Assembly (NCBI RefSeq): GCF_002355595.1
Contig: NZ_AP017422.1
Span: 7,196,823 to 7,260,822 of the forward strand
Source: Filimonas lacunae
GTDB taxonomy: Bacteria; Bacteroidota; Bacteroidia; Chitinophagales; Chitinophagaceae
Length of the DNA: 64,000 bases
Direction: 5' to 3'
The position numbers were made by a program, and so were the translations under genes. The notes beneath the pieces were generated by a model that did not search any database, was not told the origin of the DNA, and worked only from the letters and a program-made list of their open reading frames with translations. Shown piece after piece: positions 1 through 64,000 of the stretch; position 1 is the first letter of the stretch, and each line of letters starts with the position of its first letter.

Positions 1-1216
1 AGCTTATCACAAGATGAGCGACGTGGTAAAGCAATATGAAGAAGAATGGGGTGTACACGCCAACGTAATTTTTTACCTGGCCGTAGCACCACAACTGGTG
101 CCCGACATTGCTACCAAACTGGGTGCATTGAAATGGTGTAAAGATTCGCAAACCGTGCGCATTGTAGTAGAGAAGCCTTTTGGACATGATCTGAAAAGCG
201 CGCGTGAGCTGAACAGTTTATTAAACAGCATCTTTACCGAAGACCAGATTTATCGCATAGATCACTACCTGGGTAAAGAAACGGTGCAAAACATCCTGGC
301 TTTACGTTTTGCCAATGCTTTGTTCGAGCCTATCTGGAACCGTAACTATATAGATCATATTCAGATTACTGCAGCAGAAACCGTAGGCGTGGAAGACCGC
401 GGCGGTTATTACGAGCAAAGCGGTGCATTGCGTGATATGGTGCAAAATCACATTTTGCAACTGTTATGTATGATTGCTATGGAAGCGCCGGTAAACTTTG
501 ATGCCAACGAAATACGCAACAAGAAAACGGATGTATTAAACGCTATCCGCCCCATCAGCCGCGATCAGGTGCATGAATATGCCGTGCGTGGCCAATACAG
601 TCATGGCTGGATGAAAGGCACTAAGGTGCAGGCTTACCGCCAGGAAAAAAGCGTGAATCCAAAATCGAATACAGAAACTTTTGCAGCGGCAAAATTCTTT
701 ATTGATAACTGGCGTTGGCAGGGTGTGCCTATTTATGTGCGCACCGGTAAATTCATGCACCAGAAATCAACGATTATTTCTATTGAGTTTAAGCAAGCGC
801 CACACTATGCGTTTCCGCAGGAAGCAGCAGACTCCTTCCGTCCTAACCGTTTAACCATTAGCATACAGCCCGAAATGGATATCAGGCTGCGTTTCCAGGC
901 TAAACGTCCGGGCCAGAGCATGACGCTGAACCCGGTAGACATGATATTCAGCTACAAAGATGCTTACGACGGACATGAGCCTGAGGCATATGAAACACTG
1001 TTGCTGGATGTAATGGAAGGAAACCCTACACAGTTTATGCGTGCCGACCAGGTAGAAGCAGGCTGGAAAGTGGTAATGCCTATTATTGAAGCATGGGAAG
1101 CCAGACCGCCGGTAGATTTCCCTAACTATGCACCAGACAGCTGGGGCCCGGAAGATGCAGAAGCATTGATTGCCCGCGATGGTCATAACTGGGTATCCTT
1201 ACCTATTAAACCGTAA
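1..1216 (+). CDS. zwf: Glucose-6-phosphate 1-dehydrogenase, 5' end cut by window
   Basis: This enzyme oxidises glucose 6-phosphate with NADP in the first step of the oxidative pentose phosphate pathway. The open frame runs in from base 2 without a start, so the N-terminal nucleotide-binding segment (GxxGDL loop, roughly the first 100 residues) lies outside the window. The rest is diagnostic: EKPFG, the substrate-binding RIDHYLGKE motif (about codons 81-89 counted from the internal Met at base 14), and the large C-terminal domain with GGYYEQSGALRDMVQNH. The next pathway gene, pgl, follows after 84 bases with a hairpin between them. The Met at base 14 is internal. Identification is very secure. 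Confidence 0.96.
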   Translation, partial: AYHKMSDVVKQYEEEWGVHANVIFYLAVAPQLVPDIATKLGALKWCKDSQTVRIVVEKPFGHDLKSARELNSLLNSIFTEDQIYRIDHYLGKETVQNILALRFANALFEPIWNRNYIDHIQITAAETVGVEDRGGYYEQSGALRDMVQNHILQLLCMIAMEAPVNFDANEIRNKKTDVLNAIRPISRDQVHEYAVRGQYSHGWMKGTKVQAYRQEKSVNPKSNTETFAAAKFFIDNWRWQGVPIYVRTGKFMHQKSTIISIEFKQAPHYAFPQEAADSFRPNRLTISIQPEMDIRLRFQAKRPGQSMTLNPVDMIFSYKDAYDGHEPEAYETLLLDVMEGNPTQFMRADQVEAGWKVVMPIIEAWEARPPVDFPNYAPDSWGPEDAEALIARDGHNWVSLPIKP

Positions 1217-1245
1217 CACAGGTTTATTCCAATGAAATCACATAA

Positions 1246-1287
1246 GAGGTGGAAACGGCAATTCAAAAGCGTTTCCACTTCGTTTTT
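1246..1287 (+). terminator. Hairpin with T-run between zwf and pgl
   Basis: The arms GTGGAAACG (1249-1257) and CGTTTCCAC (1270-1278) are perfectly complementary and extend outward by three more pairs, one of them G-U. A short T-run follows at 1283-1287. It looks like an intrinsic terminator or attenuator placed inside the zwf-pgl operon, so pgl may be expressed at a lower level or separately. Confidence 0.6.
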
Positions 1288-1300
1288 AATATCATAGACT

Positions 1301-2026
1301 ATGCAATTACATATTTCCGAAAACTTAGACAAACTGAGCACAGGAGTGGCAGACTGGCTGGTGCAGTATATAAAGCAGGTGCTGCAAAAGCAGGATCGTT
1401 TTACCATTGCACTTTCTGGTGGCAGCACTCCCAAGAAATTACACGAATTACTGGTTACTGATAAATACCGCAACGAAATAGAATGGAGCAAGCTGCATTT
1501 TTTCTGGGGTGATGAGCGTTATGTGCCTTTAACGGACGAACGCAGCAATGCTAAAATGGCTTACGACACGTTGCTCAATCATGTGCCTGTGAATGAAGCG
1601 CAAATTCATATTATGCGCCCGGACGTTGCGCCCGAAGAGTCAGCTGCGGAGTATGAAAAACTGTTGCACAACTATTTCGACGGTAAGCCAACCACCTTTG
1701 ACCTGGTGTTATTAGGCATGGGTGATGATGGACATACCCTGTCATTATTCCCTGGCAAAACAGAAGTGATACACGAACAAAAACTGTGGGCTATTTCGCT
1801 GTGGCTGGAGTCGCAAAATATGTATCGTATCACTTTAACAGCACCTGTGGTGAACAAAGCTGCCTGTGTGGTTTTTCTGGCTGCCGGCGCAAACAAAACA
1901 ACCGTTTTAAAAGAAGTGATAACAGGAGCCTACAACCCTGATTTATATCCTTCACAAGTAATAAAACCAGAGAGTGGTCAGCTGATTTGGTTTGTAGATC
2001 AGGCTGCGGCTGGTAATTTAAGCTAA
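1301..2026 (+). CDS. pgl: 6-phosphogluconolactonase (DevB/Pgl family)
   Basis: This enzyme hydrolyses 6-phosphogluconolactone to 6-phosphogluconate, the second step of the oxidative pentose phosphate pathway, in the cytoplasm. The 241 residues carry the family signatures SGGSTP (39-44), WGDERYVP (about 69-76) and GMGDDGHTLSLFPG (about 139-152), in the usual order and spacing for a glucosamine-6-phosphate-isomerase-like fold. Length is normal. It sits directly behind zwf, so the two sequential enzymes are probably co-regulated, subject to the hairpin upstream. It is followed by a strong terminator at 2048. The start at ATG 1301 is the only one that keeps the first helix. Confidence 0.95.
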   Translation: MQLHISENLDKLSTGVADWLVQYIKQVLQKQDRFTIALSGGSTPKKLHELLVTDKYRNEIEWSKLHFFWGDERYVPLTDERSNAKMAYDTLLNHVPVNEAQIHIMRPDVAPEESAAEYEKLLHNYFDGKPTTFDLVLLGMGDDGHTLSLFPGKTEVIHEQKLWAISLWLESQNMYRITLTAPVVNKAACVVFLAAGANKTTVLKEVITGAYNPDLYPSQVIKPESGQLIWFVDQAAAGNLS

Positions 2027-2047
2027 TCCTTATTGGCAATGCATTTG

Positions 2048-2086
2048 GACCATTTTCCTGACGCCAGGAAAATGGTCTGTTTTTTT
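2048..2086 (+). terminator. Strong intrinsic terminator after pgl
   Basis: A perfect 13-base-pair stem (2048-2060 with 2065-2077) closes a four-base ACGC loop and is followed by seven T. It ends the zwf-pgl transcript. It also lies just beyond the stop codon of the convergent amidase gene. Confidence 0.9.
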
Positions 2087-2096
2087 CCATTATCTA

Positions 2097-3272
2097 CTAC
2101 TCTTCCATCGCCGCAATCCAGTTTTGAATGCCACGCATAATGCGTGCTGCCACTTTGGTTCTGAACTCCGGACTCATAATTAATTTCTCGTCCTGCTTAT
2201 TACTGAGGAAGGCTATTTCTACTAACGCATTCGGATAGTCTATAGGTCCGTTGAGTGCAAAATTGAAATTGCCTACGTTACCATACTCTGCCAGTCCTAA
2301 CGACAACATTTGCTTTAACAATGCCTGGCTTAACGGGCGGAAGCCTATGTAGCGGTAGAAAGTACCTACACCCCGCATGGTATCTGAATTAGAAGAATTC
2401 AGGTGCAGGCTGATAAGCACATCAGGGTTAAATTGTAAAAGGCCATCTACGCGTTCGGGCATGCTTAGTGTAGTGTCTTTGGTGCGTGTCATATATACAT
2501 TGGTAACACCCGCTTCGCGTAAGGTGGTTTCCAGTTGTTTGGCAAATTGAAGTGTATATGTTTTTTCCAGTACACGGCTGGTTACACCTTCTGCGCCACC
2601 GTTGCTGCCACCGTGTCCTGCATCAATAGCTATACGCAGATTGCGCAGTGTTAATGGATAAGGCTGACGTTTAACGCGGATGACTAATACATTAGAAGCA
2701 CTGTCGTAATAAATATGATGGCCCCAATGCTGATCGTGCTTTAGCTCTATTACCGCGCGTAGTACATCATCTTCCGGTTGTTCGTACCAGGTGTTTTGTA
2801 TTTCCTTTACGTTACTAAGTTGTGTGATCCAGTTGGTATTGCTGGTAGCGCCATAGATGTCAACTACAATGCGCGATGGGTTCATTTGCTGTACACTTTT
2901 ATAAGGCAGCTTTTCATCCAGTATAATCTTTACATAATCAAACAGGCTATCGCCATAAACATTCCAGTTTTGCGAGAGGTGGTAAGGTTTGGATATCAGC
3001 AAAGAATCGCGCTTTACAGCTGTTTTAGGCATATAAGCATAGTGGTAACCGGATAGCTTTACCTTATAATTTTCTTTGGTACTGTCTACCACGCAAATGG
3101 CAATGTTGGAATCGAGGTAGGTCATTTTAGCGCCACCCAGCCTGTCTTCGCCAAGGCCATATAATAAGTGTGGTAGTTTGCCGGTGGTGCGGCCCATCCA
3201 GTAGGAGGTTTGCTGCTGTGCTTTTGCAAAGGTGGTACAGATTGTCAGGGTTAGAATTACTATTGCTTTCAT
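2097..3272 (-). CDS. N-acetylmuramoyl-L-alanine amidase (Amidase_3), exported
   Basis: This is a zinc amidase that cleaves the lactyl-alanine bond of peptidoglycan, exported to the periplasm or envelope. Residues 1-18 form a signal peptide ending FAKA. A middle beta-rich region (about 105-205) resembles an AMIN-type targeting domain. The Amidase_3 domain starts near 211: DAGHGG gives the first zinc histidine (about 220), LEKTYT the glutamate (236), SLHLNSS the second histidine (290), and VEIAFLSN (351-358) the catalytic glutamate. Length (391) suits the AmiC type. It is divergent from the flavoprotein at 3314, with 41 bases between. Substrate class is secure; the exact cell-division role is inferred. 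Confidence 0.9.
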   Translation of the reverse strand: MKAIVILTLTICTTFAKAQQQTSYWMGRTTGKLPHLLYGLGEDRLGGAKMTYLDSNIAICVVDSTKENYKVKLSGYHYAYMPKTAVKRDSLLISKPYHLSQNWNVYGDSLFDYVKIILDEKLPYKSVQQMNPSRIVVDIYGATSNTNWITQLSNVKEIQNTWYEQPEDDVLRAVIELKHDQHWGHHIYYDSASNVLVIRVKRQPYPLTLRNLRIAIDAGHGGSNGGAEGVTSRVLEKTYTLQFAKQLETTLREAGVTNVYMTRTKDTTLSMPERVDGLLQFNPDVLISLHLNSSNSDTMRGVGTFYRYIGFRPLSQALLKQMLSLGLAEYGNVGNFNFALNGPIDYPNALVEIAFLSNKQDEKLIMSPEFRTKVAARIMRGIQNWIAAMEE

Positions 3273-3300
3273 AGATTGAAGTTAAGCAAAGCGGGACAAT

Positions 3301-3308
3301 TATCTTTG
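3301..3308 (+). promoter_or_regulatory. Bacteroidota -7 box TATCTTTG
   Basis: TATCTTTG matches TAnnTTTG exactly. A TTG at 3276-3278 lies 22 bases upstream and could serve as the -33 element. The ATG at 3314 begins five bases after the box, so the predicted transcript has almost no leader. Confidence 0.5.
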
Positions 3309-3313
3309 GGGGC

Positions 3314-4405
3314 ATGACCAACCAGTTACATCATCCATCTGTTTGCCTGACACCGGAGCAAACAACTATCATACGCAATAATGTACACAAAGCAGAAGCT
3401 GCGGAACAGCTACAACCGGAACAAATAGCATTGGCAGTGGAGCAGCGCTGGTTTACTATGCTTGTTCCACTGCAATACAATGGCCTGCAAAAAGCATTGC
3501 CCGAAATGGTGCGGCTGGAAGAAGCTATTGCCTGGGCGGATGGCAGTATGGGTTGGGTGGTTACCCTGTGTTCGGGAGCGGGGTGGTTCGGGGGCTTTAT
3601 GCAGCCTTCACTGGCAGATGCTGTTTTTGCTAACCCACATGCCTGCCTGGCAGGTAGTGGCGCCGCTACAGGCACCGCAGAAGAAACGGCAGAAGGTTAC
3701 CTGGTAAGCGGTAAATGGTGGCATGCCAGTGGGGCGCCACACAACACGGTATTTACAGCGAATTGTCGGCTGGTAAAAGAGGGCAAAGTGCTTACGGATG
3801 CAGCGGGGCAGCCGTTGGTAAAAGCCTTTGCGTTAATGCGGGAAGAAGTAACATTGATACCCACCTGGCAATCGTTTGGATTAGTAGCTACTGCCAGCCA
3901 TGCTTTTGAAGTACAGCAATTGCTGGTGCCTGCTAACCGTTTATTTGCGATAGAGCCTGACGCCGCGATTATAAAAGCTCCTTTATATCAGTATCCCTTT
4001 TTACAACTGGCAGAAGTAACACTGGCAGCTAATATCTCAGGCATGGCGCTGCATTTTATAGAAGAAGCCGAAGCTATAGTGCAACAGAAAAATGAGAAAG
4101 AACAGCCTGTAGCGCAACAGTATGTAAGAGATGCACAGGAAATGATGGAACAGGCAAGACGTATATTTTATACAAGTTTGGATGCCTCCTGGCAACAGCA
4201 GGTGTTTACAGGTGAGGTTTCGGTAGAAGCGTTGCAGGAGATAAGTGTTGCTGCGCGTACACTGGCCGCAAAAAGCATACAGGCTGTGCAAATGTTATAT
4301 TCTTATTGCGGGCTGGCAGCGGCTAATAAACACAGCGTGATTAACCAGGTATGGCGAGATATTCATACGGCTAGTCAGCATAGTTTGCTGGTATATCCTC
4401 GTTAA
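3314..4405 (+). CDS. Acyl-CoA-dehydrogenase-like flavoprotein
   Basis: This 363-residue protein has the N-terminal helical domain, beta domain and C-terminal helices of the acyl-CoA dehydrogenase fold. The run EEAIAWADGSMGWVVTL (about 70-86) and the segment LAGSGAATGTAEETAEGYLVSGKW resemble the flavin-dependent monooxygenase branch (HpaB/DszC-like), where the loop binds FMN or FAD, more than beta-oxidation enzymes. The usual catalytic glutamate context of true acyl-CoA dehydrogenases (YEGTNE) is absent. It stands alone, divergent from the amidase, so context does not give a substrate. The fold is likely, the reaction unknown. Confidence 0.75.
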   Translation: MTNQLHHPSVCLTPEQTTIIRNNVHKAEAAEQLQPEQIALAVEQRWFTMLVPLQYNGLQKALPEMVRLEEAIAWADGSMGWVVTLCSGAGWFGGFMQPSLADAVFANPHACLAGSGAATGTAEETAEGYLVSGKWWHASGAPHNTVFTANCRLVKEGKVLTDAAGQPLVKAFALMREEVTLIPTWQSFGLVATASHAFEVQQLLVPANRLFAIEPDAAIIKAPLYQYPFLQLAEVTLAANISGMALHFIEEAEAIVQQKNEKEQPVAQQYVRDAQEMMEQARRIFYTSLDASWQQQVFTGEVSVEALQEISVAARTLAAKSIQAVQMLYSYCGLAAANKHSVINQVWRDIHTASQHSLLVYPR

Positions 4406-4469
4406 ATAATCCATAAATCTAAAATTTATTATATTGCCGGCTATACCCAAAAAATTTAACCTGTAGAAA

Positions 4470-5402
4470 ATGAGGAAGCATTTACTGCTACTATTTACAA
4501 TGACTGGCTGCGTTACATTAGGTATGGCGCAGGACAAAACAATTCAGAACCTTCAAACGGAAGGGTCAAGGGCTATTAAGAAAGATGCTGCGGACACAAC
4601 AAAAAAAACGTGGAAAAAAGGGGGTTTGTTCAGCTTAAACCTGTCGCAGGCAGCACTCAGTAACTGGAGTGCGGGCGGTGATAATTTTTCAATGGCCATT
4701 ACAGCCTACACGAACATGTTTGCCTTTTATAAAAAAGGAAAGCATAGCTGGGATAATACGCTGGACATTAACTTCGGCTATGTAAATACAACCAGCTTAG
4801 GCGCCCGTAAGAACGACGACCGGGTGGATTACCTGAGTAAGTATGGTTATGAATTAAATGAAAAGCTGAACCTGGCGGGATTGTTTAACTTCAGAACCCA
4901 AATGTTGCGTGGCTATACGTATGATGGAACAGAAAGAACATTCGCTTCTACATTTCTGGCTCCTGCTTATGTAACCTTGTCTTTGGGTTTGGACTATCAC
5001 CCGGTTAAAAACCTGAGCATCTTTGTGTCTCCTGTATCTTCCCGTTGGGTTATTGTAAAGGATGATTCCTTATCTGCGAGGGGTATGTATGGTGTTGACA
5101 CCGGCCGTCACAGCAAAAACGAAATGGGTGCTTATGCCACCATTAACTACACTGCCAAGATAAATGATAACGTAAGTTATAAAGGCAGGATGGATCTGTT
5201 CTCTAACTATAAGCACAATCCGCAGAATGTAGATTTATATATGACGAACCTGTTTGCGGTGAAAATATCAAGAGTATTATCTGCCACCTGGAGCCTGGAT
5301 TTAATTTACGATGATGATACCAAGCTGTTTGGTCCGGATAAAAACTCTGCCGGTTTGCAGTTGAAATCGGTGGTAGGTGCAGGCTTATTGGTGAAATTTT
5401 AA
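4470..5402 (+). CDS. DUF3078 family outer-membrane beta-barrel protein
   Basis: This is an exported 310-residue protein with a signal peptide (MRKHLLLLFTMTGCVTLGMAQ), then a short linker and a beta-barrel rich in alternating aromatic strands. The segment WKKGGLFSLNLSQAALSNW followed by AGGDN is the typical opening of the DUF3078 family of Bacteroidota. The last residue is phenylalanine (LLVKF), the usual outer-membrane insertion signal read by BamA. It is monocistronic: 64 bases separate it from the gene before, and a long bidirectional terminator follows. The function of the family is not known to me; envelope location is well supported. Confidence 0.85.
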   Translation: MRKHLLLLFTMTGCVTLGMAQDKTIQNLQTEGSRAIKKDAADTTKKTWKKGGLFSLNLSQAALSNWSAGGDNFSMAITAYTNMFAFYKKGKHSWDNTLDINFGYVNTTSLGARKNDDRVDYLSKYGYELNEKLNLAGLFNFRTQMLRGYTYDGTERTFASTFLAPAYVTLSLGLDYHPVKNLSIFVSPVSSRWVIVKDDSLSARGMYGVDTGRHSKNEMGAYATINYTAKINDNVSYKGRMDLFSNYKHNPQNVDLYMTNLFAVKISRVLSATWSLDLIYDDDTKLFGPDKNSAGLQLKSVVGAGLLVKF

Positions 5403-5450
5403 AGAAGCTGTTTACAAGCGTGTGTTTGCCTGAACAGGTGAACCGCCTAA

Positions 5451-5498
5451 TAAAATAATAAAGGCCGGAGCTGAACAGCTCCGGCCTTTATTATTTTA
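5451..5498. terminator. Perfect 22-bp palindromic bidirectional terminator
   Basis: Bases 5451-5472 and 5477-5498 are perfectly complementary across a four-base GAAC loop. The GC core AAGGCCGGAGCT (5461-5472) is flanked by an A/T stretch on each side, giving a T-rich tail on both strands. It lies between two convergent genes and should terminate both. Confidence 0.93.
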
Positions 5499-5511
5499 GC
5501 GATTGTTATGA

Positions 5512-7305
5512 TTAAAAAGCATATTTCTGAGCGTCGATAAGCTTGTCGGCAATACGTCTGCGGGCAGCTTTAGTATTAAACGGCTCTACTTTGGTAAAGC
5601 GTTTTAAACCTATGTGCATCATGCGCAATTCATCGCCTTCTGCAAAGCTGTTCAGTGCATCTTTACCTGATTTATTAATGCGGTCGGCTGCATCGTAAAT
5701 ATAGGTTTGTACAATGTCGTTGATGAGTGCAGCATCTTCCTTACCTGATTTCTCCGTCAATTTTATTAAGCGTAATAAAGCGCTTTCGGCATGGTAAGTT
5801 TCAATGGCCATATCGGCAATGTTCATTAACAGCTCCTGTTCTTTATCCAGGCTCATCATCAGTTTTTGTACAGCAGCGCCGGCTGTCATTAAAATGGCCT
5901 TTTTAAAGTTGACAATGTATTTCTTCTCTTTGGCAAATGGTTCTTCATCACCAGAGCCGAAATCAGGAATGCTCATTAGTTCTTTAGACACTGCCAGTGC
6001 AGGGCCCATGAGGTCCAGCTTGCCTTTCATGGCGCGTTTCAGCGTCATATCCAGGGTGAGCAGGCGGTTGATTTCGTTAGTGCCTTCGTAAATACGGTTG
6101 ATGCGGCTATCGCGATAGGATTTGCTGATTTCGTATTCATCACTGAACCCGTTACCACCATGCACCTGAACACCTTCGTCTACTACAAAGTCGAGGGTTT
6201 CGCTACCGAACACTTTTAAGATGGCGCACTCAATAGCAAACTCTTCTGCAGCGCCTAACAGGGCCTTATCAAAAGAGGCGCCACTGGCCAGCAACTCATG
6301 TTCTTTATTATCGATCCACTTAGCCGCGCGGTACAGGCCGCTTTCGGCTACCCATATGCGGATGGCTATTTCGGCCAGCTTATGTTTGATAGCGCCAAAG
6401 TTGGCAATAGGTTGTTTAAACTGTTCGCGGGTAACAGCATACTGAATAGTGGTGGTAGCTGCTTCTTTAGCGCCGCCCAGTGCAGCTGCATCCAGCTTTA
6501 AACGGCCAATGTTTAAGATGTTGAAGGCAATGATATGACCACGGCCAATTTCGCCCAGCACGTTTTCAACAGGTACTTTACAGTCCTGGAAATATAACTG
6601 TACGGTAGAGGAGCCTTTAATACCCATTTTGTGTTCTTCCGGGCCTTGTGTAAAGCCTTCAAAACCTCTTTCTACAATAAAGCCGGTGAACTGGTCGCCA
6701 TTGATTTTGGCAAATACGGTATACACATCGGCGAAGCCACCGTTGGTGATCCAGCATTTTTGACCATTGAGTATATAATGCTTTCCATCGGCACTTAAAG
6801 TGGCGGTGGTTTTAGCGCCCAGGGCATCACTGCCGCTGTTGGGTTCGGTTAAACCGTAAGCACCCTTCCACTCGCCGCTGGCCAGTTTAGGAATGTATTT
6901 CTGCTTTTGTTCTTCGGTACCAAAGTACAGGATAGGCAACGAGCCTATGCCGGTGTGGGCAGCAATGGCAACGGAAAAAGAATGTCCGGCACCCAGCCCC
7001 TCATTTACAATGGTAGCGGTAATAAAATCTTTACCCAGGCCGCCGTAAGCTTCCGGAAAGGCGGTGGATAACAGGCCCTGCTCACCTGCTTTTTCCAGCA
7101 GCGAAGCCATCAGCCCTTCTTCCTGTTTTTCAATTCTGTCTGCAACCGGTCGCACCTCCGTTTTTAAGAACTGGTGGCACATATCCATAATCATCCGCTC
7201 CTCTTCATTGAAGTCTTCCGGTGTAAACGTATCAAAGGGGTTGCTTTCTTTAATAAGCCATTCCCCACCAGCCAGGGCTTGTTGTTGAGATGTTTCCGTG
7301 CTCAT
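5512..7305 (-). CDS. Acyl-CoA dehydrogenase, long Bacteroidota type
   Basis: This enzyme introduces the alpha-beta double bond of acyl-CoA in beta-oxidation, passing electrons from FAD to an electron-transfer flavoprotein. The protein has 597 residues: an acyl-CoA dehydrogenase core (about 30-440) and a C-terminal helical extension. Visible signatures are GAYGLTEPNSGSDA, KCWITNGGFADVYTVFAK, VQVHGGNGFSDEYE and IYEGTNEINR, the last containing the usual catalytic glutamate. Twenty-five bases upstream lies a MarR regulator on the same strand, which probably controls or is co-transcribed with it. The exact chain length preference cannot be read. Confidence 0.92.
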   Translation of the reverse strand: MSTETSQQQALAGGEWLIKESNPFDTFTPEDFNEEERMIMDMCHQFLKTEVRPVADRIEKQEEGLMASLLEKAGEQGLLSTAFPEAYGGLGKDFITATIVNEGLGAGHSFSVAIAAHTGIGSLPILYFGTEEQKQKYIPKLASGEWKGAYGLTEPNSGSDALGAKTTATLSADGKHYILNGQKCWITNGGFADVYTVFAKINGDQFTGFIVERGFEGFTQGPEEHKMGIKGSSTVQLYFQDCKVPVENVLGEIGRGHIIAFNILNIGRLKLDAAALGGAKEAATTTIQYAVTREQFKQPIANFGAIKHKLAEIAIRIWVAESGLYRAAKWIDNKEHELLASGASFDKALLGAAEEFAIECAILKVFGSETLDFVVDEGVQVHGGNGFSDEYEISKSYRDSRINRIYEGTNEINRLLTLDMTLKRAMKGKLDLMGPALAVSKELMSIPDFGSGDEEPFAKEKKYIVNFKKAILMTAGAAVQKLMMSLDKEQELLMNIADMAIETYHAESALLRLIKLTEKSGKEDAALINDIVQTYIYDAADRINKSGKDALNSFAEGDELRMMHIGLKRFTKVEPFNTKAARRRIADKLIDAQKYAF

Positions 7306-7330
7306 AGTATGATAGTTTAAAATGGATTGA

Positions 7331-7771
7331 TTATTTGAGATTATCGTAAACCTGCTGTAATACCTTTTTGGTAACTTCTATATCAGCTTTGTTCACCTCG
7401 GCAAGGGCTTCTTCCATAGTCTGGTTGGCAAGCTGTATGGTCGTTTCCTGTAACTCACGGGCGCTTTCTGTTAAGTATACCAGGTTAATGCGCCGGTCTT
7501 CCTTGGACGAAACCCTTTTTACCAGGTTTTGCTTTTCCAGGTTGTCTACCAGGCGTGTAATGCTGGGCTTATCGCGAAACGTACGGTTGCATAGCTCCTG
7601 CTGGCTTAAGCCATCTTCTTTCCACAGGTGATATAACAAGCTCCACTGCTCAATGGTTACGTCCAGACCGGCCTGCCGGAAGTTTTTTTGTAAGCGTCGC
7701 GCCACCGCTATGGAAGCCATACCAGTGATAACGCTGTACAGTTCACCTCTTTTAAATTGGATACCGGTCAT
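7331..7771 (-). CDS. MarR family transcriptional regulator
   Basis: This 146-residue winged-helix dimer carries the MarR core: WSLLYHLWKEDGLSQQELCN (helix-turn-helix entry), DKPSITRLVDNLEKQNLVKR (recognition helix) and VSSKEDRRINLVYLTE (wing with the family DxR pattern). It lies upstream of the acyl-CoA dehydrogenase in the same direction with a 25-base gap, so it probably forms an operon with it and may sense an acyl-CoA or another small ligand. A near-palindromic stretch between 7772 and 7800 could be its operator, but I could not define it well. Confidence 0.9.
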   Translation of the reverse strand: MTGIQFKRGELYSVITGMASIAVARRLQKNFRQAGLDVTIEQWSLLYHLWKEDGLSQQELCNRTFRDKPSITRLVDNLEKQNLVKRVSSKEDRRINLVYLTESARELQETTIQLANQTMEEALAEVNKADIEVTKKVLQQVYDNLK

Positions 7772-7864
7772 ATTAGTTAGTTATGCAACTATTTCAAAGT
7801 TGGCTTGTTTTATTTAAAACTCCAACTATTGTTCCCTTAAAATTTTGTGTAAGATTGTGTATTT

Positions 7865-8668
7865 ATGGAACAGTTTATCAGCTACGGCCAGTCACGCATT
7901 TTTTGTGAAAAAACAGGGAACGGGCCGGCTATTGCCTTTTGTTTTCATGGCTACGGAGAGAATTGCTATACCTATAACCAGCTGGCTATCAGCCTGGAAG
8001 ATACGCATACCGTGTATGCATTTGACCTGCCTTTGCATGGCAGAACAGAATGGAACGAGGGCTTAACCTGCACCCCGGCCATGTGGCAGGAGATTACTAC
8101 CCAATGCAACCCGGAAAATAAACCGGTTACCTTAATCGGTTACAGCATTGGCGGACGCATTGCTCTTTCGTTATATCAATGTTATGCAACCTGTTATAAT
8201 AAACTGGTGCTGATTGCTCCTGACGGGCTGCACACCAATTTCTGGTACTGGTTCAGCACCCAAACCTGGATGGGCAACCGGGTGTTTAAGCATACCATAG
8301 CCCACCCGAAGTTTATTTTTAGCCTGGTGACCATTGCCGACAAAACCGGGTTGATTAATAAGGCGATGTATAAGATCACCCGCCATTATATTGATAACAC
8401 AGAACAACGGCAAAACCTGTATTCGCGCTGGACGGTTTTGCGCCGGTTTATCCCTTCGCTGCGAACGATACAGCAGCTGGTTACAGCAAACCATACACAG
8501 GTACGCCTGTTGTTTGGTAAGTACGATAAAGTCATATTAAGCCGTAATGGTTATCGTTTTATTGAACCACTGCACCAGCAACAGGCACAGGTGCAGGTGA
8601 TAGATGCAGGCCACCAGCTATTGAAGGAAAAGTATCTGCCGTTGATAGCTAAACTGGTAGTTGAATAA
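7865..8668 (+). CDS. Alpha/beta hydrolase
   Basis: This 267-residue hydrolase of the alpha/beta fold has the oxyanion segment FCFHGYGEN, the nucleophile elbow GYSIGG (serine at the GxSxG centre) and a late histidine in DAGHQLLKEK. The lid region between (about 125-190) is rich in aromatic residues, which fits an esterase or thioesterase with a bulky substrate. It starts 93 bases from the divergent MarR gene and is followed after 20 bases by a glycosyltransferase in the same direction. The substrate is not evident. Confidence 0.85.
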   Translation: MEQFISYGQSRIFCEKTGNGPAIAFCFHGYGENCYTYNQLAISLEDTHTVYAFDLPLHGRTEWNEGLTCTPAMWQEITTQCNPENKPVTLIGYSIGGRIALSLYQCYATCYNKLVLIAPDGLHTNFWYWFSTQTWMGNRVFKHTIAHPKFIFSLVTIADKTGLINKAMYKITRHYIDNTEQRQNLYSRWTVLRRFIPSLRTIQQLVTANHTQVRLLFGKYDKVILSRNGYRFIEPLHQQQAQVQVIDAGHQLLKEKYLPLIAKLVVE

Positions 8669-8688
8669 TATTAGCTTTCTTTGTTGTA

Positions 8689-9843
8689 ATGATGTGGATG
8701 AATATTTTACTTACGCTGAGCAGTGTACTGTTGCTTTTATATGCTGTATTGATCCTTTTTTACAGGCAGTGGTTTTTAAAACTACAGTTGTATGTAAAGC
8801 CTGCCGGTATGCAACCTGCTACGCGGTTTTCGGTAATTATTCCTGCACGCGATGAAGAAGAGCAGATAGGTGCCTGTGTGCTGGCTATACTACAACAGCA
8901 TTACCCTGCTTACCTGTATGAAGTGATAGTAATAGATGATCATTCTACGGATAACACGGCAGCTATTATACAGCAACTACAACAAACCTATGCCAACCTG
9001 CATCTGATGCAGCTGGCCAAAGAACTACAGGGACAGCAACTGAATAGCTATAAAAAGAAAGCGATTGAAATGGCCATAGGCCGAAGCACAGGCGACTGGA
9101 TTATTACCACAGATGCCGACTGTGCGCTGGGGCCGCAATGGCTGGCTACTTATAATGCTTACATACAAGAGCAGCGGCCCGTGTTTGTGGCAGCACCGGT
9201 GATGTTTAGCAGTCCGGCCAATTTTGTAGGCATATTTCAGTGTCTTGATTTTATGAGCATGCAGGGCATTACAGCAGCAGCAGTGTCGGCAGGCGTACAT
9301 AGTATGTGTAATGGGGCTAACCTGGCATATAACAAGGAAGCTTTTTATGCAGTAGGTGGCTTTAAAGGAATTGACGCTATTGCCAGTGGTGATGATATGT
9401 TGTTGATGCATAAGATAAAGCAGGCTTATCCCGGCAAAACCGGTTACATCTTTTCGGCTGATGCCATTGTGAGTACCGCCCCCATGCCTGACTGGAAAAG
9501 CTTTATTAACCAGCGTATCCGGTGGGCCAGCAAAGCAGACAAGTATAAAGACAAGGCTGTGTTTTGGGTGCTGGTGCTGGTGTATTGCATGAATCTGTGC
9601 CTGTTGTTGCTGCTGCTAACCGGTTTGATACACTGGGCTTTTATGGGATGGGCGCTGGCGCTGATAGGCATTAAAACTGTTGTGGAGCTGTGCTTTCTGT
9701 TTCCGGTAGCCCGGTTTTTTAATCAGTGTGCGTTATTAAACTGGTTTGCTATTATGCAACCGTTTCATATTGCTTATATTGTAGTGGCAGGCTGGCTGGG
9801 CAAGTTTGGCAAGTACCAGTGGAAAGGCCGCACCGTTAAATAA
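8689..9843 (+). CDS. Membrane-anchored family 2 glycosyltransferase
   Basis: This 384-residue GT-A protein has one N-terminal membrane segment (about 4-25) and three near the C-terminus (about 290-370). FSVIIPARDEEEQIG opens the Rossmann-like nucleotide-sugar domain, IDDHSTDNT follows, TTDADCA carries the metal-binding DxD, and NQRIRWASK gives the QxxRW motif typical of processive or polyprenyl-linked family 2 enzymes. It probably transfers sugar at the inner face of the cytoplasmic membrane. The next gene begins at, or overlaps, its end. Sugar and acceptor are unknown. Confidence 0.9.
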   Translation: MMWMNILLTLSSVLLLLYAVLILFYRQWFLKLQLYVKPAGMQPATRFSVIIPARDEEEQIGACVLAILQQHYPAYLYEVIVIDDHSTDNTAAIIQQLQQTYANLHLMQLAKELQGQQLNSYKKKAIEMAIGRSTGDWIITTDADCALGPQWLATYNAYIQEQRPVFVAAPVMFSSPANFVGIFQCLDFMSMQGITAAAVSAGVHSMCNGANLAYNKEAFYAVGGFKGIDAIASGDDMLLMHKIKQAYPGKTGYIFSADAIVSTAPMPDWKSFINQRIRWASKADKYKDKAVFWVLVLVYCMNLCLLLLLLTGLIHWAFMGWALALIGIKTVVELCFLFPVARFFNQCALLNWFAIMQPFHIAYIVVAGWLGKFGKYQWKGRTVK

Positions 9844-9862
9844 CCTTCAACAACCGCTAAGG

Positions 9863-10918
9863 GTGAAGCAAAAAAGGCGTTATACAACAGGCACACGTAT
9901 AGGAGCTACGCTTATTTTGATAAGCTGTGTAGTAGCATTGCTGGCATATGTAATAGCCCCCGACAATTCGCCTAACGCCAACCGTATGCTGCCGGAGCTG
10001 GCGAACAAAAAGCCAGGCTTTGCTATACAGGCATTACGGTTACGGAAACCAGCGGGTGGCGAACAGGTATCCTTTGTCAACGGCCTTATCAATGGCAGGC
10101 CCGACAGGTATCAGTATATTCCTTTACAACAATACACTATGCAAGGTGATTCTATCATCATTCAAAAGTTTATTGATGATGGAGTGTATGAACGTAAGTC
10201 ATATGCTGTAGATGCCTGTGCCGCAAAGCCGGTAACTACACTGCGCTTTTACCTGGGCAGCGATCGCTTTGGAAGGGATATAGCCAGCCGTTTAATCATA
10301 GGCACCCGGGTAAGCTTAGGAGTGGGCTGTATTGCCGTTTTATTGTCATTGACCATAGGTATGCTGTTAGGCGCTTTGGCCGGTTATTTTAAAGGCAAAA
10401 CAGATGATATCATCATGTGGCTGATTAACGTGATCTGGAGTGTGCCTACCTTGTTACTGGTGTTTGCCATAACCCTGGTATTGGGTAAAGGTTTCTGGCA
10501 GGTGTTTATTGCGGTGGGATTAACCATGTGGGTAAATGTGGCCCGTTTGGTGAGGGGGCAGGTGCTGGCGGTGCGTGAAATGGAATATGTAGAAGCGGCG
10601 CGGGCTTTAGGTTTTTCGCATGCGCGCATTATTGCAGGTCATATATTGCCCAATATTCTGGGGCCGGTGCTGGTGATTGCCGCCAACAATTTTGCTTCAG
10701 CTATAGTGATAGAAGCAGGGTTGAGTTTTTTAGGCGTAGGCGTACAGCCCCCGCAGCCCAGCTGGGGGTTAATGATAAAGGAGAATTACAACTTTATTAT
10801 TACACACAATCCCATGCTGGCTTTGGCGCCTGGTATCACTATTATGTTGCTGGTGCTGGCTTTTAACCTGCTGGGCAATGGCTTGCGCGATGCCTTACAG
10901 GTAAAAAGCAGGTTCTAA
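9863..10918 (+). CDS. OppC/DppC-type ABC transporter permease
   Basis: This is an inner-membrane permease of the oligopeptide/nickel family. Its N-terminal membrane segment is followed by a periplasmic stretch, then the conserved LGSDRFGRDIASRLIIGTR, five further helices and the EAA loop EAARALGFSHARIIAGHILP that docks the ATPase. I place the start at GTG 9863 (19 bases after the glycosyltransferase stop); a TTG at 9806 in the same frame would overlap that gene by 38 bases. No ATPase, binding protein or OppB partner is next to it, so it must assemble with subunits encoded elsewhere. The convergent Lrp gene overlaps its end by four bases. Confidence 0.88.
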   Translation: MKQKRRYTTGTRIGATLILISCVVALLAYVIAPDNSPNANRMLPELANKKPGFAIQALRLRKPAGGEQVSFVNGLINGRPDRYQYIPLQQYTMQGDSIIIQKFIDDGVYERKSYAVDACAAKPVTTLRFYLGSDRFGRDIASRLIIGTRVSLGVGCIAVLLSLTIGMLLGALAGYFKGKTDDIIMWLINVIWSVPTLLLVFAITLVLGKGFWQVFIAVGLTMWVNVARLVRGQVLAVREMEYVEAARALGFSHARIIAGHILPNILGPVLVIAANNFASAIVIEAGLSFLGVGVQPPQPSWGLMIKENYNFIITHNPMLALAPGITIMLLVLAFNLLGNGLRDALQVKSRF

Positions 10919-11382
10919 CTTTTTACCAGCACATTCCGGTTAAAGCTTTCTTCCAGGCAAATAAGTGTTTCGGTACGTTCAATGCCCTTGATCTTTTGCA
11001 GTTCGTCGTGCAGTACAAAACGCAGTTGCTGAATATCTTTACACACTACTTCTATAAACATGCTATAGTTTCCCGTGGTATAATTAACCCGAACGATTTC
11101 TGGTATTTTCTTCAATTCTTTAGCAACTGTATCGTATAAAGAGCTTTTTTCAAGATAAATTCCAATAAAGGCGATAACGTCGTAGCCTAAAAGTTTTAAA
11201 TCAACACTTAGTTTTGTACCTTTAACTACACCCAGCTCCTGTAGTTTTTTGATGCGTACGTGTATGGTGCCACCAGAAACGAAGAGTTTTTTGCCAAGAT
11301 CTGCATAGGAAATTTCAGCATCCTCCATCATCTCCTGGATTATCTGAAAATCCAGTTTGTCTAAATTCAATTTACCCGCCAT
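10915..11382 (-). CDS. Lrp/AsnC family transcriptional regulator
   Basis: This 155-residue regulator has an N-terminal helix-turn-helix (LDKLDFQIIQEMMEDAEISY, then DLGKKLFVSGGTIHVRIKKL) and a C-terminal RAM ligand-binding domain (about 70-150) with the alternating pattern typical of the family. Such proteins sense amino acids and form octamers. Its 5' side faces the tRNA-Leu-like RNA gene; an inverted repeat at 11501-11517 lies in the shared upstream region and could be an operator. It is convergent with, and overlaps by four bases, the permease gene. The ligand is not known. Confidence 0.92.
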   Translation of the reverse strand: MAGKLNLDKLDFQIIQEMMEDAEISYADLGKKLFVSGGTIHVRIKKLQELGVVKGTKLSVDLKLLGYDVIAFIGIYLEKSSLYDTVAKELKKIPEIVRVNYTTGNYSMFIEVVCKDIQQLRFVLHDELQKIKGIERTETLICLEESFNRNVLVKS

Positions 11383-11540
11383 TTTGATTCCCCTTTTTTG
11401 AATTTATTTAATATATAAAGCAATTTATTGGATAATTTCTATACTTTCAAAATTTTCTTTGAAATATTTACAACAAAACGGCATATTTATTAATATTGTG
11501 TTGTCAAACAACGACAAACAAACAAGTTCTTTTCAAATAC
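11383..11540. other. Upstream region shared by Lrp gene and tRNA-like RNA
   Basis: This AT-rich stretch has no protein gene. It holds TAATATTG at 11491-11498, one mismatch from the -7 box TAnnTTTG, and the inverted repeat TTGTC (11501-11505) / GACAA (11513-11517) with an overlapping GTTGT/ACAAC repeat. These could be promoter and operator for the RNA at 11541, but the assignment is tentative. Confidence 0.35.
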
Positions 11541-11702
11541 TGTGGGGTGATGAAACTTTTGGCAGACATGCCCTCTCGTCTCGGGGGTGAAGATAACAGG
11601 ATAAACGTAGCATAGAGCCTTCCGCAAGGAAGACCGGGGTTGACCACCGGACTTTGTACTACAGCTAACTGCTTCGTGTAGGTTCGACTCCTACCCCTAC
11701 AG
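11541..11702 (+). ncRNA. tRNA-Leu-like RNA with giant structured variable arm
   Basis: Both ends fold as a class II tRNA. The acceptor stem is TGTGGGG (11541-11547) with CCCTACA (11695-11701), seven pairs with one G-U, and G11702 is in the discriminator position. TG follows as positions 8-9. The D-arm is ATG/CAT around a loop containing GG and ends CAGACAT, as in tRNA-Leu. An anticodon stem CCCTC/GGGGG encloses the seven-base loop TCGTCTC. The T-arm is GTAGG-TTCGACT-CCTAC (11678-11694). Between anticodon and T stems lies an 87-90 base arm beginning TG and ending CGT, as in tRNA-Leu. It is closed by GAAG/CTTC and folds into a three-way junction with a GCAA tetraloop hairpin. CCA is not encoded. 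Position 33 of the loop is C instead of the universal U and position 37 is a pyrimidine, so ordinary decoding is doubtful. A terminator follows at 11780. I do not know a described family like this. The structure is seen directly; the function is unknown. Confidence 0.75.
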
Positions 11703-11779
11703 CGGTCAAACAGGGGCCTCTTATGGTTTTCTCAATGTGTAAGGGGCTCTTCGTTTTAAAAATCAACTATTTATGGGAT

Positions 11780-11820
11780 AAAGGCTTTCCTCTGATCAAA
11801 AACAGGGAAAGCCTTTTTTG
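11780..11820 (+). terminator. Intrinsic terminator of the tRNA-like transcript
   Basis: An 11-base-pair perfect stem (11780-11790 with 11806-11816; AAAGGCTTTCC arm) ends in six T. It lies between the tRNA-like RNA and the next protein start at 11882, so the RNA is probably a transcription unit of its own, with a 3' trailer of about 115 bases. Confidence 0.88.
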
Positions 11821-11881
11821 TTATTATCTTTATTGCTTATTTACCCCGTGGGTTATCAATTTAAGAAAAGAAAGATCAATA

Positions 11882-12796
11882 ATGAAAGTAAGTGGTTTCA
11901 CCTACATGCGTAACAGCTTCCTGTATGGCTATCCTGTCATTGAATCAATTAAATCTGCCCTGCCCTTATGTGATGAATTTATTGCAGTAGTAGGAAAAAG
12001 CACGGATGGTACACGTGAAGCTATTGAAGCCATTGGCTCGCCTAAAATAAAAATTATTGATACAGAATGGGACCCGCAGCTGACACAGGGTGGTAAAATA
12101 TTTGCCCAGCAGGCCAATATAGGGTTAAAGGCTATTGCTGCTGATAGCGACTGGGCGCTGCACATCCAATCAGATGAAGTACTGCACGAAGAAGATATTG
12201 CCGAGATTAAAAAGGCAATGGAAGATAACCTGCACAACAAAAAAGTAGAAGGCTTTTTACTCAACTATATCCATTTTATTGGCGATTACAAGCATTACGG
12301 TCCTTCGCGTAAATGGCACAGCAAAGAGATAAGGGTGTTACGCAACGATCCTTCTTATTTCAGCTACAACGATTCGCAGGGCTTTAGAAGCTATACTTCA
12401 GAAGAAGGGTATAAAACGGGCGAAAAAGGCCGTAAGCTGGGTGTAAAGCAACTGAAAGCAAGGATCTTCCATTATTCTTACTGCCGTAATCCTTACCAGT
12501 TAAGCGGAAGGGGTAAGAAGTTTCAAAGCTATTACGATGCCAGCAAAGCGAGTGAAAAGGATTTTGAAGAGCAGGCAGAAGCTTTTGATTTTCATACCGT
12601 GATAGATGTGGTGAAGCCGTTTACAGGCACACATCCGGCAACCATGCAGGATTGTATTGCCCGGCAGGACTGGAAGTTCACCTACGACCCTTCTAAAGGA
12701 AAGTTCAAGAATCCAAGGCATCGGTTTTTGCATGCCATTGAAAATATTACCGGCTGGCGTATAGGAGAATATAAAAACTATAAGCTGGTTAAATAA
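11882..12796 (+). CDS. Glycosyltransferase, family 2-like
   Basis: This 304-residue cytoplasmic protein begins MKVSGFTYMRN, then FIAVVGKSTDGTREAIEAI, the nucleotide-sugar entry of GT-A glycosyltransferases; HIQSDEVLHEEDI takes the place of the usual DxD metal site. The C-terminal half is basic and aromatic without clear membrane helices. I chose ATG 11882 because the open frame upstream (from 11723) runs through the terminator of the preceding RNA. TATCTTTA at 11825-11832 is one mismatch from a -7 box. It is followed after 12 bases by a thioesterase. The sugar and acceptor are unknown. Confidence 0.8.
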   Translation: MKVSGFTYMRNSFLYGYPVIESIKSALPLCDEFIAVVGKSTDGTREAIEAIGSPKIKIIDTEWDPQLTQGGKIFAQQANIGLKAIAADSDWALHIQSDEVLHEEDIAEIKKAMEDNLHNKKVEGFLLNYIHFIGDYKHYGPSRKWHSKEIRVLRNDPSYFSYNDSQGFRSYTSEEGYKTGEKGRKLGVKQLKARIFHYSYCRNPYQLSGRGKKFQSYYDASKASEKDFEEQAEAFDFHTVIDVVKPFTGTHPATMQDCIARQDWKFTYDPSKGKFKNPRHRFLHAIENITGWRIGEYKNYKLVK

Positions 12797-12808
12797 GTTT
12801 ACTGATAT

Positions 12809-13225
12809 ATGATCTGGTTTAAGGAAGTTACCTGGGAGCAACTAACGCAGTTTCCACCCAATATAGGTACCGTGCTGGGCATTGAGTTTACAGAGTGGGA
12901 TGATAATTCCATCCAGGCCCGTATGCCGGTAGATGCCAGAACACACCAGCCTTTTGGTATATTGCATGGAGGGGCTTCGGTAGTACTTGCTGAAACATTG
13001 GGTAGTGTGGCCAGCCTGTTGGTGGTAGACCCGGCAAAGTACCGGCCTGTGGGGCTGGAAGTAAATGCTAATCATTTACGGCCGGTAAAAAACGGCTATG
13101 TAACCGGTGTTTGCACTCCTTTGCATATTGGCGGTAAAACGCATGTGTGGGATATTAAAATTTACACTGAAAACCAAAAGCTGGTTTGTATAAGCAGGCT
13201 AACTGTGGCTATTATTCCCGCTTAA
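12809..13225 (+). CDS. Hotdog-fold acyl-CoA thioesterase (PaaI/MenI-like)
   Basis: This 138-residue single hotdog domain carries FGILHGGASVVLAETLGS (about 50-67), the helix that holds the catalytic glutamate of the PaaI/YdiI/MenI group, and ends in the usual beta-sheet (THVWDIKIY, LVCISRLTVAII). In this family the closest roles are hydrolysis of 1,4-dihydroxy-2-naphthoyl-CoA (menaquinone synthesis) or of phenylacetyl-type CoA esters. The following gene, 33 bases on, is a polyprenyl diphosphate synthase that would supply the menaquinone side chain, which favours the MenI role; this is inference. Confidence 0.82.
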   Translation: MIWFKEVTWEQLTQFPPNIGTVLGIEFTEWDDNSIQARMPVDARTHQPFGILHGGASVVLAETLGSVASLLVVDPAKYRPVGLEVNANHLRPVKNGYVTGVCTPLHIGGKTHVWDIKIYTENQKLVCISRLTVAIIPA

Positions 13226-13258
13226 TGCAAGGCATATTTTATCTTTCATATTTACCTT

Positions 13259-14221
13259 ATGCAACTCACCCGCACATTACTGGAACAGGAATTACTCCGG
13301 TTTGAAGAATACTACCAGCAAAGACTTTCCAATAATGTTGGTTTACTGAACAGCGTGCTGCAATACCTGGAAAAGCAGAAAGGCAAGCAAATGCGCCCCA
13401 TGTTTGTGTTGCTATGCGCCAAACTGGGCGGTGGTATAAATGAACAAAGCTATCGTGCTGCCCTGCTGGTAGAAATGCTGCATACTGCTTCGCTGGTGCA
13501 TGATGATATGGTGGATGATTCGATGTTGAGAAGAAATGCATTTTCGGTAAACGCACTTTGGAAAAACAGGATAGCCGTGTTAACAGGCGATTACCTGTTT
13601 TCGGATGGCCTGGTGTTATCCTTATCGAACAGGGATGAAGAAATATTACGCACCTACAGCAATGCTATCCGCCAGATGATAGAAGCCGAGTTGCTGCAAA
13701 TGGTAAAGAGCAAGAAGATACAGGTGAATGAGCAGGCTTATTATGAGCTGATTAATGCCAAAACTGCCTCCTTCCTGGCGGCTGCCTGTGCTGCCGGAGC
13801 ACGTAGTTCTTTTACCGATGAAGAGCTGATTAAAACAATACACCTGTTTGGAGAAAAGGCCGGGATGGCCTTTCAGCTGAAAGATGATTTGTTCGATTAT
13901 GGCAATGCAGCTATTGGCAAACCTGTAGGAAATGATATAAAAGAACGCAAAATCACCTTGCCACTGATTTATACCCTGAACACCTGTTCCGCTGCTACGC
14001 GTAAAAAGCTGATGCACATTTTACAACACCACAACACCAATAAAGATAAAGTGGATGAAGTTGTTGCCGAGGTGGTTAAAGCCGGGGGAATGGATTATGC
14101 TGAGCGTAAAATGTATGCTTATCGCGATGAAGCGCTGGCTTTGCTGTATACATTTCCGGTTTCTGACACCCGCGCAGCACTGGAAGAAATGGTGCGTTAT
14201 ACTACCGACAGGTCTTATTAA
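13259..14221 (+). CDS. Polyprenyl diphosphate synthase
   Basis: This all-alpha prenyltransferase of 320 residues condenses isopentenyl diphosphate onto an allylic primer. The first aspartate-rich motif is DDMVDD (82-87) in LVHDDMVDDSMLRRN, the second is LKDDLFDY (near 210), and GKQMRPMFVLL (42-52) holds the substrate lysine and arginine. The residues before the first motif lack the bulky pair seen in short-chain farnesyl synthases, so a long-chain product for menaquinone is likely. It follows a MenI-like thioesterase. Chain length cannot be determined by eye. Confidence 0.88.
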   Translation: MQLTRTLLEQELLRFEEYYQQRLSNNVGLLNSVLQYLEKQKGKQMRPMFVLLCAKLGGGINEQSYRAALLVEMLHTASLVHDDMVDDSMLRRNAFSVNALWKNRIAVLTGDYLFSDGLVLSLSNRDEEILRTYSNAIRQMIEAELLQMVKSKKIQVNEQAYYELINAKTASFLAAACAAGARSSFTDEELIKTIHLFGEKAGMAFQLKDDLFDYGNAAIGKPVGNDIKERKITLPLIYTLNTCSAATRKKLMHILQHHNTNKDKVDEVVAEVVKAGGMDYAERKMYAYRDEALALLYTFPVSDTRAALEEMVRYTTDRSY

Positions 14222-14315
14222 ACATTGGGGCCATTTCAGGGTATAGGTATACCAGTAAACGGTTTGCTGATATAATTAGCGGGCTTTTTTTGTTTCTTTG
14301 CCGTAAATACGGCGT

Positions 14316-14906
14316 ATGACAGCTATAGCACACGGAAAAATTATCATCATTACAGCTCCTTCCGGGGCAGGTAAAACTTCTATCACCCGTTACTTATTGC
14401 AAAAATATCCTAAGCTATCTTTTTCTGTTTCCGCAGCCACCCGTCAGCCAAGAGGAATAGAACAGAATGGTGTGGATTATTACTTTATGAGCGTGGAGCA
14501 GTTTCAGCATCATATACACGAAGAGGATTTTATTGAGTGGGAAATGGTGTATGAAGGCAAATATTACGGTACGCTGAAAAGTGAGCTGGAACGCATCTGG
14601 CAAATGGGCAAAGTACCTATGCTGGATATTGATGTAAAAGGAGCTATACATGTGCAGCAACAGTTTCCTGATAATTCTCTGTCGCTGTTTATTGAACCGC
14701 CTTCTGTAGCTGAATTGCGCAAGCGCCTGGAAAGCCGTGGAACAGAGACGGAAGAATCATTACAAACCCGGGTGAATAAGGCTTCTTATGAAATATCCTT
14801 TAAGCATTCTTTTGACCGCGTTATTTTAAACGATGAGTTGGAAAAAGCTTGTCGCGAAACTGAAGCTGCCTTAATTGAGTTTTTAGGAGAAGGCTTAAAA
14901 GCGTAA
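14316..14906 (+). CDS. gmk: Guanylate kinase
   Basis: This enzyme phosphorylates GMP to GDP with ATP in the cytoplasm. The 196 residues start with the P-loop TAPSGAGKTS (about 13-22), followed by the GMP-binding SAATRQPRGIEQNGVDYYF and the helix with IEWEMVYEGKYYGT, and end with the usual RGTETEESLQTRVNKA region. Length is standard. A small inverted repeat GCCGT/ACGGC (14300-14313) lies immediately before the ATG and could fold at the ribosome entry site. The next gene, an SDR, follows after 24 bases in the same direction. Confidence 0.96.
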   Translation: MTAIAHGKIIIITAPSGAGKTSITRYLLQKYPKLSFSVSAATRQPRGIEQNGVDYYFMSVEQFQHHIHEEDFIEWEMVYEGKYYGTLKSELERIWQMGKVPMLDIDVKGAIHVQQQFPDNSLSLFIEPPSVAELRKRLESRGTETEESLQTRVNKASYEISFKHSFDRVILNDELEKACRETEAALIEFLGEGLKA

Positions 14907-14930
14907 CTTAACGTATAAATATTTTATACG

Positions 14931-15749
14931 ATGGGCTTGCAACAAAAGACTGTATTTATTACTGGGGCCAGCAGGGGCATAGGAAGAGCAATAGCCTTGA
15001 AGCTGGCGGCGGAAGGTGCCAATATTGTTATAGCAGCGAAAAGTGTAACGGAAGACCCCCGTTTGGGTGGGACCATATACACTGTGGCGGAGGAAGTGGA
15101 GCAGGCAGGTGGCAAAGGGCTTGCGGTGCAACTGGACATACGGCAGGAAGAGCAGGTGGCTGCTGCCGTGGAACAGGCCGTAAGTAAGTTTGGCGGTATT
15201 GATGTGCTGATAAACAACGCGTCGGCTATACAGTTGTCGGGCACGCAGCAAACCGAAGCCAAAAGGTTTGACCTGATGCATGCTATTAACGTAAGGGGCA
15301 CATTTTTAATGACGCAGCATTGCATTCCTCATTTGAAAAAAAGCAGCAACGCACATATTCTTACGCTTTCTCCACCCGTTAACCTGCACTCTAAATGGCT
15401 GGCGCCACATGTGGCTTATACTATTACCAAGTACAACATGAGTATGATGGCATTGGCCTGGGCGGCAGAGTTTAAAGCCGATAAAATTGCCAGCAACACT
15501 TTGTGGCCACGTACTACCATTGCTACAGCAGCCGTGAAAAACCTGCTGGGTGGTGAAGATCTGATACAAAGAAGCCGCTCTACCGATATTGTGGCAGATG
15601 CGGCTTATTATATTGTGAGTAAAGAAAATCTACAGTATACGGGCAACAACTTTATAGATGAAGAAGTGTTGCAGGCAGAAGGTGTGTCGGACTTTGACAA
15701 ATATGCGATTAACCCCGATGCCGGTTTATTTCCCGATCTGTTTTTATAA
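14931..15749 (+). CDS. Short-chain dehydrogenase, HSDL2-like
   Basis: This 272-residue NAD(P)-dependent Rossmann enzyme has the glycine-rich TGASRGIG (11-18), the NNAS motif, and a catalytic YTITK (YxxxK). The segment LSPPVNLHSKWLAPHVAYT is characteristic of the branch that contains hydroxysteroid-dehydrogenase-like protein 2, in which SPP replaces the usual serine context. It is downstream of gmk by 24 bases, probably co-transcribed. Substrate is unknown, though lipid or fatty-acid metabolism is often proposed for this branch. Its end is convergent with the membrane sulfatase at 15762. Confidence 0.87.
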   Translation: MGLQQKTVFITGASRGIGRAIALKLAAEGANIVIAAKSVTEDPRLGGTIYTVAEEVEQAGGKGLAVQLDIRQEEQVAAAVEQAVSKFGGIDVLINNASAIQLSGTQQTEAKRFDLMHAINVRGTFLMTQHCIPHLKKSSNAHILTLSPPVNLHSKWLAPHVAYTITKYNMSMMALAWAAEFKADKIASNTLWPRTTIATAAVKNLLGGEDLIQRSRSTDIVADAAYYIVSKENLQYTGNNFIDEEVLQAEGVSDFDKYAINPDAGLFPDLFL

Positions 15750-15752
15750 AGG

Positions 15753-15795
15753 AATAAGATGTTAGCGCATATGCACTGACATCTTATTGTTTTTT
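15753..15795 (+). terminator. Terminator overlapping the end of the sulfatase gene
   Basis: The arms AATAAGATGT (15753-15762) and ACATCTTATT (15779-15788) pair perfectly and are followed by GTTTTTT. The hairpin ends the SDR transcript. Its loop and right arm lie inside the last codons of the convergent sulfatase gene, so coding sequence and terminator are shared. Confidence 0.8.
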
Positions 15796-17690
15796 ACCCC
15801 ATCGGTATACGACTGGAGATAGGCTTTCAGCGTCTTTTCCATGCCTGTGCTTACCGTATCCTCCGGTTGTTTTAAAATGTTATGCTGTAACAGTGAATCG
15901 GCCTGGTAGTTATACAGGCTTACCCCCATATTACCATTGAAAGAATATAAATACTTATCCTGTACCATGTTATAACTGCCGTTGGTATAATACACGGCAA
16001 AAGAAGGATGCTGATACACATCATTGCCATAGGCAAAGAACGGCTTGTTATAGCCTGTTAAATGCAGTAAGGTGGGCATTATGTCGGCCTGTGACAGGGT
16101 GCTGTTATTTATACCTTTAGGAATGATATGCTGTGATGGATCGAATAGTATTACCGGTATCTGGTACTGTCCGGCCAGGTTATCAAAGAAATGATTAGAA
16201 GACATGCCGGTGTGGTCGGCAGCCAATACAAAAATGGTATTGTTGTACCAGGACTCTTTTTTAGCACGTTCAAAAAACAGGCGTAAGCTGTAATCGGTGT
16301 ATTGTACACATCTGCTAAGTGGGTTGTCATCTCCTTTGAAAAGCGATTGATATTTCCCGGGAAGAGAGAATGGCTGATGTGAGCTTAATGTGAATATAGC
16401 GGTATGAAAAGGTTGCTGGAATGTATTCATCTTATCTGCGGCATATTGCAGAAAATACTCGTCCCATATACCCCAGTTACCATCATAATTAGTTTCGTTG
16501 TTGTATTCATTACGCCCAAAGTAATTCTGGTAGCCGGATTGGCTGGCGAAAGCATCCAGGTTGAAAGAACCATTGTTGGCGCCATGGAAAAAGGCGGTGT
16601 AATAATGCTCATCGTTTAACACTCCTGCCAGGCCTTTATACATGTTGCTGGCGTAGCCTGACTGGGTAAAAGCGCCATCCATAATGCTGGGAACAGAAGC
16701 CAGTATGGCCGGGATGCCTTGCACAGAGTGTTTACCGTTAGACCAGGCATTGCTGAAATACAAGCTTTCCTTTTCCAGTGAGTCGAGGAAAGGTGTAAAG
16801 GAAATGCCCTTGTTGGCGGCTGCAGTAAACTCTTTGGAAAAACTTTCCAGGGCAATTACTACAATATTGGGATGGGTAAACTGTTTTTGAGTAGAGACGG
16901 GCTGTTGAACAGGGGAATATATTTTATCACTTTCTTCCGGGCTGTAAAAGTGATAAGTAGTTATTTCTTCATGTCCTACTGATTTGGCCAGGGTAAACGA
17001 GCTGTTGAGTACCAGCGGTACGTTTTGAGCCGACGCAAATTTGCCTGCATCATTTACATCAATGGGTATATAGGCCAGCCATCCCCTGAAGTTGAGCAAC
17101 ATTAAGCCCATCCATATAATCAGGGTAAGAATGGAACCCACAACCCAGCCACTTTTGCTTTGCTGCGGGGCTGAGGTATTGGATACAATGAATTTTTTAG
17201 AGAAGTTTCTGATGATCAGAAACATAATAATGAACACTACTATCAGGTACCAGTAGTTGCGTAGGAAAGAAGGGATCAAACCCATGAAATTATCCTGCGA
17301 GCCACCAAAGTTGAACATTTCAAACGTAATGCGCTTGTGGGCAAAGTCGAAAAAGGCAATATCAAAGATATTTAGAGCCACTCCCAGCGCATTAAAGCCA
17401 ATGAATAGGAATATAGCAACCCTGGTATGTATTTTTCTAAAGCCTTCATTTACCGGAAGGCACATCCACAAAATAAACAGGGCGTTTTGCACGGCCAGCG
17501 CCGACAAATCGAAATAAATACCTGCAGTATAAATACGAAACAGGTCTTTATAAGAGATATGCGTAAAGGAATTGTGGTAGTAGATGTGAAAGAAAATACG
17601 GCAAAGCAGCAATAGCAATAGCACAAATAGTGAACTATATAAAAAGGTGCGGCTTCTTTGGTAGAGGGTAGAGGTTATTTCTTTCACCAT
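15762..17690 (-). CDS. LTA-synthase-like membrane sulfatase/phosphotransferase
   Basis: This 642-residue inner-membrane protein has about five N-terminal helices (residues 15-205) and a periplasmic sulfatase-fold domain. NIVVIALESFSKEF (275-288) gives the first metal-binding glutamate, WSNGKHSVQGIPAIL (316-330) corresponds to the nucleophile region, and ADHTG the late metal-binding aspartate and histidine. LtaS has GKTS where this protein has GKHS (319-322), so the nucleophile may be the serine or this branch may differ. Members move phosphoglycerol or phosphoethanolamine to envelope glycans. A -7 box lies upstream at 17714-17721. The true substrate is unknown. Confidence 0.85.
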   Translation of the reverse strand: MVKEITSTLYQRSRTFLYSSLFVLLLLLLCRIFFHIYYHNSFTHISYKDLFRIYTAGIYFDLSALAVQNALFILWMCLPVNEGFRKIHTRVAIFLFIGFNALGVALNIFDIAFFDFAHKRITFEMFNFGGSQDNFMGLIPSFLRNYWYLIVVFIIMFLIIRNFSKKFIVSNTSAPQQSKSGWVVGSILTLIIWMGLMLLNFRGWLAYIPIDVNDAGKFASAQNVPLVLNSSFTLAKSVGHEEITTYHFYSPEESDKIYSPVQQPVSTQKQFTHPNIVVIALESFSKEFTAAANKGISFTPFLDSLEKESLYFSNAWSNGKHSVQGIPAILASVPSIMDGAFTQSGYASNMYKGLAGVLNDEHYYTAFFHGANNGSFNLDAFASQSGYQNYFGRNEYNNETNYDGNWGIWDEYFLQYAADKMNTFQQPFHTAIFTLSSHQPFSLPGKYQSLFKGDDNPLSRCVQYTDYSLRLFFERAKKESWYNNTIFVLAADHTGMSSNHFFDNLAGQYQIPVILFDPSQHIIPKGINNSTLSQADIMPTLLHLTGYNKPFFAYGNDVYQHPSFAVYYTNGSYNMVQDKYLYSFNGNMGVSLYNYQADSLLQHNILKQPEDTVSTGMEKTLKAYLQSYTDGVKNNKMSVHMR

Positions 17691-17713
17691 GGGGTATGTT
17701 CTTTAAAAGAACG

Positions 17714-17721
17714 CAAAGTTA
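17714..17721 (-). promoter_or_regulatory. -7 box TAACTTTG for the membrane sulfatase
   Basis: Read on the minus strand the sequence is TAACTTTG, an exact TAnnTTTG match, 23 bases before the start codon of the sulfatase gene at 17690. I found no convincing -33 TTTG at the expected distance. Confidence 0.45.
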
Positions 17722-17745
17722 ATCGATAACAAAAAGGTAACATAT

Positions 17746-17773
17746 AAAAAAGGCCCCTGTAGGAGCCTTTTTT
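17746..17773 (-). terminator. Terminator after lysS
   Basis: AAAAAAGGC (17746-17754) pairs with GCCTTTTTT (17765-17773) and CC/GG pairs inside extend it. Read on the minus strand it ends in a T-run, about 40 bases after the lysS stop codon, separating lysS from the sulfatase. Confidence 0.85.
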
Positions 17774-17815
17774 GTCTTTTATCTTCGGATTTTTTTCGAC
17801 TAACTATAGGTTTTA

Positions 17816-19342
17816 CTAACCTTGGTTGTTTTCCGGACGCATTTGCGGGAAGAACAATACATCCTGGATAGAAGGCTGGTTGGTTAACAGCATTACCAGG
17901 CGGTCAATTCCTATACCAATACCAGAGGTAGGTGGCATACCGTATTCCAGCGCACGTAAGAAATCGTGGTCAATATACATCGCTTCATCATCCCCTCTTT
18001 CCATCAGTTTCACCTGTTCTTCAAAACGTTCGCGCTGATCAATCGGGTCGTTTAACTCGCTATAAGCGTTGGCTATTTCTTTACCATTGACCATTAATTC
18101 AAAGCGCTCTACCAGGCCCGCTTTTTCACGGTGCTTTTTGGTAAGAGGGCTCATTTCTACCGGGTAATCGGTAATAAAAGTGGGCTGCACATAGGTGTGT
18201 TCGCTGGTGTTGCCAAACAATTCGTCAATCAGTTTGCCTTTGCCTAAGCCAGGTTTCACGTCTATTTTTAATTGTTTGCAGGTGGCACGCAGCTGCTCTT
18301 CATCCATTTCGCTTACATCAATACCTGTATTCTCTTTAATAGAATCCAGGATAGAGATTCTTTTGAAAGGCGCTTTAAAGCTGATAATGTTTTCACCCAC
18401 TTTTACATCCGTAGTGCCGTGGATGGCAATAGCCAGTCTTTCAAACAGTTTTTCGGTTACTTCCATCATCCAGAAGTAATCTTTATACGCAGTATACCAT
18501 TCCAGAACGGTGAATTCCGGGTTGTGTGTACGGTCCATTCCTTCGTTACGGAAGTTGCGGCTAAACTCATACACCCAGTCAAAACCACCTACGATTAATC
18601 TTTTCAGATACAATTCATTGGCAATACGCAGATAAAAAGGAATATCCAGCGCATTGTGGTGAGTGGTGAACGGACGTGCAGCAGCACCACCGGGTATTGC
18701 CTGTAATACTGGGGTGTCTACTTCCAGCGCTCCCTGTTCGTTCAGGAAATCACGGATGGTGTTCACAATTTTGGTACGTTTCAGGAACGTATCTTTTACG
18801 TCCGGGTTGATAACCAGGTCGGCATAACGCTGACGGTAACGGAATTCAGGATCGGTTACAGCGTCAAACACATTACCTTCTTCGTCACGTTTTACCACAG
18901 GAAGTGGTTTCAGTGATTTGGCCAATAAGGTAAAAGTGTTTGCATGCACGGTAGTTTCACCTGTGTGCGTGATAAAAACCGAACCAGTTACGCCAATGAA
19001 ATCTCCCAGATCGATTAAGCGTTTTACCAGGTTGTCGAACAATGATTTGTCTTCTCCCGGGCAAATGTCATCGCGTTTAACGTATAATTGAATAATGCCT
19101 TTGTTGTCCTGTATCTTAATAAAAAATACCTTACCTCTTGACATTAAGGTCATGATGCGTCCTGCAACAGTTACATTAGAAAACTGTTCCTTAGTTTCTT
19201 CTGTAAACTGCGCTTTAATATCCTCCGAATAATGACTTACCGGATATAGCGGTGCAGGATAAGGATCTATTCCGAGTTGTTTTAACTCGTTCAACTTATC
19301 ACGGCGGATAAGCTCCTGCTCAGACAAATGTTGTTGACTCAT
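17816..19342 (-). CDS. lysS: Lysyl-tRNA synthetase, class II
   Basis: This enzyme charges tRNA-Lys with lysine in the cytoplasm. The 508 residues have an N-terminal OB-fold anticodon-binding domain (about 60-150, VAGRIMTLMSRGKVFFIKIQ) and a class II catalytic domain with motif 2 NFRNEGMDRTHNPEF and motif 3 GIGIGIDRLVMLLT. Length is standard. It has its own promoter box (19362-19369) and terminator, so it appears monocistronic. Identity is certain from the combination of motifs. Confidence 0.97.
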   Translation of the reverse strand: MSQQHLSEQELIRRDKLNELKQLGIDPYPAPLYPVSHYSEDIKAQFTEETKEQFSNVTVAGRIMTLMSRGKVFFIKIQDNKGIIQLYVKRDDICPGEDKSLFDNLVKRLIDLGDFIGVTGSVFITHTGETTVHANTFTLLAKSLKPLPVVKRDEEGNVFDAVTDPEFRYRQRYADLVINPDVKDTFLKRTKIVNTIRDFLNEQGALEVDTPVLQAIPGGAAARPFTTHHNALDIPFYLRIANELYLKRLIVGGFDWVYEFSRNFRNEGMDRTHNPEFTVLEWYTAYKDYFWMMEVTEKLFERLAIAIHGTTDVKVGENIISFKAPFKRISILDSIKENTGIDVSEMDEEQLRATCKQLKIDVKPGLGKGKLIDELFGNTSEHTYVQPTFITDYPVEMSPLTKKHREKAGLVERFELMVNGKEIANAYSELNDPIDQRERFEEQVKLMERGDDEAMYIDHDFLRALEYGMPPTSGIGIGIDRLVMLLTNQPSIQDVLFFPQMRPENNQG

Positions 19343-19361
19343 ATTTTTTATTAACGGAGCG

Positions 19362-19369
19362 CAAAATTA
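19362..19369 (-). promoter_or_regulatory. -7 box TAATTTTG for lysS
   Basis: On the minus strand the sequence reads TAATTTTG, an exact TAnnTTTG match, with a TTG (19392-19390) 20 bases upstream at the right distance for a -33 element. The lysS start lies 19 bases downstream. Confidence 0.6.
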
Positions 19370-19388
19370 GGCTTTACTTTCCAACCTG

Positions 19389-20441
19389 TCAACTGGTCAG
19401 TATTTTGATTGTTTGCCACAGAATGTCGGCCGATTGCTGCCAGCTGTTGGAGGCCACCCGGTTTTTACCGGCCAGGGCCAGGCGACTGCGCAGTGATTCA
19501 TCTTTATATAGCTGAATCATCAGTTGTCCAAGGCTGTTAAATGCCTGGGTGTCAGCATATAAAAAGGTCTCTGCCCCAATTTCACGATGGGCGGGTATGT
19601 CCATCGCAATTACCGGAACCTCGCTGGCCATTGCATGCAGGGCAGGAATGGCAGTGGCATCTGTTTCTACCGGGTATATCATGGCATACGCTCCGGCCAG
19701 CACGCTGGTTAGTTCGGTAATTTGCGCATCAGGCAATAGCATCAGGTCGTTTCTGAATTTATAAGCTTCAATATCAGGTAGTTGAGAGTTGTCTACCCCG
19801 GTGATCACCAGTTTCATGCTGCTTTTCTGCCATTTTTTAAACACAGAAAAAGCCTTTAAGGCATAGGTGATCTGAGATAATTGAGCCAGGCTTCCGTCCA
19901 ATACAAAATATTCACAACCATCGGTATATTTTGCTTTAATGGCTTCAGACTGTTCCCATTGTAATGCTTGAAACAAGGGCGAAGGTGCGGCGGGTATTAC
20001 CTGTATTTTTTCGGCGGGTACCTGATATTCCTGTTGCATTTGTGTGGCCGCCCATTGGGTAGTAACAATTATTTTTCCGTTTTTATTGGCAAACGAAACG
20101 GGTTGAGGGGTGGTTACAACCAGTAACTGCGGCGTAGGGGAGTTGGCTGCCTGCTGGTTGCTGATATAAAATGGTATCTGCTGTTTTTTGAGTACACCGG
20201 GTATCTGCTGGCTGAACTTCCACTGTTGCGCCCAGTTTTTTATGGGCAGAAAGCCGGGTGGGGATAATAATTGCTGCTGCCCGTACGCTGTTAACACTTC
20301 CGTTTTTTCGGCAGAAGACACGAAAAAAAGAAGATTTACGTGCTGTTTTTGTACCAACGGCAGCAAAACCTGTAGTAAAAAGTCGTTTTCTGCCACTCTT
20401 CCCTGTTGCGCAACGAGGTTGCCCTGAACTGCAATTTGCAT
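19389..20441 (-). CDS. Glycosyltransferase, GT-B fold (family 4-like)
   Basis: This 350-residue protein has two halves. The N-terminal half (about 1-160) is variable. The C-terminal half carries EYFVLDGSLAQLSQITYAL, MKLVITGVDN and, near the end, DATAIPALHAMASEVPVIAMDIPAHREI, which corresponds to the donor-sugar EX7E-type region of family 4 enzymes, although the first glutamate of the usual pattern is not clear. It probably works on a cell-surface glycan. It is divergent from gldC with 54 bases between, and has a -7 box only four bases before its ATG. Confidence 0.8.
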   Translation of the reverse strand: MQIAVQGNLVAQQGRVAENDFLLQVLLPLVQKQHVNLLFFVSSAEKTEVLTAYGQQQLLSPPGFLPIKNWAQQWKFSQQIPGVLKKQQIPFYISNQQAANSPTPQLLVVTTPQPVSFANKNGKIIVTTQWAATQMQQEYQVPAEKIQVIPAAPSPLFQALQWEQSEAIKAKYTDGCEYFVLDGSLAQLSQITYALKAFSVFKKWQKSSMKLVITGVDNSQLPDIEAYKFRNDLMLLPDAQITELTSVLAGAYAMIYPVETDATAIPALHAMASEVPVIAMDIPAHREIGAETFLYADTQAFNSLGQLMIQLYKDESLRSRLALAGKNRVASNSWQQSADILWQTIKILTS

Positions 20442-20445
20442 AGAG

Positions 20446-20453
20446 CAAAGATA
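20446..20453 (-). promoter_or_regulatory. -7 box TATCTTTG before the glycosyltransferase
   Basis: On the minus strand this is TATCTTTG, an exact match, ending four bases before the ATG at 20441. If it is used, the transcript would start at or inside the start codon (leaderless or nearly so). Confidence 0.45.
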
Positions 20454-20469
20454 GATGACTTGTATTTTC

Positions 20470-20477
20470 TACATTTG
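20470..20477 (+). promoter_or_regulatory. -7 box TACATTTG for gldC
   Basis: TACATTTG matches TAnnTTTG. The gldC ATG is 18 bases downstream. It lies 16 bases from the oppositely directed box of the glycosyltransferase, so the two promoters overlap. Confidence 0.5.
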
Positions 20478-20495
20478 CAAGCTTAACAGATAAAT

Positions 20496-20840
20496 ATGCA
20501 TACTTCTACTATTACCATCAATGTGAAGCTGGATGAAGATAAGGTGCCTGACCAGATAGAATGGAAGGCAAGTAGCAGCACTGCTGATGAATATCAGAAA
20601 GCCAATGCTATGATGGTAGCTTTCTGGGATGCGGCAGATAAAAGCGCCCTGAGAATTGACTTATGGACCAAGGATATGATGGTAGATGAAATGGCTGACT
20701 TTTTTTACCAGACCATGACTACTATGGCCGACACCTATCTGCGTGCAACGCAGCAGCAGGAACTGTCGGACGATATGAAGAAGTTTGCCAAAGACTTCTT
20801 TCATAAGTTCAGATTAACTCAACAGCAACAAAATCAATAG
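20496..20840 (+). CDS. gldC: Gliding motility protein GldC
   Basis: This 114-residue cytoplasmic protein matches the Bacteroidota GldC family along its length: HTSTITINVKLDEDKVPDQI, the tryptophans of IEWKASSS, KANAMMVAFWD, and LRIDLWTKDMMVDEMADFF. GldC was named for gliding in Flavobacterium, but homologues are widespread in non-gliding members of the phylum and the molecular role is unknown to me. It is followed after 21 bases by yqeY and then cvpA in the same direction, probably one operon. Confidence 0.92.
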   Translation: MHTSTITINVKLDEDKVPDQIEWKASSSTADEYQKANAMMVAFWDAADKSALRIDLWTKDMMVDEMADFFYQTMTTMADTYLRATQQQELSDDMKKFAKDFFHKFRLTQQQQNQ

Positions 20841-20861
20841 GTTAGATTTAAATTCTACAGT

Positions 20862-21314
20862 ATGAGCCTGGAGCAAAAAATAATGGCTGACCTGAAAGAA
20901 GCCATGAAAGCAAAAGATGAAGCTACTTTGCGTGGCTTAAGAGCCATTAAAGCAGCTATTATACTTGCTAAAACTGAAACTGGTGCCGGTGGTGAAGTGA
21001 ATGAAGAGGGTGAAGTGAAGTTGTTGCAAAAGCTGGTAAAGCAACGCCGTGATTCTGTTGACATTTTCCAGCAGCAAAACCGCACCGACTTGGCAGAAAA
21101 AGAATTACAGGAGATTGCCGTAATAGAAAAGTTTTTACCAGCGCAATTAAGCGAGGCTGACCTGAAAGCAGCTATAGCCGCTATTATTGCCGAAACAGGC
21201 GCCAGCTCTCCTGCCGATATGGGCAAGGTAATGGGGGTTGCTACCAAGCAACTGGCGGGTAAAACAGATGGCAAAGCCATTTCTGCAGCAGTGAAAGAAC
21301 TATTAAGCAAGTAA
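20862..21314 (+). CDS. GatB/YqeY domain protein
   Basis: This 150-residue helical protein is homologous to the C-terminal tRNA-binding domain of GatB. MSLEQKIMADLKEAMKAKDE opens the family, EVKLLQKLVKQRRDSVDIF and EIAVIEKFLPAQLSEADLKAAI follow, and DMGKVMGVATKQLAGKTDGK is the conserved tail helix. Free-standing YqeY proteins may act in tRNA-dependent amidation or other tRNA binding; the exact role is not settled. It sits between gldC and a CvpA protein; the next start codon (GTG) begins two bases after its stop. Confidence 0.93.
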   Translation: MSLEQKIMADLKEAMKAKDEATLRGLRAIKAAIILAKTETGAGGEVNEEGEVKLLQKLVKQRRDSVDIFQQQNRTDLAEKELQEIAVIEKFLPAQLSEADLKAAIAAIIAETGASSPADMGKVMGVATKQLAGKTDGKAISAAVKELLSK

Positions 21315-21316
21315 GG

Positions 21317-21841
21317 GTGATTATTGACATCATTTTTGCTATACTGATGGTACTGGCTATCGTCAAAGGTTTGCAAAAGGGCCTGGTATTAGCAGTATTT
21401 TCCTTTATTGCCATTATCATTGGCCTGGCTGCGGCTATGAAGTTGTCGGCTACCGTAGCATTGTGGCTGCAACATAATACCAATGTGGGTATGCGTTGGC
21501 TGCCAGCATTGTCTTTTATAATAGTGATAGTAGCGGTGACCTTATTGGTAAGATGGTGCGCTTCCCTTATTGAAGTGGGGTTAGACCTGGTTTTGATGGG
21601 ATGGATTAACAAATTAGGGGGGGCATTGTTATATATGATGTTGTACATAACCATACTAAGTGTATGTTTATTTTATGCACAACAAATGAATATGCTAAAG
21701 CCTGAAACTATTATGGCGTCTCGCTTTTATGGGTTTATTCAACCCTGGGGGCCAAAAGCAATTGAGGGATTGGGGGTAGTGCTTCCTGTTTTCAGGAACA
21801 TGTTCGGTGAATTGCAACAATTTTTTGGATCACTTAGTTGA
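21317..21841 (+). CDS. CvpA family membrane protein
   Basis: This 174-residue inner-membrane protein has four hydrophobic segments (about 2-20, 23-45, 57-85 and 99-118) and a polar C-terminal tail, as in CvpA (named from colicin V production; the function is still unclear, with links to envelope stress). IIDIIFAILMVLAIVKGLQKG is the family opening. The start is GTG at 21317, two bases after the yqeY stop, so translation is probably coupled. The residue order and hydrophobicity are convincing even though the family is loosely conserved. Confidence 0.85.
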   Translation: MIIDIIFAILMVLAIVKGLQKGLVLAVFSFIAIIIGLAAAMKLSATVALWLQHNTNVGMRWLPALSFIIVIVAVTLLVRWCASLIEVGLDLVLMGWINKLGGALLYMMLYITILSVCLFYAQQMNMLKPETIMASRFYGFIQPWGPKAIEGLGVVLPVFRNMFGELQQFFGSLS

Positions 21842-21948
21842 ATGCCTATTTTTGGGAGAAGATGATATAATGAGTTTGGGTTATGTCAATTGAATTACGT
21901 TTATTTGTGGCCATCCAAATGGTTGTTAGCCATTAAGAATGACGAGTG

Positions 21949-22728
21949 ATGAATTACGAGATTAAAACAAACGACAAGTTTCGGTTTATTGAAGAAGGCG
22001 AAGGTGAGCCGCTGATGGTATTACACGGTCTGTTCGGCGCTTTAAGCAACTTTAGTGATCTGATTGAGCACTTTAGACATAAGTATAAAGTAGTAGCTCC
22101 CTTATTGCCCTTGTACGACCTGGATATTTTCCATACCACAGTAGTAGGGTTGGCAAAGTATGTAGCAAACTTTATTGACACAGGTGGATACGACAAGATT
22201 CACCTGCTGGGCAACTCATTGGGTGGCCACGTTGGTTTGCTGTATGTTTTAAAGCACCCGGAAAAAATCAAGTCGCTTACCCTCACCGGAAGTTCTGGTT
22301 TGTTTGAAAACGGCATGGGTGATAGTTATCCGAAAAGAGGTGACTATGAATACATCCGTAAGAAAACAGAATTGACCTTCTACGATCCGGCTATGGCCAC
22401 CAAGGATCTGGTTGACGAAGTGTTCGATATCACCAATAACAGGTTAAAGGTTATTAAAACCATTTCTCTGGCTAAAAGTGCTATCCGCAACAACCTTGGT
22501 GAAGAACTGGGGCAGATTACACAACCTACATTGCTTATCTGGGGGAACAACGATAACGTAACGCCTCCTTTTGTAGCAAAAGAGTTTAATAAGCTGATTC
22601 CAAACAGCGAAGTACACTTCATTGATAAGTGCGGCCACGCCCCTATGATGGAAGTACCGTTAGAGTTTAACAAAATACTGGAAGATTTTTTAGGCAAGTT
22701 GAAAGAACCTGCTGCAACTATTGCCTAG
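21949..22728 (+). CDS. Alpha/beta hydrolase
   Basis: This 259-residue hydrolase has the oxyanion HGLFGALSNF, the nucleophile elbow GNSLGGH (GxSxG), an aspartate in LIWGNNDNVTPPF and the late catalytic histidine in KCGHAPMMEVP. It resembles the lipase/peroxidase-like branch (for example MhpC-type or proline-iminopeptidase-like proteins) common in Bacteroidota. ATG 21949 is preferred to the GTG three bases before. It is 107 bases after cvpA and 32 bases before a CBS protein. The natural substrate is unknown. Confidence 0.88.
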   Translation: MNYEIKTNDKFRFIEEGEGEPLMVLHGLFGALSNFSDLIEHFRHKYKVVAPLLPLYDLDIFHTTVVGLAKYVANFIDTGGYDKIHLLGNSLGGHVGLLYVLKHPEKIKSLTLTGSSGLFENGMGDSYPKRGDYEYIRKKTELTFYDPAMATKDLVDEVFDITNNRLKVIKTISLAKSAIRNNLGEELGQITQPTLLIWGNNDNVTPPFVAKEFNKLIPNSEVHFIDKCGHAPMMEVPLEFNKILEDFLGKLKEPAATIA

Positions 22729-22760
22729 TTTTTGTTGTCTGTTATATAAAATGTACCTGA

Positions 22761-23420
22761 ATGTTAACATCTCAATTAATAGTAACCAGCTACCCTGCTG
22801 TCAATTTATTTGACAAAGCAGGGTTTGCGTTGCAGCTAATGGAAGACTACGACATTCAGCACCTGCCCATTGTGAGCGATGAGAAATTCCGGGGCCTTAT
22901 CAGCAAAGATGATTTACTGGATGCAGATGAGGCAGCACCCATTGCTTTGTTAGAAGAACAATGGATTAAAGCTTCTGTGCATGCTAACGATCATTTTTTA
23001 CAGGCTTTAAAGCAGGCTTCTGCGCTTGATTTGTCACTGATTCCCGTTATTAATGAACAGTCCGAACTACAGGGAGTCATTTCCCGGGTGGAGTTGTTAC
23101 ATGCAGCGGAAAAATTTACCGGTGCGGAAGAGCCCGGTGGTTTAATAGTGATGGAGATGGAAAAAAGGAATTTTTCGTTTGGCGAAATGAGCAGGCTGGT
23201 AGAAACTAACGATGCTTATATAACACAGCTGAACACCTACATAGACAGTTCCACCGGTTTATTACAGATTACCATGAAAGTGAACAAGTCCGAGATTTCG
23301 GATATTGTGGCTACTTTTCAGCGCTACGAGTATACGGTAAAACATTACTTTGGCGAAGAATCGTATCAGAACGAACTGAAAGAGAACTACGATCTGTTAA
23401 TGACCTATCTTAAAATGTAA
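22761..23420 (+). CDS. CBS domain protein, AcuB-like
   Basis: This 219-residue protein has two CBS motifs in tandem (about 1-55 and 65-115; each with the pattern HLPIVSDEKFRGLISKDDLL) followed by an ACT-like region (about 125-200). This combination is that of AcuB, whose members bind adenine nucleotides. It is in the same direction as the NAD kinase, whose product is an adenine dinucleotide enzyme, which is suggestive but no more. Function unknown beyond likely nucleotide sensing. Confidence 0.88.
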   Translation: MLTSQLIVTSYPAVNLFDKAGFALQLMEDYDIQHLPIVSDEKFRGLISKDDLLDADEAAPIALLEEQWIKASVHANDHFLQALKQASALDLSLIPVINEQSELQGVISRVELLHAAEKFTGAEEPGGLIVMEMEKRNFSFGEMSRLVETNDAYITQLNTYIDSSTGLLQITMKVNKSEISDIVATFQRYEYTVKHYFGEESYQNELKENYDLLMTYLKM

Positions 23421-23471
23421 TCCTCCTTTGAAAAAAAGGCTAGTATCTGTTAGCCTGGAGGTATTGCTTAC

Positions 23472-23479
23472 TATATTTG
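23472..23479 (+). promoter_or_regulatory. -7 box TATATTTG before NAD kinase
   Basis: TATATTTG is an exact TAnnTTTG match ending three bases before the ATG at 23483. If used, transcription starts at or just inside the start codon. I could not place a -33 TTTG at the right distance. Confidence 0.45.
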
Positions 23480-23482
23480 CGC

Positions 23483-24361
23483 ATGAAAGTAGCAATCTAC
23501 AGCCGTGGATTAGACATTGAACAGCACAGCCAGCTGCTTATTCTGGCAGAAGAACTACAACGCTACAACATTTCCATTTTATTACATGAGGCCCTGCAGG
23601 AGCATTTTGATTATTTGCGTACTACAGGGGCAGACATCAGCATCTTCAAAGATCATAACGATTTAAATGAAGAAGTGGAATGTTTAATCAGTTTAGGGGG
23701 TGATGGCACTATTCTTGACGCTGTAGGGCTGGTTCGCGATAAGGGAGTGCCTATTTTGGGTATTAACTTTGGCAGGTTGGGCTTTCTGGCCAGCATTGGT
23801 AAAGAAGAACTGAGCATTGCGGTAGATACACTGGCTAACGGCACTTATGTAGTAGATAAACGATCTTTAATTCATCTGGATGCCAATATTCCTTTGTTTG
23901 ATAATGCTTCTTTTGCGTTAAACGAGTTTGCGTTGCACAAAAGAGATGTATCGCCTATGATTAAGGTGCATACTTATTTAAACGGGGAGTTTTTAAATAC
24001 CTATTGGGCAGATGGCTTAATTGTTTCTACTCCTACGGGCAGCACCGGGTATAGTTTAAGCTGTAATGGTCCGATTGTGTTTCCTGACTCTTCCAGTTTT
24101 CTGATAACACCTATTGCACCGCATAACCTGAATGTAAGGCCTATTATTGTGCCGGACAGCAACATCATTTCGTTTGAAGTGGAAGGTCGCCACAACCAGT
24201 TTATATGCACGCTGGATTCGAGAAGAGAAATTGTAGATAAAGACGTTCAGCTGGCCATTAAAAAGGAGAGCTTTGGCGTGAAATTAATACGATTAAACGA
24301 AAATAGTTTTCTTTCAACGCTTAGAAACAAGCTTACGTGGGGAATGGATAAAAGAAATTAA
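23483..24361 (+). CDS. nadK: NAD kinase
   Basis: This enzyme phosphorylates NAD to NADP using ATP or polyphosphate. The 292 residues start MKVAIYSRGL; the catalytic GGDGT motif is at 72-76 (SLGGDGTILDAV), followed by GINFGRLGFLAS (the N-terminal lid) and the C-terminal DGLIVSTPTGSTGYSLSCNGP segment. I prefer ATG 23483 over the TTG at 23477 because the upstream residues lack family similarity and a promoter box ends three bases before it. The neighbours CBS protein and DUF6089 protein are in the same direction. Confidence 0.95.
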   Translation: MKVAIYSRGLDIEQHSQLLILAEELQRYNISILLHEALQEHFDYLRTTGADISIFKDHNDLNEEVECLISLGGDGTILDAVGLVRDKGVPILGINFGRLGFLASIGKEELSIAVDTLANGTYVVDKRSLIHLDANIPLFDNASFALNEFALHKRDVSPMIKVHTYLNGEFLNTYWADGLIVSTPTGSTGYSLSCNGPIVFPDSSSFLITPIAPHNLNVRPIIVPDSNIISFEVEGRHNQFICTLDSRREIVDKDVQLAIKKESFGVKLIRLNENSFLSTLRNKLTWGMDKRN

Positions 24362-24423
24362 GCGTTCAAAGACAAGAAATTAAAGGGATTTTTCGTTATA
24401 TCAACATTCCGTATTTTGCAAAT

Positions 24424-25278
24424 ATGTTAAAGAAAATTATACTACTGTTGACCGTTACCGTGTTAACATCCAAAGCTAATGCTCAATGGCTGGACAGCTA
24501 TGTGCAACAGGGTGAATTTGGGATAGCGGTAGGTGCCGCACATTACTTTGGTGACCTGAATACAAGGGCAGCCTTGAACAGGCCCAAGTTTGCAGGCGGT
24601 ATTTTCTTCCGCAAACAAATCAACAATTACATTGGTGTAAAAGTAGCCGGCACTTATGCGGCGGTAGGCTACTCCGATAAATATAGTAAGAATGAAACCC
24701 AGCGTAGGAGAAACCTCAGCTTTAACTCCAACATCTGGGAACTGACCGTAACAGGTGAGTTTAACTTTATGAAATTTTACCCTGGTGTAGAAGGGTTAAA
24801 CTATACGCCTTATGTAGGGTTAGGTATTGGTATATTTTCATTTGATCCCTATGCTTATTTAGGTGGTCAGAAGTATCACCTGCGCCAGATTGGTACCGAA
24901 GGTCAGGGCAGTGTTGCTTACCCTGGTCGTAAGCCTTACAGCTCTACCGCTATGTGCATTCCATTGACGCTGGGTATGAAATACAGTATTTCTTCGGCAG
25001 TGAACCTGTTTGGCGAAATCGGTTACCGTTTTACCACTACTGACTACCTGGATGATGTTAGCACCACCTACGCACCGGATGCATTCCCCACCACTTCTAC
25101 CGGTGATCCTTCCATTGGCTACCTGTTACAGGACAGAAGTTATGAAACGGGCAGTATGATAGGCATCAAAGGCAGGCAGCGTGGCAACAGTTCGCAAAAC
25201 GACAGTTATGTTACCTTACTGTTAGGTGTTTCCTTTAATATTTCTACTTACAAGTGTCCTTCCCCTAATCCTAGGTAG
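24424..25278 (+). CDS. DUF6089 family outer-membrane protein
   Basis: This exported protein of 284 residues has a signal peptide MLKKIILLLTVTVLTSKANA (cleavage before QWLDS) and a beta-barrel of short aromatic strands. GEFGIAVGAAHYFGDLN with KFAGGIFFRKQ is the family opening typical of DUF6089, which in Bacteroidota sits between NAD kinase and uppS/bamA, exactly as here. The protein ends with a basic tail (KCPSPNPR) rather than a terminal phenylalanine, so its insertion signal may be internal. No function is known to me. Confidence 0.85.
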   Translation: MLKKIILLLTVTVLTSKANAQWLDSYVQQGEFGIAVGAAHYFGDLNTRAALNRPKFAGGIFFRKQINNYIGVKVAGTYAAVGYSDKYSKNETQRRRNLSFNSNIWELTVTGEFNFMKFYPGVEGLNYTPYVGLGIGIFSFDPYAYLGGQKYHLRQIGTEGQGSVAYPGRKPYSSTAMCIPLTLGMKYSISSAVNLFGEIGYRFTTTDYLDDVSTTYAPDAFPTTSTGDPSIGYLLQDRSYETGSMIGIKGRQRGNSSQNDSYVTLLLGVSFNISTYKCPSPNPR

Positions 25279-25318
25279 ATGCTTCTTTCTGTTTTTGTTT
25301 ATTTCATTGCAGAAAGAC

Positions 25319-25326
25319 TAAATTTG
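25319..25326 (+). promoter_or_regulatory. -7 box TAAATTTG for uppS
   Basis: TAAATTTG matches TAnnTTTG exactly, 22 bases before the uppS ATG, giving a short leader. Confidence 0.5.
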
Positions 25327-25348
25327 TCCGCCTCTATAAGGCATATAT

Positions 25349-26110
25349 ATGCAGGAATTGAAGGATACTATTGATAAAAGCCGGTTACCCAGGCATATCG
25401 CCGTTATTATGGACGGTAACGGACGTTGGGCCAAAGAAAAGGGTCAGGATAGGTTGTATGGCCATTTTCATGGCGTGCAAAGCGTTCGTGATGTTGTGGA
25501 AGGCAGCGCAGAATTGGGGTTAGAATACCTGACGCTGTATGCTTTCAGCACAGAAAACTGGGACAGGCCCGAAAACGAAGTTACCGGCCTGATGGAATTA
25601 CTGGTAGATACCATTCGGAAAGAAGTTCCCACATTAAATAAAAATAATATCCGGTTACATGTAATAGGTGATATTGCCATGATGCCGGAGTATGCCAGAA
25701 CTGAACTGCAGGAAGCATTGGACGAAACCAGCAAAAACACTGGATTAAACCTGATAATGGCATTAAGCTACAGCAGTCGCTGGGAGTTGGTAAATGCGAT
25801 GAAACGTGTAGCAGAAGATGTGAAAGCAGGAAAAGTAGAACCAGAGCAGGTAAACCCGGCTTTGTTTCAGCAATACCTTGCCACCAGTGCATTTCCCGAT
25901 CCGGAATTGATGATAAGAACCAGCGGCGAATACCGTATCAGTAACTTTTTACTGTACCAGCTGGCTTATGCTGAACTGTACTTTACAGACACCTGCTGGC
26001 CCGATTTCAGGAAGGAGAATCTATACCAGGCCATTCTCGATTTTCAGAAGAGAGAAAGGAGATTTGGGAAGACCAGTGAGCAGTTACAGCAATCTGCTAA
26101 TTCTATTTAA
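25349..26110 (+). CDS. uppS: Isoprenyl transferase (undecaprenyl diphosphate synthase)
   Basis: This cis-prenyltransferase makes the C55 lipid carrier for peptidoglycan and O-antigen synthesis. MDGNGRWA (21-28) holds the catalytic aspartate; the substrate loop GHFHGVQSV follows, and the late motif MIRTSGEYRISNFLLYQLAYAE closes the active site with the acidic residue in the usual place. Length (253) is standard. It leads into bamA after 151 bases in the same direction. Identification is secure. Confidence 0.96.
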   Translation: MQELKDTIDKSRLPRHIAVIMDGNGRWAKEKGQDRLYGHFHGVQSVRDVVEGSAELGLEYLTLYAFSTENWDRPENEVTGLMELLVDTIRKEVPTLNKNNIRLHVIGDIAMMPEYARTELQEALDETSKNTGLNLIMALSYSSRWELVNAMKRVAEDVKAGKVEPEQVNPALFQQYLATSAFPDPELMIRTSGEYRISNFLLYQLAYAELYFTDTCWPDFRKENLYQAILDFQKRERRFGKTSEQLQQSANSI

Positions 26111-26261
26111 CAGATTTATTTAAATAATGATGAAAATGTAGAGGCGATTTAACAAACACTTTTAATAATTCCCGTTAATTTGCCGCCACTTATCCCAAAG
26201 CCAACTGCTGAATGGAGCTGGATAAGGCTCTATCAGCCCGGTTTTAAACAAAAGCAATTGG

Positions 26262-29027
26262 ATGCGTACAGCTTGTAAATCATTTATTCTGGTAGTTGTT
26301 GCCTGTTTGGGCACTCGTTTCGCCATGGCACAGGTTCCAGAAAAAACGCCGGATTCAACCGGTCAGATCACTTCTATTGATGCTGATTTGATGAACCTGT
26401 TGAACCAGAAGACGCCTAAGAAATATAAGGTGGCTTCTATAAAAGTAACCGGCAACAAATTCTTTGACGAGTCTTTATTGCTGTCTATTGCCGGCATAAA
26501 CATCGGCGATGAAATTTCTATTCCGGGTGGTGATAACTTTTCCAAAGCTATTACCAAGCTGTGGGCACAAAACTATTTCAGTGATGTGGAAATTTATATC
26601 ACTAAATTGAGCGGTAAAGAAATAGAACTGGAGATTGCTGTTACAGAACGCCCGCGTTTATCTAAGTTTTATTTTAAAGGGGCTAAGAAAAGCGAACAGG
26701 ACGATCTGAAATCAAAAACGGGTTTGATCATAGGACGTGTGATTACCGAAAACATGAAGATTTCGGCAATTGAAGCGATCAAGAAATATTACTATGAAAA
26801 AGCATACCGTAATATCACTGTTAAGATTAATGAAGTAAAAGATCCTTCGGCAGATAACTACCAGCTCTTGTACTTTATGATCAACAAAGCCAATAAGGTA
26901 AAGATCAACGACATTAATTTCGTAGGCAACCAGATTGATGAGCTGAAGTTGAAAAAGCAACTGAAAGGCACCAAAGAAATGAGCCGATTTACCCTGAATC
27001 CACCAGTGGATACCAGTGGCTGGTACGATCCTAAGAAATATACTTTTGAAGAGTATGTAAAAGAATGGGGCTTCCTGGTTCCCTCTAAAACCAAAAAGGT
27101 GTTAGATCCATACGTGCGCGTTAAACTTTTCTCTTCAGCAAAGTTCAACGACAAGAAGTATGATGAAGACAAAACGAACATCATTGACTACTATAACTCT
27201 TTAGGTTATAGAGATGCGGTAATTGATAAAGATACCTTCTACTATAATGCGAATGGTAACATGAACATTAACATTCGTGTGTCAGAAGGTCATAAATATT
27301 TCTTCGGTAACATCTACTGGAGAGGCAATACCAAATATTCTGATTCTGTGTTATCCCAGATTCTGGGCATTCAGAAAGGTGACATTTATAATGCTGAAAT
27401 CTTAAATAAGAAATTAGGTAAATCTGCTTCACCGGAAGGGGGCGACATCAGCGGTTTATATATGGATGATGGTTACCTGTTCTTCCGTACAGATCCTGTA
27501 GAAACAGCGGTATATAATGATACCATAGATTTTGAAATCCGTTTAGTGGAAGGTCCGCAGGCCACCATTGACAAAATTACCATCGCTGGTAACGACAAAA
27601 CGAAGGAACACGTTATCCGTCGTGAACTGAGAACCATACCTGGTGAAAAGTTCAGTCGTACCGATCTTATCCGTTCGCAGCGTGAGATTGCCAACCTGGG
27701 TTATTTTAACCAGGAGAAAATTGGTATCAACCCTGTACCAAACCCAGACAAGGGTACGGTAGATATTAATTATACACTGGAAGAAAAGTCGAGCGATCAG
27801 TTAGAACTGAGTGCAGGTTTTGGTGGTGGTATTGGCTTAACCGGTACACTGGGTGTAACCTTTAACAACTTCTCGGCACGTAATATATTTAGCAGGAAAG
27901 CCTGGGATCCGTTACCTACGGGTGATGGTCAAAAGTTAAGTCTGCGTGTACAGAGTAACGGACGTGCTTACCGTAGCTACAACATCTCATTTACTGAGCC
28001 GTGGTTAGGTGGTAAAAAAAGAAATGCATTTACCATTGGTTTATTTGATACCAAATATTCTAATGCCTATAACTATTTAACCGGCCGCTACGAAAAGGCA
28101 GCAGGTGATACTTCTTATTTCCGTACCACGGGTGCATCTGTTGGTTTGGCTAAACAATTGAAATGGCCCGATGACTATTTTTCTTTAGGCTTTACTTTAA
28201 GCTATGCACGCTATAAGCTGAGGAACTATCCTATTGATGCGAACCTTACTTTGAAGGATGGCAATGTGTGGCGTAATGGCCACTCTAATAACCTGAGCTT
28301 GAAAATAGCTTTACAGCGTTCGTCTGTAGATCAGCCTATTTTCCCAAGAAGCGGTTCTAACTTCTTACTGAGCTTACAGGCTACACCGCCATACTCTTTA
28401 ATTAATAAAGACATTGTAAATGAAACCAACCCGTACAAATGGGTAGAATATCATAAGTGGCGCTTCTCTGGCGAATGGTATGTTCCATTGGGGCAACCAC
28501 ATGGCGCAGAGCGTAACAAGCAGTTTGTGTTGAAAGCTGCAGCCAAGTATGGTTTCATTGGTAAATACAATAGTGATTTACAGGTATCTCCATTCGAACG
28601 CTTCCAGGTGGGTGACGCTGGTTTAAGTAACACTTATGCATTATTGGGTTATGACATCATTTCCCAGCGTGGTTATCCTGTATATGAATCATCTGATCCC
28701 ACGGTTAACCCCGATCAGCAGGGTGCTTCCAAATACTTCACCATGTTTAACAAATATGTGTTGGAGTTACGTTACCCATTAAGCTTGAATCCAAGCAGTA
28801 CTATCTACGGTCTTACCTTCTTTGAAGCGGCCAACGGTTGGTATTCATTTAAAGATTACAATCCGTTCCGTTTAAGAAGATCGGTAGGTGTGGGTATGCG
28901 TTTCTTCCTGCCAATGTTTGGATTGCTTGGCTTTGACTATGGTATTGGCTTAGACAGAACCACACCGGGTAACGGATTGAAAGGTGCCAGCAGATTTACC
29001 TTCATGCTTGGTTTTGAACCAGAATAA
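26262..29027 (+). CDS. bamA: Outer membrane assembly factor BamA
   Basis: BamA inserts beta-barrel proteins into the outer membrane. The 921-residue protein has a signal peptide (MRTACKSFILVVVACLGTRFAMA), a series of POTRA repeats (about 55-480, with the pattern VKGNKFF / VEGHKYFFG) and a C-terminal barrel (about 560-921) ending ...MLGFEPE. The segment GLGFDYGIGLDRTTPGNGLKG-like region (near 890) carries the Omp85 C-terminal signature. It heads a block with two OmpH-like chaperones, the normal Bacteroidota arrangement. A TTAATTTG at 26175 is near a -7 box. Confidence 0.95.
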   Translation: MRTACKSFILVVVACLGTRFAMAQVPEKTPDSTGQITSIDADLMNLLNQKTPKKYKVASIKVTGNKFFDESLLLSIAGINIGDEISIPGGDNFSKAITKLWAQNYFSDVEIYITKLSGKEIELEIAVTERPRLSKFYFKGAKKSEQDDLKSKTGLIIGRVITENMKISAIEAIKKYYYEKAYRNITVKINEVKDPSADNYQLLYFMINKANKVKINDINFVGNQIDELKLKKQLKGTKEMSRFTLNPPVDTSGWYDPKKYTFEEYVKEWGFLVPSKTKKVLDPYVRVKLFSSAKFNDKKYDEDKTNIIDYYNSLGYRDAVIDKDTFYYNANGNMNINIRVSEGHKYFFGNIYWRGNTKYSDSVLSQILGIQKGDIYNAEILNKKLGKSASPEGGDISGLYMDDGYLFFRTDPVETAVYNDTIDFEIRLVEGPQATIDKITIAGNDKTKEHVIRRELRTIPGEKFSRTDLIRSQREIANLGYFNQEKIGINPVPNPDKGTVDINYTLEEKSSDQLELSAGFGGGIGLTGTLGVTFNNFSARNIFSRKAWDPLPTGDGQKLSLRVQSNGRAYRSYNISFTEPWLGGKKRNAFTIGLFDTKYSNAYNYLTGRYEKAAGDTSYFRTTGASVGLAKQLKWPDDYFSLGFTLSYARYKLRNYPIDANLTLKDGNVWRNGHSNNLSLKIALQRSSVDQPIFPRSGSNFLLSLQATPPYSLINKDIVNETNPYKWVEYHKWRFSGEWYVPLGQPHGAERNKQFVLKAAAKYGFIGKYNSDLQVSPFERFQVGDAGLSNTYALLGYDIISQRGYPVYESSDPTVNPDQQGASKYFTMFNKYVLELRYPLSLNPSSTIYGLTFFEAANGWYSFKDYNPFRLRRSVGVGMRFFLPMFGLLGFDYGIGLDRTTPGNGLKGASRFTFMLGFEPE

Positions 29028-29057
29028 TATATTATTTTCATCAAAAGAACTTTTTGT

Positions 29058-29576
29058 ATGAAGCTGAAATTATTTCTCCTGGTGTGTGTAGTGTGCCTGG
29101 CAATGGGTACCATTAACGCCCAGCGCTATGCTATTATTGACACCAAGTACATTCTGAACAAGATTCCGGAGTATAAAAATTCCGAGCTACGTTTACAACA
29201 AACCAGTGAGGTTTGGCAAAAAGAAATTGATGGTAAACAGGCTGCTCTGGATAAAATGTATAAAGATTACGAGGCAGAAAAGGTAATGTTGAGCAACGAG
29301 CTACAGAAAAAGAGAGAAGACGAATTATTTAATAAAGAGAAGGAAGTAAGGGATTTACAGAAAAGACGCTTTGGCTACGAAGGCGATTTGTTTAAAGAAA
29401 GGCAAAAATTGATAAAACCTTTACAGGATAAAGTGTATAATGCAGTGCAAAAGCTTGCTGTAGCACGCAGTTACGATTTTATTCTGGACAAAAGTGAAGG
29501 AATTACTGTTATATTTGCCGACCCCAAACTGGATAAAAGCGACGATATTTTAGCCGAACTGGGGATCAAAAACTAA
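29058..29576 (+). CDS. OmpH/Skp family periplasmic chaperone (first copy)
   Basis: This 172-residue protein has a signal peptide (MKLKLFLLVCVVCLAMGTINA), the short beta-strands at the ends (RYAIIDTKYILNKIPEY ... YDFILDKSEGITVIFAD) and a long coiled-coil between (about 45-130), as in Skp. It keeps unfolded outer-membrane proteins soluble in the periplasm on their way to BamA, whose gene is 30 bases upstream. Co-transcription with bamA is likely. The paired copy is 36 bases downstream. Confidence 0.92.
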   Translation: MKLKLFLLVCVVCLAMGTINAQRYAIIDTKYILNKIPEYKNSELRLQQTSEVWQKEIDGKQAALDKMYKDYEAEKVMLSNELQKKREDELFNKEKEVRDLQKRRFGYEGDLFKERQKLIKPLQDKVYNAVQKLAVARSYDFILDKSEGITVIFADPKLDKSDDILAELGIKN

Positions 29577-29612
29577 AGTTTTTATTTTTTAACTTCATAC
29601 ACAATCGACAAA

Positions 29613-30239
29613 ATGAAAAAGGTGTTATTATCACTGCTGGCTGTTGCGGGTTGCTTGTTAGCATCTTCAGAAGCAGTGAAGGCTCAGACTCCACAGCAGC
29701 CATTGAAAATCGGGGTTTTCGATATTGAGATCATGATGCAGGTGATGCCCGGTTACCGTGGTGTTGATAGCGCTGTGCAAGTTTATGAGAGGGATTCTCT
29801 GGCAAACGAATATGATTTTTACCAATCAGAATATCACCGTTTAGACAGCACTTACAAAGCAGATTCTGCTGCTGGTAAGGCAAAGTCTGTACTGGATCTG
29901 CAAAAGCAAAGTCGTCAGCAGGTTGCTATGAACCTGATTTACTGGCAGCAAATTGCCGAGAATAAGTCTCAGCAGAAAAGAGCAATCTTAGCACAGCCTA
30001 TTACTGAAAAAGTAGTAGCTGCTTACAAAAAAGTATTAGATGCTAAGAAATTCACCCTGGTATTAAAGCCTAACAGCTTTGAATTCTTCGGTTCTTCTGC
30101 TGTAGAGAACATCTTTGTTCTGGTAGCGAAAGAATTAAAAGTGGCATTGCCACAGGAATTAGGCGGAACTGGTAACGTTGAGTCTGATGAAGCTAAACCA
30201 GCAGGCGCAGGTACCAAACCAGCACCTAAAGCTCACTAA
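29613..30239 (+). CDS. OmpH/Skp family periplasmic chaperone (second copy)
   Basis: This is a second Skp-like protein of 208 residues, also with a signal peptide (MKKVLLSLLAVAGCLLASSEAVKA). The family opening LKIGVFDIEIMMQVMPGY and the closing strand FTLVLKPNSFEFFGS flank a shorter, less regular coiled-coil than the first copy. A low-complexity tail of about 35 residues rich in proline, alanine and glycine (ESDEAKPAGAGTKPAPKAH) is added. It diverges clearly from the first copy, so the two may serve different clients. A perfect terminator follows at 30264. Confidence 0.9.
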   Translation: MKKVLLSLLAVAGCLLASSEAVKAQTPQQPLKIGVFDIEIMMQVMPGYRGVDSAVQVYERDSLANEYDFYQSEYHRLDSTYKADSAAGKAKSVLDLQKQSRQQVAMNLIYWQQIAENKSQQKRAILAQPITEKVVAAYKKVLDAKKFTLVLKPNSFEFFGSSAVENIFVLVAKELKVALPQELGGTGNVESDEAKPAGAGTKPAPKAH

Positions 30240-30263
30240 GATATTATTATTGTTATAGTATTA

Positions 30264-30296
30264 GCAAAAAGGCTGTCGCAAGACAGCCTTTTTGCG
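30264..30296 (+). terminator. Terminator after the bamA-ompH operon
   Basis: A 14-base-pair stem (30264-30277 with 30282-30295) closes a GCAA loop; the right arm contains the T-run itself. It ends the bamA-ompH-ompH transcript. Confidence 0.9.
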
Positions 30297-30304
30297 TTTA
30301 TATG

Positions 30305-30312
30305 TAATTTTG
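30305..30312 (+). promoter_or_regulatory. -7 box TAATTTTG for murI
   Basis: TAATTTTG matches TAnnTTTG and ends seven bases before the murI ATG, so the leader would be only a few bases. It lies directly after the preceding terminator, so murI has its own promoter. Confidence 0.5.
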
Positions 30313-30319
30313 AAGGTAT

Positions 30320-31147
30320 ATGCAACAACCACTTCAACCGATTGGGGTATTTGATTCCGGCTATGGAGGACTTACTGTTTTAAAGGAAATAGTAAAGAAG
30401 CTACCACAATACGATTACATATACATGGGTGATAACAGCCGCGCACCGTATGGCTCACGCTCTTTTGAAACGGTGTACCACTATACCTTACAATGTGTGG
30501 AATGGTTTTTTAAACAAGGCTGCCCCCTGGTAATTCTGGCCTGTAATACCGCTTCAGCAAAAGCTTTGCGTAGCATACAAAAGATTAATTTGCCCGAAAT
30601 GGCACCTGACAGGCGCGTGCTGGGCGTTATAAGGCCCACCTCGGAGGTGTTAGGCAATTATACAAAAACGGGCAAGGTGGGCATCCTGGCAACGAATGGA
30701 ACGGTGCAGTCGCAATCTTACCTGTTAGAGATTGAAAAGTTTTTTCCGGATGTGCAGGTACAGCAACAGGCCTGCCCTGTTTGGGTGCCTTTGATTGAGA
30801 ATAACGAGTATGATAATGCAGGCGCTGATTTCTTTATAGAGAAGTATATTAACCAACTACTGGCTAAACAGGAAGACATTGATACCGTTTTACTGGCCTG
30901 CACACATTATCCGCTGATTAAGGATAAAATAAGCCGCTATTTGCCAGAAGGAACGCAGGTGCTGGCGCAGGGAGAAATAGTGGCCAACAGCCTGGAAGAT
31001 TACCTGCAACGCCATCCTGAAATGGAAACACGTATTACACGTAACGGAAACCGGGCGTTTTACACTACTGACGACCCGGCCGACTTTGATGCAGCAGCTT
31101 CATTGTTCTATGGACATTCGGTAACATCGGGCCATGTTAGCTTATAG
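30320..31147 (+). CDS. murI: Glutamate racemase
   Basis: This enzyme supplies D-glutamate for peptidoglycan by racemising L-glutamate. The two catalytic cysteines are in ACNTASA (Cys 75) and LLACTHYPL (Cys 194), and FDSGYGG (11-17) holds the conserved aspartate and serine. Length (275) is standard. It is monocistronic between two terminators. It follows bamA and the OmpH genes, a common order in the phylum. Confidence 0.96.
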   Translation: MQQPLQPIGVFDSGYGGLTVLKEIVKKLPQYDYIYMGDNSRAPYGSRSFETVYHYTLQCVEWFFKQGCPLVILACNTASAKALRSIQKINLPEMAPDRRVLGVIRPTSEVLGNYTKTGKVGILATNGTVQSQSYLLEIEKFFPDVQVQQQACPVWVPLIENNEYDNAGADFFIEKYINQLLAKQEDIDTVLLACTHYPLIKDKISRYLPEGTQVLAQGEIVANSLEDYLQRHPEMETRITRNGNRAFYTTDDPADFDAAASLFYGHSVTSGHVSL

Positions 31148-31153
31148 ACATTA

Positions 31154-31181
31154 AAAAAGCCCGGTAAATCCGGGCCTTTTA
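31154..31181 (+). terminator. Terminator after murI
   Basis: The stem AAGCCCGG/CCGGGCCTT (31155-31164 with 31170-31179, one mismatch) around a TAAAT loop ends in TTTT. It separates murI from the convergent DUF4907 gene and probably serves both directions. Confidence 0.8.
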
Positions 31182-31199
31182 TTAGATCTTGTCAGAAGT

Positions 31200-31556
31200 C
31201 TACTTTATTGTAAGATTCAATTTTTGTATATCCTCTTTGCTTAGCGCAGGTCCTAAGCCTTTTTTCACCTTAGCTATCACAAATTCTCCGGTTCTTTTGG
31301 CTTCTTCTTCGCTTACAAAAGGATGAAGCCCTGCTATTGCCGGAATCCGGTCTTGCTTGATATAAGGTTTGTGGTCAACGTAAATATCGTATTCCCACCT
31401 TTCTTCGCCCAGCTTCACTGTTTTCAATTCAACAAAAACCAGATCATCCGAGCCTTCTTTTTTCTTTTTATTTTCCTGCTGTTTACAGCCTGTTACTGTT
31501 AGTCCGGCAAACAGCAGGAAAGAAAAACCTAAGTATATCTTAGTCGTTAGCTTCAT
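31200..31556 (-). CDS. DUF4907 domain lipoprotein
   Basis: This 118-residue lipoprotein has a hydrophobic signal ending in a lipobox (MKLTTKIYLGFSFLLFAGLTVTGC), then a lysine-rich linker and a small beta domain: YDIYVDHKPYIKQDRIPAI, HPFVSEEEAKRTGEFV and a final KLNLTIK. I recognise the DUF4907 pattern but not a function. The start (ATG 31556) lies inside the 3' end of the upstream kelch gene, overlapping by 17 bases, so the two are translated together. Lipid anchoring to the outer membrane is inferred from the lipobox. The longer open frame (to 31616) would place a polar extension before the signal. Confidence 0.8.
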   Translation of the reverse strand: MKLTTKIYLGFSFLLFAGLTVTGCKQQENKKKKEGSDDLVFVELKTVKLGEERWEYDIYVDHKPYIKQDRIPAIAGLHPFVSEEEAKRTGEFVIAKVKKGLGPALSKEDIQKLNLTIK

Positions 31557-32631
31557 AAGTCTGACTTGGGATAAACTCCTGGAAGTCTTCCAGGTAAGAA
31601 GTAGAACCATAAACACCAGTACCTACGAAACCTCTGTTATGAACGGTAAAGCCTACAGCATAGGTTCTTTGAGTACGCTCCAGTGAAGTTCTTCTGATCC
31701 AGGTGTCGTTAACGAAATCGTAGCGCCATGTTTTAGAGATCAGTGTACCACCCTGGTCACCAGCTGTTAAATAACCGTAATTATCAATAACGAAGGTGTT
31801 AGCGTTTTGACGGTAAATGTCAGAGTAATCATCATCAAAGCTGTTATCTGTAGCGTTGGTGATTCTGTTCTTTTCTGTCCATTTTAAAGTGGTGCTGTCA
31901 AATGCCCACATATCATCCAGGTAAGTAGAGCTGCTATAACCGCAGAATAAATAAGCCTTGTCTTTGTAAACAAATACAGAAGCACCTCTGCGTTTACCAC
32001 CTGCAATAGCTTCTACAGAAGTCCAGGAGTTGGTAGCAGGATTGTACTGATAGTTGTCTTTTAAAGTATTGGCACCGTCGTAGCCGCAGGTGATATAACC
32101 TTTGTTACCCAGACCAAAGCCGGTAGCATTGATACGGGCTGAACCAGCAAAGCTTGCTTTGGCAGTCCAGGTATTGCCATCAAACTCGTAAAAGTCTTTC
32201 AGCAATTTAAGACCATCAAACGCGATACCGCAGCCAACATAGCCTTTGTTTTGAATATTAAAACCAACAGCATAAGCGCGAACTTCACCTGGCAGCTCTT
32301 CTACCTGAGTCCAGGTATAGCCTGTTTGGGTGTTGCCGGTGCTTGTTGCTGGCATGTTAAACTTCCAAAAATCTTTCAGATAGCCATTATTTGCCAGAGC
32401 TACACTATCCGCATTCACATAACTGTTAGAAACCGATTTATTATAACCTGTTCCAACATAAGCAGTATCATTAATTACAAAAGACACAGCACCGGTACGT
32501 GCAGGACCGTCAAAAGAACCTCTTTTCACCCAGTTTCCTTCTTCAGTATCTGGCGTATCCGAGCTTTTGTTACAAGAACCCATTATAAGGGCTACACAAG
32601 CCGTGCTAAGAATAAGTAATGAATTCTTCAT
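31540..32631 (-). CDS. Kelch-repeat lipoprotein
   Basis: This 363-residue lipoprotein begins MKNSLLILSTACVALIMGSC (lipobox cysteine), then a short linker and six kelch-like blades from about residue 45 to 350, each with a glycine-rich GxGYxxxxYLxDxWxF-type strand (for example GFGLGNKGYITCGYDGANTLKDNYQY and GYLTAGDQGGTLISKTWRYDF). The blades form a beta-propeller, presumably exposed at the cell surface or in the periplasm. It overlaps a DUF4907 lipoprotein and follows a LytTR/LytS system on the same strand. I prefer ATG 32631 over the longer open frame because it starts directly with the signal peptide. Confidence 0.85.
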   Translation of the reverse strand: MKNSLLILSTACVALIMGSCNKSSDTPDTEEGNWVKRGSFDGPARTGAVSFVINDTAYVGTGYNKSVSNSYVNADSVALANNGYLKDFWKFNMPATSTGNTQTGYTWTQVEELPGEVRAYAVGFNIQNKGYVGCGIAFDGLKLLKDFYEFDGNTWTAKASFAGSARINATGFGLGNKGYITCGYDGANTLKDNYQYNPATNSWTSVEAIAGGKRRGASVFVYKDKAYLFCGYSSSTYLDDMWAFDSTTLKWTEKNRITNATDNSFDDDYSDIYRQNANTFVIDNYGYLTAGDQGGTLISKTWRYDFVNDTWIRRTSLERTQRTYAVGFTVHNRGFVGTGVYGSTSYLEDFQEFIPSQTYEAND

Positions 32632-32690
32632 ATAATTCATATAGTTTTGAAAATTTATCGCGGCCAAAATAACGGCTTTTTTAATTAGGA

Positions 32691-33404
32691 CTATGAATTT
32701 CTGAATATAATTTCTTGTAAATTATTCTTAAAACCAATACTAACGGGTATATCTGTTTGTGCAATCATTACTCTATTCTTGCAAATAACGTTGATCTTAT
32801 TGATAGAAACGATGTAAGAACGGTGAATACGGATGAAGCGATCCTGGGGAAGTTTGCTTTCAAAAGATTTCAGGTTCTGGAGGGTAAAAATAGGCTTACT
32901 GTTGTCTTTGAGATAGATTTTAGAGTAATCTTTCAAACCTTCTATGTACAATATATCGCTTAGGTCTACTTTCACAATCTTGTATTCTGTTTTAATGAAA
33001 ATAAACTCTTGCTGGGCAGCGTAGCCACCAGATCTGCTGCTTTTAACCATGTTAATGTAATCATAAGCCTTGGTGGCTGCGCTTACAAAACGGGTAAAAG
33101 GAATAGGTTTTAACAGGTAATCTACCACGTTAAGGCTGTAACCCTCAATAGCATATTCCTGATAGGCAGTAGTGAAAATGGCCGCAGGGCGCTTTTTAAG
33201 GTTCTTTAACAGGTCTACGCCGGTAATGTCAGGCATTCTTATGTCCAGGAACAAAAGGTCTACATCTTCCTGTTCAATATACTGAATAGCTTCCAGGGCG
33301 TTGGTAAAAGTAGCTTTCAGATTTAAAAACGGTACTTTTTCAATGTAGTCTTGAAGAATACCTGCTGCCAGTGGCTCATCATCAATAATTACGCTGTTAA
33401 TCAT
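32691..33404 (-). CDS. LytTR-family response regulator
   Basis: This 237-residue two-component regulator has a receiver domain (1-115) with the acidic pocket IIDDEP, the phospho-acceptor in LLFLDIRMPDITG, the FTTAYQEYA threonine region and the LLKPI lysine. A LytTR DNA-binding domain (about 140-235) follows, with YIEGLKDYSKIYL and FIRIHRSYIVSINKI. It is downstream of its sensor kinase with overlapping reading frames, the normal arrangement. Likely targets are the adjacent surface genes; that is inference. The start may also be the ATG six bases upstream at 33410. Confidence 0.9.
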   Translation of the reverse strand: MINSVIIDDEPLAAGILQDYIEKVPFLNLKATFTNALEAIQYIEQEDVDLLFLDIRMPDITGVDLLKNLKKRPAAIFTTAYQEYAIEGYSLNVVDYLLKPIPFTRFVSAATKAYDYINMVKSSRSGGYAAQQEFIFIKTEYKIVKVDLSDILYIEGLKDYSKIYLKDNSKPIFTLQNLKSFESKLPQDRFIRIHRSYIVSINKINVICKNRVMIAQTDIPVSIGFKNNLQEIIFRNS

Positions 33405-34560
33405 ATACATCTTTTAATAGAAGGGAAAGTGATACGGTATATATATTGTTTTCTTGTGTTATAACTAGTTGATGTTGATCAGTGGGGTATAGCAGGTTCA
33501 GCCTTTTCACTACATTATCAAGGCCTATTCCTCCCGGCTCAGTATCCTCATGTCGGTGTATTTTATTAGATACCACGAGGTGTAATTTTCGCTGCCCGAC
33601 GTTTATTTTTATCTGTATATCGCAATTCTCTTTATAACTGACACCATGTTTAAAGGCATTTTCAACAAAAGGAATCAGTAGCATAGGCTCTATTCGTAGT
33701 CCTGTAGTGTTGCCTTCCACCTGGTAATGCACAGTTACCTGGTTGCTCAAACGCAATTTTTTCAGATTCATATAGTTTTGGAGGTAGTCCAGCTCTTTTT
33801 CCAGGGCCACTGTAGGGGTGTTACTCTCGTATATCATGTAGCGCATCATGAGTGACAGCTGCATGACCGCTTCAGAAGCTTCTTCTGCCTTCCGTTGTGT
33901 TAAAGCGTAAATACTGTTAAGGGAGTTAAACAGGAAATGGGGATTTACCTGCTGCTTTAAGAAGCCTAATTCTGCATTTAACTTTTCTTTTTCCAACTCT
34001 TCCTGTCTGCGTTGCGCTTTAAACCATTCCAGGGCTATTTTAATAAAGCCACTGGCCAGCAGAATAAAAAAAGAAGAGAATAATGCCTTGCGCAAGGTCA
34101 TTTTAAATATGAAAGCGGGCATTCCTGCTATTTTTTTCCCTTGTAAATGTGGGGGCGGCGGAGGAGCAAAGTCTTCGTTATGATGAAAGTGATGGTGGGG
34201 CGCGCTGTGGGCCGGCATAATAAAAGCCTGGTTGGGGCTGCCCGATATGCGCTTAAAAATAGCAAACTCTACCGCTTGTTGCTCGATTGTAATAAGGAGT
34301 ATGGCTGCTACGATAAAAATAAGGTACAGGAGAATTTTCCGGTGTACAAAAAAGCGGGGGATGAGAAAAAGCATGTGGAAATAGAACAGTCCGATTAAAA
34401 AAAGGGTGTTAATACACTCCTTTATATAAAAGGCCGGATCCAGTACCCGGATGTTGTACGAAAAAAGGGGGAAGAGTAGTACAATTATCCAGATGAACAC
34501 CTGGAAAATGATCTGCCAATGACGGGAACGGTGATTTTGCGGGGGATATAAATGTTGCAT
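33397..34560 (-). CDS. Sensor histidine kinase, LytS/AgrC type (His_kinase family)
   Basis: This 387-residue membrane kinase has four hydrophobic segments (about 18-35, 45-65, 75-95 and 155-180) with a histidine-, proline-rich stretch between (HSAPHHHFHHNEDFAPPPPPH, about 120-140). QQVNPHFLFNSLNSIYAL is the phosphorylated-histidine motif of this family, followed by an ATPase domain with LIPFVENAFKHGV and GGIGLDNVVKRL. It overlaps the response regulator gene. The polyhistidine stretch could bind metal ions, which might be the signal; this is speculation. The stop overlaps the next start. Confidence 0.9.
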   Translation of the reverse strand: MQHLYPPQNHRSRHWQIIFQVFIWIIVLLFPLFSYNIRVLDPAFYIKECINTLFLIGLFYFHMLFLIPRFFVHRKILLYLIFIVAAILLITIEQQAVEFAIFKRISGSPNQAFIMPAHSAPHHHFHHNEDFAPPPPPHLQGKKIAGMPAFIFKMTLRKALFSSFFILLASGFIKIALEWFKAQRRQEELEKEKLNAELGFLKQQVNPHFLFNSLNSIYALTQRKAEEASEAVMQLSLMMRYMIYESNTPTVALEKELDYLQNYMNLKKLRLSNQVTVHYQVEGNTTGLRIEPMLLIPFVENAFKHGVSYKENCDIQIKINVGQRKLHLVVSNKIHRHEDTEPGGIGLDNVVKRLNLLYPTDQHQLVITQENNIYTVSLSLLLKDVYD

Positions 34561-34770
34561 AGTAACATAAATTTATAGTTCCCGGGTGTGAAACATGGGG
34601 GATTTGTGGTTCATTTAACAATAATAAATAAGGCTATTTGCGCGCATATTTTTGAATAATCCTAATATTGTGGCCGATTAAAGATTTTCTAACATTTATT
34701 TATAACCATAATTATACTCATGCACACCAGTTGTATTTGCCCATCTTTCACTGCCAAGTGCAATAGTTTT
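34561..34770. other. Intergenic region between sensor kinase and DUF4270 gene
   Basis: This 210-base divergent region has no further gene I can support. It contains the -7 box TATTTTTG at 34647-34654 for the plus strand. The long frame upstream of 34771 would add 17 polar residues before the DUF4270 signal peptide and I do not accept it. Confidence 0.4.
34647..34654 (+). promoter_or_regulatory. -7 box TATTTTTG upstream of the DUF4270 gene
   Basis: TATTTTTG matches TAnnTTTG; the start at 34771 leaves a leader of about 110 bases. Confidence 0.35.
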
Positions 34771-36114
34771 ATGAAATGGACGCTGCTGGCTGTATTAGCA
34801 TTTTTTTTGGCGCCTTCCTGTAAAAAGGTTGATATTGACTATGGAGGACAGTACGTTGATAACAGTCATACCGACATTATCAAGCTGGATACTATTACTC
34901 CTGTCGTTTCTACTGTTTATGTTGATTCCTTTTCTACAGCTGCTCCTTCCTCAGTGTTAATTGGCACATTCAAGGATGTGGCGTTTGGTAAAATAGCAGC
35001 TTCTACTTATTTTGAAGTAACTGCACCAACAGGTGTGACGCCTGCTACCGAAGCTACTTACGATTCGCTGGTTCTGATTTTAAAGCCTAATCATACCTGG
35101 TATGGCGATACCACGAAGCCGGTTCACCTGAATGTATATGAGCTGGATGAACTGATTGAGCCTATTCTTACTACAGATTACGCCACTTCGGGTACCTTAT
35201 ACAACACCACTTCATTTAAGAAAAAAAACACTCTGCTGGGTAGCACTACGGTTACCGTAAGGCCTTACCAGACCGATTCGGTGGTGGTACGTTTAAATGG
35301 AACTAACCTGGGCGATACCTTGTTTTCCCTGTTAAAGAACAGTGACGACGCGCTTACCACCAGCGAAAAGTTCCGTACCTACATTCTGAAAGGCTTATAC
35401 ATTGGCAGCGATGCAACTGATGACCTGATACTGGGATATGGTGATAGCGTATCTATGCGTTTGTATTATAAAAATGATGGTATTGTGAAAGAACAAACCT
35501 ATACCACTTTTGAGTTGTCTAATACCAGCCACCAGTTTAATCATATAGACATTGACCGTACAGGTACTGTATTGGGTAACGCAGGATTCAATAATTCTAA
35601 CAATAAGCAGTTATACACTACCAGCACAGGTAATACAGCTTTTATGCAGTACATTACCGGCTCAATGGTAAAAGTGCGATTCCCGACATTGCGAACGGCG
35701 TTAACCAACGCTCCCAACTATTACGGAATTCAATTGGCTACACTAACAATAAAGCCTGTATTGAATACCTATAATTATCCGTATGCTTTACCTGCAAGTT
35801 TGCGATTGAGTACTACTGATATTGAAAATGAACTGGGTTCAGATCTGATATACAGTTCCAGCTCGTCCAGTACCGTGCAAACAGGTAATCTGTCGTTTTC
35901 CCCAACCAACCTGAGGGATACCAGGTATACCTATGATGTTACATCTTATCTGAAGTCACTGATACAGGTAACGCAATTGAACAATGAAAACGGGTTGTTG
36001 CTGTTACCACCATCCGCATCTTATACTTCTGCCTTTGACAGGCTGGTATTAGGAGATAATGCCAATTCGGACGGCCAGATGTCGCTGGTAATTTATTACA
36101 TGACAATAAAATAA
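34771..36114 (+). CDS. DUF4270 family lipoprotein
   Basis: This 447-residue lipoprotein starts MKWTLLAVLAFFLAPSC (lipobox cysteine) and is beta-strand rich throughout. The opening GGQYVDNSHTDIIKLDTITP and the repeated LxLxP-type strands, with ATYDSLVLILKPNHTWYGD, fit the DUF4270 family of Bacteroidota, which lies at the cell surface or periplasm. It is divergent from the LytTR two-component pair and heads a two-gene unit with a FadL-like porin 21 bases downstream. The function is unknown. The longer open frame from 34720 adds a polar extension and is less likely. Confidence 0.82.
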   Translation: MKWTLLAVLAFFLAPSCKKVDIDYGGQYVDNSHTDIIKLDTITPVVSTVYVDSFSTAAPSSVLIGTFKDVAFGKIAASTYFEVTAPTGVTPATEATYDSLVLILKPNHTWYGDTTKPVHLNVYELDELIEPILTTDYATSGTLYNTTSFKKKNTLLGSTTVTVRPYQTDSVVVRLNGTNLGDTLFSLLKNSDDALTTSEKFRTYILKGLYIGSDATDDLILGYGDSVSMRLYYKNDGIVKEQTYTTFELSNTSHQFNHIDIDRTGTVLGNAGFNNSNNKQLYTTSTGNTAFMQYITGSMVKVRFPTLRTALTNAPNYYGIQLATLTIKPVLNTYNYPYALPASLRLSTTDIENELGSDLIYSSSSSSTVQTGNLSFSPTNLRDTRYTYDVTSYLKSLIQVTQLNNENGLLLLPPSASYTSAFDRLVLGDNANSDGQMSLVIYYMTIK

Positions 36115-36135
36115 CTAACTGCTAGAATTGAAATA

Positions 36136-37398
36136 ATGAAGCAAGTATCGAAAATATTTTTGTGCATTTTGTTGGCAGGTCAATATACAGGTGTGTTGGC
36201 GCAGAACAACACTTCACCTTACTCTATTTTGGGCATAGGTGACCTGGAAACCGGCAACTTAGACCGTTCGGCAGGTATGGCCAACACTGGTATCAGCCTT
36301 TCGTCGGGAAGGTTTATGTATCATGCCAACCCTGCTTCTTATGCTAAACTGGATGATCACTTTTTTGCAGTAGAAATGACGGGTCGTTTTAAGGCGGTTA
36401 ACTATGTGAGCAATACACTTACCAACAGCCCTGGAAATTCTACCGATTTACAGGTGGCAAAGCTGGCATTAGCTATTAAAGTAAAAAAATGGTGGGGCTC
36501 CAGCATAGGCATATTGCCTTATAGCAGCAGTAACTATTCTCTATTAGGCAGCAAAGGCGTTGTGAATGAGCCTGAATATAACATGGACGCTTATTATAAG
36601 GGTTCTGGCGGTTTACATAAAGCTTACTTTGCCAATGCCTTCCAGATTACTAAAAATCTGTCTGCTGGTATCGAGGCTTCCTACATATTCGGATCTAAAC
36701 AGCAGGTAGAAACTTTAGATGCTTCTATTATCACAGGTTCTACTATCCAAACTACCAGTGATCAGTATATGCGTAATGGCATGTTTAAATATGGGTTACA
36801 GTATAATGGCAAAATAAACGACAAATGGAAGTTGGCGCTGGGGGCTACCGCTTCCAACAAAACCTATTTGAAGTCTACTACCTATGTTTCGGTAGTAAAT
36901 GGAGCTACAACGACAACTACAGACCAGATAACTCAGAAAAGTCATTTTGATCTGCCGGTTTCCTATGGATTTGGAGCATCACTGAATTACAACCGTAAAT
37001 TAACTATCGCAGCTGATTATCAGGCACAAAACTGGAGCGACCTGAAATACAGAGGCTTAAGTTACCAGCTGGTAAATAGTGACCGTTATTCTGTTGGTAT
37101 TGAATATTCTTCTCTGAAACAAGTGTTTACCAATGCATTCTACGAGAAATATTATCTGCAGGCCGGTTTGTTTTATGGAAACTCTTACTTGCAGATGTAC
37201 AGCCAACAAATGAAAAATTATGGTGCTACACTGGGTATAGGCTTGAATACCAAAGGCTATTTATCCTACCAGATTAGCGCTGAATTAGGCGTTAATGGTA
37301 CCACTAAGCAGAATTTGATTAAACAGAATTACTCTATGGTAAATTTTACGGTGATGTACCGTGATTTCTGGTTTACCAAGGTGAAAAAATATAATTAA
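36136..37398 (+). CDS. Outer-membrane beta-barrel protein, FadL/PorV-like
   Basis: This 420-residue exported barrel has a signal peptide (MKQVSKIFLCILLAGQYTGVLA) and starts with SPYSILGIGDLETGNLDRSAGMANTG and HANPASYA, a pattern seen in the FadL/OmpP1 and PorV-type proteins of Bacteroidota (SxGxxxxxNPA). The rest is alternating-strand barrel with aromatic girdles; the final strand ends with tyrosine and asparagine (KKYN). It is 21 bases downstream of the DUF4270 lipoprotein, so the two are probably one unit. Substrate is unknown. Confidence 0.8.
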   Translation: MKQVSKIFLCILLAGQYTGVLAQNNTSPYSILGIGDLETGNLDRSAGMANTGISLSSGRFMYHANPASYAKLDDHFFAVEMTGRFKAVNYVSNTLTNSPGNSTDLQVAKLALAIKVKKWWGSSIGILPYSSSNYSLLGSKGVVNEPEYNMDAYYKGSGGLHKAYFANAFQITKNLSAGIEASYIFGSKQQVETLDASIITGSTIQTTSDQYMRNGMFKYGLQYNGKINDKWKLALGATASNKTYLKSTTYVSVVNGATTTTTDQITQKSHFDLPVSYGFGASLNYNRKLTIAADYQAQNWSDLKYRGLSYQLVNSDRYSVGIEYSSLKQVFTNAFYEKYYLQAGLFYGNSYLQMYSQQMKNYGATLGIGLNTKGYLSYQISAELGVNGTTKQNLIKQNYSMVNFTVMYRDFWFTKVKKYN

Positions 37399-37424
37399 TA
37401 TTTTCAGGAAACAGGAAAATGTCC

Positions 37425-37432
37425 TACTTTTG
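37425..37432 (+). promoter_or_regulatory. -7 box TACTTTTG for rpmH
   Basis: TACTTTTG matches TAnnTTTG and gives a leader of about 75 bases before the rpmH ATG at 37515. The leader has no clear structure that I can define. Confidence 0.5.
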
Positions 37433-37514
37433 CCGTCCTTTCACCGGGTGGCAGTGATGGTGGCTGTTATCTGAAAGTTGAAATAAAATTAAGGGTTAGT
37501 TAAAAATTTATTGT

Positions 37515-37670
37515 ATGAAACGTACATTTCAACCACACAGACGTCGTCGTAAAACCGTACATGGTTTTCGTAAGCGTATGGAAACTGCCAATGGTCGCAA
37601 AGTGTTGGCAAGCCGCCGCGCGAAAGGCCGTAAGAAACTGACAGTTTCTGACGAGAGAAGACTCAAGTAG
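37515..37670 (+). CDS. rpmH: 50S ribosomal protein L34
   Basis: This 51-residue basic protein of the large ribosomal subunit reads [20 protein letters not shown] and ends [12 protein letters not shown], a near-invariant L34 sequence. It sits in the classic rpmH-rnpA-yidD order, but a terminator separates it from rnpA. It was too short to be listed among longer frames, but the sequence is unmistakable. The leader is about 80 bases. Confidence 0.98.
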
Positions 37671-37694
37671 TAGTAAAAGCTATTTATAGTATTG

Positions 37695-37726
37695 AAAGCT
37701 CCCTGCAAAGTGGAGCTTTTTTTATA
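37695..37726 (+). terminator. Terminator between rpmH and rnpA
   Basis: The arms AAAGCTCC (37695-37702) and GGAGCTTT (37712-37719) pair perfectly and are followed by more T. It would end or reduce the rpmH transcript before rnpA. Confidence 0.75.
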
Positions 37727-37765
37727 ATCAGGTTCTTCCTCCTGTACATTTTAAAATAACCGTCT

Positions 37766-38170
37766 ATTAAACAGCGTTATACATACGGAAAAGAAAGTAA
37801 GCTTAAAAGCAGGAAGCTGCTGGATGCTGTGTTTAAACAAGGGCGCAGTTTTACTTTGTTTCCTTTAAAGGTGCTGTTTTTGCAAGCAGAAACGCCTGGC
37901 GAATCCTTACAAACGGGTGTAGCGGCCGGAACCCGTCATTTTAAACGAGCGGTACACCGTAACCGGGTAAAACGCCTGATGCGCGAATCATATCGTTTGC
38001 ACGCCCTGCCTTTGCAACAGTATGTGGAGGAAAAGCAGCAGCCAATGGTGGTGTTTATGCTATATATAGACAAAGTATTACCTACCCAGGAGTTGCTGCA
38101 CCAGAAAATGCCATTAGTGATTAAACGTATTATAAAAGAGCTAGATGAAAATACTACTCCGGCTACTTAG
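37766..38170 (+). CDS. rnpA: Ribonuclease P protein component, probable ATT start
   Basis: This is the protein subunit of RNase P, which trims tRNA 5' leaders. The family opening [19 protein letters not shown] precedes the first ATG of any use, and the only codon in the right place is ATT at 37766; an in-frame stop lies three codons upstream. From ATT the length is 134 residues. Conserved are [18 protein letters not shown] and [18 protein letters not shown] (the RNR region). A start at the later ATG would cut off the first helix. It overlaps yidD at its 3' end by 26 bases. Confidence 0.85.
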
Positions 38171-38375
38171 CTATCCTTTTATCTTGCTGATACGTATTTA
38201 CCAGTATGTAATATCTCCTGCTTTAGGGCCTAAGTGCCGTTTTACGCCTTCCTGTTCACAATATGCCGCAGAAGCATTGAAAAAACATGGTGTGATAAAG
38301 GGAATGGGATTGTCGGTAAAAAGAATTTCCAGGTGTCGTCCTGGCGGTGGCAGCGGTTATGACCCTGTCCCATAG
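38145..38375 (+). CDS. yidD: Membrane protein insertion efficiency factor YidD
   Basis: This 76-residue protein assists YidC in inserting membrane proteins. It has an N-terminal hydrophobic segment ([20 protein letters not shown]), then the invariant [18 protein letters not shown] and [13 protein letters not shown], with the paired cysteines of the family. It overlaps the end of rnpA by 26 bases. Identification is certain from the cysteine and GG motifs. Confidence 0.96.
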
Positions 38376-38397
38376 GCAGGTGTCTAGGCCGAAAACA

Positions 38398-38441
38398 AAA
38401 ACGGGACAAAGCGCCTGTTTATCCACTTTATCCCGTTCTTT
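38398..38441. terminator. Hairpin after yidD
   Basis: AACGGGACAAAG (38399-38410) pairs with CTTTATCCCGTT (38426-38437), with a single mismatch, around a 15-base loop. It lies between yidD and the convergent lipoprotein and probably terminates both, although the flanking T-runs are weak. Confidence 0.55.
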
Positions 38442-38461
38442 ATGCTGGTAGTTGAATGCTC

Positions 38462-39073
38462 TTATTGCTTAGGAGCTTCTGCCTGTGTTAATTTAGACAG
38501 TTTGCCAACCAGTTCACGTACTTCATTATTGGTAGAGAATTTGTAAATCTCTACTTCTTTACCATCTGCAGACGGCTCAATATTGTCCGGTACTTTATGG
38601 AATGGGCCGTATACACGTGCATTACCGTTATCACTTACTTTCACCAGTTGATTAGGAGCTACCAGGTAGTTATGATTAGCAGCTGATACGTTTGCTCCTG
38701 TTGTTAATTGTTGCAGGCTATCGATTTTAGCCTTCAGCTCTTCCTGCGACATGTGCGGGGTGCTGCTAGTGGCCAGCTTCTGGTAAGCGCCTACTACGGT
38801 ATCAGCGCGCAGGCTTAATACATAATAACCAGGGGCAGTTACATCTACACTCACTTTACCATTAGGGCCATCGGCAGTAATGGTGTTTTTGTCTTTGCCT
38901 TTTACGGTTATTTCCAACTGTGCATAGCCACTACCGTCTTTTACAGTAATGTTGTTTTCATTATGCTCAATAGTGCCTTTGGCTATCACCAGCACTTTTG
39001 TTTCGGGACCACCACCACAGGCTGTTAACAAAGCAAGCGGCATAAGACCTAACAATGTCTTTTTAATTGTCAT
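38462..39073 (-). CDS. Uncharacterised lipoprotein
   Basis: This 203-residue lipoprotein has a signal ending in a lipobox (MTIKKTLLGLMPLALLTAC) and a C-terminal domain without a family that I recognise. A beta-rich half (about 25-100, AQLEITVKGKDKN and GYYVLSLRADTV) is followed by a helical segment (MSQEELKAKIDSLQQLTT) and a second half (130-203) with KVSDNGNARVYGPFHKVP. It stands alone between yidD and SOD. The predicted location is an outer-membrane or periplasmic lipoprotein. Function unknown. Confidence 0.75.
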   Translation of the reverse strand: MTIKKTLLGLMPLALLTACGGGPETKVLVIAKGTIEHNENNITVKDGSGYAQLEITVKGKDKNTITADGPNGKVSVDVTAPGYYVLSLRADTVVGAYQKLATSSTPHMSQEELKAKIDSLQQLTTGANVSAANHNYLVAPNQLVKVSDNGNARVYGPFHKVPDNIEPSADGKEVEIYKFSTNNEVRELVGKLSKLTQAEAPKQ

Positions 39074-39103
39074 TGTAATCGTTTATTAATTGAAGATCAG
39101 GTT

Positions 39104-39138
39104 GAATAAAAAATCCGGCAATATTATCTATTGCCGGA
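39104..39138 (-). terminator. Terminator after superoxide dismutase
   Basis: TCCGGCAATA (39114-39123) pairs with TATTGCCGGA (39129-39138) around a TTATC loop. On the minus strand it ends in a T-run, about 40 bases after the SOD stop codon. Confidence 0.88.
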
Positions 39139-39175
39139 CTCAAATTATAACGTATTTGAATTTTTTGCTAATTTT

Positions 39176-39781
39176 TTATTTAGCTGCGGCAAAACGTTCG
39201 GCCACTTTGGTCCAGTTTACCACATTCCAGAATGCGCCCAGGTATTCAGGACGACGGTTCTGGTATTTCAGGTAATAAGCGTGTTCCCAAACGTCAACAC
39301 CTAAGATAGGAGCGCCTTTTACATCAGCAACATCCATCAGAGGGTTGTCCTGGTTAGGGGTAGAGCTTACTTCCAATTTGCCATCTTTCACTAACAACCA
39401 CGCCCAGCCGCTACCGAAACGGGTAGTACCAGCAGCATTCAGTTTTTCTTTGAAAGCATCGAAAGAACCGAAAGCAGCGTTGATAGCTTCTGCTAAATCA
39501 CCTGTAGGAGCGCCACCTGCGTTAGGAGCCAGTGTTTCCCAGAAAAAGGTGTGGTTCCAGTGACCACCACCGTTGTTGCGAACAGCAGGAGAAATAGCGC
39601 CCGCGCTCTTCACCAGCTCTTCCAGGCTCTTGTTCTCATGTTCAGTACCGGCAATAGCCTTGTTCAGGTTATCTACGTAAGCCTGATGGTGCTTGCCGTG
39701 GTGTATTTGCATGGTAAGAGTGTCGATATGTGGTTCCAAAGCTTCATGTGCATATGGAAGTGACGGTAAAGTAAATGCCAT
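39176..39781 (-). CDS. Superoxide dismutase, Fe/Mn type
   Basis: This enzyme dismutates superoxide in the cytoplasm. The 201 residues carry the four metal ligands in the expected places: [10 protein letters not shown] (first histidine), [11 protein letters not shown] (second), [11 protein letters not shown] (aspartate and third histidine). The metal-site sequence [15 protein letters not shown] and the following GxGWAWL are of the combined Fe/Mn family; the metal itself cannot be assigned reliably. It is monocistronic with a box at 39831 and a terminator. Confidence 0.95.
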
Positions 39782-39830
39782 AATTATTGGTTTTATGTTT
39801 ATTGATCGAAATTAAGAATGTTAAGTGCAA

Positions 39831-39838
39831 CAAATTTA
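39831..39838 (-). promoter_or_regulatory. -7 box TAAATTTG with -33 TTTG for SOD
   Basis: On the minus strand this reads TAAATTTG, and TTTG (39863-39860) lies 21 bases upstream, giving the best complete promoter match in the window. The SOD start is 49 bases downstream. Confidence 0.65.
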
Positions 39839-39883
39839 TTGCCAGATGGGGAATAGTACCAAATTACATTTACCAGTGTTAGC

Positions 39884-40348
39884 TTACTTTCTCCTGGCCC
39901 GAAAAAAGGATTGCATTAACCAGGCACATTCAGCTGCCATAACACCTTTTACTATCTCCGCTTTTGGATGAAAAGGAGCGCTGCTGTAAGAGGGTGCCGG
40001 ATCGGTAAAGCGCTGGTAACCGTTTTTTTCATCACTGGCGCCGTATACAATACGCCCCACTTTACTCCAGTATAAGGCCCCGCTGCACATAAGGCAGGGT
40101 TCCACTGTTACATATAAAGTAGCATCGGGCAGGTATTTAGCGCCAAGGTGATTAAAGGCAGATGTTAATGCGATGATTTCAGCATGGGCGGTAGGATCGT
40201 TTAAGCGTTCTACCTGGTTATGACCCCTGGAAATTATTTTATTATTAATTACCACTATAGCACCCACAGGCACCTCCTCTTCATCAAAGGCCAGCTGTGC
40301 TTCTTTTAAAGCCTGCTGCATAAAATAAGTATCGTCGTACAAAGGCAT
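39884..40348 (-). CDS. tadA: tRNA adenosine deaminase TadA-like
   Basis: This 154-residue zinc deaminase converts A34 to inosine in tRNA-Arg, or deaminates guanine-type bases in related members. The catalytic HAEIIAL (with the glutamate proton shuttle) and the zinc-binding PCLMCSGAL are present, in the tRNA-specific spacing. The start codon overlaps the stop of the upstream membrane gene by one base (TAATG), so translation is coupled. TadA is the more likely role; guanine deaminase is the alternative. Confidence 0.88.
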   Translation of the reverse strand: MPLYDDTYFMQQALKEAQLAFDEEEVPVGAIVVINNKIISRGHNQVERLNDPTAHAEIIALTSAFNHLGAKYLPDATLYVTVEPCLMCSGALYWSKVGRIVYGASDEKNGYQRFTDPAPSYSSAPFHPKAEIVKGVMAAECAWLMQSFFRARRK

Positions 40349-40860
40349 TATTGCTGTAATAAAGATTTTAACTGGTGGGTGTATTGGCTGGCACGTTGCG
40401 CTGCAAAGATATCAGTAACCAGCAGTATAATGGTCAGCAATGTTAATGCACCACCAAATCCAAACCAGAAAGAACTTTCAGGCTTGTTCCTGTTTGCGGC
40501 TATTATAATGCTGCCAGTTAACAGCAATATACATTCGGCAATGTGTATGTATCTGAACTGTTTGTTTACGGCCTCTATGCGCGGTAGTTCGCGTTGCTGC
40601 AGCTGATCGGGATTCATAGACAAGGCGTACACATTGCTGATACGTTGTTCATCGCTTCTGTTATATACGGTGTAACCGGCAATAATCACCAGCAAACCAA
40701 CAGCAACAGCAGGAATTGCAGCTCCTTTCCAGGCGGGTGTTTTTAGCGCCAGCCAGCAGATGACTGCAAACACCAACAGCACACAACCTGTAATGATAAA
40801 TGCCAGTGCTGTTTGCTTTTCGGCGGTGAAATATTTTTCAATATCTGTTTGAGTAAGCAT
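40348..40860 (-). CDS. Four-helix membrane protein, unknown
   Basis: This 170-residue protein has four clear membrane helices (about 19-39, 46-66, 106-125 and 130-150) linked by short loops and a charged middle segment (NRSDEQRISNVYALSMNP). I do not recognise a family. It is co-transcribed with tadA, whose start overlaps its stop, and follows glutathione peroxidase on the same strand with a 12-base gap. Function unknown; the grouping suggests only a shared transcript. Confidence 0.8.
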   Translation of the reverse strand: MLTQTDIEKYFTAEKQTALAFIITGCVLLVFAVICWLALKTPAWKGAAIPAVAVGLLVIIAGYTVYNRSDEQRISNVYALSMNPDQLQQRELPRIEAVNKQFRYIHIAECILLLTGSIIIAANRNKPESSFWFGFGGALTLLTIILLVTDIFAAQRASQYTHQLKSLLQQ

Positions 40861-40872
40861 GGATACGGGTTA

Positions 40873-41460
40873 TCAATGAGTGATAGCTTGTGTAACAGTG
40901 GTGCTCAGTGGTGAAATAGAAGGGCCAAAGTAATATTGCAGACTGCCTTGTTCATTCACCAGGTATTTACTGAAATTCCATTCAGGTTGAATGTTATTCC
41001 AGCCATTGAGCGATGCATCGGAAAGCCATTTGAACACTTCGCTTTGTGCAACATCCTTTATCACCACACTTTTTTTCATCAATGGAAAAGTAACTCCAAA
41101 ATTTACCTGGCAAAACTGTGCTATTTCTGCATCACTTCCTTTTTCCTGCTCTTTGAAATCGTTGGCGGGAAAGCCTAAAATTACCAGTTGCGGATATTGC
41201 TGATGCAGTTGTTGTAGTTGCGTGTATTGAGCGGTCCAGCCACAACCGGAAGCGGTATTTACCAGTAACACCTGTTTGCCTTTAAACTGTTCAAAGCTAA
41301 GGGTAACGCCATTGTTCTGCACGGTTTGTAATGCGTAGAAAGAGGCTGGCGGCACAGCTTCATTGGTGTTATATTGTATGCGATTGTTCACGCCCAGCAA
41401 ACGGGTAAGTTTCATAAGCAGCGGGTAGACGAAGCGTAAAAAAGACTGTTTCCCTTTCAT
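40873..41460 (-). CDS. Glutathione peroxidase-like protein
   Basis: This thioredoxin-fold peroxidase of 195 residues has cysteine in place of selenocysteine (NTASGCGWTAQY) and the conserved tryptophan in EWNFSKYLV. The FPCNQF motif of the family is FPANDF here, so the tetrad glutamine is an aspartate. It would reduce peroxides with thiols, more likely thioredoxin than glutathione. An N-terminal hydrophobic stretch (FVYPLLMKLTRLLGV) may be a membrane anchor. I use ATG 41460; the frame could extend three codons to a TTG. Confidence 0.85.
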   Translation of the reverse strand: MKGKQSFLRFVYPLLMKLTRLLGVNNRIQYNTNEAVPPASFYALQTVQNNGVTLSFEQFKGKQVLLVNTASGCGWTAQYTQLQQLHQQYPQLVILGFPANDFKEQEKGSDAEIAQFCQVNFGVTFPLMKKSVVIKDVAQSEVFKWLSDASLNGWNNIQPEWNFSKYLVNEQGSLQYYFGPSISPLSTTVTQAITH

Positions 41461-41469
41461 GGTAACCAA

Positions 41470-42840
41470 TTATTTTAAAAGCCATTTTAATAACTTCAGC
41501 TTGCCTTTATAGGGCGGGTATTTTACTGAAGGGTCGGGCCATATAGCTGATGTAAGAATAGCTTTAGGCCGGGTAAAGATATCGAAACTGTATTTACCAT
41601 GATATTGCCCCATACCACTGGTGGCAACACCTCCAAACGGCAAATACGGGTTGCCCAGATGCATCAATGTGTTGTTGATGCAACCACCGCCAAATGCAAT
41701 GTTTTCTGTAAAGTAAGTTTGTGCTTCGCGGTTGCTGCTGAACACATATAGCGACAACGGGTTAGGGTGTTGCTGTATAAACGCCAGCGCTTCTTCGCGG
41801 TGCTGGTAAGTATATACCGGAAGCAATGGGCCAAATATCTCTTCCTGCATAACAGGGGCGGTAGTTGCAACATGGTCCAGTATAGTAGGTGCTATGTAAA
41901 GACTGTTCCTGTTGGTTTGGCCGCCGGTAACTATTTGCCCCTGTTTCAGGTATTCCTGTAAGGTGTCAAATCTTTTGGTGTTGATAATGCGACCATAGTC
42001 GTAGGATTGAAGCGGGTCAGTGCCATAATATTTTTGAATGGCGGCTGTCATTGCTTGTATCAATGCTTCTTTTTTAGACTGATGCACCAGCAGATAATCC
42101 GGTGCTACACAGGTTTGCCCGGCATTGGTAAACTTACCCCATACAATACGTGCAGCAGCGGTAGTGATATTAGCGGTTTCATCCACAATGCAAGGGCTTT
42201 TACCACCTAGCTCCAGCGTAACAGGAATTAATTGCGCTGCGGCTTGCTGTGCAACGGCTTTGCCTACTGGAATACTTCCAGTGAAAAAAATATGATGAAA
42301 GCGGAATTCCTGTAGCAATGAATGCACTACGGTACTGCCTTCTCCCTGCACTACACTTATAAACTCAGGTGCAAAATGAGCCTGTATCATATCTGCAATA
42401 ACAGCGGCTGTGTGCGGCGCCAGTTCAGAAGGTTTTAGTACAACACAATTACCACCTGCAATAGCGCCGGTCAATGGAATCATCATAAGGTTAAAAGGAT
42501 AATTCCAGGGAGCCACAATAAGGCATACGCCTAACGGGTCTTTGATCACTTTGCTTTTGCCGGGAAACAGGGCCAATGGTGTTGATACATGTGAAGGACG
42601 CATCCACTCTTCCAGGTGGTACAGGATATGTTTTATTTCTGCATAGCAAATGCCTATTTCTGTGGTGTAGGCTTCTTCGGGCGATTTATGCAGATCATTA
42701 TACAGGGCTTCTATAATGCGGGTTTCATATTCCTGTATGGCGTTGCGTAACTTTTTCAGCTGCTGAATTCTAAAGCTGTAACTACGCGTAGCACCATTGG
42801 TATAATGTTGCTGCATGGGCTGTAGAAAGGCATGTTGCAT
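41470..42840 (-). CDS. Aldehyde dehydrogenase, class 3-like
   Basis: This 456-residue NAD(P)-dependent enzyme oxidises aldehydes. The Rossmann loop IFFTGSIPVGKAVAQ, the catalytic glutamate in VTLELGGKSP and the nucleophile cysteine in NAGQTCVAPDY are all present. LIVAPWNYPFNLM is the class 3 signature. Its length and lack of N-terminal extension suit the fatty or aromatic aldehyde class. It lies nine bases upstream of the glutathione peroxidase on the same strand, so both may deal with lipid-peroxidation products. Confidence 0.93.
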   Translation of the reverse strand: MQHAFLQPMQQHYTNGATRSYSFRIQQLKKLRNAIQEYETRIIEALYNDLHKSPEEAYTTEIGICYAEIKHILYHLEEWMRPSHVSTPLALFPGKSKVIKDPLGVCLIVAPWNYPFNLMMIPLTGAIAGGNCVVLKPSELAPHTAAVIADMIQAHFAPEFISVVQGEGSTVVHSLLQEFRFHHIFFTGSIPVGKAVAQQAAAQLIPVTLELGGKSPCIVDETANITTAAARIVWGKFTNAGQTCVAPDYLLVHQSKKEALIQAMTAAIQKYYGTDPLQSYDYGRIINTKRFDTLQEYLKQGQIVTGGQTNRNSLYIAPTILDHVATTAPVMQEEIFGPLLPVYTYQHREEALAFIQQHPNPLSLYVFSSNREAQTYFTENIAFGGGCINNTLMHLGNPYLPFGGVATSGMGQYHGKYSFDIFTRPKAILTSAIWPDPSVKYPPYKGKLKLLKWLLK

Positions 42841-42871
42841 AAAAGTATTTATAGATACAAGTTACGCACCT

Positions 42872-42879
42872 TAATTTTG
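42872..42879 (+). promoter_or_regulatory. -7 box TAATTTTG for cytochrome c
   Basis: TAATTTTG matches TAnnTTTG, 21 bases before the TTG start of the cytochrome gene. No clear -33 element. Confidence 0.45.
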
Positions 42880-42900
42880 TGAAGGACAAACTATTTTACT

Positions 42901-43278
42901 TTGAAAAAGCAGTATTGGGCTTTGGCAATGATTGCAGTGGCAATGGTTGCCTGCGGACAACAGAGTGGACAAAATCAGGCACAGGCCAAACCTTTAAAAG
43001 ACAACAGCAGCAACCCCGATTATCAGAAAGGTATAGAGCTGGTTGCCAAAAATGACTGTTTAAGCTGTCATAAAATAGAAGATAAAATGCTGGGGCCATC
43101 TTACAGGCAGGTGGCTAATAAGTACGAAAACAATGAGGCCAATATTAAAATGCTGGCTAATAAAGTGATACAAGGCGGACAGGGTGTTTGGGGGCCGGTT
43201 CCTATGACTGCGCATCCACAACTGTCAGAAGCAGACGCGCAGCAAATGATTAAATACATTTTCCTGTTAAAGAACTAG
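42901..43278 (+). CDS. Class I cytochrome c, lipoprotein type
   Basis: This 125-residue electron carrier has an export signal with a lipobox (MKKQYWALAMIAVAMVAC), then a linker and a haem-binding CLSCHKIE (CxxCH). The axial methionine is in GGVWGPVPMTAHPQL-like context (GVWGPVPMTAHPQ), typical of the short c-type cytochromes. It is anchored by lipid and faces the periplasm. The start codon is TTG at 42901, which is unusual; there is no in-frame ATG upstream. It overlaps the end of dusB by four bases. Confidence 0.92.
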   Translation: MKKQYWALAMIAVAMVACGQQSGQNQAQAKPLKDNSSNPDYQKGIELVAKNDCLSCHKIEDKMLGPSYRQVANKYENNEANIKMLANKVIQGGQGVWGPVPMTAHPQLSEADAQQMIKYIFLLKN

Positions 43279-44309
43279 CATTCGCAGCCTTTTTCTTCCG
43301 GGAAGGTGGCCATTCGCCTTTCCGGAACAAAACCATCGTAACGTGTTACTATCTGTTGCAGTATCTCTTCAATTTCTGCTACTGATTTTACTGTTACCAG
43401 CTGGTTGCGGAATTCTTTAATATGCGGAAAGCCTTTAAGGTAGTTGGTATAATGCCTGCGCATTTCCAGTATGCCTACCACTTCTCCTTTCCATTCTACT
43501 GCTTTATGTAAATGCTTTTTAATAGCATCTGCACGTTGTTGTACAGTGGGCGCAGGTGCATGAGTGCCTGTGTTGAAGAAATGTTTTATTTCATTAAAAA
43601 TCCAGGGATAACCAATAGCAGCACGGCCAATCATAATGCCATCTATACCATAGCGGTTTTTATATTCCAGTGCTTTTTCGGGACTGTCAATATCGCCATT
43701 GCCGAAAATAGGGATCTGGATGCGTGGATTGTTCTTTACTTTACCTATTAAGGTCCAGTCGGCATGACCTTTATACATCTGCGAGCGTGTGCGGCCATGT
43801 ATAGAAAGTGCTTTAATGCCTACATCCTGCAGGCGTTCTGCTACCTCTTCTATATTAATAGAGCTTTCATCCCATCCCAGGCGGGTTTTTACTGTAACGG
43901 GTTTATCCGTTGCTTTTACCACAGCACTGGTAAGCCTTACCATTAAGTCAATATCTTTTAACACACCTGCCCCTGCCCCTTTGCTTACCACTTTTTTCAC
44001 CGGGCAACCAAAGTTAATATCCACCAGGTCGGGGTTGGTGGCACCTACAATGCGGGCGCTTAAAGCCATCGCTTCTTCATCACCTCCAAATATCTGGATG
44101 CCGATAGGACGTTCGTAATCGAATATGTCCAGTTTCTGTCTGCTTTTGATAGCATCCCGGATTAATCCTTCGCTGCTGATAAATTCAGTGTACATCAAAT
44201 CAGCGCCATTGTCTTTACAAACAGCACGAAACGGCGGGTCGCTTACATCTTCCATGGGCGCCAGCAGTAGCGGAAATTCCGGTAACGTTATCTCTCCAAT
44301 TCTCACCAT
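43275..44309 (-). CDS. dusB: tRNA-dihydrouridine synthase, DusB-type
   Basis: This FMN enzyme reduces uridine to dihydrouridine in tRNA. The TIM-barrel begins MVRIGEITLPE and PLLLAPMEDVSDPPFRAVC; the catalytic cysteine lies in NFGCPVKKV; SIHGRTRSQMYKG and GNGDI bind FMN and RNA. I use ATG 44309, because the 24 extra codons to 44381 would overlap the next gene and its promoter. Length from there is 344. It has a -7 box back-to-back with that of the CPBP gene, see 44342. The 3' end overlaps the cytochrome gene by four bases. Confidence 0.93.
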   Translation of the reverse strand: MVRIGEITLPEFPLLLAPMEDVSDPPFRAVCKDNGADLMYTEFISSEGLIRDAIKSRQKLDIFDYERPIGIQIFGGDEEAMALSARIVGATNPDLVDINFGCPVKKVVSKGAGAGVLKDIDLMVRLTSAVVKATDKPVTVKTRLGWDESSINIEEVAERLQDVGIKALSIHGRTRSQMYKGHADWTLIGKVKNNPRIQIPIFGNGDIDSPEKALEYKNRYGIDGIMIGRAAIGYPWIFNEIKHFFNTGTHAPAPTVQQRADAIKKHLHKAVEWKGEVVGILEMRRHYTNYLKGFPHIKEFRNQLVTVKSVAEIEEILQQIVTRYDGFVPERRMATFPEEKGCEC

Positions 44310-44333
44310 GTAATAAATACTACGGGTTACTCG

Positions 44334-44341
44334 TAAATTTG
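44334..44341 (+). promoter_or_regulatory. -7 box TAAATTTG for CPBP gene
   Basis: TAAATTTG matches TAnnTTTG; it directly abuts the box for dusB on the other strand (44342-44349). The ATG of the CPBP gene is at 44369. Confidence 0.5.
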
Positions 44342-44349
44342 CAAAATTA
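44342..44349 (-). promoter_or_regulatory. -7 box TAATTTTG for dusB
   Basis: On the minus strand this reads TAATTTTG, an exact match, 32 bases before the dusB ATG at 44309. Together with the adjacent box it makes the near-palindrome TAAATTTGCAAAATTA, so the two promoters occupy the same DNA. Confidence 0.5.
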
Positions 44350-44368
44350 CGATTCTTATATTTAAAGC

Positions 44369-45298
44369 ATGCGTCAAACACTTCGGAACAATTACCTGGC
44401 TCAGTTAGGTCTGTTACTTTTTATTTTCGGCACCAGTGCAATTGTACTAGCGCTTCTTATTCAGGTACTTATGTCGGCTTTACACCTGAGTCCTGATGCG
44501 CTCACCAGTTCTCCGGGCATAGCCAGGTTGTCGCAATGTATTGGCGCTTTTTTAACAATGGGACTTCCCTCACTCGTATTTGGCTATATAGTAAATAACC
44601 ATAAACCTGCCCAATATCTCCGTTTTACCCGCCGCATCAGTGGCAAACAGGTGTTTCTGGTAATTGTAATTGTGTTTGCTGCGGTTTTGTTAGGCGGTGC
44701 GCTGGCCAGAGTAAACCAACAGCTTCCAGTGCCGGCAAATTGGGCCCAAGCATTTAAAAAGCTGGAAGACAATTACAATAAAGATATTATGGTCATTGCA
44801 GGTATGCGCAACATACAGGACTATATTGTTTCCTTGTTACTGCTTGCTTTTTTACCTGCTATGATGGAGGAAATGTTGTTTAGAGGTTGTGTGCAGCAGG
44901 TGGCTGTTGGACTGGTGCGCAAGCCCTGGTTAGGTATATTGATTACAGGGGTGTTGTTCAGTGCTATTCATATTTCCTTTTACGGTTTTTTACCCCGCCT
45001 GATGCTGGGTATGGTACTGGGCTACCTGTATTATTATGGCAACAATATCTGGTTAAATATCTGGGCGCATTTTTTCAATAATGCCATGGCATTAACCAGT
45101 GTGTATTCGTTAAGCCGTTCCGGTAAACTAACGCCCGATTCGGTAAATGATTCTATGAATGACACTTTTCCTTTGTATATTGGATTACTGGGATTAATGG
45201 TGACCGTTTCTTTATTGATTCGTTTTAAAACGGAAAGTGAAAGGGTGGCACAATTATATCCTAATGATCAGGAACCATTTAATCATACGAACCCATGA
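44369..45298 (+). CDS. CPBP family intramembrane metalloprotease
   Basis: This 309-residue protein has seven or eight hydrophobic helices. The CPBP (Abi/Rce1-type) motifs are EEMLFRG (EExxxR, near 166), FSAIHISFYG (FxxxH, near 200) and WAHFFNNAMAL (HxxxN, near 233). These residues bind zinc and catalyse hydrolysis in the membrane; members process prenylated or peptide substrates, and some are linked to bacteriocin immunity. The next gene overlaps its end by four bases (ATGA). Substrate unknown. Confidence 0.9.
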   Translation: MRQTLRNNYLAQLGLLLFIFGTSAIVLALLIQVLMSALHLSPDALTSSPGIARLSQCIGAFLTMGLPSLVFGYIVNNHKPAQYLRFTRRISGKQVFLVIVIVFAAVLLGGALARVNQQLPVPANWAQAFKKLEDNYNKDIMVIAGMRNIQDYIVSLLLLAFLPAMMEEMLFRGCVQQVAVGLVRKPWLGILITGVLFSAIHISFYGFLPRLMLGMVLGYLYYYGNNIWLNIWAHFFNNAMALTSVYSLSRSGKLTPDSVNDSMNDTFPLYIGLLGLMVTVSLLIRFKTESERVAQLYPNDQEPFNHTNP

Positions 45299-45507
45299 CA
45301 CCTAATTCGTGGTTTTTATTATTACGTCTTTCCGATTACACACGTGCCAGCATTGTAAAAGGCTTGCTGGAAGAGAATCTGATACAAGTGCTGTTGCTGA
45401 ATAAGCAGGACAGTAGTTACCTCAATTTCGGAGAGATAGAAATATATGTACCCGTACATTTGAAAGATTTTGCTAATCAGCTACTCAATAAAGCATTGCT
45501 GAATTAA
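45295..45507 (+). CDS. DUF2007-like small protein
   Basis: This 70-residue cytoplasmic protein resembles DUF2007 proteins: a beta-alpha-beta unit with RASIVKGLLEENLIQVLLLN, where the family proposes a signal-transducing or metal-site role. The start ATG overlaps the stop codon of the CPBP gene (ATGA), so translation is coupled. Short length makes the assignment tentative, though the pairing with CPBP in Bacteroidota is plausible. Confidence 0.7.
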   Translation: MTPNSWFLLLRLSDYTRASIVKGLLEENLIQVLLLNKQDSSYLNFGEIEIYVPVHLKDFANQLLNKALLN

Positions 45508-45579
45508 GCAATGAGTTCTGCATAACGTATTACCTGTTCCCTGTTCGGGAAAAGCATCCTGTATATTTAAGCTGATAAT

Positions 45580-46884
45580 ATGGACGGTATGAGTGGATAT
45601 GATGTGATAGTAATTGGAGCCGGCGCGTCAGGACTGATGGCTGCCTTACAATTGGCGAAAGCCGGCAAAAAAGTGCAGGTACTGGAAGCCAGGGCGCGTT
45701 TGGGTGGTCGTATTTATACGACTACAGATGCCGGTGGAAATGGACAGCTAGAACTAGGTGCTGAGTTTATACATGGCAATTTACCCGAAACACAACAATT
45801 GCTAAAGGAAGCTGGCTTAACTTATCATGAAGTAGCCGGTGAAATGTGGCGAATGGAGAAAGGGGCATTGGTGAAGAGTGAAATGTTTATACCCGACTGG
45901 CCTTTGCTGGTAAAGCAACTAGAATTACTACAAGAAGACATTACACTGGAAAGCTTTTTACAACAATATTTTCCCGGAGAAAGATATTCAGGTCTACGTA
46001 AGGCGGTAGAAAATTATGCTGCCGGTTACGATAATGCCGATGCTTCCAATGCCAGTGTTTTTGCATTACGTAAAGAATGGTTGCAGGAAGAAGATGCACC
46101 ACAATACAGAATTGATAAGGGCTATGGAAGTATGATTGCTTTTATGGCAGAAAATATTACTGCCCTGGGCTCGCAGATCATTGTAAATGCACTGGTAAAA
46201 GAAATTCACTGGCAACCGGGAAAAGTAACCGTGCATACAGAAGAAGGTAGTTATTACATAGCGAACAAAATAGTAATAGCATTACCGTTGGGTGTGTTGC
46301 AGGCGAATGCAAAACAAGAAGCGGCGGTTGCCTTTATGCCTGTTATTGATAAGCTGGAGCAGGCTTTTCACCAGGTGGGCATGGGCGCTGTAATAAAAAT
46401 TCTGATAGAGTTTGCTCCTGCTTTTTATCAGCAACTATTGCAGGAAAAAGGATTGCAGCATATGCAATTTCTTTTTTCAGAAGAGTTGATAGATACCTGG
46501 TGGACACAGGTGCCGCAACAACAGCCTGTGTTTACCGGTTGGTTAGGTGGGTTTAAAGCTAAAAAACACTTACATGCATCTTCCGAAACATTGTTACAAA
46601 TGGCTTTGCAATCGCTGGCCACTATATTGCAGACAGAGGTAGCTGTTTTGCAACAGCATGTAACTGCCAGCAAGGTTGCCAACTGGACGGAAGATACTTT
46701 TACACTGGGCTCCTACTCTTATGCTACGGTAGAAACTCCTGCTGCTCTTCCATTGATAGAGCAGGGCCTTGCAGATACTTTATACTTTGCAGGCGAAGCA
46801 TTTTACCAGGGCTCTTACACAGGCACGGTAGAAGCAGCGTTAGTGAGTGGTAAGCAGGCTGCTTTAAAGGCTTTACAGGCATAA
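45580..46884 (+). CDS. Flavin-containing amine oxidase
   Basis: This 434-residue FAD enzyme has an N-terminal dinucleotide fold VIVIGAGASGLMAALQLAKAGK with VLEARARLGGRIYT, the amine oxidase opening. The C-terminal FAD contact TLYFAGEAFYQGSYTGTVEAAL is also typical. It probably oxidises a primary or secondary amine, or acts as a related desaturase. It is preceded by the DUF2007-like gene but not obviously in the same operon. The substrate is unknown. Confidence 0.9.
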   Translation: MDGMSGYDVIVIGAGASGLMAALQLAKAGKKVQVLEARARLGGRIYTTTDAGGNGQLELGAEFIHGNLPETQQLLKEAGLTYHEVAGEMWRMEKGALVKSEMFIPDWPLLVKQLELLQEDITLESFLQQYFPGERYSGLRKAVENYAAGYDNADASNASVFALRKEWLQEEDAPQYRIDKGYGSMIAFMAENITALGSQIIVNALVKEIHWQPGKVTVHTEEGSYYIANKIVIALPLGVLQANAKQEAAVAFMPVIDKLEQAFHQVGMGAVIKILIEFAPAFYQQLLQEKGLQHMQFLFSEELIDTWWTQVPQQQPVFTGWLGGFKAKKHLHASSETLLQMALQSLATILQTEVAVLQQHVTASKVANWTEDTFTLGSYSYATVETPAALPLIEQGLADTLYFAGEAFYQGSYTGTVEAALVSGKQAALKALQA

Positions 46885-47130
46885 TGATGTAGACTTCTTT
46901 CAGCATTTAGCCACAAAATATGTTTCCTTCTTTTCCCGTTTAAGAGCAATTAACATTTGTGGTAAACCATGGCACGAAGTTTTTATGGGTATAGACAACG
47001 GAATGGTGATTTCCTGCTAAACATTCTTTTCTGTGAGGAGAAAAGAAAATTAAAAGGAATAAGCATTCATAAAAAGGTGTATTCCAAAAGGGATGCACCT
47101 TTATTGTTTCACCTGTTAAATGGAAAATCT
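46885..47130. other. Leader region of the stress flavoprotein
   Basis: This 246-base stretch is best read as untranslated. A frame opens from 46969, but its product has no resemblance to the family and would include a hairpin. The region carries the 13-base-pair hairpin described at 47073. Confidence 0.45.
47073..47102 (+). promoter_or_regulatory. 13-bp hairpin in a leader
   Basis: Bases 47073-47085 pair with 47090-47102 around an AAAA loop, with two G-U pairs; the core is GGTGTATTCC/GGGATGCACC. It ends 28 bases before the ATG at 47131 and is followed by a T-rich stretch, so it may act as an attenuator or a 5' stabilising element. Confidence 0.55.
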
Positions 47131-47658
47131 ATGAGCAACATTCAAAACCTAACCAGTGAAGAGGCTGTAGAAAAATTAAAAGCCCTGGCTAAAAGTGCAG
47201 ACATATGTTTGTTTACTACTGCATTAACTGTGTTACCTCTTTCTACGCGTCCAATGAGCGTAAGCCAGGTAGATGAATTTGGTAACCTTTGGTTTTTAAG
47301 TAACAAGAGCAGCGATAAAAACCTGCATATTAAAAACGACAAGCGTGTGCAACTGTTCTTTTCCAATACTTCCAAAGCAGAGTTTTTAAGTGTGTATGGT
47401 GATGCCACTGTGTTTGATCACAATCGCGCAAAAGCAGAAGAGCTATGGAATGCAGTTGATAAAGTTTGGTTTCCGGGCGGGTTGGATGATCCGGAATTAA
47501 CGGTGATTTGCGTAGCGCCACAGGAAGCTTATTACTGGGACACTAAACATAACAAGGCCATCACCTTTTTTAATATCCTGGCAAAAGCTGTAACAGGTGG
47601 TAATGGAGATGAAGAAGGTGTTCAGGGCCATATCAGCGTTCAGGGAGCATCGATATAG
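47131..47658 (+). CDS. Pyridoxamine 5'-phosphate oxidase-like (general stress protein 26 type)
   Basis: This 175-residue split-barrel flavoprotein carries the pattern ADICLFTTALTVLPLSTRPM, the LWFLSNKSSDKNLHIKNDKRV strand pair and LSVYGDATVFDHN, as in general stress protein 26. Such proteins bind FMN or related cofactors and often act in stress. The start ATG 47131 (MSNIQNLTSEEAVE) is preferred; a longer frame back to 46969 lacks family similarity and spans a hairpin. The role here is inferred. Confidence 0.83.
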   Translation: MSNIQNLTSEEAVEKLKALAKSADICLFTTALTVLPLSTRPMSVSQVDEFGNLWFLSNKSSDKNLHIKNDKRVQLFFSNTSKAEFLSVYGDATVFDHNRAKAEELWNAVDKVWFPGGLDDPELTVICVAPQEAYYWDTKHNKAITFFNILAKAVTGGNGDEEGVQGHISVQGASI

Positions 47659-47720
47659 GAAGGTTGACGGCAGAATGCTTTTTTATACGACCTTTGAACC
47701 TCATCAATTTTACCTTTCGC

Positions 47721-48599
47721 ATGGCTTTTAACGTGCAGACCTTTAAAACAAGGGCATTAACAGCAGTAGTGTTTGCTGTAGTAATGCTGGCTGGTCTATT
47801 CCTGAATCAATGGTCGTTTTTTATTCTATTTTCCATTATCCATGTGGGCTGCTGGCTCGAATATCAAAAATTATTAGGGTTGATTGATGCTGATTATCAG
47901 CAGATCAACCCTTTTCATAAGTATGGCGTTATATTGTTGGGCTGGGGATTTATGTTATGGATGGCGAGTGCGCAATGGCAAATTGGTAGCATAACGTTAC
48001 ATGAAGGGGGCTGGTGGCTTTTGCTTATTATGGCAATAGTACTGCCTATTACAGAAGTATTGTTTAGCAAGCAGTTTCAGTTAAAAAACATTGGCTACTC
48101 TTTATTGGGGCTGGCATACGTTTCTTTAAGCTGGGGCTTTATGATAGATCTGTACAGTATGGGGGCTTCTTACGCTGGAGTACTATCAGGTGCTAATATC
48201 GGCTGGCTTTTCCCGGTGATTTTAATCGCTTCTATCTGGATTAACGATACCATGGCTTACATCGTGGGTTCTTTTATAGGTAAAACTCCTTTTTCATCCA
48301 TTTCACCCAAGAAAACCTGGGAGGGTACTATTGGTGGGGCTATCCTGGCGGTTGCTACCGTTACATTAGTGGGTTATTTTGTAGCCAATTTAAGGGATGT
48401 GCAGTCTTTACTGGTGATTTCGGGTATAGCTGCTGTAATAGGTACGGCCGGAGATTTACTGGAAAGTAAGTTGAAAAGGATGGCAGGTGTAAAAGATAGC
48501 GGCAGTTTTATGCCGGGCCATGGCGGTTTTTTAGACCGTTTTGACTCGCTGTTGCTGGCTACGCCTTTCGTGTGGCTGTATTTAAAACTGTTTCTATAG
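47721..48599 (+). CDS. cdsA: Phosphatidate cytidylyltransferase
   Basis: This membrane enzyme makes CDP-diacylglycerol, the precursor of all bacterial phospholipids. The 292 residues form about eight helices and end with the signature SPKKTWEGTIGGAI and, near the C-terminus, GDLLESKLKRMAGVKDSG followed by MPGHGGFLDRFDS. I use ATG 47721; the frame could extend to a TTG at 47664. It is 47 bases upstream of psd, so phospholipid genes are paired. Confidence 0.94.
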   Translation: MAFNVQTFKTRALTAVVFAVVMLAGLFLNQWSFFILFSIIHVGCWLEYQKLLGLIDADYQQINPFHKYGVILLGWGFMLWMASAQWQIGSITLHEGGWWLLLIMAIVLPITEVLFSKQFQLKNIGYSLLGLAYVSLSWGFMIDLYSMGASYAGVLSGANIGWLFPVILIASIWINDTMAYIVGSFIGKTPFSSISPKKTWEGTIGGAILAVATVTLVGYFVANLRDVQSLLVISGIAAVIGTAGDLLESKLKRMAGVKDSGSFMPGHGGFLDRFDSLLLATPFVWLYLKLFL

Positions 48600-48621
48600 T
48601 TTAAAATGTAGTGTCAAACCA

Positions 48622-48629
48622 TATCTTTG
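48622..48629 (+). promoter_or_regulatory. -7 box TATCTTTG upstream of psd
   Basis: TATCTTTG matches TAnnTTTG and lies 17 bases before the psd ATG, inside the short gap after cdsA. It would allow psd to be transcribed apart from cdsA. Confidence 0.4.
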
Positions 48630-48646
48630 TCGTTCAAATTTTTAGC

Positions 48647-49306
48647 ATGACTATTCACAGAGAAGGATATAAGTCCATTGGTATTGCAGCGCTTATCTTC
48701 GGCGTCATCAATATTTTATCCTTTACTTTTTTAAGTTTTTCGTATTTCTGGCTTGCAGCCCTCATTTTCTTTGTTACCCTTTTTCTGGTATTATTTATCA
48801 TTTCCTTTTTCCGTATTCCGGCGCGTCAGCTCACGGTAGGTGAAAACAAAATCATTTGCCCTGCTGATGGCAAAGTGGTAGTAATTGAAGAGATCACTGA
48901 CGAAGAATATTTCAAAGACAAACGTATCCAGGTGAGTATTTTCATGAGCCCTGCTAATGTGCACGTGAACAGAAATGCCATGAGTGGAACGGTGAAGTAC
49001 AGCCAATACCATCCCGGTAAATACCTGGTAGCATGGCACCCTAAGTCTTCTACGGAAAATGAAAGACATAGTGTGGTACTGGAAAATGATAAAGGCACTA
49101 TCCTGGTAAAACAAATTGCCGGAGCTTTGGCCAAGCGTATTTGTAACTACTTGGCTCCTGGCCAGACTGTTAAACAGAACGAAGAAATGGGTTTTATTAA
49201 GTTCGGTAGTCGTGTAGACGTGTTATTACCCGTTGGAACTGAGATTAATGTAAACCTGAACCAGAAAGTACAGGGCGGCGTTACCGTACTGGCTACCTGG
49301 AAGTAA
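48647..49306 (+). CDS. psd: Phosphatidylserine decarboxylase, short form
   Basis: This enzyme makes phosphatidylethanolamine from phosphatidylserine. The 219-residue protein has two N-terminal hydrophobic helices (about 13-30 and 33-55) and a catalytic domain that starts with NKIICPADGKVVVIEEI; the self-cleavage site is GS in FIKFGSRVDVLLP, which generates the pyruvoyl group. The short archaeal-type length is common in Bacteroidota. I use ATG 48647; the frame can extend to GTG 48611. It follows cdsA by 47 bases. Confidence 0.93.
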   Translation: MTIHREGYKSIGIAALIFGVINILSFTFLSFSYFWLAALIFFVTLFLVLFIISFFRIPARQLTVGENKIICPADGKVVVIEEITDEEYFKDKRIQVSIFMSPANVHVNRNAMSGTVKYSQYHPGKYLVAWHPKSSTENERHSVVLENDKGTILVKQIAGALAKRICNYLAPGQTVKQNEEMGFIKFGSRVDVLLPVGTEINVNLNQKVQGGVTVLATWK

Positions 49307-49346
49307 AAAGAACAACGTTTTCGAACATATATACAACATTCTTTAT

Positions 49347-49382
49347 GTCCCGCAGTTTAAAAAGGCTGCGGGGCTTTTTTTT
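49347..49382 (+). terminator. Terminator after psd
   Basis: GTCCCGCAG pairs with CTGCGGGGC (49347-49355 with 49366-49374) around a 10-base loop and ends in eight T. It closes the cdsA-psd unit. Confidence 0.9.
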
Positions 49383-49439
49383 GCCTGCCGTTCATCCCAA
49401 TTGAGTACTTATTAACACTATGTTGATGGAAGAATAAAG

Positions 49440-49447
49440 TATTTTTG
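49440..49447 (+). promoter_or_regulatory. -7 box TATTTTTG for the secreted-protein gene
   Basis: TATTTTTG matches TAnnTTTG, 42 bases before the ATG at 49490. It probably drives the three-gene unit that includes lpoB. Confidence 0.45.
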
Positions 49448-49489
49448 TAGAGGAAATGTTATCAAATAACATCTAATACACATACTGTT

Positions 49490-49873
49490 ATGAAAAAGTT
49501 TTTTACCCTAATCGTGCTTTTTTTTACAGGCCTTATAGTGTCGCATGCACAAACAACAGTGCCTGATCAAAACCCTAACTACCTCGAAAGCCAGGAGAAG
49601 TATACATGGCACAAAGACTCTCTGCTGGCAGGTTCTAACACCACCATTCAGCAAACATATAAAGCATACGACTTTTACCAGGCAAGACTGGAACGCCGTG
49701 CGCAGCGCAGGGAAAGAAGATATAACGTGAATTTGACACGTGCACAATATGGAGGCTATTATCCTTCGTATGGGTATAGTAACTATGGTTACAACTCATG
49801 GAACAATGGCTATTACAATTCTTTCATTCCCAGCATTGGTTTCCGTTCCGGTAACTGGCGGTTTGGCTGGTAA
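49490..49873 (+). CDS. Small secreted protein, tyrosine- and glycine-rich
   Basis: This 127-residue protein has a signal peptide (MKKFFTLIVLFFTGLIVSHA) and a mature part with a basic helix (RLERRAQRRERRYNV) and a tail rich in tyrosine, glycine and asparagine (GGYYPSYGYSNYGYNS). No family comes to mind. It heads a run of three co-directional genes with lpoB (48 bases downstream) and the COG3014 gene, so it may be a small envelope component of the same machinery. Function unknown. Confidence 0.7.
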   Translation: MKKFFTLIVLFFTGLIVSHAQTTVPDQNPNYLESQEKYTWHKDSLLAGSNTTIQQTYKAYDFYQARLERRAQRRERRYNVNLTRAQYGGYYPSYGYSNYGYNSWNNGYYNSFIPSIGFRSGNWRFGW

Positions 49874-49921
49874 CCGTTTAAGCATTTATAAAACGCCACT
49901 CTTCAAATACAATTATACAAG

Positions 49922-50509
49922 ATGAACAAAAGAATGATAGCTGCCGCATTTATGCTGGCAACAGTGGGAACATTTACCTCATGCTCCCGCAAAGTAACCC
50001 GCTTAGATCCTAATGCTACAGTTGATATCAGCGGTTCATGGAATAATACCGATAGCCGCCTGGTTTCTGATGAAATGATCACCGATGCTTTAAGTCGCAA
50101 CTGGATTACCGATTATACACAGCAAGCTGGTAAAAAGCCGGTAGTGATTGTGGGAATGGTTTTAAATAAAAGTCACGAGCATATTGAAGCAGAAACTTTT
50201 ATGAAAGATCTGGAACGTGCTTTTGTAAATGGTGGCAGAGTAACCCTGGTGCAAAGCGGTAAAAAAAGAGAAGAGCTACGTGCAGAACGTGCCGATCAGC
50301 AAACCAACGCTTCTGTATCTACCATGAAAAAGTTTGGCCTGGAATCAGGTGCAGACTATATACTGCAAGGCAGTATCAATTCTATTGTAGATGCCTATAA
50401 ACGCCAGAAAACTGTTACTTACCAGGTAAACCTGGAATTGACCAATCTGCAAACAAACGAAGTGGTTTGGATAGGCGATAAAAAAATTGCCAAGTACGTG
50501 AAGAACTAG
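49922..50509 (+). CDS. lpoB: Penicillin-binding protein activator LpoB-like lipoprotein
   Basis: In gamma-proteobacteria LpoB is an outer-membrane lipoprotein that activates the transpeptidase PBP1B from outside the cell wall. This 195-residue protein starts MNKRMIAAAFMLATVGTFTSC with a lipobox and then shows the LpoB domain: RPVVIVG-like GKKPVVIVGMVLNKSHEHI, DLERAFVNGGRVTLVQSG and YILQGSINSIVD. The fold resemblance is clear, but a PBP1B partner is not in the window. It is followed after 48 bases by the COG3014 gene. Confidence 0.85.
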   Translation: MNKRMIAAAFMLATVGTFTSCSRKVTRLDPNATVDISGSWNNTDSRLVSDEMITDALSRNWITDYTQQAGKKPVVIVGMVLNKSHEHIEAETFMKDLERAFVNGGRVTLVQSGKKREELRAERADQQTNASVSTMKKFGLESGADYILQGSINSIVDAYKRQKTVTYQVNLELTNLQTNEVVWIGDKKIAKYVKN

Positions 50510-50557
50510 GCAATGCCTGTTTTACTCCATCTATTTTGATAACATAACTACATTGAT

Positions 50558-51934
50558 ATGTTCAAGTACAGGCAGGCATGGATAGCATGGCTATTGATGC
50601 CTGTTTTCTTTTCGTGTGCCACCTATCATGAAAGAGCGCAATCGTATTATGATGGGTTACAAACCAATAATTACCAGCAGGCCGAACGTTCACTGGACAA
50701 GAATAAACTCATTCAAGCCAGGAGAAACCGTTTGCTGTATTATATGGAAAAGGGCTACGTGTCGCATTTATTGCACCAGTACGATACCAGCAATACCTAT
50801 TTTAACCTGGCGGATAATTTTACAGAAGGTCCTAGAAACGGCGCCTGGGATATAGCCGTAGGCACATTGACCAACCCCATGATGCAAACTTACCGGGGTG
50901 AAGACTTTGAAATTTTCCTGGTACACTATTACAAGGCATTGAACTACCTGTACCTGGGTAAGAAAGAAGATGCGCTGGTAGAGGCCCGTCGTATTACATT
51001 AAGCAATAACGAGCAGCGCGATAAATTCAATGATAAAAGCAGCCGTTATAGCCAGGATGCATTTGCGCTGATTATACAAGGGCTTTTGTACGAAGGAGAC
51101 AATGACATCAACAATGCCTTTATCTCGTATAGAAACGCCGCAGATTTGTTTTTAAGGCAACCTAACCATACCTATTATGGAGTTGCTTTGCCCCTGCAGT
51201 TGCAGCAGGATCTGTTGCGTATGGCTACCCTGTTAGGATTTACCGATCAGGTAACAGAATATCAGCAAAAATTGGGCATTAGCTATCAGGCCCAACCTGT
51301 GTCTGATGGTGGGGAGTTGGTGCTATTTCTGGAAAACGGAACGGCACCTTATAAAAAGCAGGATGATTACTTTTTTACCCTGATTAAAAATGAAGCCGGC
51401 TTTTTCTTTACCAACAGCAGTAAGCTCATTACGGTACCGGTAAATTTTTCAGTAGGTATTGATGCCAGTAAGCTATCGGTAAGCGATTTCAATGTATTCC
51501 GCCTGGCTATGCCCTCCTATGTAGTGCGTCCATTAGCCAATGCCCAGTTTTCGGTAACGGTAGACAGTGTGGCAATGGGGATGGTAAATACTATTGAAGA
51601 CATTAACTATATAGCCACCAACACACTTAGTGAACGTGCTTTGAAGGATATCTCATTGGCACTAAGTCGCCTGCTGGTGAAAAAGATTGCAGAGAAGCAG
51701 GTGAAGGATAAGAATCAAACAGCCGGGGATATTTTACAGGCAGTAAACTTGCTGGTAGAAAAAGCAGATACTCGTAACTGGCAGTCGTTACCTGCACAGA
51801 TCTCTTATATAAGAGTTCCATTGAAAAAAGGGGAAAATAAGGTAGAGATAAAAACAGGGGGTAATACAGCTGCCACTATCACCGTTCAGGGCAACGGCGG
51901 TTTGCAGTTTTACAATTATCGCCGTATGCAATAA
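50558..51934 (+). CDS. COG3014-like TPR lipoprotein
   Basis: This 458-residue lipoprotein starts MFKYRQAWIAWLLMPVFFSC (lipobox), then helical repeats of TPR type (about 25-250: LLYYMEKGYVSHLLHQYD, FEIFLVHYYKALNYLYLGKKEDA, FALIIQGLLYEG) and a beta-rich C-terminal half. It resembles the COG3014 family, which in several Gram-negative genomes lies beside lpoB, as here. Together they suggest an envelope complex tied to peptidoglycan synthesis. No enzymatic residues are visible. Confidence 0.8.
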   Translation: MFKYRQAWIAWLLMPVFFSCATYHERAQSYYDGLQTNNYQQAERSLDKNKLIQARRNRLLYYMEKGYVSHLLHQYDTSNTYFNLADNFTEGPRNGAWDIAVGTLTNPMMQTYRGEDFEIFLVHYYKALNYLYLGKKEDALVEARRITLSNNEQRDKFNDKSSRYSQDAFALIIQGLLYEGDNDINNAFISYRNAADLFLRQPNHTYYGVALPLQLQQDLLRMATLLGFTDQVTEYQQKLGISYQAQPVSDGGELVLFLENGTAPYKKQDDYFFTLIKNEAGFFFTNSSKLITVPVNFSVGIDASKLSVSDFNVFRLAMPSYVVRPLANAQFSVTVDSVAMGMVNTIEDINYIATNTLSERALKDISLALSRLLVKKIAEKQVKDKNQTAGDILQAVNLLVEKADTRNWQSLPAQISYIRVPLKKGENKVEIKTGGNTAATITVQGNGGLQFYNYRRMQ

Positions 51935-51943
51935 CTATGTTCT

Positions 51944-52366
51944 TTAAAAAGAAGCTGCTTGTTGCTGACCTAATAGGCTTCTTAAAAATAGCCACTGTTT
52001 GTGCAGGTAAGTGTGCTTAACCTGCTTTTCACTGTCTCCATGATGCTGGATATCCAATGCTTTAAAATAAACCAGCCGGGTGGCAGCATCTTCTACTGTT
52101 GCTATTCCGGATAGTTGTAGTGTATACGACATTCCTTTTTTATGAAACTGTAGTTCTGCATCAAAGGTATTCCAGTTGGCAACTGTCAGGGGCAACCGGC
52201 TACAGCAGAAAAACAAAGTGCCGTTTTCATCAAAATCGAAATGGGTAATTAAACTGATAGGCTGTTTACTTCCGTTATCGTCATACACATAAAATATAGC
52301 CTGATCCAGTGCCGCAATCTTTTCGCGGTAATCCAATACATTGAAATCTGTAAAATTCGAGTCCAT
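51944..52366 (-). CDS. Split-barrel flavoprotein (PNPOx-like)
   Basis: This 140-residue cytoplasmic protein has the split-barrel beta pattern of FMN-binding proteins: QAIFYVYDDNGSKQPISLIT, TLFFCCSRLPLTVANWN and AELQFHKKGMSYTLQLSGIATV. The family ranges from pyridoxamine 5'-phosphate oxidases to stress proteins; this is a short, divergent member without clear active-site residues. It stands alone; the COG3014 gene is convergent at nine bases. Function unknown. Confidence 0.7.
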   Translation of the reverse strand: MDSNFTDFNVLDYREKIAALDQAIFYVYDDNGSKQPISLITHFDFDENGTLFFCCSRLPLTVANWNTFDAELQFHKKGMSYTLQLSGIATVEDAATRLVYFKALDIQHHGDSEKQVKHTYLHKQWLFLRSLLGQQQAASF

Positions 52367-52572
52367 AGGGCATACAGTTTAGTTTAACAATGTTCATAGG
52401 TAGTTTGCGTTAAAGCGGCTTTTTAGAGGACAAAGGATTGAAGAGAATCTTACAACTGTAGGGGGTACGTTATTCTTACTCTAATATAGTATTTTTCGGG
52501 TAATAACAGGTTAAAAACTCATTAGAAAATGAGTAGCTGTTACAGTACAAAATGCGCGTATATATAATGGGT
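52367..52572. other. Intergenic region with a nested hairpin
   Basis: This 206-base gap has no gene. It contains a nested inverted repeat: TAACAG (52504-52509) with CTGTTA (52537-52542) enclosing ACTCATT (52517-52523) with AATGAGT (52528-52534). Without a T-run it looks like a structured RNA element or an operator rather than a terminator. Confidence 0.45.
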
Positions 52573-53027
52573 TTATTTGTCTTTAGTATATGCCTGATTG
52601 TTGAATTTTCTCATCACTTTTTGTGGATTAGGATGTACTTCATATCCCCACTTTTCATACAAGCCGTGTGCAGTGGAGGTGGTCAATAACCAGCTGCGTA
52701 TTGTTTGCAGTTCGGGGTGTGCATGCATTACCTCCATTAACCATGCAGATAATCCTCTGCCACGGTATTCCGGTAGTATAAATACATCTATCAGGTAAGC
52801 AAAGGTGGCTTTATCGGTAATCAGGCGGGCAAAACCTACCTGTGTTGTTGGTGATACACGCCAAAGCATAAAGAACCGGCAATTGACTTTTCAACAATAG
52901 ATACCGGTACATCTTTAGCCCAATGCGTTTCGAAGGCAAGAAAGTGATGGATTACTTCGATGTTTAGCAAGGAAGGATCGGTGCTGATGAAATACGCTTC
53001 TTTCTTTGCCTGATAAAAGTTATTCAT
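52573..53027 (-). pseudogene. GNAT acetyltransferase split by a one-base frameshift
   Basis: Two overlapping minus-strand frames (53027-52836 and 52869-52573) make one GNAT N-acetyltransferase. The first part ends ...SIAGSLCFGVYHQQHR and the second continues QVGFARLITDKATFAYLIDVFILP, then EYRGRGLSAWLM, the acetyl-CoA pyrophosphate loop. Joining them with one extra base in the CACCAACAACACAG stretch restores a protein of about 151 residues with the normal order of family segments. The cause is a single-base loss in the genome or a sequencing error. If real, the gene is inactive. Start overlaps the next gene by eight bases. Confidence 0.8.
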
Positions 53028-53610
53028 TGAACAGTTTTTTAAAGAGGGTGTTTTTAGATAAACTGATAATTTCTCCAGGTTGCATGTTACCCAGTTCCAG
53101 TTTTTCTATCCGTTGTCTTATCAACCTTAAGGTAGGAAAACCTACAGCAGCAGTCATACGTCTCACCTGCCTGTTTTTGCCTTCTGTCAAAATCATTTGC
53201 ACCCACGGGGCGGGTATTTCTTTTCTAAAGCGGATAGGTGGATTACGTTCAGGAACAGGTGGTGCAGGCTCTAACAGTTTAACGCGGCAAGGTTTGGTAG
53301 TATACGGTTTACCATCGGGCGTTATTACCACACCCTTTTGCAGGTTGTTGATAGCGGCTGCGTCGATAGCGCCATCTACCTGCACCCAGTATTCTCTTTC
53401 GTGTGCAAAAGAAGGATGCAACAAGCGGTGATTTAAACGCGCATCATTAGTAAGCAGTAACAAACCTTCACTGTCGTAATCAAGACGGCCTACAGGATAT
53501 ACATCAGAAGGAACATCAAAGCAATCTTTCAATGTTTTCTTGTCGGTGTCTTGTGTAGAAAACTGTGATAACACCAGGTACGGCTTGTAAATAATGAAGT
53601 AGTGAGTCAT
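53020..53610 (-). CDS. rRNA pseudouridine synthase, RluE-like
   Basis: This enzyme isomerises a uridine in 23S rRNA to pseudouridine. The catalytic aspartate is in GRLDYDSEGLLLLTND; the RNA-contact segment EGKNRQVRRMTAAVGFPTLRL and the closing PGEIISL are the family signatures for the RluE/RsuA branch. It lacks an N-terminal S4 domain, as is usual for RluE (196 residues). It is upstream of the frameshifted acetyltransferase, with an eight-base overlap. A hairpin lies just before its start codon, see 53614. Confidence 0.9.
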   Translation of the reverse strand: MTHYFIIYKPYLVLSQFSTQDTDKKTLKDCFDVPSDVYPVGRLDYDSEGLLLLTNDARLNHRLLHPSFAHEREYWVQVDGAIDAAAINNLQKGVVITPDGKPYTTKPCRVKLLEPAPPVPERNPPIRFRKEIPAPWVQMILTEGKNRQVRRMTAAVGFPTLRLIRQRIEKLELGNMQPGEIISLSKNTLFKKLFNE

Positions 53611-53613
53611 ATA

Positions 53614-53641
53614 AAATAAAAAATCCCGCAGAAGCGGGATT
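53614..53641 (-). terminator. Terminator-like hairpin in the leader of the pseudouridine synthase gene
   Basis: AATCCCGC (53622-53629) pairs with GCGGGATT (53634-53641), with an AGAA loop, and the minus strand continues with a T-run (53621-53614). It ends only three bases before the ATG of the pseudouridine synthase (53610), so transcription arriving from upstream would be ended in the leader. A second hairpin with related arms lies upstream, see the finding. Confidence 0.7.
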
Positions 53642-54023
53642 ATTATATGGATGGGTTAGTAAGTACGGGAACTTGTATTCCCGACACAATATTAAAAAGA
53701 GTTTTTTCTAACTCAAAAAAAAATGACAAGAATTTTATTCACATTTTTTGTAGAATCTGTGAATTATGTTAAGGGAGGCATGTAATCAGAGGCTGATGAT
53801 GCGAATATAAAGTGTGTAGTGTATGTGCAAAACAAAAAATGATGAGTGGTTGAAACATTGATGAACACTGCATTGTAGCGATTGTTCTTTCATAAAGCGA
53901 TTGCATTTTTTGCGCAGGAGAGAACATGTTATTGATGCGTTTTTAGCGCTTCGTAATGAAACATTAAATTTTCTGTAAGCAACATGTCTATTCCTAACTT
54001 TGCGGCCTAAATAAGTAGAGTTT
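53642..54023. other. Divergent intergenic region between pseudouridine synthase and lpxD
   Basis: This 382-base AT-rich region has no protein gene I can support. On the minus strand it carries CGGGAA/TTCCCG (53665-53682) and GAGTT/AACTC hairpins upstream of the terminator-like element. AGCGATTG occurs twice (53877-53884 and 53896-53903), 19 bases apart. The lpxD box is at 53995. Confidence 0.45.
53995..54002 (+). promoter_or_regulatory. -7 box TAACTTTG for lpxD
   Basis: TAACTTTG matches TAnnTTTG, 21 bases before the lpxD ATG. Confidence 0.5.
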
Positions 54024-54971
54024 ATGAAGTTTCCCGCTCCGGTAACCGTTCAATATATCGCAAACATCATAGGCGCATCCGTTAAAGGCGATGCTTTGGC
54101 ACAAGCTTCGGGTATAAATGAGTTACATCAGGTAGAAGCAGGCGATCTTGCGTTTGTAGATCATCCAAAATATTACAACACCTGTTTAAACAGCGCTGCT
54201 ACACACATCATCATCAACACAAACGAGGTAGAAGTGCCGGAAGGTAAAACCTTGCTGGTAACTGAGCAGCCGTTTGAAGCATATCTTAAGATAGTGAACC
54301 ACTTCAGGCCATTTGTTGCGCCGGTAGAAACCATCAGTAGCACACTGGTAAGGGGTGAAAACACGGTGATTATGCCTAATGTGTTTATTGGAAAGCATGT
54401 TACTATAGGTAGTAACTGTGTTGTTTTCCCCAATGTTACCATTATGGACTACACCGAGATTGGTGATAACGTAGTTATTCAGGCAGGAACGGTAATTGGT
54501 AGTGATGCATTTTATTACAACACCAAAAAGAACCGTGAAGTATGGTATAAAAGAATGGAAAGTTGCGGGCATGTGGTAATTGAAGATTATGTAGAAATAG
54601 GTGCTGGTTGTACTATTGATCGTGGTGTTACAGCAGTTACCCGCATAGGCAGGGGAACAAAGCTTGACAACATGGTACATATTGGACATGATACCGTGGT
54701 GGGCAAAAACTGTTTGTTTGCTGCGCAGGTAGGTATAGCCGGATGCACAGTTATTGAGGATGGCGTTACCCTTTGGGGTCAGGTAGGTGTAAGTAAAACC
54801 CTCACCATTGGTGAGAATGCGGTAGTGCTTGCACAAAGTGGTGTTGCTGGTTCTTTGGAAGGGGGTAAAATTTACTTTGGTTCTCCTGCAGAAGACGCGG
54901 GTATTAAAAAGCGCGAGTTAGTGTGGGTTAAACGTATTCCTGAAATGTGGAATATCCTGAAAGGCAAATAA
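54024..54971 (+). CDS. lpxD: UDP-3-O-(3-hydroxyacyl)glucosamine N-acyltransferase (LpxD)
   Basis: This is the third enzyme of lipid A synthesis. The 315-residue protein has an N-terminal uridine-binding domain (about 1-100, LHQVEAGDLAFVDHPKYY) and a left-handed beta-helix of hexapeptide repeats (about 105-280), with the catalytic histidine in NMVHIGHDTVVG (near 218). The C-terminal helix is short. It is monocistronic between its own box and a terminator. Compare the paralogue-like LpxA: the N-terminal uridine domain decides for LpxD. Confidence 0.92.
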   Translation: MKFPAPVTVQYIANIIGASVKGDALAQASGINELHQVEAGDLAFVDHPKYYNTCLNSAATHIIINTNEVEVPEGKTLLVTEQPFEAYLKIVNHFRPFVAPVETISSTLVRGENTVIMPNVFIGKHVTIGSNCVVFPNVTIMDYTEIGDNVVIQAGTVIGSDAFYYNTKKNREVWYKRMESCGHVVIEDYVEIGAGCTIDRGVTAVTRIGRGTKLDNMVHIGHDTVVGKNCLFAAQVGIAGCTVIEDGVTLWGQVGVSKTLTIGENAVVLAQSGVAGSLEGGKIYFGSPAEDAGIKKRELVWVKRIPEMWNILKGK

Positions 54972-55005
54972 AAATATACTGTTCTGTTGAAAAGTGTACA
55001 ATGGG

Positions 55006-55034
55006 GTCTGCTATAGCAGACCTTATTTTTTTCC
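55006..55034 (+). terminator. Terminator after lpxD
   Basis: GGTCTGC and GCAGACC (55006-55012 with 55017-55023) pair perfectly around TATA and are followed by TTATTTTTTT. It ends the lpxD transcript. Confidence 0.88.
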
Positions 55035-55101
55035 AATAACTTTCGTAATCACAGTGTGTCTCCACTTTTTTATTATGAACACTTTACTGTGTTAAACCAT
55101 T

Positions 55102-56079
55102 CTAGGGAAGTTGGTATTTCTTTTTCAGTTCACCACAAATGTCCGTAATGGAACTACTTAATGCTTTGTAACGGAAGTCGGGTAAAAACTTCAAGAGCTT
55201 GCTGTTATCAAAATACACTTTAGCCTGGGCTGTATGAGCGGTTTCTTTGGTAAGTAAAGGGGCTTTACCGGAAAGCATTCCTTTTACCGCTTCCAATCGC
55301 CATACAATAGCAGCTATCAGTGGGGTTACATTGCGATGCGGCGGACGTTTGCCAAAACACTGTGCCATAGAAGTAAACAACTGTCGATAAGTGATGTTTT
55401 CGGCACTAATGATAAAGCGTTCACCCGAAATGTTGCTGTTCATCAGTCCAACCATGGCTTTTACCACGTCCGCAACATCTACAAATCCGGTAACGCCTTC
55501 TGTATACCAGGGGAATTCTTTGTAGGCTGTTTTAAAAAGTTCTGAAGAACCTTTCTCCCAGTCACCGGCTCCCAGTATAATTACCGGGTTTACAATTACT
55601 GCATTCAACCCTTCCCCTATGCCGCGCCATACTTCCATCTCGGCCAGGTATTTGGTTTTGCCATATTCACTGTTACTGGTTTCGGGCGTCCAGTACATGG
55701 TTTCGTTGATGGTTTCTTTTTCACGAATGCGACCCAGTGCCGCTACTGAACTTACAAACAGCAACTTTTCTACATGGTACAGCAGGCAGGCGTTTACCAC
55801 GTTTTCTGTACCATTTACATTTGTATGTTGTAGTGTCTCTTTTTGCTTAGGATGAAACGATACTATGGCAGCACAGTGATACACCTGTTTAACGCCTTGC
55901 ATGGCTTGCTCCAGACTGATAATATCCAGAATATCGGCCTGCACCCACTCCACTTTTTCTGCCCCTGTAAAAGAAGGAATGGCAGAACGGTAAGTGGCTC
56001 TTATGGGCTGCTGTTGCTGTAATAAAGACTGTATCAGATGAGATCCTACAAGGCCGGTTGCGCCCGTTACAAGTATCAT
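55102..56079 (-). CDS. NAD-dependent epimerase/dehydratase (extended SDR)
   Basis: This 325-residue extended short-chain dehydrogenase begins with the Rossmann loop TGATGLVGSHL (5-15), continues with VYHCAAIVSF and VSSVAALG, and has the catalytic YGKTK (YxxxK). A substrate domain follows in the second half. It resembles dihydroflavonol-4-reductase-like and 3-beta-hydroxysteroid-type members. It is 20 bases downstream of the 3-hydroxyacyl-CoA dehydrogenase on the same strand. Substrate unknown. Confidence 0.88.
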   Translation of the reverse strand: MILVTGATGLVGSHLIQSLLQQQQPIRATYRSAIPSFTGAEKVEWVQADILDIISLEQAMQGVKQVYHCAAIVSFHPKQKETLQHTNVNGTENVVNACLLYHVEKLLFVSSVAALGRIREKETINETMYWTPETSNSEYGKTKYLAEMEVWRGIGEGLNAVIVNPVIILGAGDWEKGSSELFKTAYKEFPWYTEGVTGFVDVADVVKAMVGLMNSNISGERFIISAENITYRQLFTSMAQCFGKRPPHRNVTPLIAAIVWRLEAVKGMLSGKAPLLTKETAHTAQAKVYFDNSKLLKFLPDFRYKALSSSITDICGELKKKYQLP

Positions 56080-56099
56080 AATGCTGTAAATAAAGTTTG

Positions 56100-56951
56100 C
56101 TAAAGGTATTGATAAAAGCCTTTACCTGTTTTGCGGCCTAATTCTCCTGCCGCTACTTTTTGTTGTTGCAGCAAACTGGGTGTAAGTCGTTCTGGCTTAT
56201 CCAGTGCTTCCCACACAATATTGCTTACGGCAAAGTTCACGTCCATTCCAATCATGTCCATCAGGCGAAACGGCCCCATTTTAAAACCGGTGGCTTCCAG
56301 CAGCTTGTCTATCCCGGCTATGTCGGTATGGTGTAATTCCACAATACGCATGGCTTCCAGGTAATAAGGGCGTGCTACACGATTGACGATAAAGCCGGGT
56401 GAATCTTTACAAACAACCGGTGTTTTACCCATGGTTTTAGCCAGTTGAGTAAGCTGATTGATGACCTTACTGCTGCTTTTACTGCCTTTAATTACCTCTA
56501 CCAGTTTCATTACGGGTGCGGGATTAAAAAAGTGTAAACCTGCTACCCTTTCCGGGTTTACCACTTCCTGTGCCAATGCATCAATAGCAATGGAGGAAGT
56601 GTTGGTTGCGAAAATGGTATCGGGTGTATTAAGGGCGGCCAGTTGGTTAAAGAGGGTTGTTTTTGCTTCTTTGTTTTCAATAATGGCTTCTATCACAACG
56701 TTGGCTACGCAGTTTTCCAGTGTGCTGGTAAAGGAGATCCGGGATAGAACAGCAGTTGCTTCGTCGGCTGTTATCTTTCCCTTTTCCACCAGTTTGTCCA
56801 GGCTACTGCTGATAGAAGAGCGGCTTTTGGCAAGCATGTTTTCCTGCATGTCGAACTGAATAGTGGTAAAACCGGCTTGTGCTGCCAGCTGGGCAATACC
56901 ACTTCCCATAGTTCCTGCACCGCATACACAAATAACAGTTGTTTGACTCAT
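56100..56951 (-). CDS. 3-hydroxybutyryl-CoA dehydrogenase
   Basis: This NAD-dependent enzyme of fatty-acid or butanoate metabolism interconverts 3-hydroxyacyl-CoA and acetoacyl-CoA. The 283 residues have GAGTMGSGIAQLAA (about 10-23), IEAIIENKEAKTTLF, LHFFNPAPVMKLVEVI (histidine active site) and DSPGFIVNRV, the signatures of the two-domain family. It lacks the crotonase part of bifunctional FadB. It shares a transcript with the epimerase downstream. A -7 box lies upstream at 56967. Confidence 0.94.
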   Translation of the reverse strand: MSQTTVICVCGAGTMGSGIAQLAAQAGFTTIQFDMQENMLAKSRSSISSSLDKLVEKGKITADEATAVLSRISFTSTLENCVANVVIEAIIENKEAKTTLFNQLAALNTPDTIFATNTSSIAIDALAQEVVNPERVAGLHFFNPAPVMKLVEVIKGSKSSSKVINQLTQLAKTMGKTPVVCKDSPGFIVNRVARPYYLEAMRIVELHHTDIAGIDKLLEATGFKMGPFRLMDMIGMDVNFAVSNIVWEALDKPERLTPSLLQQQKVAAGELGRKTGKGFYQYL

Positions 56952-56966
56952 AGTGTATACTTTTTA

Positions 56967-56974
56967 CAAACATA
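56967..56974 (-). promoter_or_regulatory. -7 box TATGTTTG for the hydroxyacyl-CoA dehydrogenase
   Basis: On the minus strand this reads TATGTTTG, matching TAnnTTTG, 15 bases before the ATG. No clear -33 partner. Confidence 0.4.
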
Positions 56975-57067
56975 CGGCGTTCATAACATACTTACATATT
57001 ATCCACAATGTGTATAACGCGTTTGTAGCCATATAATAAGCTACAGAAGGATGACTATTTTTACATT

Positions 57068-60064
57068 ATGCGACAGTTAGATTTATTTGGTTTAAATACC
57101 GAGCCGCAGCCTTTAGAGATAGAGCAACCGGAAGAAGTTGTTGTGGCACCGCCTGCCGACAACCCGCTTGTTTTTTCTGATAATAAAATTGGAGTGAAAG
57201 TAAAGCTGAAACCTGGTAATGTAGAAACCCAGGCAGCTGATGTTCAACCTGTGGTAAAAGAAGCTTCTTCGCCATTACCTGTGTTCAGGGGGAAAGAAGT
57301 GGCTACTGTCAAATCCAACATGGTGGCAGAAGAAAAAACAACTGATGCACCCATCAGAGAATTCGTTAACCTGGAATTTCCTTTTTTCGCAGAAGAACCT
57401 AAGGAACTGCAGCGTCCTACGGCAATGGCTGAGGTTGCTGCTGCTACAAAGGTTGCCGAAAAAACGACTGTAGAGGTAGTTCCCGAATCAATCATAATAT
57501 CCGCCGAAGAGCTCGTAGCAACAGAAATTGTTTTTGAGGAAGCAATACAAGTAGAAGAGACTGCACCTGTTTTAACAGCGCCAGCTGCTATTGAAGCAGA
57601 CGAAACTCTGGTTCAACAAACGATACTACCAGAAATAGAAGAGGTTATTCTCCCACAGCCTGACGCTGTAAGTGAACCTGTTACGGCAGCAACTCCAGTG
57701 GAAGAAGAGGAAACAGCTGAACCAGTTGTCACTATACAAGAGCCTGCTCCGGAGCTTGTTAAGGAAGAAATCAAACCTATTACTGCGTACCGTACCTGGC
57801 TGCAAAGACCCACCATTATCACCATTGAGGAAGATGATGATGAGGTAGTTTCAGAAGAACATGCTCTGGAAAAAATATCTGCGGAGAGTACAGTGGAAGT
57901 TGCGGAACCTGCAATTGCCACTGAAATCATTAGTGAAGAGGTGACAGAAGTTGCTGAAACTGTTGTTATTCCCGAACCGGTAAATGTTTTTGAAGAAGAG
58001 GTTTACACAGAAATAGGTGAATCTGCTGATTCTGAATATGAGGTTGAGGAAGAAACAGAAGAAGTTGTTGAAGATAAAGGTGTTGAAGCATACGGGGAGT
58101 CGGAAGCAGGCGAAGTTGAAAGAGAGGAAGAGTTCGATGTTGTAGAAGCCAGTGCCGAAGTAGAAGGGAATGAAGAAGTTTCCGAGGTAGAAGAAACCGA
58201 AGAGCTTGTTGAAGAAGAGGAAGCTGGTGAATATGAAGAGTCGGAAGAAGAGGAAGCTGAAAATGAAGAAGAATTTTATGCTGTAGAAGCCAGTGCTGAA
58301 GTAGAAGAGAGCGAAGAAGTTGCTGAGGTGGAAGAATCCGATGAGCTTGTGGAAGAAGAGGAAACCGAAGAATATGAATACGAGGAGTCAGAAGAAGGCG
58401 AAGTTGAAAGTGAGGAAGAGTTCGATACTGTAGAAGCCAGTGCCGAAGTAGAAGAGAATGAAGAAGTTTCCGAGGTAGAAGAAACCGAAGAGATTGGAGA
58501 AGAAGAGGAAGCCGAAGAATATGAATACGAGGAGTCAGAAGGCGAAGTTGAAAATGAAGAAGAGTTCGATACTGTAGAAGCCAGTGCCGAAGTAGAAGAG
58601 AGCGAAGAAGTTGCTGAGGTAGAAGAAACCGAAGAGATTGGAGAAGAAGAGGAAGCCGAAGAATATGAATACGAGGAGTCAGAAGAAGGCGAAGTTGAAA
58701 ATGAAGAAGAGTTCGATGCTATAGAAGCCAGTGCCGAAGTAGAAGAGAGCGAGGAAGTTGCTGAGGTAGAAGAAACCGAAGAGCTTGTTGGAGAAGAGGA
58801 AACTGACGAATATGAAGAGTCGGAAGAAGGTGAAGCAGAAACTGAAGAAGAGTTCGATGCTATAGAAGCCAGTGCCGAAGTAGAAGAGAGCGAAGAGGTT
58901 TCCGAGATTGAAGAATCAGAAGAGCTTGCAGAAGAAGAGGACACTGAGGAATATGAGTATGAAGAATCAGAAGAGAATGAAGAGGATGATGAGGAAGAAT
59001 TGGATACTGTAGAAGCTGGTTCTGAAACAGAAGCTGTTGTTGAAGAGGATGAATTCGAGGAATATGAAGAACTGGAAGAAGGAGAAGCGTATGAAGAGGA
59101 GTTGATAGAGGTAACTGCGAGTGGTGAAGTGGAAGAAGTGGTAGAGGAAGCCATAGAATATGAGGAAGAAGGCGATGAAGAGTTGGAAGTATACGAGATA
59201 TGGGAAGAAGAAGTGGAAGCCACTGCAGAAGAACAGGATGAAGTAATTGAAGAAGAGGTTGTTGAAGCTGAAGAGCCTGTTTTTGAAGAAGATATAGTTG
59301 CTCAGGATGCAGATGGTGTTAGCTATGAAGAGGAAGAGACGGAAGAGGATGCATTGACTGAGGAAATTGCAACCGTTGAAGAAGTGCAGCTGGTTGTTGC
59401 GGAAGCAGAGAAGTCTAATGACCTGGCAGAAGAGCAAGTGGCCGCTGTTGCCAAAGAAAATATTACTGGTGGAGTAAAACAGCAGTCTGTATTTGAGTAT
59501 GCCGAGGCTGTAGAAAAACCTGTGTACGCAGAACAATCTTTGTTTGATGCTGCGAATGACGAAGAGGAAGAAGATGTGTATATTACCACGGCAGAAGAAG
59601 AAGCTTTAGCTGTAAGGGCTTCCGGCGACAAAACCGGTAAGCGCGAACTGCCGAATCAGGGGAAGCAGAAAAGAGGTCGTAAGTCGCTCCGGGAAATCGA
59701 TGCAGACATTGATCTGTTGCAGGTGCCGGATGATGATGTATTATTTGAAAAACAATACTATCCTATTAGTGTGGTGGCAAGTTGGTTCAATGTAAATCCC
59801 TCCCTGCTTCGTTTCTGGGAGAATGAGTTTACCATTTTAAAGCCACGTAAAAACAGGAAGGGTGATCGTTTATTCCGTCCGGAAGATGTGAAAAACTTGC
59901 AGGTGATCTATTACCTGTTACGTCAGCGGAAGTTTACTATTGAAGGAGCAAAAGAATACCTGAAAACGAATAAGAAGAAGGCAGATACCAATACACAACT
60001 GGTGCAATCGTTAACCAAAGTGCGTAATTTTCTGCTGGAGTTTAAAGCTAGTTTGCTTTCTTAA
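57068..60064 (+). CDS. MerR-family regulator with a giant acidic repeat insert
   Basis: This 998-residue protein is a MerR-type DNA-binding regulator with an unusual body. Residues 1-8 (MRQLDLFG) and the C-terminal end (about 865-998) are family-like: KRGRKSLREIDADIDLLQVP, then YYPISVVASWFNVNPSLLRFW and LRQRKFTIEGAKEYLK (the winged helix). Between them lie over 800 residues of very acidic low-complexity sequence, dominated by glutamate with some valine and tyrosine. Within it are seven tandem units of 47-49 residues (about 58110-59030), each with an EASAEVEE-type core. Related regulators that I recall are roughly 200-350 residues. The tail end has a basic patch. It is probably transcribed alone. 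Target genes unknown. Confidence 0.85.
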   Translation: MRQLDLFGLNTEPQPLEIEQPEEVVVAPPADNPLVFSDNKIGVKVKLKPGNVETQAADVQPVVKEASSPLPVFRGKEVATVKSNMVAEEKTTDAPIREFVNLEFPFFAEEPKELQRPTAMAEVAAATKVAEKTTVEVVPESIIISAEELVATEIVFEEAIQVEETAPVLTAPAAIEADETLVQQTILPEIEEVILPQPDAVSEPVTAATPVEEEETAEPVVTIQEPAPELVKEEIKPITAYRTWLQRPTIITIEEDDDEVVSEEHALEKISAESTVEVAEPAIATEIISEEVTEVAETVVIPEPVNVFEEEVYTEIGESADSEYEVEEETEEVVEDKGVEAYGESEAGEVEREEEFDVVEASAEVEGNEEVSEVEETEELVEEEEAGEYEESEEEEAENEEEFYAVEASAEVEESEEVAEVEESDELVEEEETEEYEYEESEEGEVESEEEFDTVEASAEVEENEEVSEVEETEEIGEEEEAEEYEYEESEGEVENEEEFDTVEASAEVEESEEVAEVEETEEIGEEEEAEEYEYEESEEGEVENEEEFDAIEASAEVEESEEVAEVEETEELVGEEETDEYEESEEGEAETEEEFDAIEASAEVEESEEVSEIEESEELAEEEDTEEYEYEESEENEEDDEEELDTVEAGSETEAVVEEDEFEEYEELEEGEAYEEELIEVTASGEVEEVVEEAIEYEEEGDEELEVYEIWEEEVEATAEEQDEVIEEEVVEAEEPVFEEDIVAQDADGVSYEEEETEEDALTEEIATVEEVQLVVAEAEKSNDLAEEQVAAVAKENITGGVKQQSVFEYAEAVEKPVYAEQSLFDAANDEEEEDVYITTAEEEALAVRASGDKTGKRELPNQGKQKRGRKSLREIDADIDLLQVPDDDVLFEKQYYPISVVASWFNVNPSLLRFWENEFTILKPRKNRKGDRLFRPEDVKNLQVIYYLLRQRKFTIEGAKEYLKTNKKKADTNTQLVQSLTKVRNFLLEFKASLLS
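58110..59035 (+). repeat. Seven tandem coding repeats, period 141-147 bases
   Basis: The start of each unit's core (GTAGAAG or ATAGAAG) occurs at 58142, 58283, 58430, 58574, 58721, 58862 and 59009, giving spacings of 141, 147, 144, 147, 141 and 147 bases. Every period is a multiple of three, so the frame is always kept. Units 4 and 5 are the most alike and unit 7 is degenerate. The repeats encode the acidic insert of the MerR-type protein. Confidence 0.9.
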
Positions 60065-60087
60065 CCAGATATTAAAGAGCCCGGCTG

Positions 60088-61176
60088 TTAAGGCTGGGCC
60101 TGATGAATAACTACATCTGCACTGGCTGCTGCCAGTGCAGTTTCTTTTTGAGCCAGTAAGTCGATAATAGCAAAATTCACTTTCTCCCTGAACTGGTTAA
60201 ACTCTTCTGTAGTCTGGTGCATAGCGGTAAAATAATCTACCGTAATAATATGTGCATTCTTACCCGTATCACTTAAAAATACGGAGTTGCTGATAACATC
60301 ATCCTGCTTCAATATCTGTTTAATATTAGCGATAAGGGCTTGTAGCTGTGGCACTGTAGCTGACAAACCTACTTCCAGCCTTAATTCTACTTTACGCTGG
60401 CTGCGCAGGGTAATATTGTCCAGTATAGAGTCTACCATCTGTTTATTAGGAACAGTGATATAGGTTTTCTGATCGGTACGTATACGGGTGCTGCGTAAGC
60501 CTATTTTCTCCACGGCTCCGGTAAAGCTGTTTACTTTAACGGTATCGCCTGTAGTAAAAGGTTTATCAAAAAATATAATAAAAGAAGCGATTAAGTTTTC
60601 CAGGCTTTCTTTGGTGGCCAGTGCTATAGCGGCACCTACTATACTAAGGCCGGTAAGCAGGTTGCTGATGTTGTAATGGAACGAGAAACGTAGTATTAAA
60701 AGAATGCCTATAATAATAAGTATGACGCGAAAAAAGTCTTTAAAAAATACTACCAGCTGGCTGTCGGCCTGCGATTCACGGGCTTTCTCTTCCAGTATCA
60801 TCCCAAAAAACTGAACCACCCGAACACACAACCGTATAAATATGATAATTAATGTAGCATTGGTTACAGCATCAATTATATCCCTGCTATCGGCCCGGTA
60901 AATTTTAAAATCGAGGAAGAACGGCAGGTGTAGTTTATCCAGTGCTACCACTATCATAAACAAGGCAAGAAACCATTCCAATGGCGATACCACTAATTGC
61001 AGAAAATAGGCTTTGTGAAAGGTTTTGCCTGCCTTGGTAAATATTTTAAACAGCAGTATTGCCAGGTATTTAGAAACAAACCGTTTTACCAATAAGGCAA
61101 TAGCAATGGAGGTGGCAACTATTAAATAGGTTTCAATGGTATTGCCAAAAATAGAGCGTTGTAGTAGTTCTTTCAT
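60088..61176 (-). CDS. Small-conductance mechanosensitive channel (MscS family)
   Basis: This 362-residue inner-membrane channel opens when membrane tension rises. It has three or four N-terminal helices (about 15-35, 58-82, 105-125 and 150-180). The pore helix and the conserved domain lie around GLSIVGAAIALATKESLENLIASFIIFFDKPFTTGD, with the beta domain RIRTDQKTYITVPNKQM. Fold and length suit MscS. It is convergent with the MerR gene at 23 bases; a weak hairpin at 60079-60099 covers its stop codon. Confidence 0.92.
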   Translation of the reverse strand: MKELLQRSIFGNTIETYLIVATSIAIALLVKRFVSKYLAILLFKIFTKAGKTFHKAYFLQLVVSPLEWFLALFMIVVALDKLHLPFFLDFKIYRADSRDIIDAVTNATLIIIFIRLCVRVVQFFGMILEEKARESQADSQLVVFFKDFFRVILIIIGILLILRFSFHYNISNLLTGLSIVGAAIALATKESLENLIASFIIFFDKPFTTGDTVKVNSFTGAVEKIGLRSTRIRTDQKTYITVPNKQMVDSILDNITLRSQRKVELRLEVGLSATVPQLQALIANIKQILKQDDVISNSVFLSDTGKNAHIITVDYFTAMHQTTEEFNQFREKVNFAIIDLLAQKETALAAASADVVIHQAQP

Positions 61177-61206
61177 ACCAGGTGGCTTTTATAGCATTAG
61201 CAGGTA

Positions 61207-61965
61207 TTAATCCCGCTTTTTCAAGTACACATCATTGCCATCGAAGTAGGCATATGTAAAGTTAGTGATCCAGTCGCCAAGGTTAATATACCGGCTGTTA
61301 TTGCCTAATGAGAGGTCTAACGGGTAATGGCGGTGCCCAAAAACAAAGAAGTCGTAGTGCTGTTTGGCCAACACCTCTTTGGAATAAATAATCAGCCACT
61401 CGTTGTCTTCTCCCAGGAAAAACGAATCAGCATTGCCCGTTTTAGCCCTGCTTTTGCGGCTAAAATAATTGGCTAATCCAATGCCCCAGGTAGGGTGTAA
61501 TTGCCCAAATAACCACTGGCAAACGGGGTTGCGGAACACCTTTTTAATAAACTTATAGCCGTGATCTCCGGGGCCTAATCCATCGCCGTGACCAATATAG
61601 AATGATTTGCCATTGCGCTCAAATACTTTAGGCTCGCTATATACAGGAATATGTAATTCACGTTCAAAGTAGCCACTCATCCACATATCATGATTGCCTA
61701 AAAAGAAATAAACAGGTATGCCGTTGTCGGTTATTTCGGCCAGCTTACCCAATAAGCGTACATAGCCTTTCGGAACCACTTCTTTGTATTCATACCAGAA
61801 GTCGAACATATCTCCTACTATAAAAATCTCCTGTGCGTCGTGCTTGATCTCGTCTAAAAAGGCAACAATCTTTTTCTCTCTTATCAGGCTGGCTTCGTAA
61901 TTAGGAGCCCCTAAATGAAAGTCGGATAAAAAGTATATTTTCTTGCCTGGCGCAACTTCAGTCAT
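61207..61965 (-). CDS. lpxH: UDP-2,3-diacylglucosamine diphosphatase (LpxH-like)
   Basis: This metallophosphoesterase of lipid A synthesis hydrolyses UDP-diacylglucosamine. The dimetal motifs are FLSDFHLG (DxH), GDMFDFWYE (GDxxD), FLGNHDMW (GNHD), HGDGLG and FGHRHYP (GHxH), in the order of the family. Length is 252 residues. I use ATG 61965; a longer frame to 62019 overlaps the LUD gene. It is 23 bases downstream of the LUD gene on the same strand. Confidence 0.9.
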   Translation of the reverse strand: MTEVAPGKKIYFLSDFHLGAPNYEASLIREKKIVAFLDEIKHDAQEIFIVGDMFDFWYEYKEVVPKGYVRLLGKLAEITDNGIPVYFFLGNHDMWMSGYFERELHIPVYSEPKVFERNGKSFYIGHGDGLGPGDHGYKFIKKVFRNPVCQWLFGQLHPTWGIGLANYFSRKSRAKTGNADSFFLGEDNEWLIIYSKEVLAKQHYDFFVFGHRHYPLDLSLGNNSRYINLGDWITNFTYAYFDGNDVYLKKRD

Positions 61966-61988
61966 GGGGTAAAGATAAAAATAAGCTG

Positions 61989-62636
61989 TTATGGGGCTGT
62001 CCTTTCCACTAAAAAACAAAACACTTCTTTAGGTCCGTGTACACCGGTAACCAGCGTTTTTTCAATATCTGCGGTACGGCTGGGGCCTGTTGCGAGGGTT
62101 ATTAAGGAAGGTATATTGCGTGGGTAACGTTCCTTTACACCCAGTAGCGCATCTTTAATATCATATACCAGCTGATCGGTGTAGGCTACGCAAATATGTA
62201 TAGGCGTGTATACACTGGTGGTACGTCCGCTGGGTTGTGCGCTGCTCATAATAATACTGCCAGTACGCGCTACCAGCCACTCGCAGGTGGTGATGGCAGC
62301 ATCGCTGCTGTATACATCAGGCGCATTAAAGGGAATAGAAAAGCCACTTTGTTGTAAAGCGGTTTTCATTTGCTCTTCGCGGCAATACAATTGCTTCCAC
62401 TCTTTAGAAACTATTAATGCCTGTAGTTGTTGTACGAGTTCCTGTTCGTTTTCACAAAACACAAAACGACCCTGCAGGCTCGTAAAATTTTCTGCAAACT
62501 CTACTTCCAATTCCTGCTGTGCAGGTTTAAATATTGATTCTGTGCCCTCACTGTGTGGAAAAGGAACAGGCACCGGATTACTCAGTGCCTGTCTTATTTT
62601 TTTCAGAATGTTTTCTTTTGAAGGAGAAACTTTCAT
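61989..62636 (-). CDS. LUD domain protein (LutC/YkgG-like)
   Basis: This 215-residue protein has a short N-terminal helix (SKENILKKIRQALSNP) and the LUD fold, with DAAITTCEWLVARTGSIIM, SGRTTSVYTPIHICVAY and ATGPSRTADIEKTLVTGVHGPKEV, the conserved segments of the LutC/YkgG family. In lactate-oxidising operons LutC acts with LutA and LutB; here it stands without them, between ftsH and lpxH. The function in this context is unknown, although this order is familiar to me in Bacteroidota. Confidence 0.88.
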   Translation of the reverse strand: MKVSPSKENILKKIRQALSNPVPVPFPHSEGTESIFKPAQQELEVEFAENFTSLQGRFVFCENEQELVQQLQALIVSKEWKQLYCREEQMKTALQQSGFSIPFNAPDVYSSDAAITTCEWLVARTGSIIMSSAQPSGRTTSVYTPIHICVAYTDQLVYDIKDALLGVKERYPRNIPSLITLATGPSRTADIEKTLVTGVHGPKEVFCFLVERTAP

Positions 62637-62650
62637 CTTTTATATATGTT

Positions 62651-64000
62651 CTATACGTTGCCTTCGTTTTTTTCTTCCACCGGCAGTTTGTTTAAACCAC
62701 CATCGTAAGGAGGAACACCTTCGCTGATAGCTCCTGGCTCTGTGTGCTTTCCTTCCGGATCTATATCCAGCGGCTTTTTATCTTCGAAAGGACGTTTGCC
62801 AATTAAAGTCTCTACATCGCTCTGGAACAACACTTCTTTTGTTAACAGTTGTTTAGCCAGTATTTCTACCTGTGCTTTTTTCTCCTCTAACAATTGTTTA
62901 GTGCGTACGTAAGCATCCTGTATCAGTTTTCTTACTTCCGTGTCAATCAGTTTACCTGTTTCTTCGCTATAAGGCTTGGTAAAAGTATTGTCTTGTTGCG
63001 GATCGTAGTAGCTGATGTTACCTACTTTATCGTTCATACCGTATACAGTAATCATCGAGTAGGCTATTTTGGTGATCTGTTGAAGATCGTTAGATGCTCC
63101 GGTAGAAATTTTACCAAAGAAAATTTCCTCAGCAGCACGGCCCCCCAAAGTCATACAAATCTGATCGGTCAGTTGGTCGGTATTGTACAGGTATTGCTCT
63201 TTAGGAGTGTACTGTGCATAACCTAATGCTGCTGTGCCACGTGGAACAATTGTCACCTTTAATAAGGGATAGGCATGTTCTAAATACCAGCCACAGATAG
63301 CGTGTCCGGCTTCGTGATAAGCGATAATTTCTTTCTCTTCCGGAAGAATAATCTTGTTCTTTTTCTCCAAACCGCCAATAACCCTGTCAATGGCATCCTG
63401 GAAGTCGCTCATGTCTACCGCTTCTTTGCCTTTACGGGCAGCTATCAGGGCAGCTTCGTTACAAACGTTGGCAATATCAGCACCTGCAAAACCAGGAGTT
63501 TGTTCAGCCAGTTTGTGAATATCGAGTGTTTGAGAAATTTTAATCGGTTTCAGGTGTACTTTGAAGATGGCTTCACGACCTTTTACATCCGGGCGGTCAA
63601 TGCTTATTTGTCTGTCAAAGCGTCCTGGGCGTAATAACGCAGTATCCAGTACGTCAGGTCTGTTGGTTGCAGCGAGGATAATGATACCGCTGTCTGTGCC
63701 AAAACCATCCATTTCTACCAGTAACTGGTTCAGTGTGTTTTCGCGTTCGTCATTGCTCATGATAGCGTTGCGACCACGTGCACGACCAATAGCGTCAATC
63801 TCGTCAATGAAAATTACGCAAGGCGCTTTTTCACGGGCTTGTTTAAACAGGTCACGTACACGGCTGGCACCTACACCTACAAACAATTCAACGAAATCAG
63901 AACCGCTCATGCTAAAGAAAGGAACCTGTGCTTCACCGGCCATTGCTTTTGCCAGTAAGGTTTTACCTGTACCGGGAGGGCCTACCAGTAATGCGCCTTT
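62651..64000 (-). CDS. ftsH: ATP-dependent zinc metalloprotease FtsH, N-terminus outside window
   Basis: FtsH is a membrane-bound AAA protease that degrades misfolded membrane proteins and short-lived regulators. The window shows the part from the Walker A (GPPGTGKT, at the very edge) through Walker B ([12 protein letters not shown]), the second region of homology ([20 protein letters not shown]) and the zinc motif [15 protein letters not shown], to the C-terminus. The transmembrane and periplasmic N-terminal part is off the edge. It is followed by the LUD gene after 14 bases on the same strand. Identity is certain. Confidence 0.97.

Follow-up and report, generated by a model that had tools for sequence, protein, structure and literature searches.

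Some tRNAs act outside translation, staphylococcal tRNA-Gly in wall synthesis being an example, and in Escherichia coli the regulator AsnC controls the divergent gene asnA, which serves asparagine supply. Passages of PMC4206432 set out a puzzle: GatCAB is kept in some bacteria, including Bacteroidetes, despite the presence of both AsnRS and GlnRS, and some of these bacteria have no asparagine synthetase; for Bdellovibrio, the same passages propose tRNA-Asn together with a non-discriminating AspRS. The parts of PMC9976931 that deal with tRNA-Asp name five strong AspRS determinants conserved in evolution (G73, G34, U35, C36 and C38), describe G1-C72 and G2-C71 as likewise conserved in bacterial tRNA-Asp, and state that bacterial AspRS places the acceptor end also via the first acceptor pair, G1-C72. 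According to the same source, U1-A72 permits the amidation of Asp-tRNA; in tRNA-Asp, G1-C72 and U20a prevent it.

Here we describe a real and widespread class of RNA, tRNA-like with an enlarged, structured variable arm, for which no earlier description was found in the open-access literature. One member lies in the 64-kb window (the whole stretch of DNA analysed here). We propose, at a probability of roughly 60%, that these RNAs are non-decoding and serve as a dedicated substrate for making asparagine by the tRNA-dependent route of AspRS and GatCAB, under AsnC-type control; this would offer a direct answer to the GatCAB-retention puzzle for Bacteroidota. The features of the locus are as follows.

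10915-11382, minus strand: divergent AsnC-type regulator (Pfam AsnC_trans_reg, 63 bits)
11491-11498, plus strand: promoter-like TAATATTG, so called by resemblance to the Bacteroidota -7 box
11526-11531, plus strand: leader element GTTCTT (25 of 99 leaders, each 60 nt long, against 1.6% of shuffles)
11541-11703, plus strand: tRNA-like RNA, nucleotide 1 to C74 (covariance model, 136.9 bits; structure counts)
11541-11547, plus strand: acceptor stem 5' strand UGUGGGG, partner 11695-11701 (U1-A72 and G2-C71 in 76/76)
11550-11569, plus strand: D-arm with 3-bp stem AUG/CAU and GG at 18-19 (two of three pairs with both-side changes)
11571-11587, plus strand: anticodon arm (stem 98.3% paired with one-side changes only, 36 long copies)
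11576-11582, plus strand: anticodon loop TCGTCTC, with anticodon GUC at 11578-11580 (G34, U35, C36, C38 in 76/76; U33 in 51/76)
11589-11675, plus strand: variable arm, about 87 nt in the window copy
11589-11592, plus strand: 5' strand of stem V1, 3' strand 11672-11675 (both-side changes in 3/4 pairs among 76 copies, 2/4 among 36)
11597-11599 with 11669-11671, plus strand: helix V2, CAG/CUG (both-side changes in 16, 13 and 7 of 36 copies)
11600-11606 opposite 11665-11668, plus strand: internal loop GAUAAAC opposite CUAA (A.AAA and CTAA constant in 36 aligned long copies)
11607-11614 with 11655-11662, plus strand: inner helix P3 (both-side changes in 5/7 pairs, in up to 20/36 copies)
11615-11635, plus strand: optional hairpin of variable size (sequence and length differ among copies)
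11637-11647, plus strand: conserved loop of the long form, GGGUUGACCAC (GG.T.GACCAC constant in 36 aligned long copies)
11678-11694, plus strand: T-arm with canonical TTCGA loop (100% paired; both-side changes in 3/5 pairs)
11695-11703, plus strand: acceptor 3' strand, discriminator G73 and encoded C74 at 11702-11703 (each 76/76)
11781-11819, plus strand: intrinsic terminator (-20 kcal/mol, z -3.87)

The cloverleaf frame that the earlier note had drawn at 11541-11702 is borne out by the window sequence and by comparison: T8-G9 follow the acceptor 5' strand as in the tRNA frame, and the cloverleaf helices, G18G19, the T-loop and C74 are those of a canonical tRNA, C74 being encoded in all 49 distinct ARAGORN tRNAs of the genome. 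That note's variable region of about 90 bases agrees with the window copy but does not extend to the class, in which some copies measure about 110 nt from end to end and total length ranges from 103 to 212 nt. The arm is built in the order V1 (4 bp), 5' bulge, V2 (3 bp), internal loop RAYAAA/CUAA, P3 (with one C-A mismatch in the window copy), optional hairpins and the GG.U.GACCAC loop, and the internal loop resembles the UAA/GAN motif. The 36 rows of the long-copy alignment were chosen as long forms, five of them for containing GACCAC, and include 11 from phage contigs; the internal loop differs in other phage copies outside this alignment. Among the matches listed, a looser version of the GGGUUGACCAC-loop motif occurs in 48 of 50 distinct phage copies and 36 of 97 distinct named copies, the other 61 of the 97 having no match to it. 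By eye, the short forms do without the GG.U.GACCAC loop but retain V1 and, for the most part, the internal loop; they carry a small terminal hairpin.

The resemblance to tRNA-Leu suggested earlier holds for the D-arm and the base of the variable arm: class II tRNAs share, by eye, the 3-bp D-stem, a similar D-loop and the two nucleotides between arm and T-stem. It does not hold for identity, as the RNA has G73 and the non-leucine anticodon GUC in 76/76 copies, against A73 in the genome's six distinct tRNA-Leu sequences; its arm is also larger, with an internal loop and, in the long form, a conserved terminal loop. Charging with leucine or serine was considered and is unlikely on identity elements (G73, GUC, and the conserved AspRS set and GatCAB determinant). 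With tmRNA there is a tRNA-like acceptor and T-arm in common, but the RNA is much smaller, possesses a D-arm and an anticodon arm, and gave no tmRNA match with ARAGORN or Rfam, in agreement with the earlier rejection of that identity.

ARAGORN made no tRNA call in the window, Rfam gave no match there at gathering score and 18 weak ones at relaxed thresholds, none of them tRNA or tmRNA, and the RNA is absent from the 70 RF00005 matches listed for the whole genome. In this way both tools missed here a conserved RNA, 110 nt or longer, that is present in cultured genera. The fold of the lone sequence is unremarkable (z -1.07, with a minimum-free-energy structure of another shape), so that the window by itself proves little and comparison carries the proof. 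Homologues were found by blastn in 30 of the 59 genomes searched, the window's own counted. Thirty-three copies were collected, and a covariance model was built from 12 of them, aligned, with the tRNA helices drawn by hand. It matched 219 of 248 genomes of the order at E <= 1e-3 and 155 of the 248 strongly (E < 1e-20, our definition of an RNA-positive genome); in a sample of the class, 53 of 296 genomes had a strong match. Because scores in the class search are bimodal and the weak matches mostly about 84 nt long, we took the weak ones to be ordinary tRNA-Leu, and assumed the same for the order search. Carriers among the matches listed include Chitinophaga pinensis, Mucilaginibacter, Pedobacter, Dyadobacter, Spirosoma, Algoriphagus and Cyclobacterium, as well as Saprospiraceae and one Ignavibacteriales MAG. 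Tandem copies are frequent; one genome (G450), for example, has three copies of 111 nt each, spaced 19 nt apart. Conservation through the order, multiple copies and carriage by phages do not support the view, also raised earlier, that the RNA is a relic.

In the 12 aligned copies the hand-drawn tRNA helices are paired in 300 of 300 cells. A MAFFT alignment of the 36 long copies, made from sequence only, has 97.1% of 1259 cells paired across tRNA and inner helices, with both-side changes in 20 of 35 pairs (14.1 in shuffles) and 176 both-side-changed cells (42.5 in shuffles); when partners are slid out of register, pairing falls to 47-57%. Such changes are present in each of the acceptor, D, T, V1, V2 and P3 helices, and the anticodon stem shows one-side changes only, both in these 36 and in a set of 76 distinct copies. 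The latter derive from a covariance-model search of 69 of 87 family loci (many of those left out were same-place repeats), which gave 80 copies, 76 of them distinct; in their model-based alignment, which is biased towards structure, 99.4% of 1900 cells are paired and 12 of 25 pairs have both-side changes (127 cells). An unguided RNAalifold consensus recovers the acceptor, T, V1, V2 and P3 helices; it did not find the D-stem and placed the anticodon stem in another register. The covariance-model search of relatives that had been set as a check has returned homologues with covarying stems, the anticodon stem excepted. Kissing between the GUCYC loop and a GGGAY internal loop, an idea taken from one copy, is not supported, since by eye many copies have AGGAU, GGAAU or GAAAU at that internal loop.

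All five strong AspRS determinants, G34, U35, C36, C38 and G73, are found in each of the 76 distinct copies, as are G2-C71 and U1-A72, the latter standing where AspRS would use G1-C72. The positions that matter for decoding are looser: U33 occurs in 51 of the 76, and at position 37 there are 74 copies with U, one with C and one with G, against U33 in 48 and a purine at 37 in 47 of the genome's 49 distinct ARAGORN tRNAs; the window copy, with C33 and U37, departs from the canonical pattern at both. Among the matches listed in the pattern-found sets, U1-A72 recurs in 96 of 97 named and 49 of 50 distinct viral copies, and one of the 50 breaks G2-C71. Each of these sets holds at least 120 stretches, with copy statistics drawn from 80 of 120; loop invariance in them exists by construction because the selection pattern fixes GTCYC, and the automatic copy delimiter, which forces GC at 73-74, dropped 17 of the 80 viral copies. 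The genome's own tRNA-Asp has G1-C72 with G73, and its tRNA-Asn and tRNA-Gln have U1-A72. Position 20a of the RNA, by our own numbering of the GGCAG stretch, is A and not U20a, so that the pair permitting amidation is present and both elements that prevent it, G1-C72 and U20a, are absent.

Compared with tRNA-Asp(GUC), the RNA has the same G34, U35, C36, C38, G73 and G2-C71 but differs in U1-A72, the long variable arm, the Leu-like D-arm and pyrimidine 37. With tRNA-Asn of the indirect AspRS-GatCAB pathway (transamidosome) it shares U1-A72 and G73, and aspartylation followed by amidation would be expected in both; however, it has GUC in place of GUU, does not keep U33 and purine 37, carries extra helices within its 103-212 nt, and occurs despite AsnRS. 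Its likeness to staphylococcal tRNA-Gly would be that of a charged tRNA-like molecule kept from decoding, although that tRNA retains ordinary size and form and belongs to another amino acid and pathway. Since the strong AspRS set and the amidotransferase determinant are kept while the decoding bases drift, we infer that the RNA is selected to be aspartylated and amidated, not to decode. The 'aminoacylated RNA with a non-translational role', one of the possibilities in the earlier note, is the reading now favoured. Against it stands the absence of G1-C72, a pair that bacterial AspRS uses. In addition, AspRS approaches tRNA from the variable-loop side, so that the long arm could clash.

Divergent from the RNA, with about 160 nt between its start codon and the RNA start, lies the gene of the AsnC-type regulator. 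Its best solved structure is E. coli AsnC (2CG4, 116 bits; Lrp, 47 bits), it scores 160.8 bits with NCBIfam AsnC, under the cut-off of 227, and it has YTTGNYS where E. coli AsnC has YTTGHYS, a stretch which we take to be the AsnC effector region. Of 120 named loci listed, 11 are without upstream room; an AsnC/Lrp-family homologue of the regulator stands divergent beside the RNA in 82 of the other 109 and is absent from 27, and in a subset of 80 named loci the count is 52 of 75. The arrangement recalls E. coli asnC-asnA, in which an AsnC-type regulator is divergent from an asparagine-supply gene, with the RNA here in the place of AsnA. Upstream of the RNA, TAATATTG comes near, with an inexact match, to the Bacteroidota -7 box TAnnTTTG, and GTTCTT is presumably boxA-like. 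A terminator-like hairpin lies downstream of 76 of 97 named copies among the matches listed, against 17% of shuffles. As to other neighbours, 12 of 80 named loci (L223, L204 and related) have a SufB-type protein encoded on the far side of the AsnC-type gene and in its orientation, and an AMP-binding enzyme follows the RNA in 13 of 80, one member of each having been identified with Pfam.

The window genome has GatB (518.9 bits), AsnRS and GlnRS, so GatCAB is not needed there to replace either synthetase; gatB lies about 0.7 Mb from the RNA. Across the 248 genomes of the order, AsnRS was matched in 245 and GlnRS in 199. Among these 199, 132 have both the RNA and GatB, two the RNA without GatB, eight GatB without the RNA, and 57 neither: the two agree in 189 of 199, and GatB, the component searched for GatCAB, is present in 132 of the 134 RNA-positive genomes. 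The two RNA-positive genomes without GatB (G254, G195) are assemblies of 510 and 360 contigs. Two of the 199 (G080, G188) had no AsnRS match at E <= 1e-80. In the 49 genomes lacking GlnRS, whose tRNA-Gln depends on GatCAB, RNA and GatB are not linked (20 with both, one with the RNA only, 26 with GatB only, two with neither). The co-occurrence has a Fisher p of 2e-38, a value that ignores kinship and overstates the evidence because related genomes are not independent. Double-positive and double-negative genomes occur together within six genera (g34, g11, g57, g52, g93, g124), and the discordant ones fall in genera g34, g52, g97, g116, g121 and five genera seen once. In the class sample, GatB is present in 53 of 53 RNA-positive and 167 of 243 RNA-negative genomes, the remaining 76 having neither. 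Against the proposed role, GatB could be kept for tRNA-Asn, which has U1-A72 here, if AspRS is non-discriminating. AsnS matches cluster either near 1e-170 or near 1e-92 (G042, G055, G073 and others; families f3, f8, f12 and f21 among them), which suggests two AsnRS types in the order.

Asparagine synthetases were surveyed in 80 chosen from the 199 GlnRS-positive genomes, 39 with neither the RNA nor GatB and 41 with both. AsnA was found in 5/39 against 1/41, AsnB of the E. coli type (by match shape) in 11/39 against 0/41, and one or the other in 15/39 against 1/41; five of the 11, when checked, scored 659-943.5 bits as asparagine synthase B (cut-off 499). Other AsnB-like proteins scored 261-301 in four RNA-positive genomes and 274 in one RNA-negative genome, and many RNA-positive genomes have such proteins above the TIGR01536 cut-off (the window genome's has 592 aa and 356 bits). 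Since these proteins are common in both groups, loss of asparagine synthetase is not general, and the idea that it is lost in all RNA-positive genomes is untrue. At the limits used, genomes showing neither AsnA nor any AsnB match are similarly frequent in the two groups (8/41 double-positive, 6/39 double-negative).

Sequence and comparison establish the structure, the identity elements, the neighbour and the GatB co-occurrence, with which the following course of events would be compatible. The RNA would form its own transcription unit, probably controlled by the adjoining AsnC-type, asparagine-sensing regulator, and its transcript would be trimmed by tRNA processing enzymes and receive CCA. 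AspRS would read GUC, C38 and G73 and load aspartate; GatCAB would read U1-A72, absent from true tRNA-Asp, and amidate the aspartate to asparagine on the RNA. The altered loop, in which U33 is not fixed and position 37 is a pyrimidine, would together with the bulk of the arm exclude the product from the ribosome, whose use of it would place asparagine at aspartate codons. The asparagine would then be released or handed on, a release step for which there is no candidate enzyme. In a broader form, which we hold tentatively and at somewhat below even odds, the RNA would be a carrier in amino-acid biosynthesis, a reusable cofactor on which asparagine is made in replacement of asparagine synthetase, with copies carried by Bacteroidota phages, many of them with palindromic loops through which two molecules would pair. 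Should this hold, amino-acid synthesis would involve an RNA that stands apart from translation and is also carried by phages.

Other readings diverge from this one at different steps. The asparagine could be passed by a transferase to an acceptor of its own (a peptide, a lipid or the wall) and not freed, which the same identity and GatB evidence and the non-decoding look of the loop would suit equally, and we know of no enzyme that releases asparagine; we consider this unlikely; no aminoacyl transferase was recognised in the neighbour clusters common to at least four of 80 loci, four cluster members being, by Pfam, an AMP-binding enzyme, SufB, an ABC transporter and a class-V aminotransferase, though a gene elsewhere in the genome might encode one. 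A regulatory RNA of an AsnC-type regulon, sensing aspartate or asparagine through its charging (e.g. by titrating AspRS or GatCAB while uncharged) or pairing with mRNAs, would account for the two strongly conserved loops, GUCYC and long-form GGGUUGACCAC, and gcvA-gcvB is a known divergent pair of transcription factor and RNA; yet base-pairing alone would leave U1-A72 and G73 free to vary, and a presence and absence shared with GatB points to the amidation step, which makes this role quite unlikely.

That the RNA decodes, as an unusual long-armed isoacceptor of tRNA-Asp, is very improbable: it has the aspartate anticodon and AspRS determinants and sits among ordinary tRNA genes in some phages, but a normal tRNA-Asp(GUC) is already encoded in the genome, U33 and purine 37 are found in 51/76 and 1/76 copies against 48/49 and 47/49 of the genome's tRNAs, and U1-A72 would invite amidation to asparagine. 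We give an equally slight chance to the co-occurrence with GatB being shared history only, with an unrelated role for the RNA; kinship among the genomes and the distance between RNA and gatB would allow it, whereas the presence of both double states in six genera and the lack of a link in genomes without GlnRS speak against it.

Phage copies of the proposed asparagine-forming RNA were retrieved from IMG/VR by an IUPAC pattern; blastn against phages and plasmids gave no match. In the 80 IMG/VR loci examined of at least 120, the RNA is present in each, two copies being cut at locus ends, and among the matches listed the contigs reach 289 kb. Eight of 10 neighbour proteins match phage families, including portal protein, DNA polymerases and an endolysin-type peptidase, and an AsnC-type gene was found in 0 of the 80 stretches. 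In two of four phage contigs scanned with ARAGORN (L287, L300), the RNA sits among 14 ordinary tRNA genes. After the GACCAC loop, a palindrome of at least 6 nt follows in 41 of 48 distinct phage copies (46% in shuffles) and one of at least 10 nt in 25 of 48 (5% in shuffles); named bacterial copies have no such excess (7/36, 31% in shuffles). The phage palindromes have many different sequences, e.g. GCGCGC, TTGTGCACAA, GCTAGCTAGC and GCCGGCCGGC (L266-L345), and GCGCGC and GTGCAC are loop sequences in HIV-1 RNA dimerisation. The palindromes suggest that two phage RNA molecules may pair through them.

Two further tRNA-related RNAs were seen alongside. In the window genome, a 117-nt RF00005 match without an ARAGORN call (L088, G000:C1:7369644-7369760) has the acceptor, D and T arms, with an insert of roughly 60 nt in place of the anticodon arm. 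A second phage RNA family has near-constant tRNA-Leu-like ends, about TAGTCAGGTGGCGAAATTGGTAGACGC and ATACAGGTTCGAATCCTGTCCTGACTAC, enclosing differing inserts (very roughly 40-110 nt) in which no anticodon arm can be recognised; its members lie at L287:5129-8252 (minus strand), L296:4342-4707 and 9979-10113 (minus strand), L300:4906-5974, L334:2656-4773 and L304:9733-9831, clustered up to six within about 3.1 kb, and look like a tRNA chassis with varied cargo.
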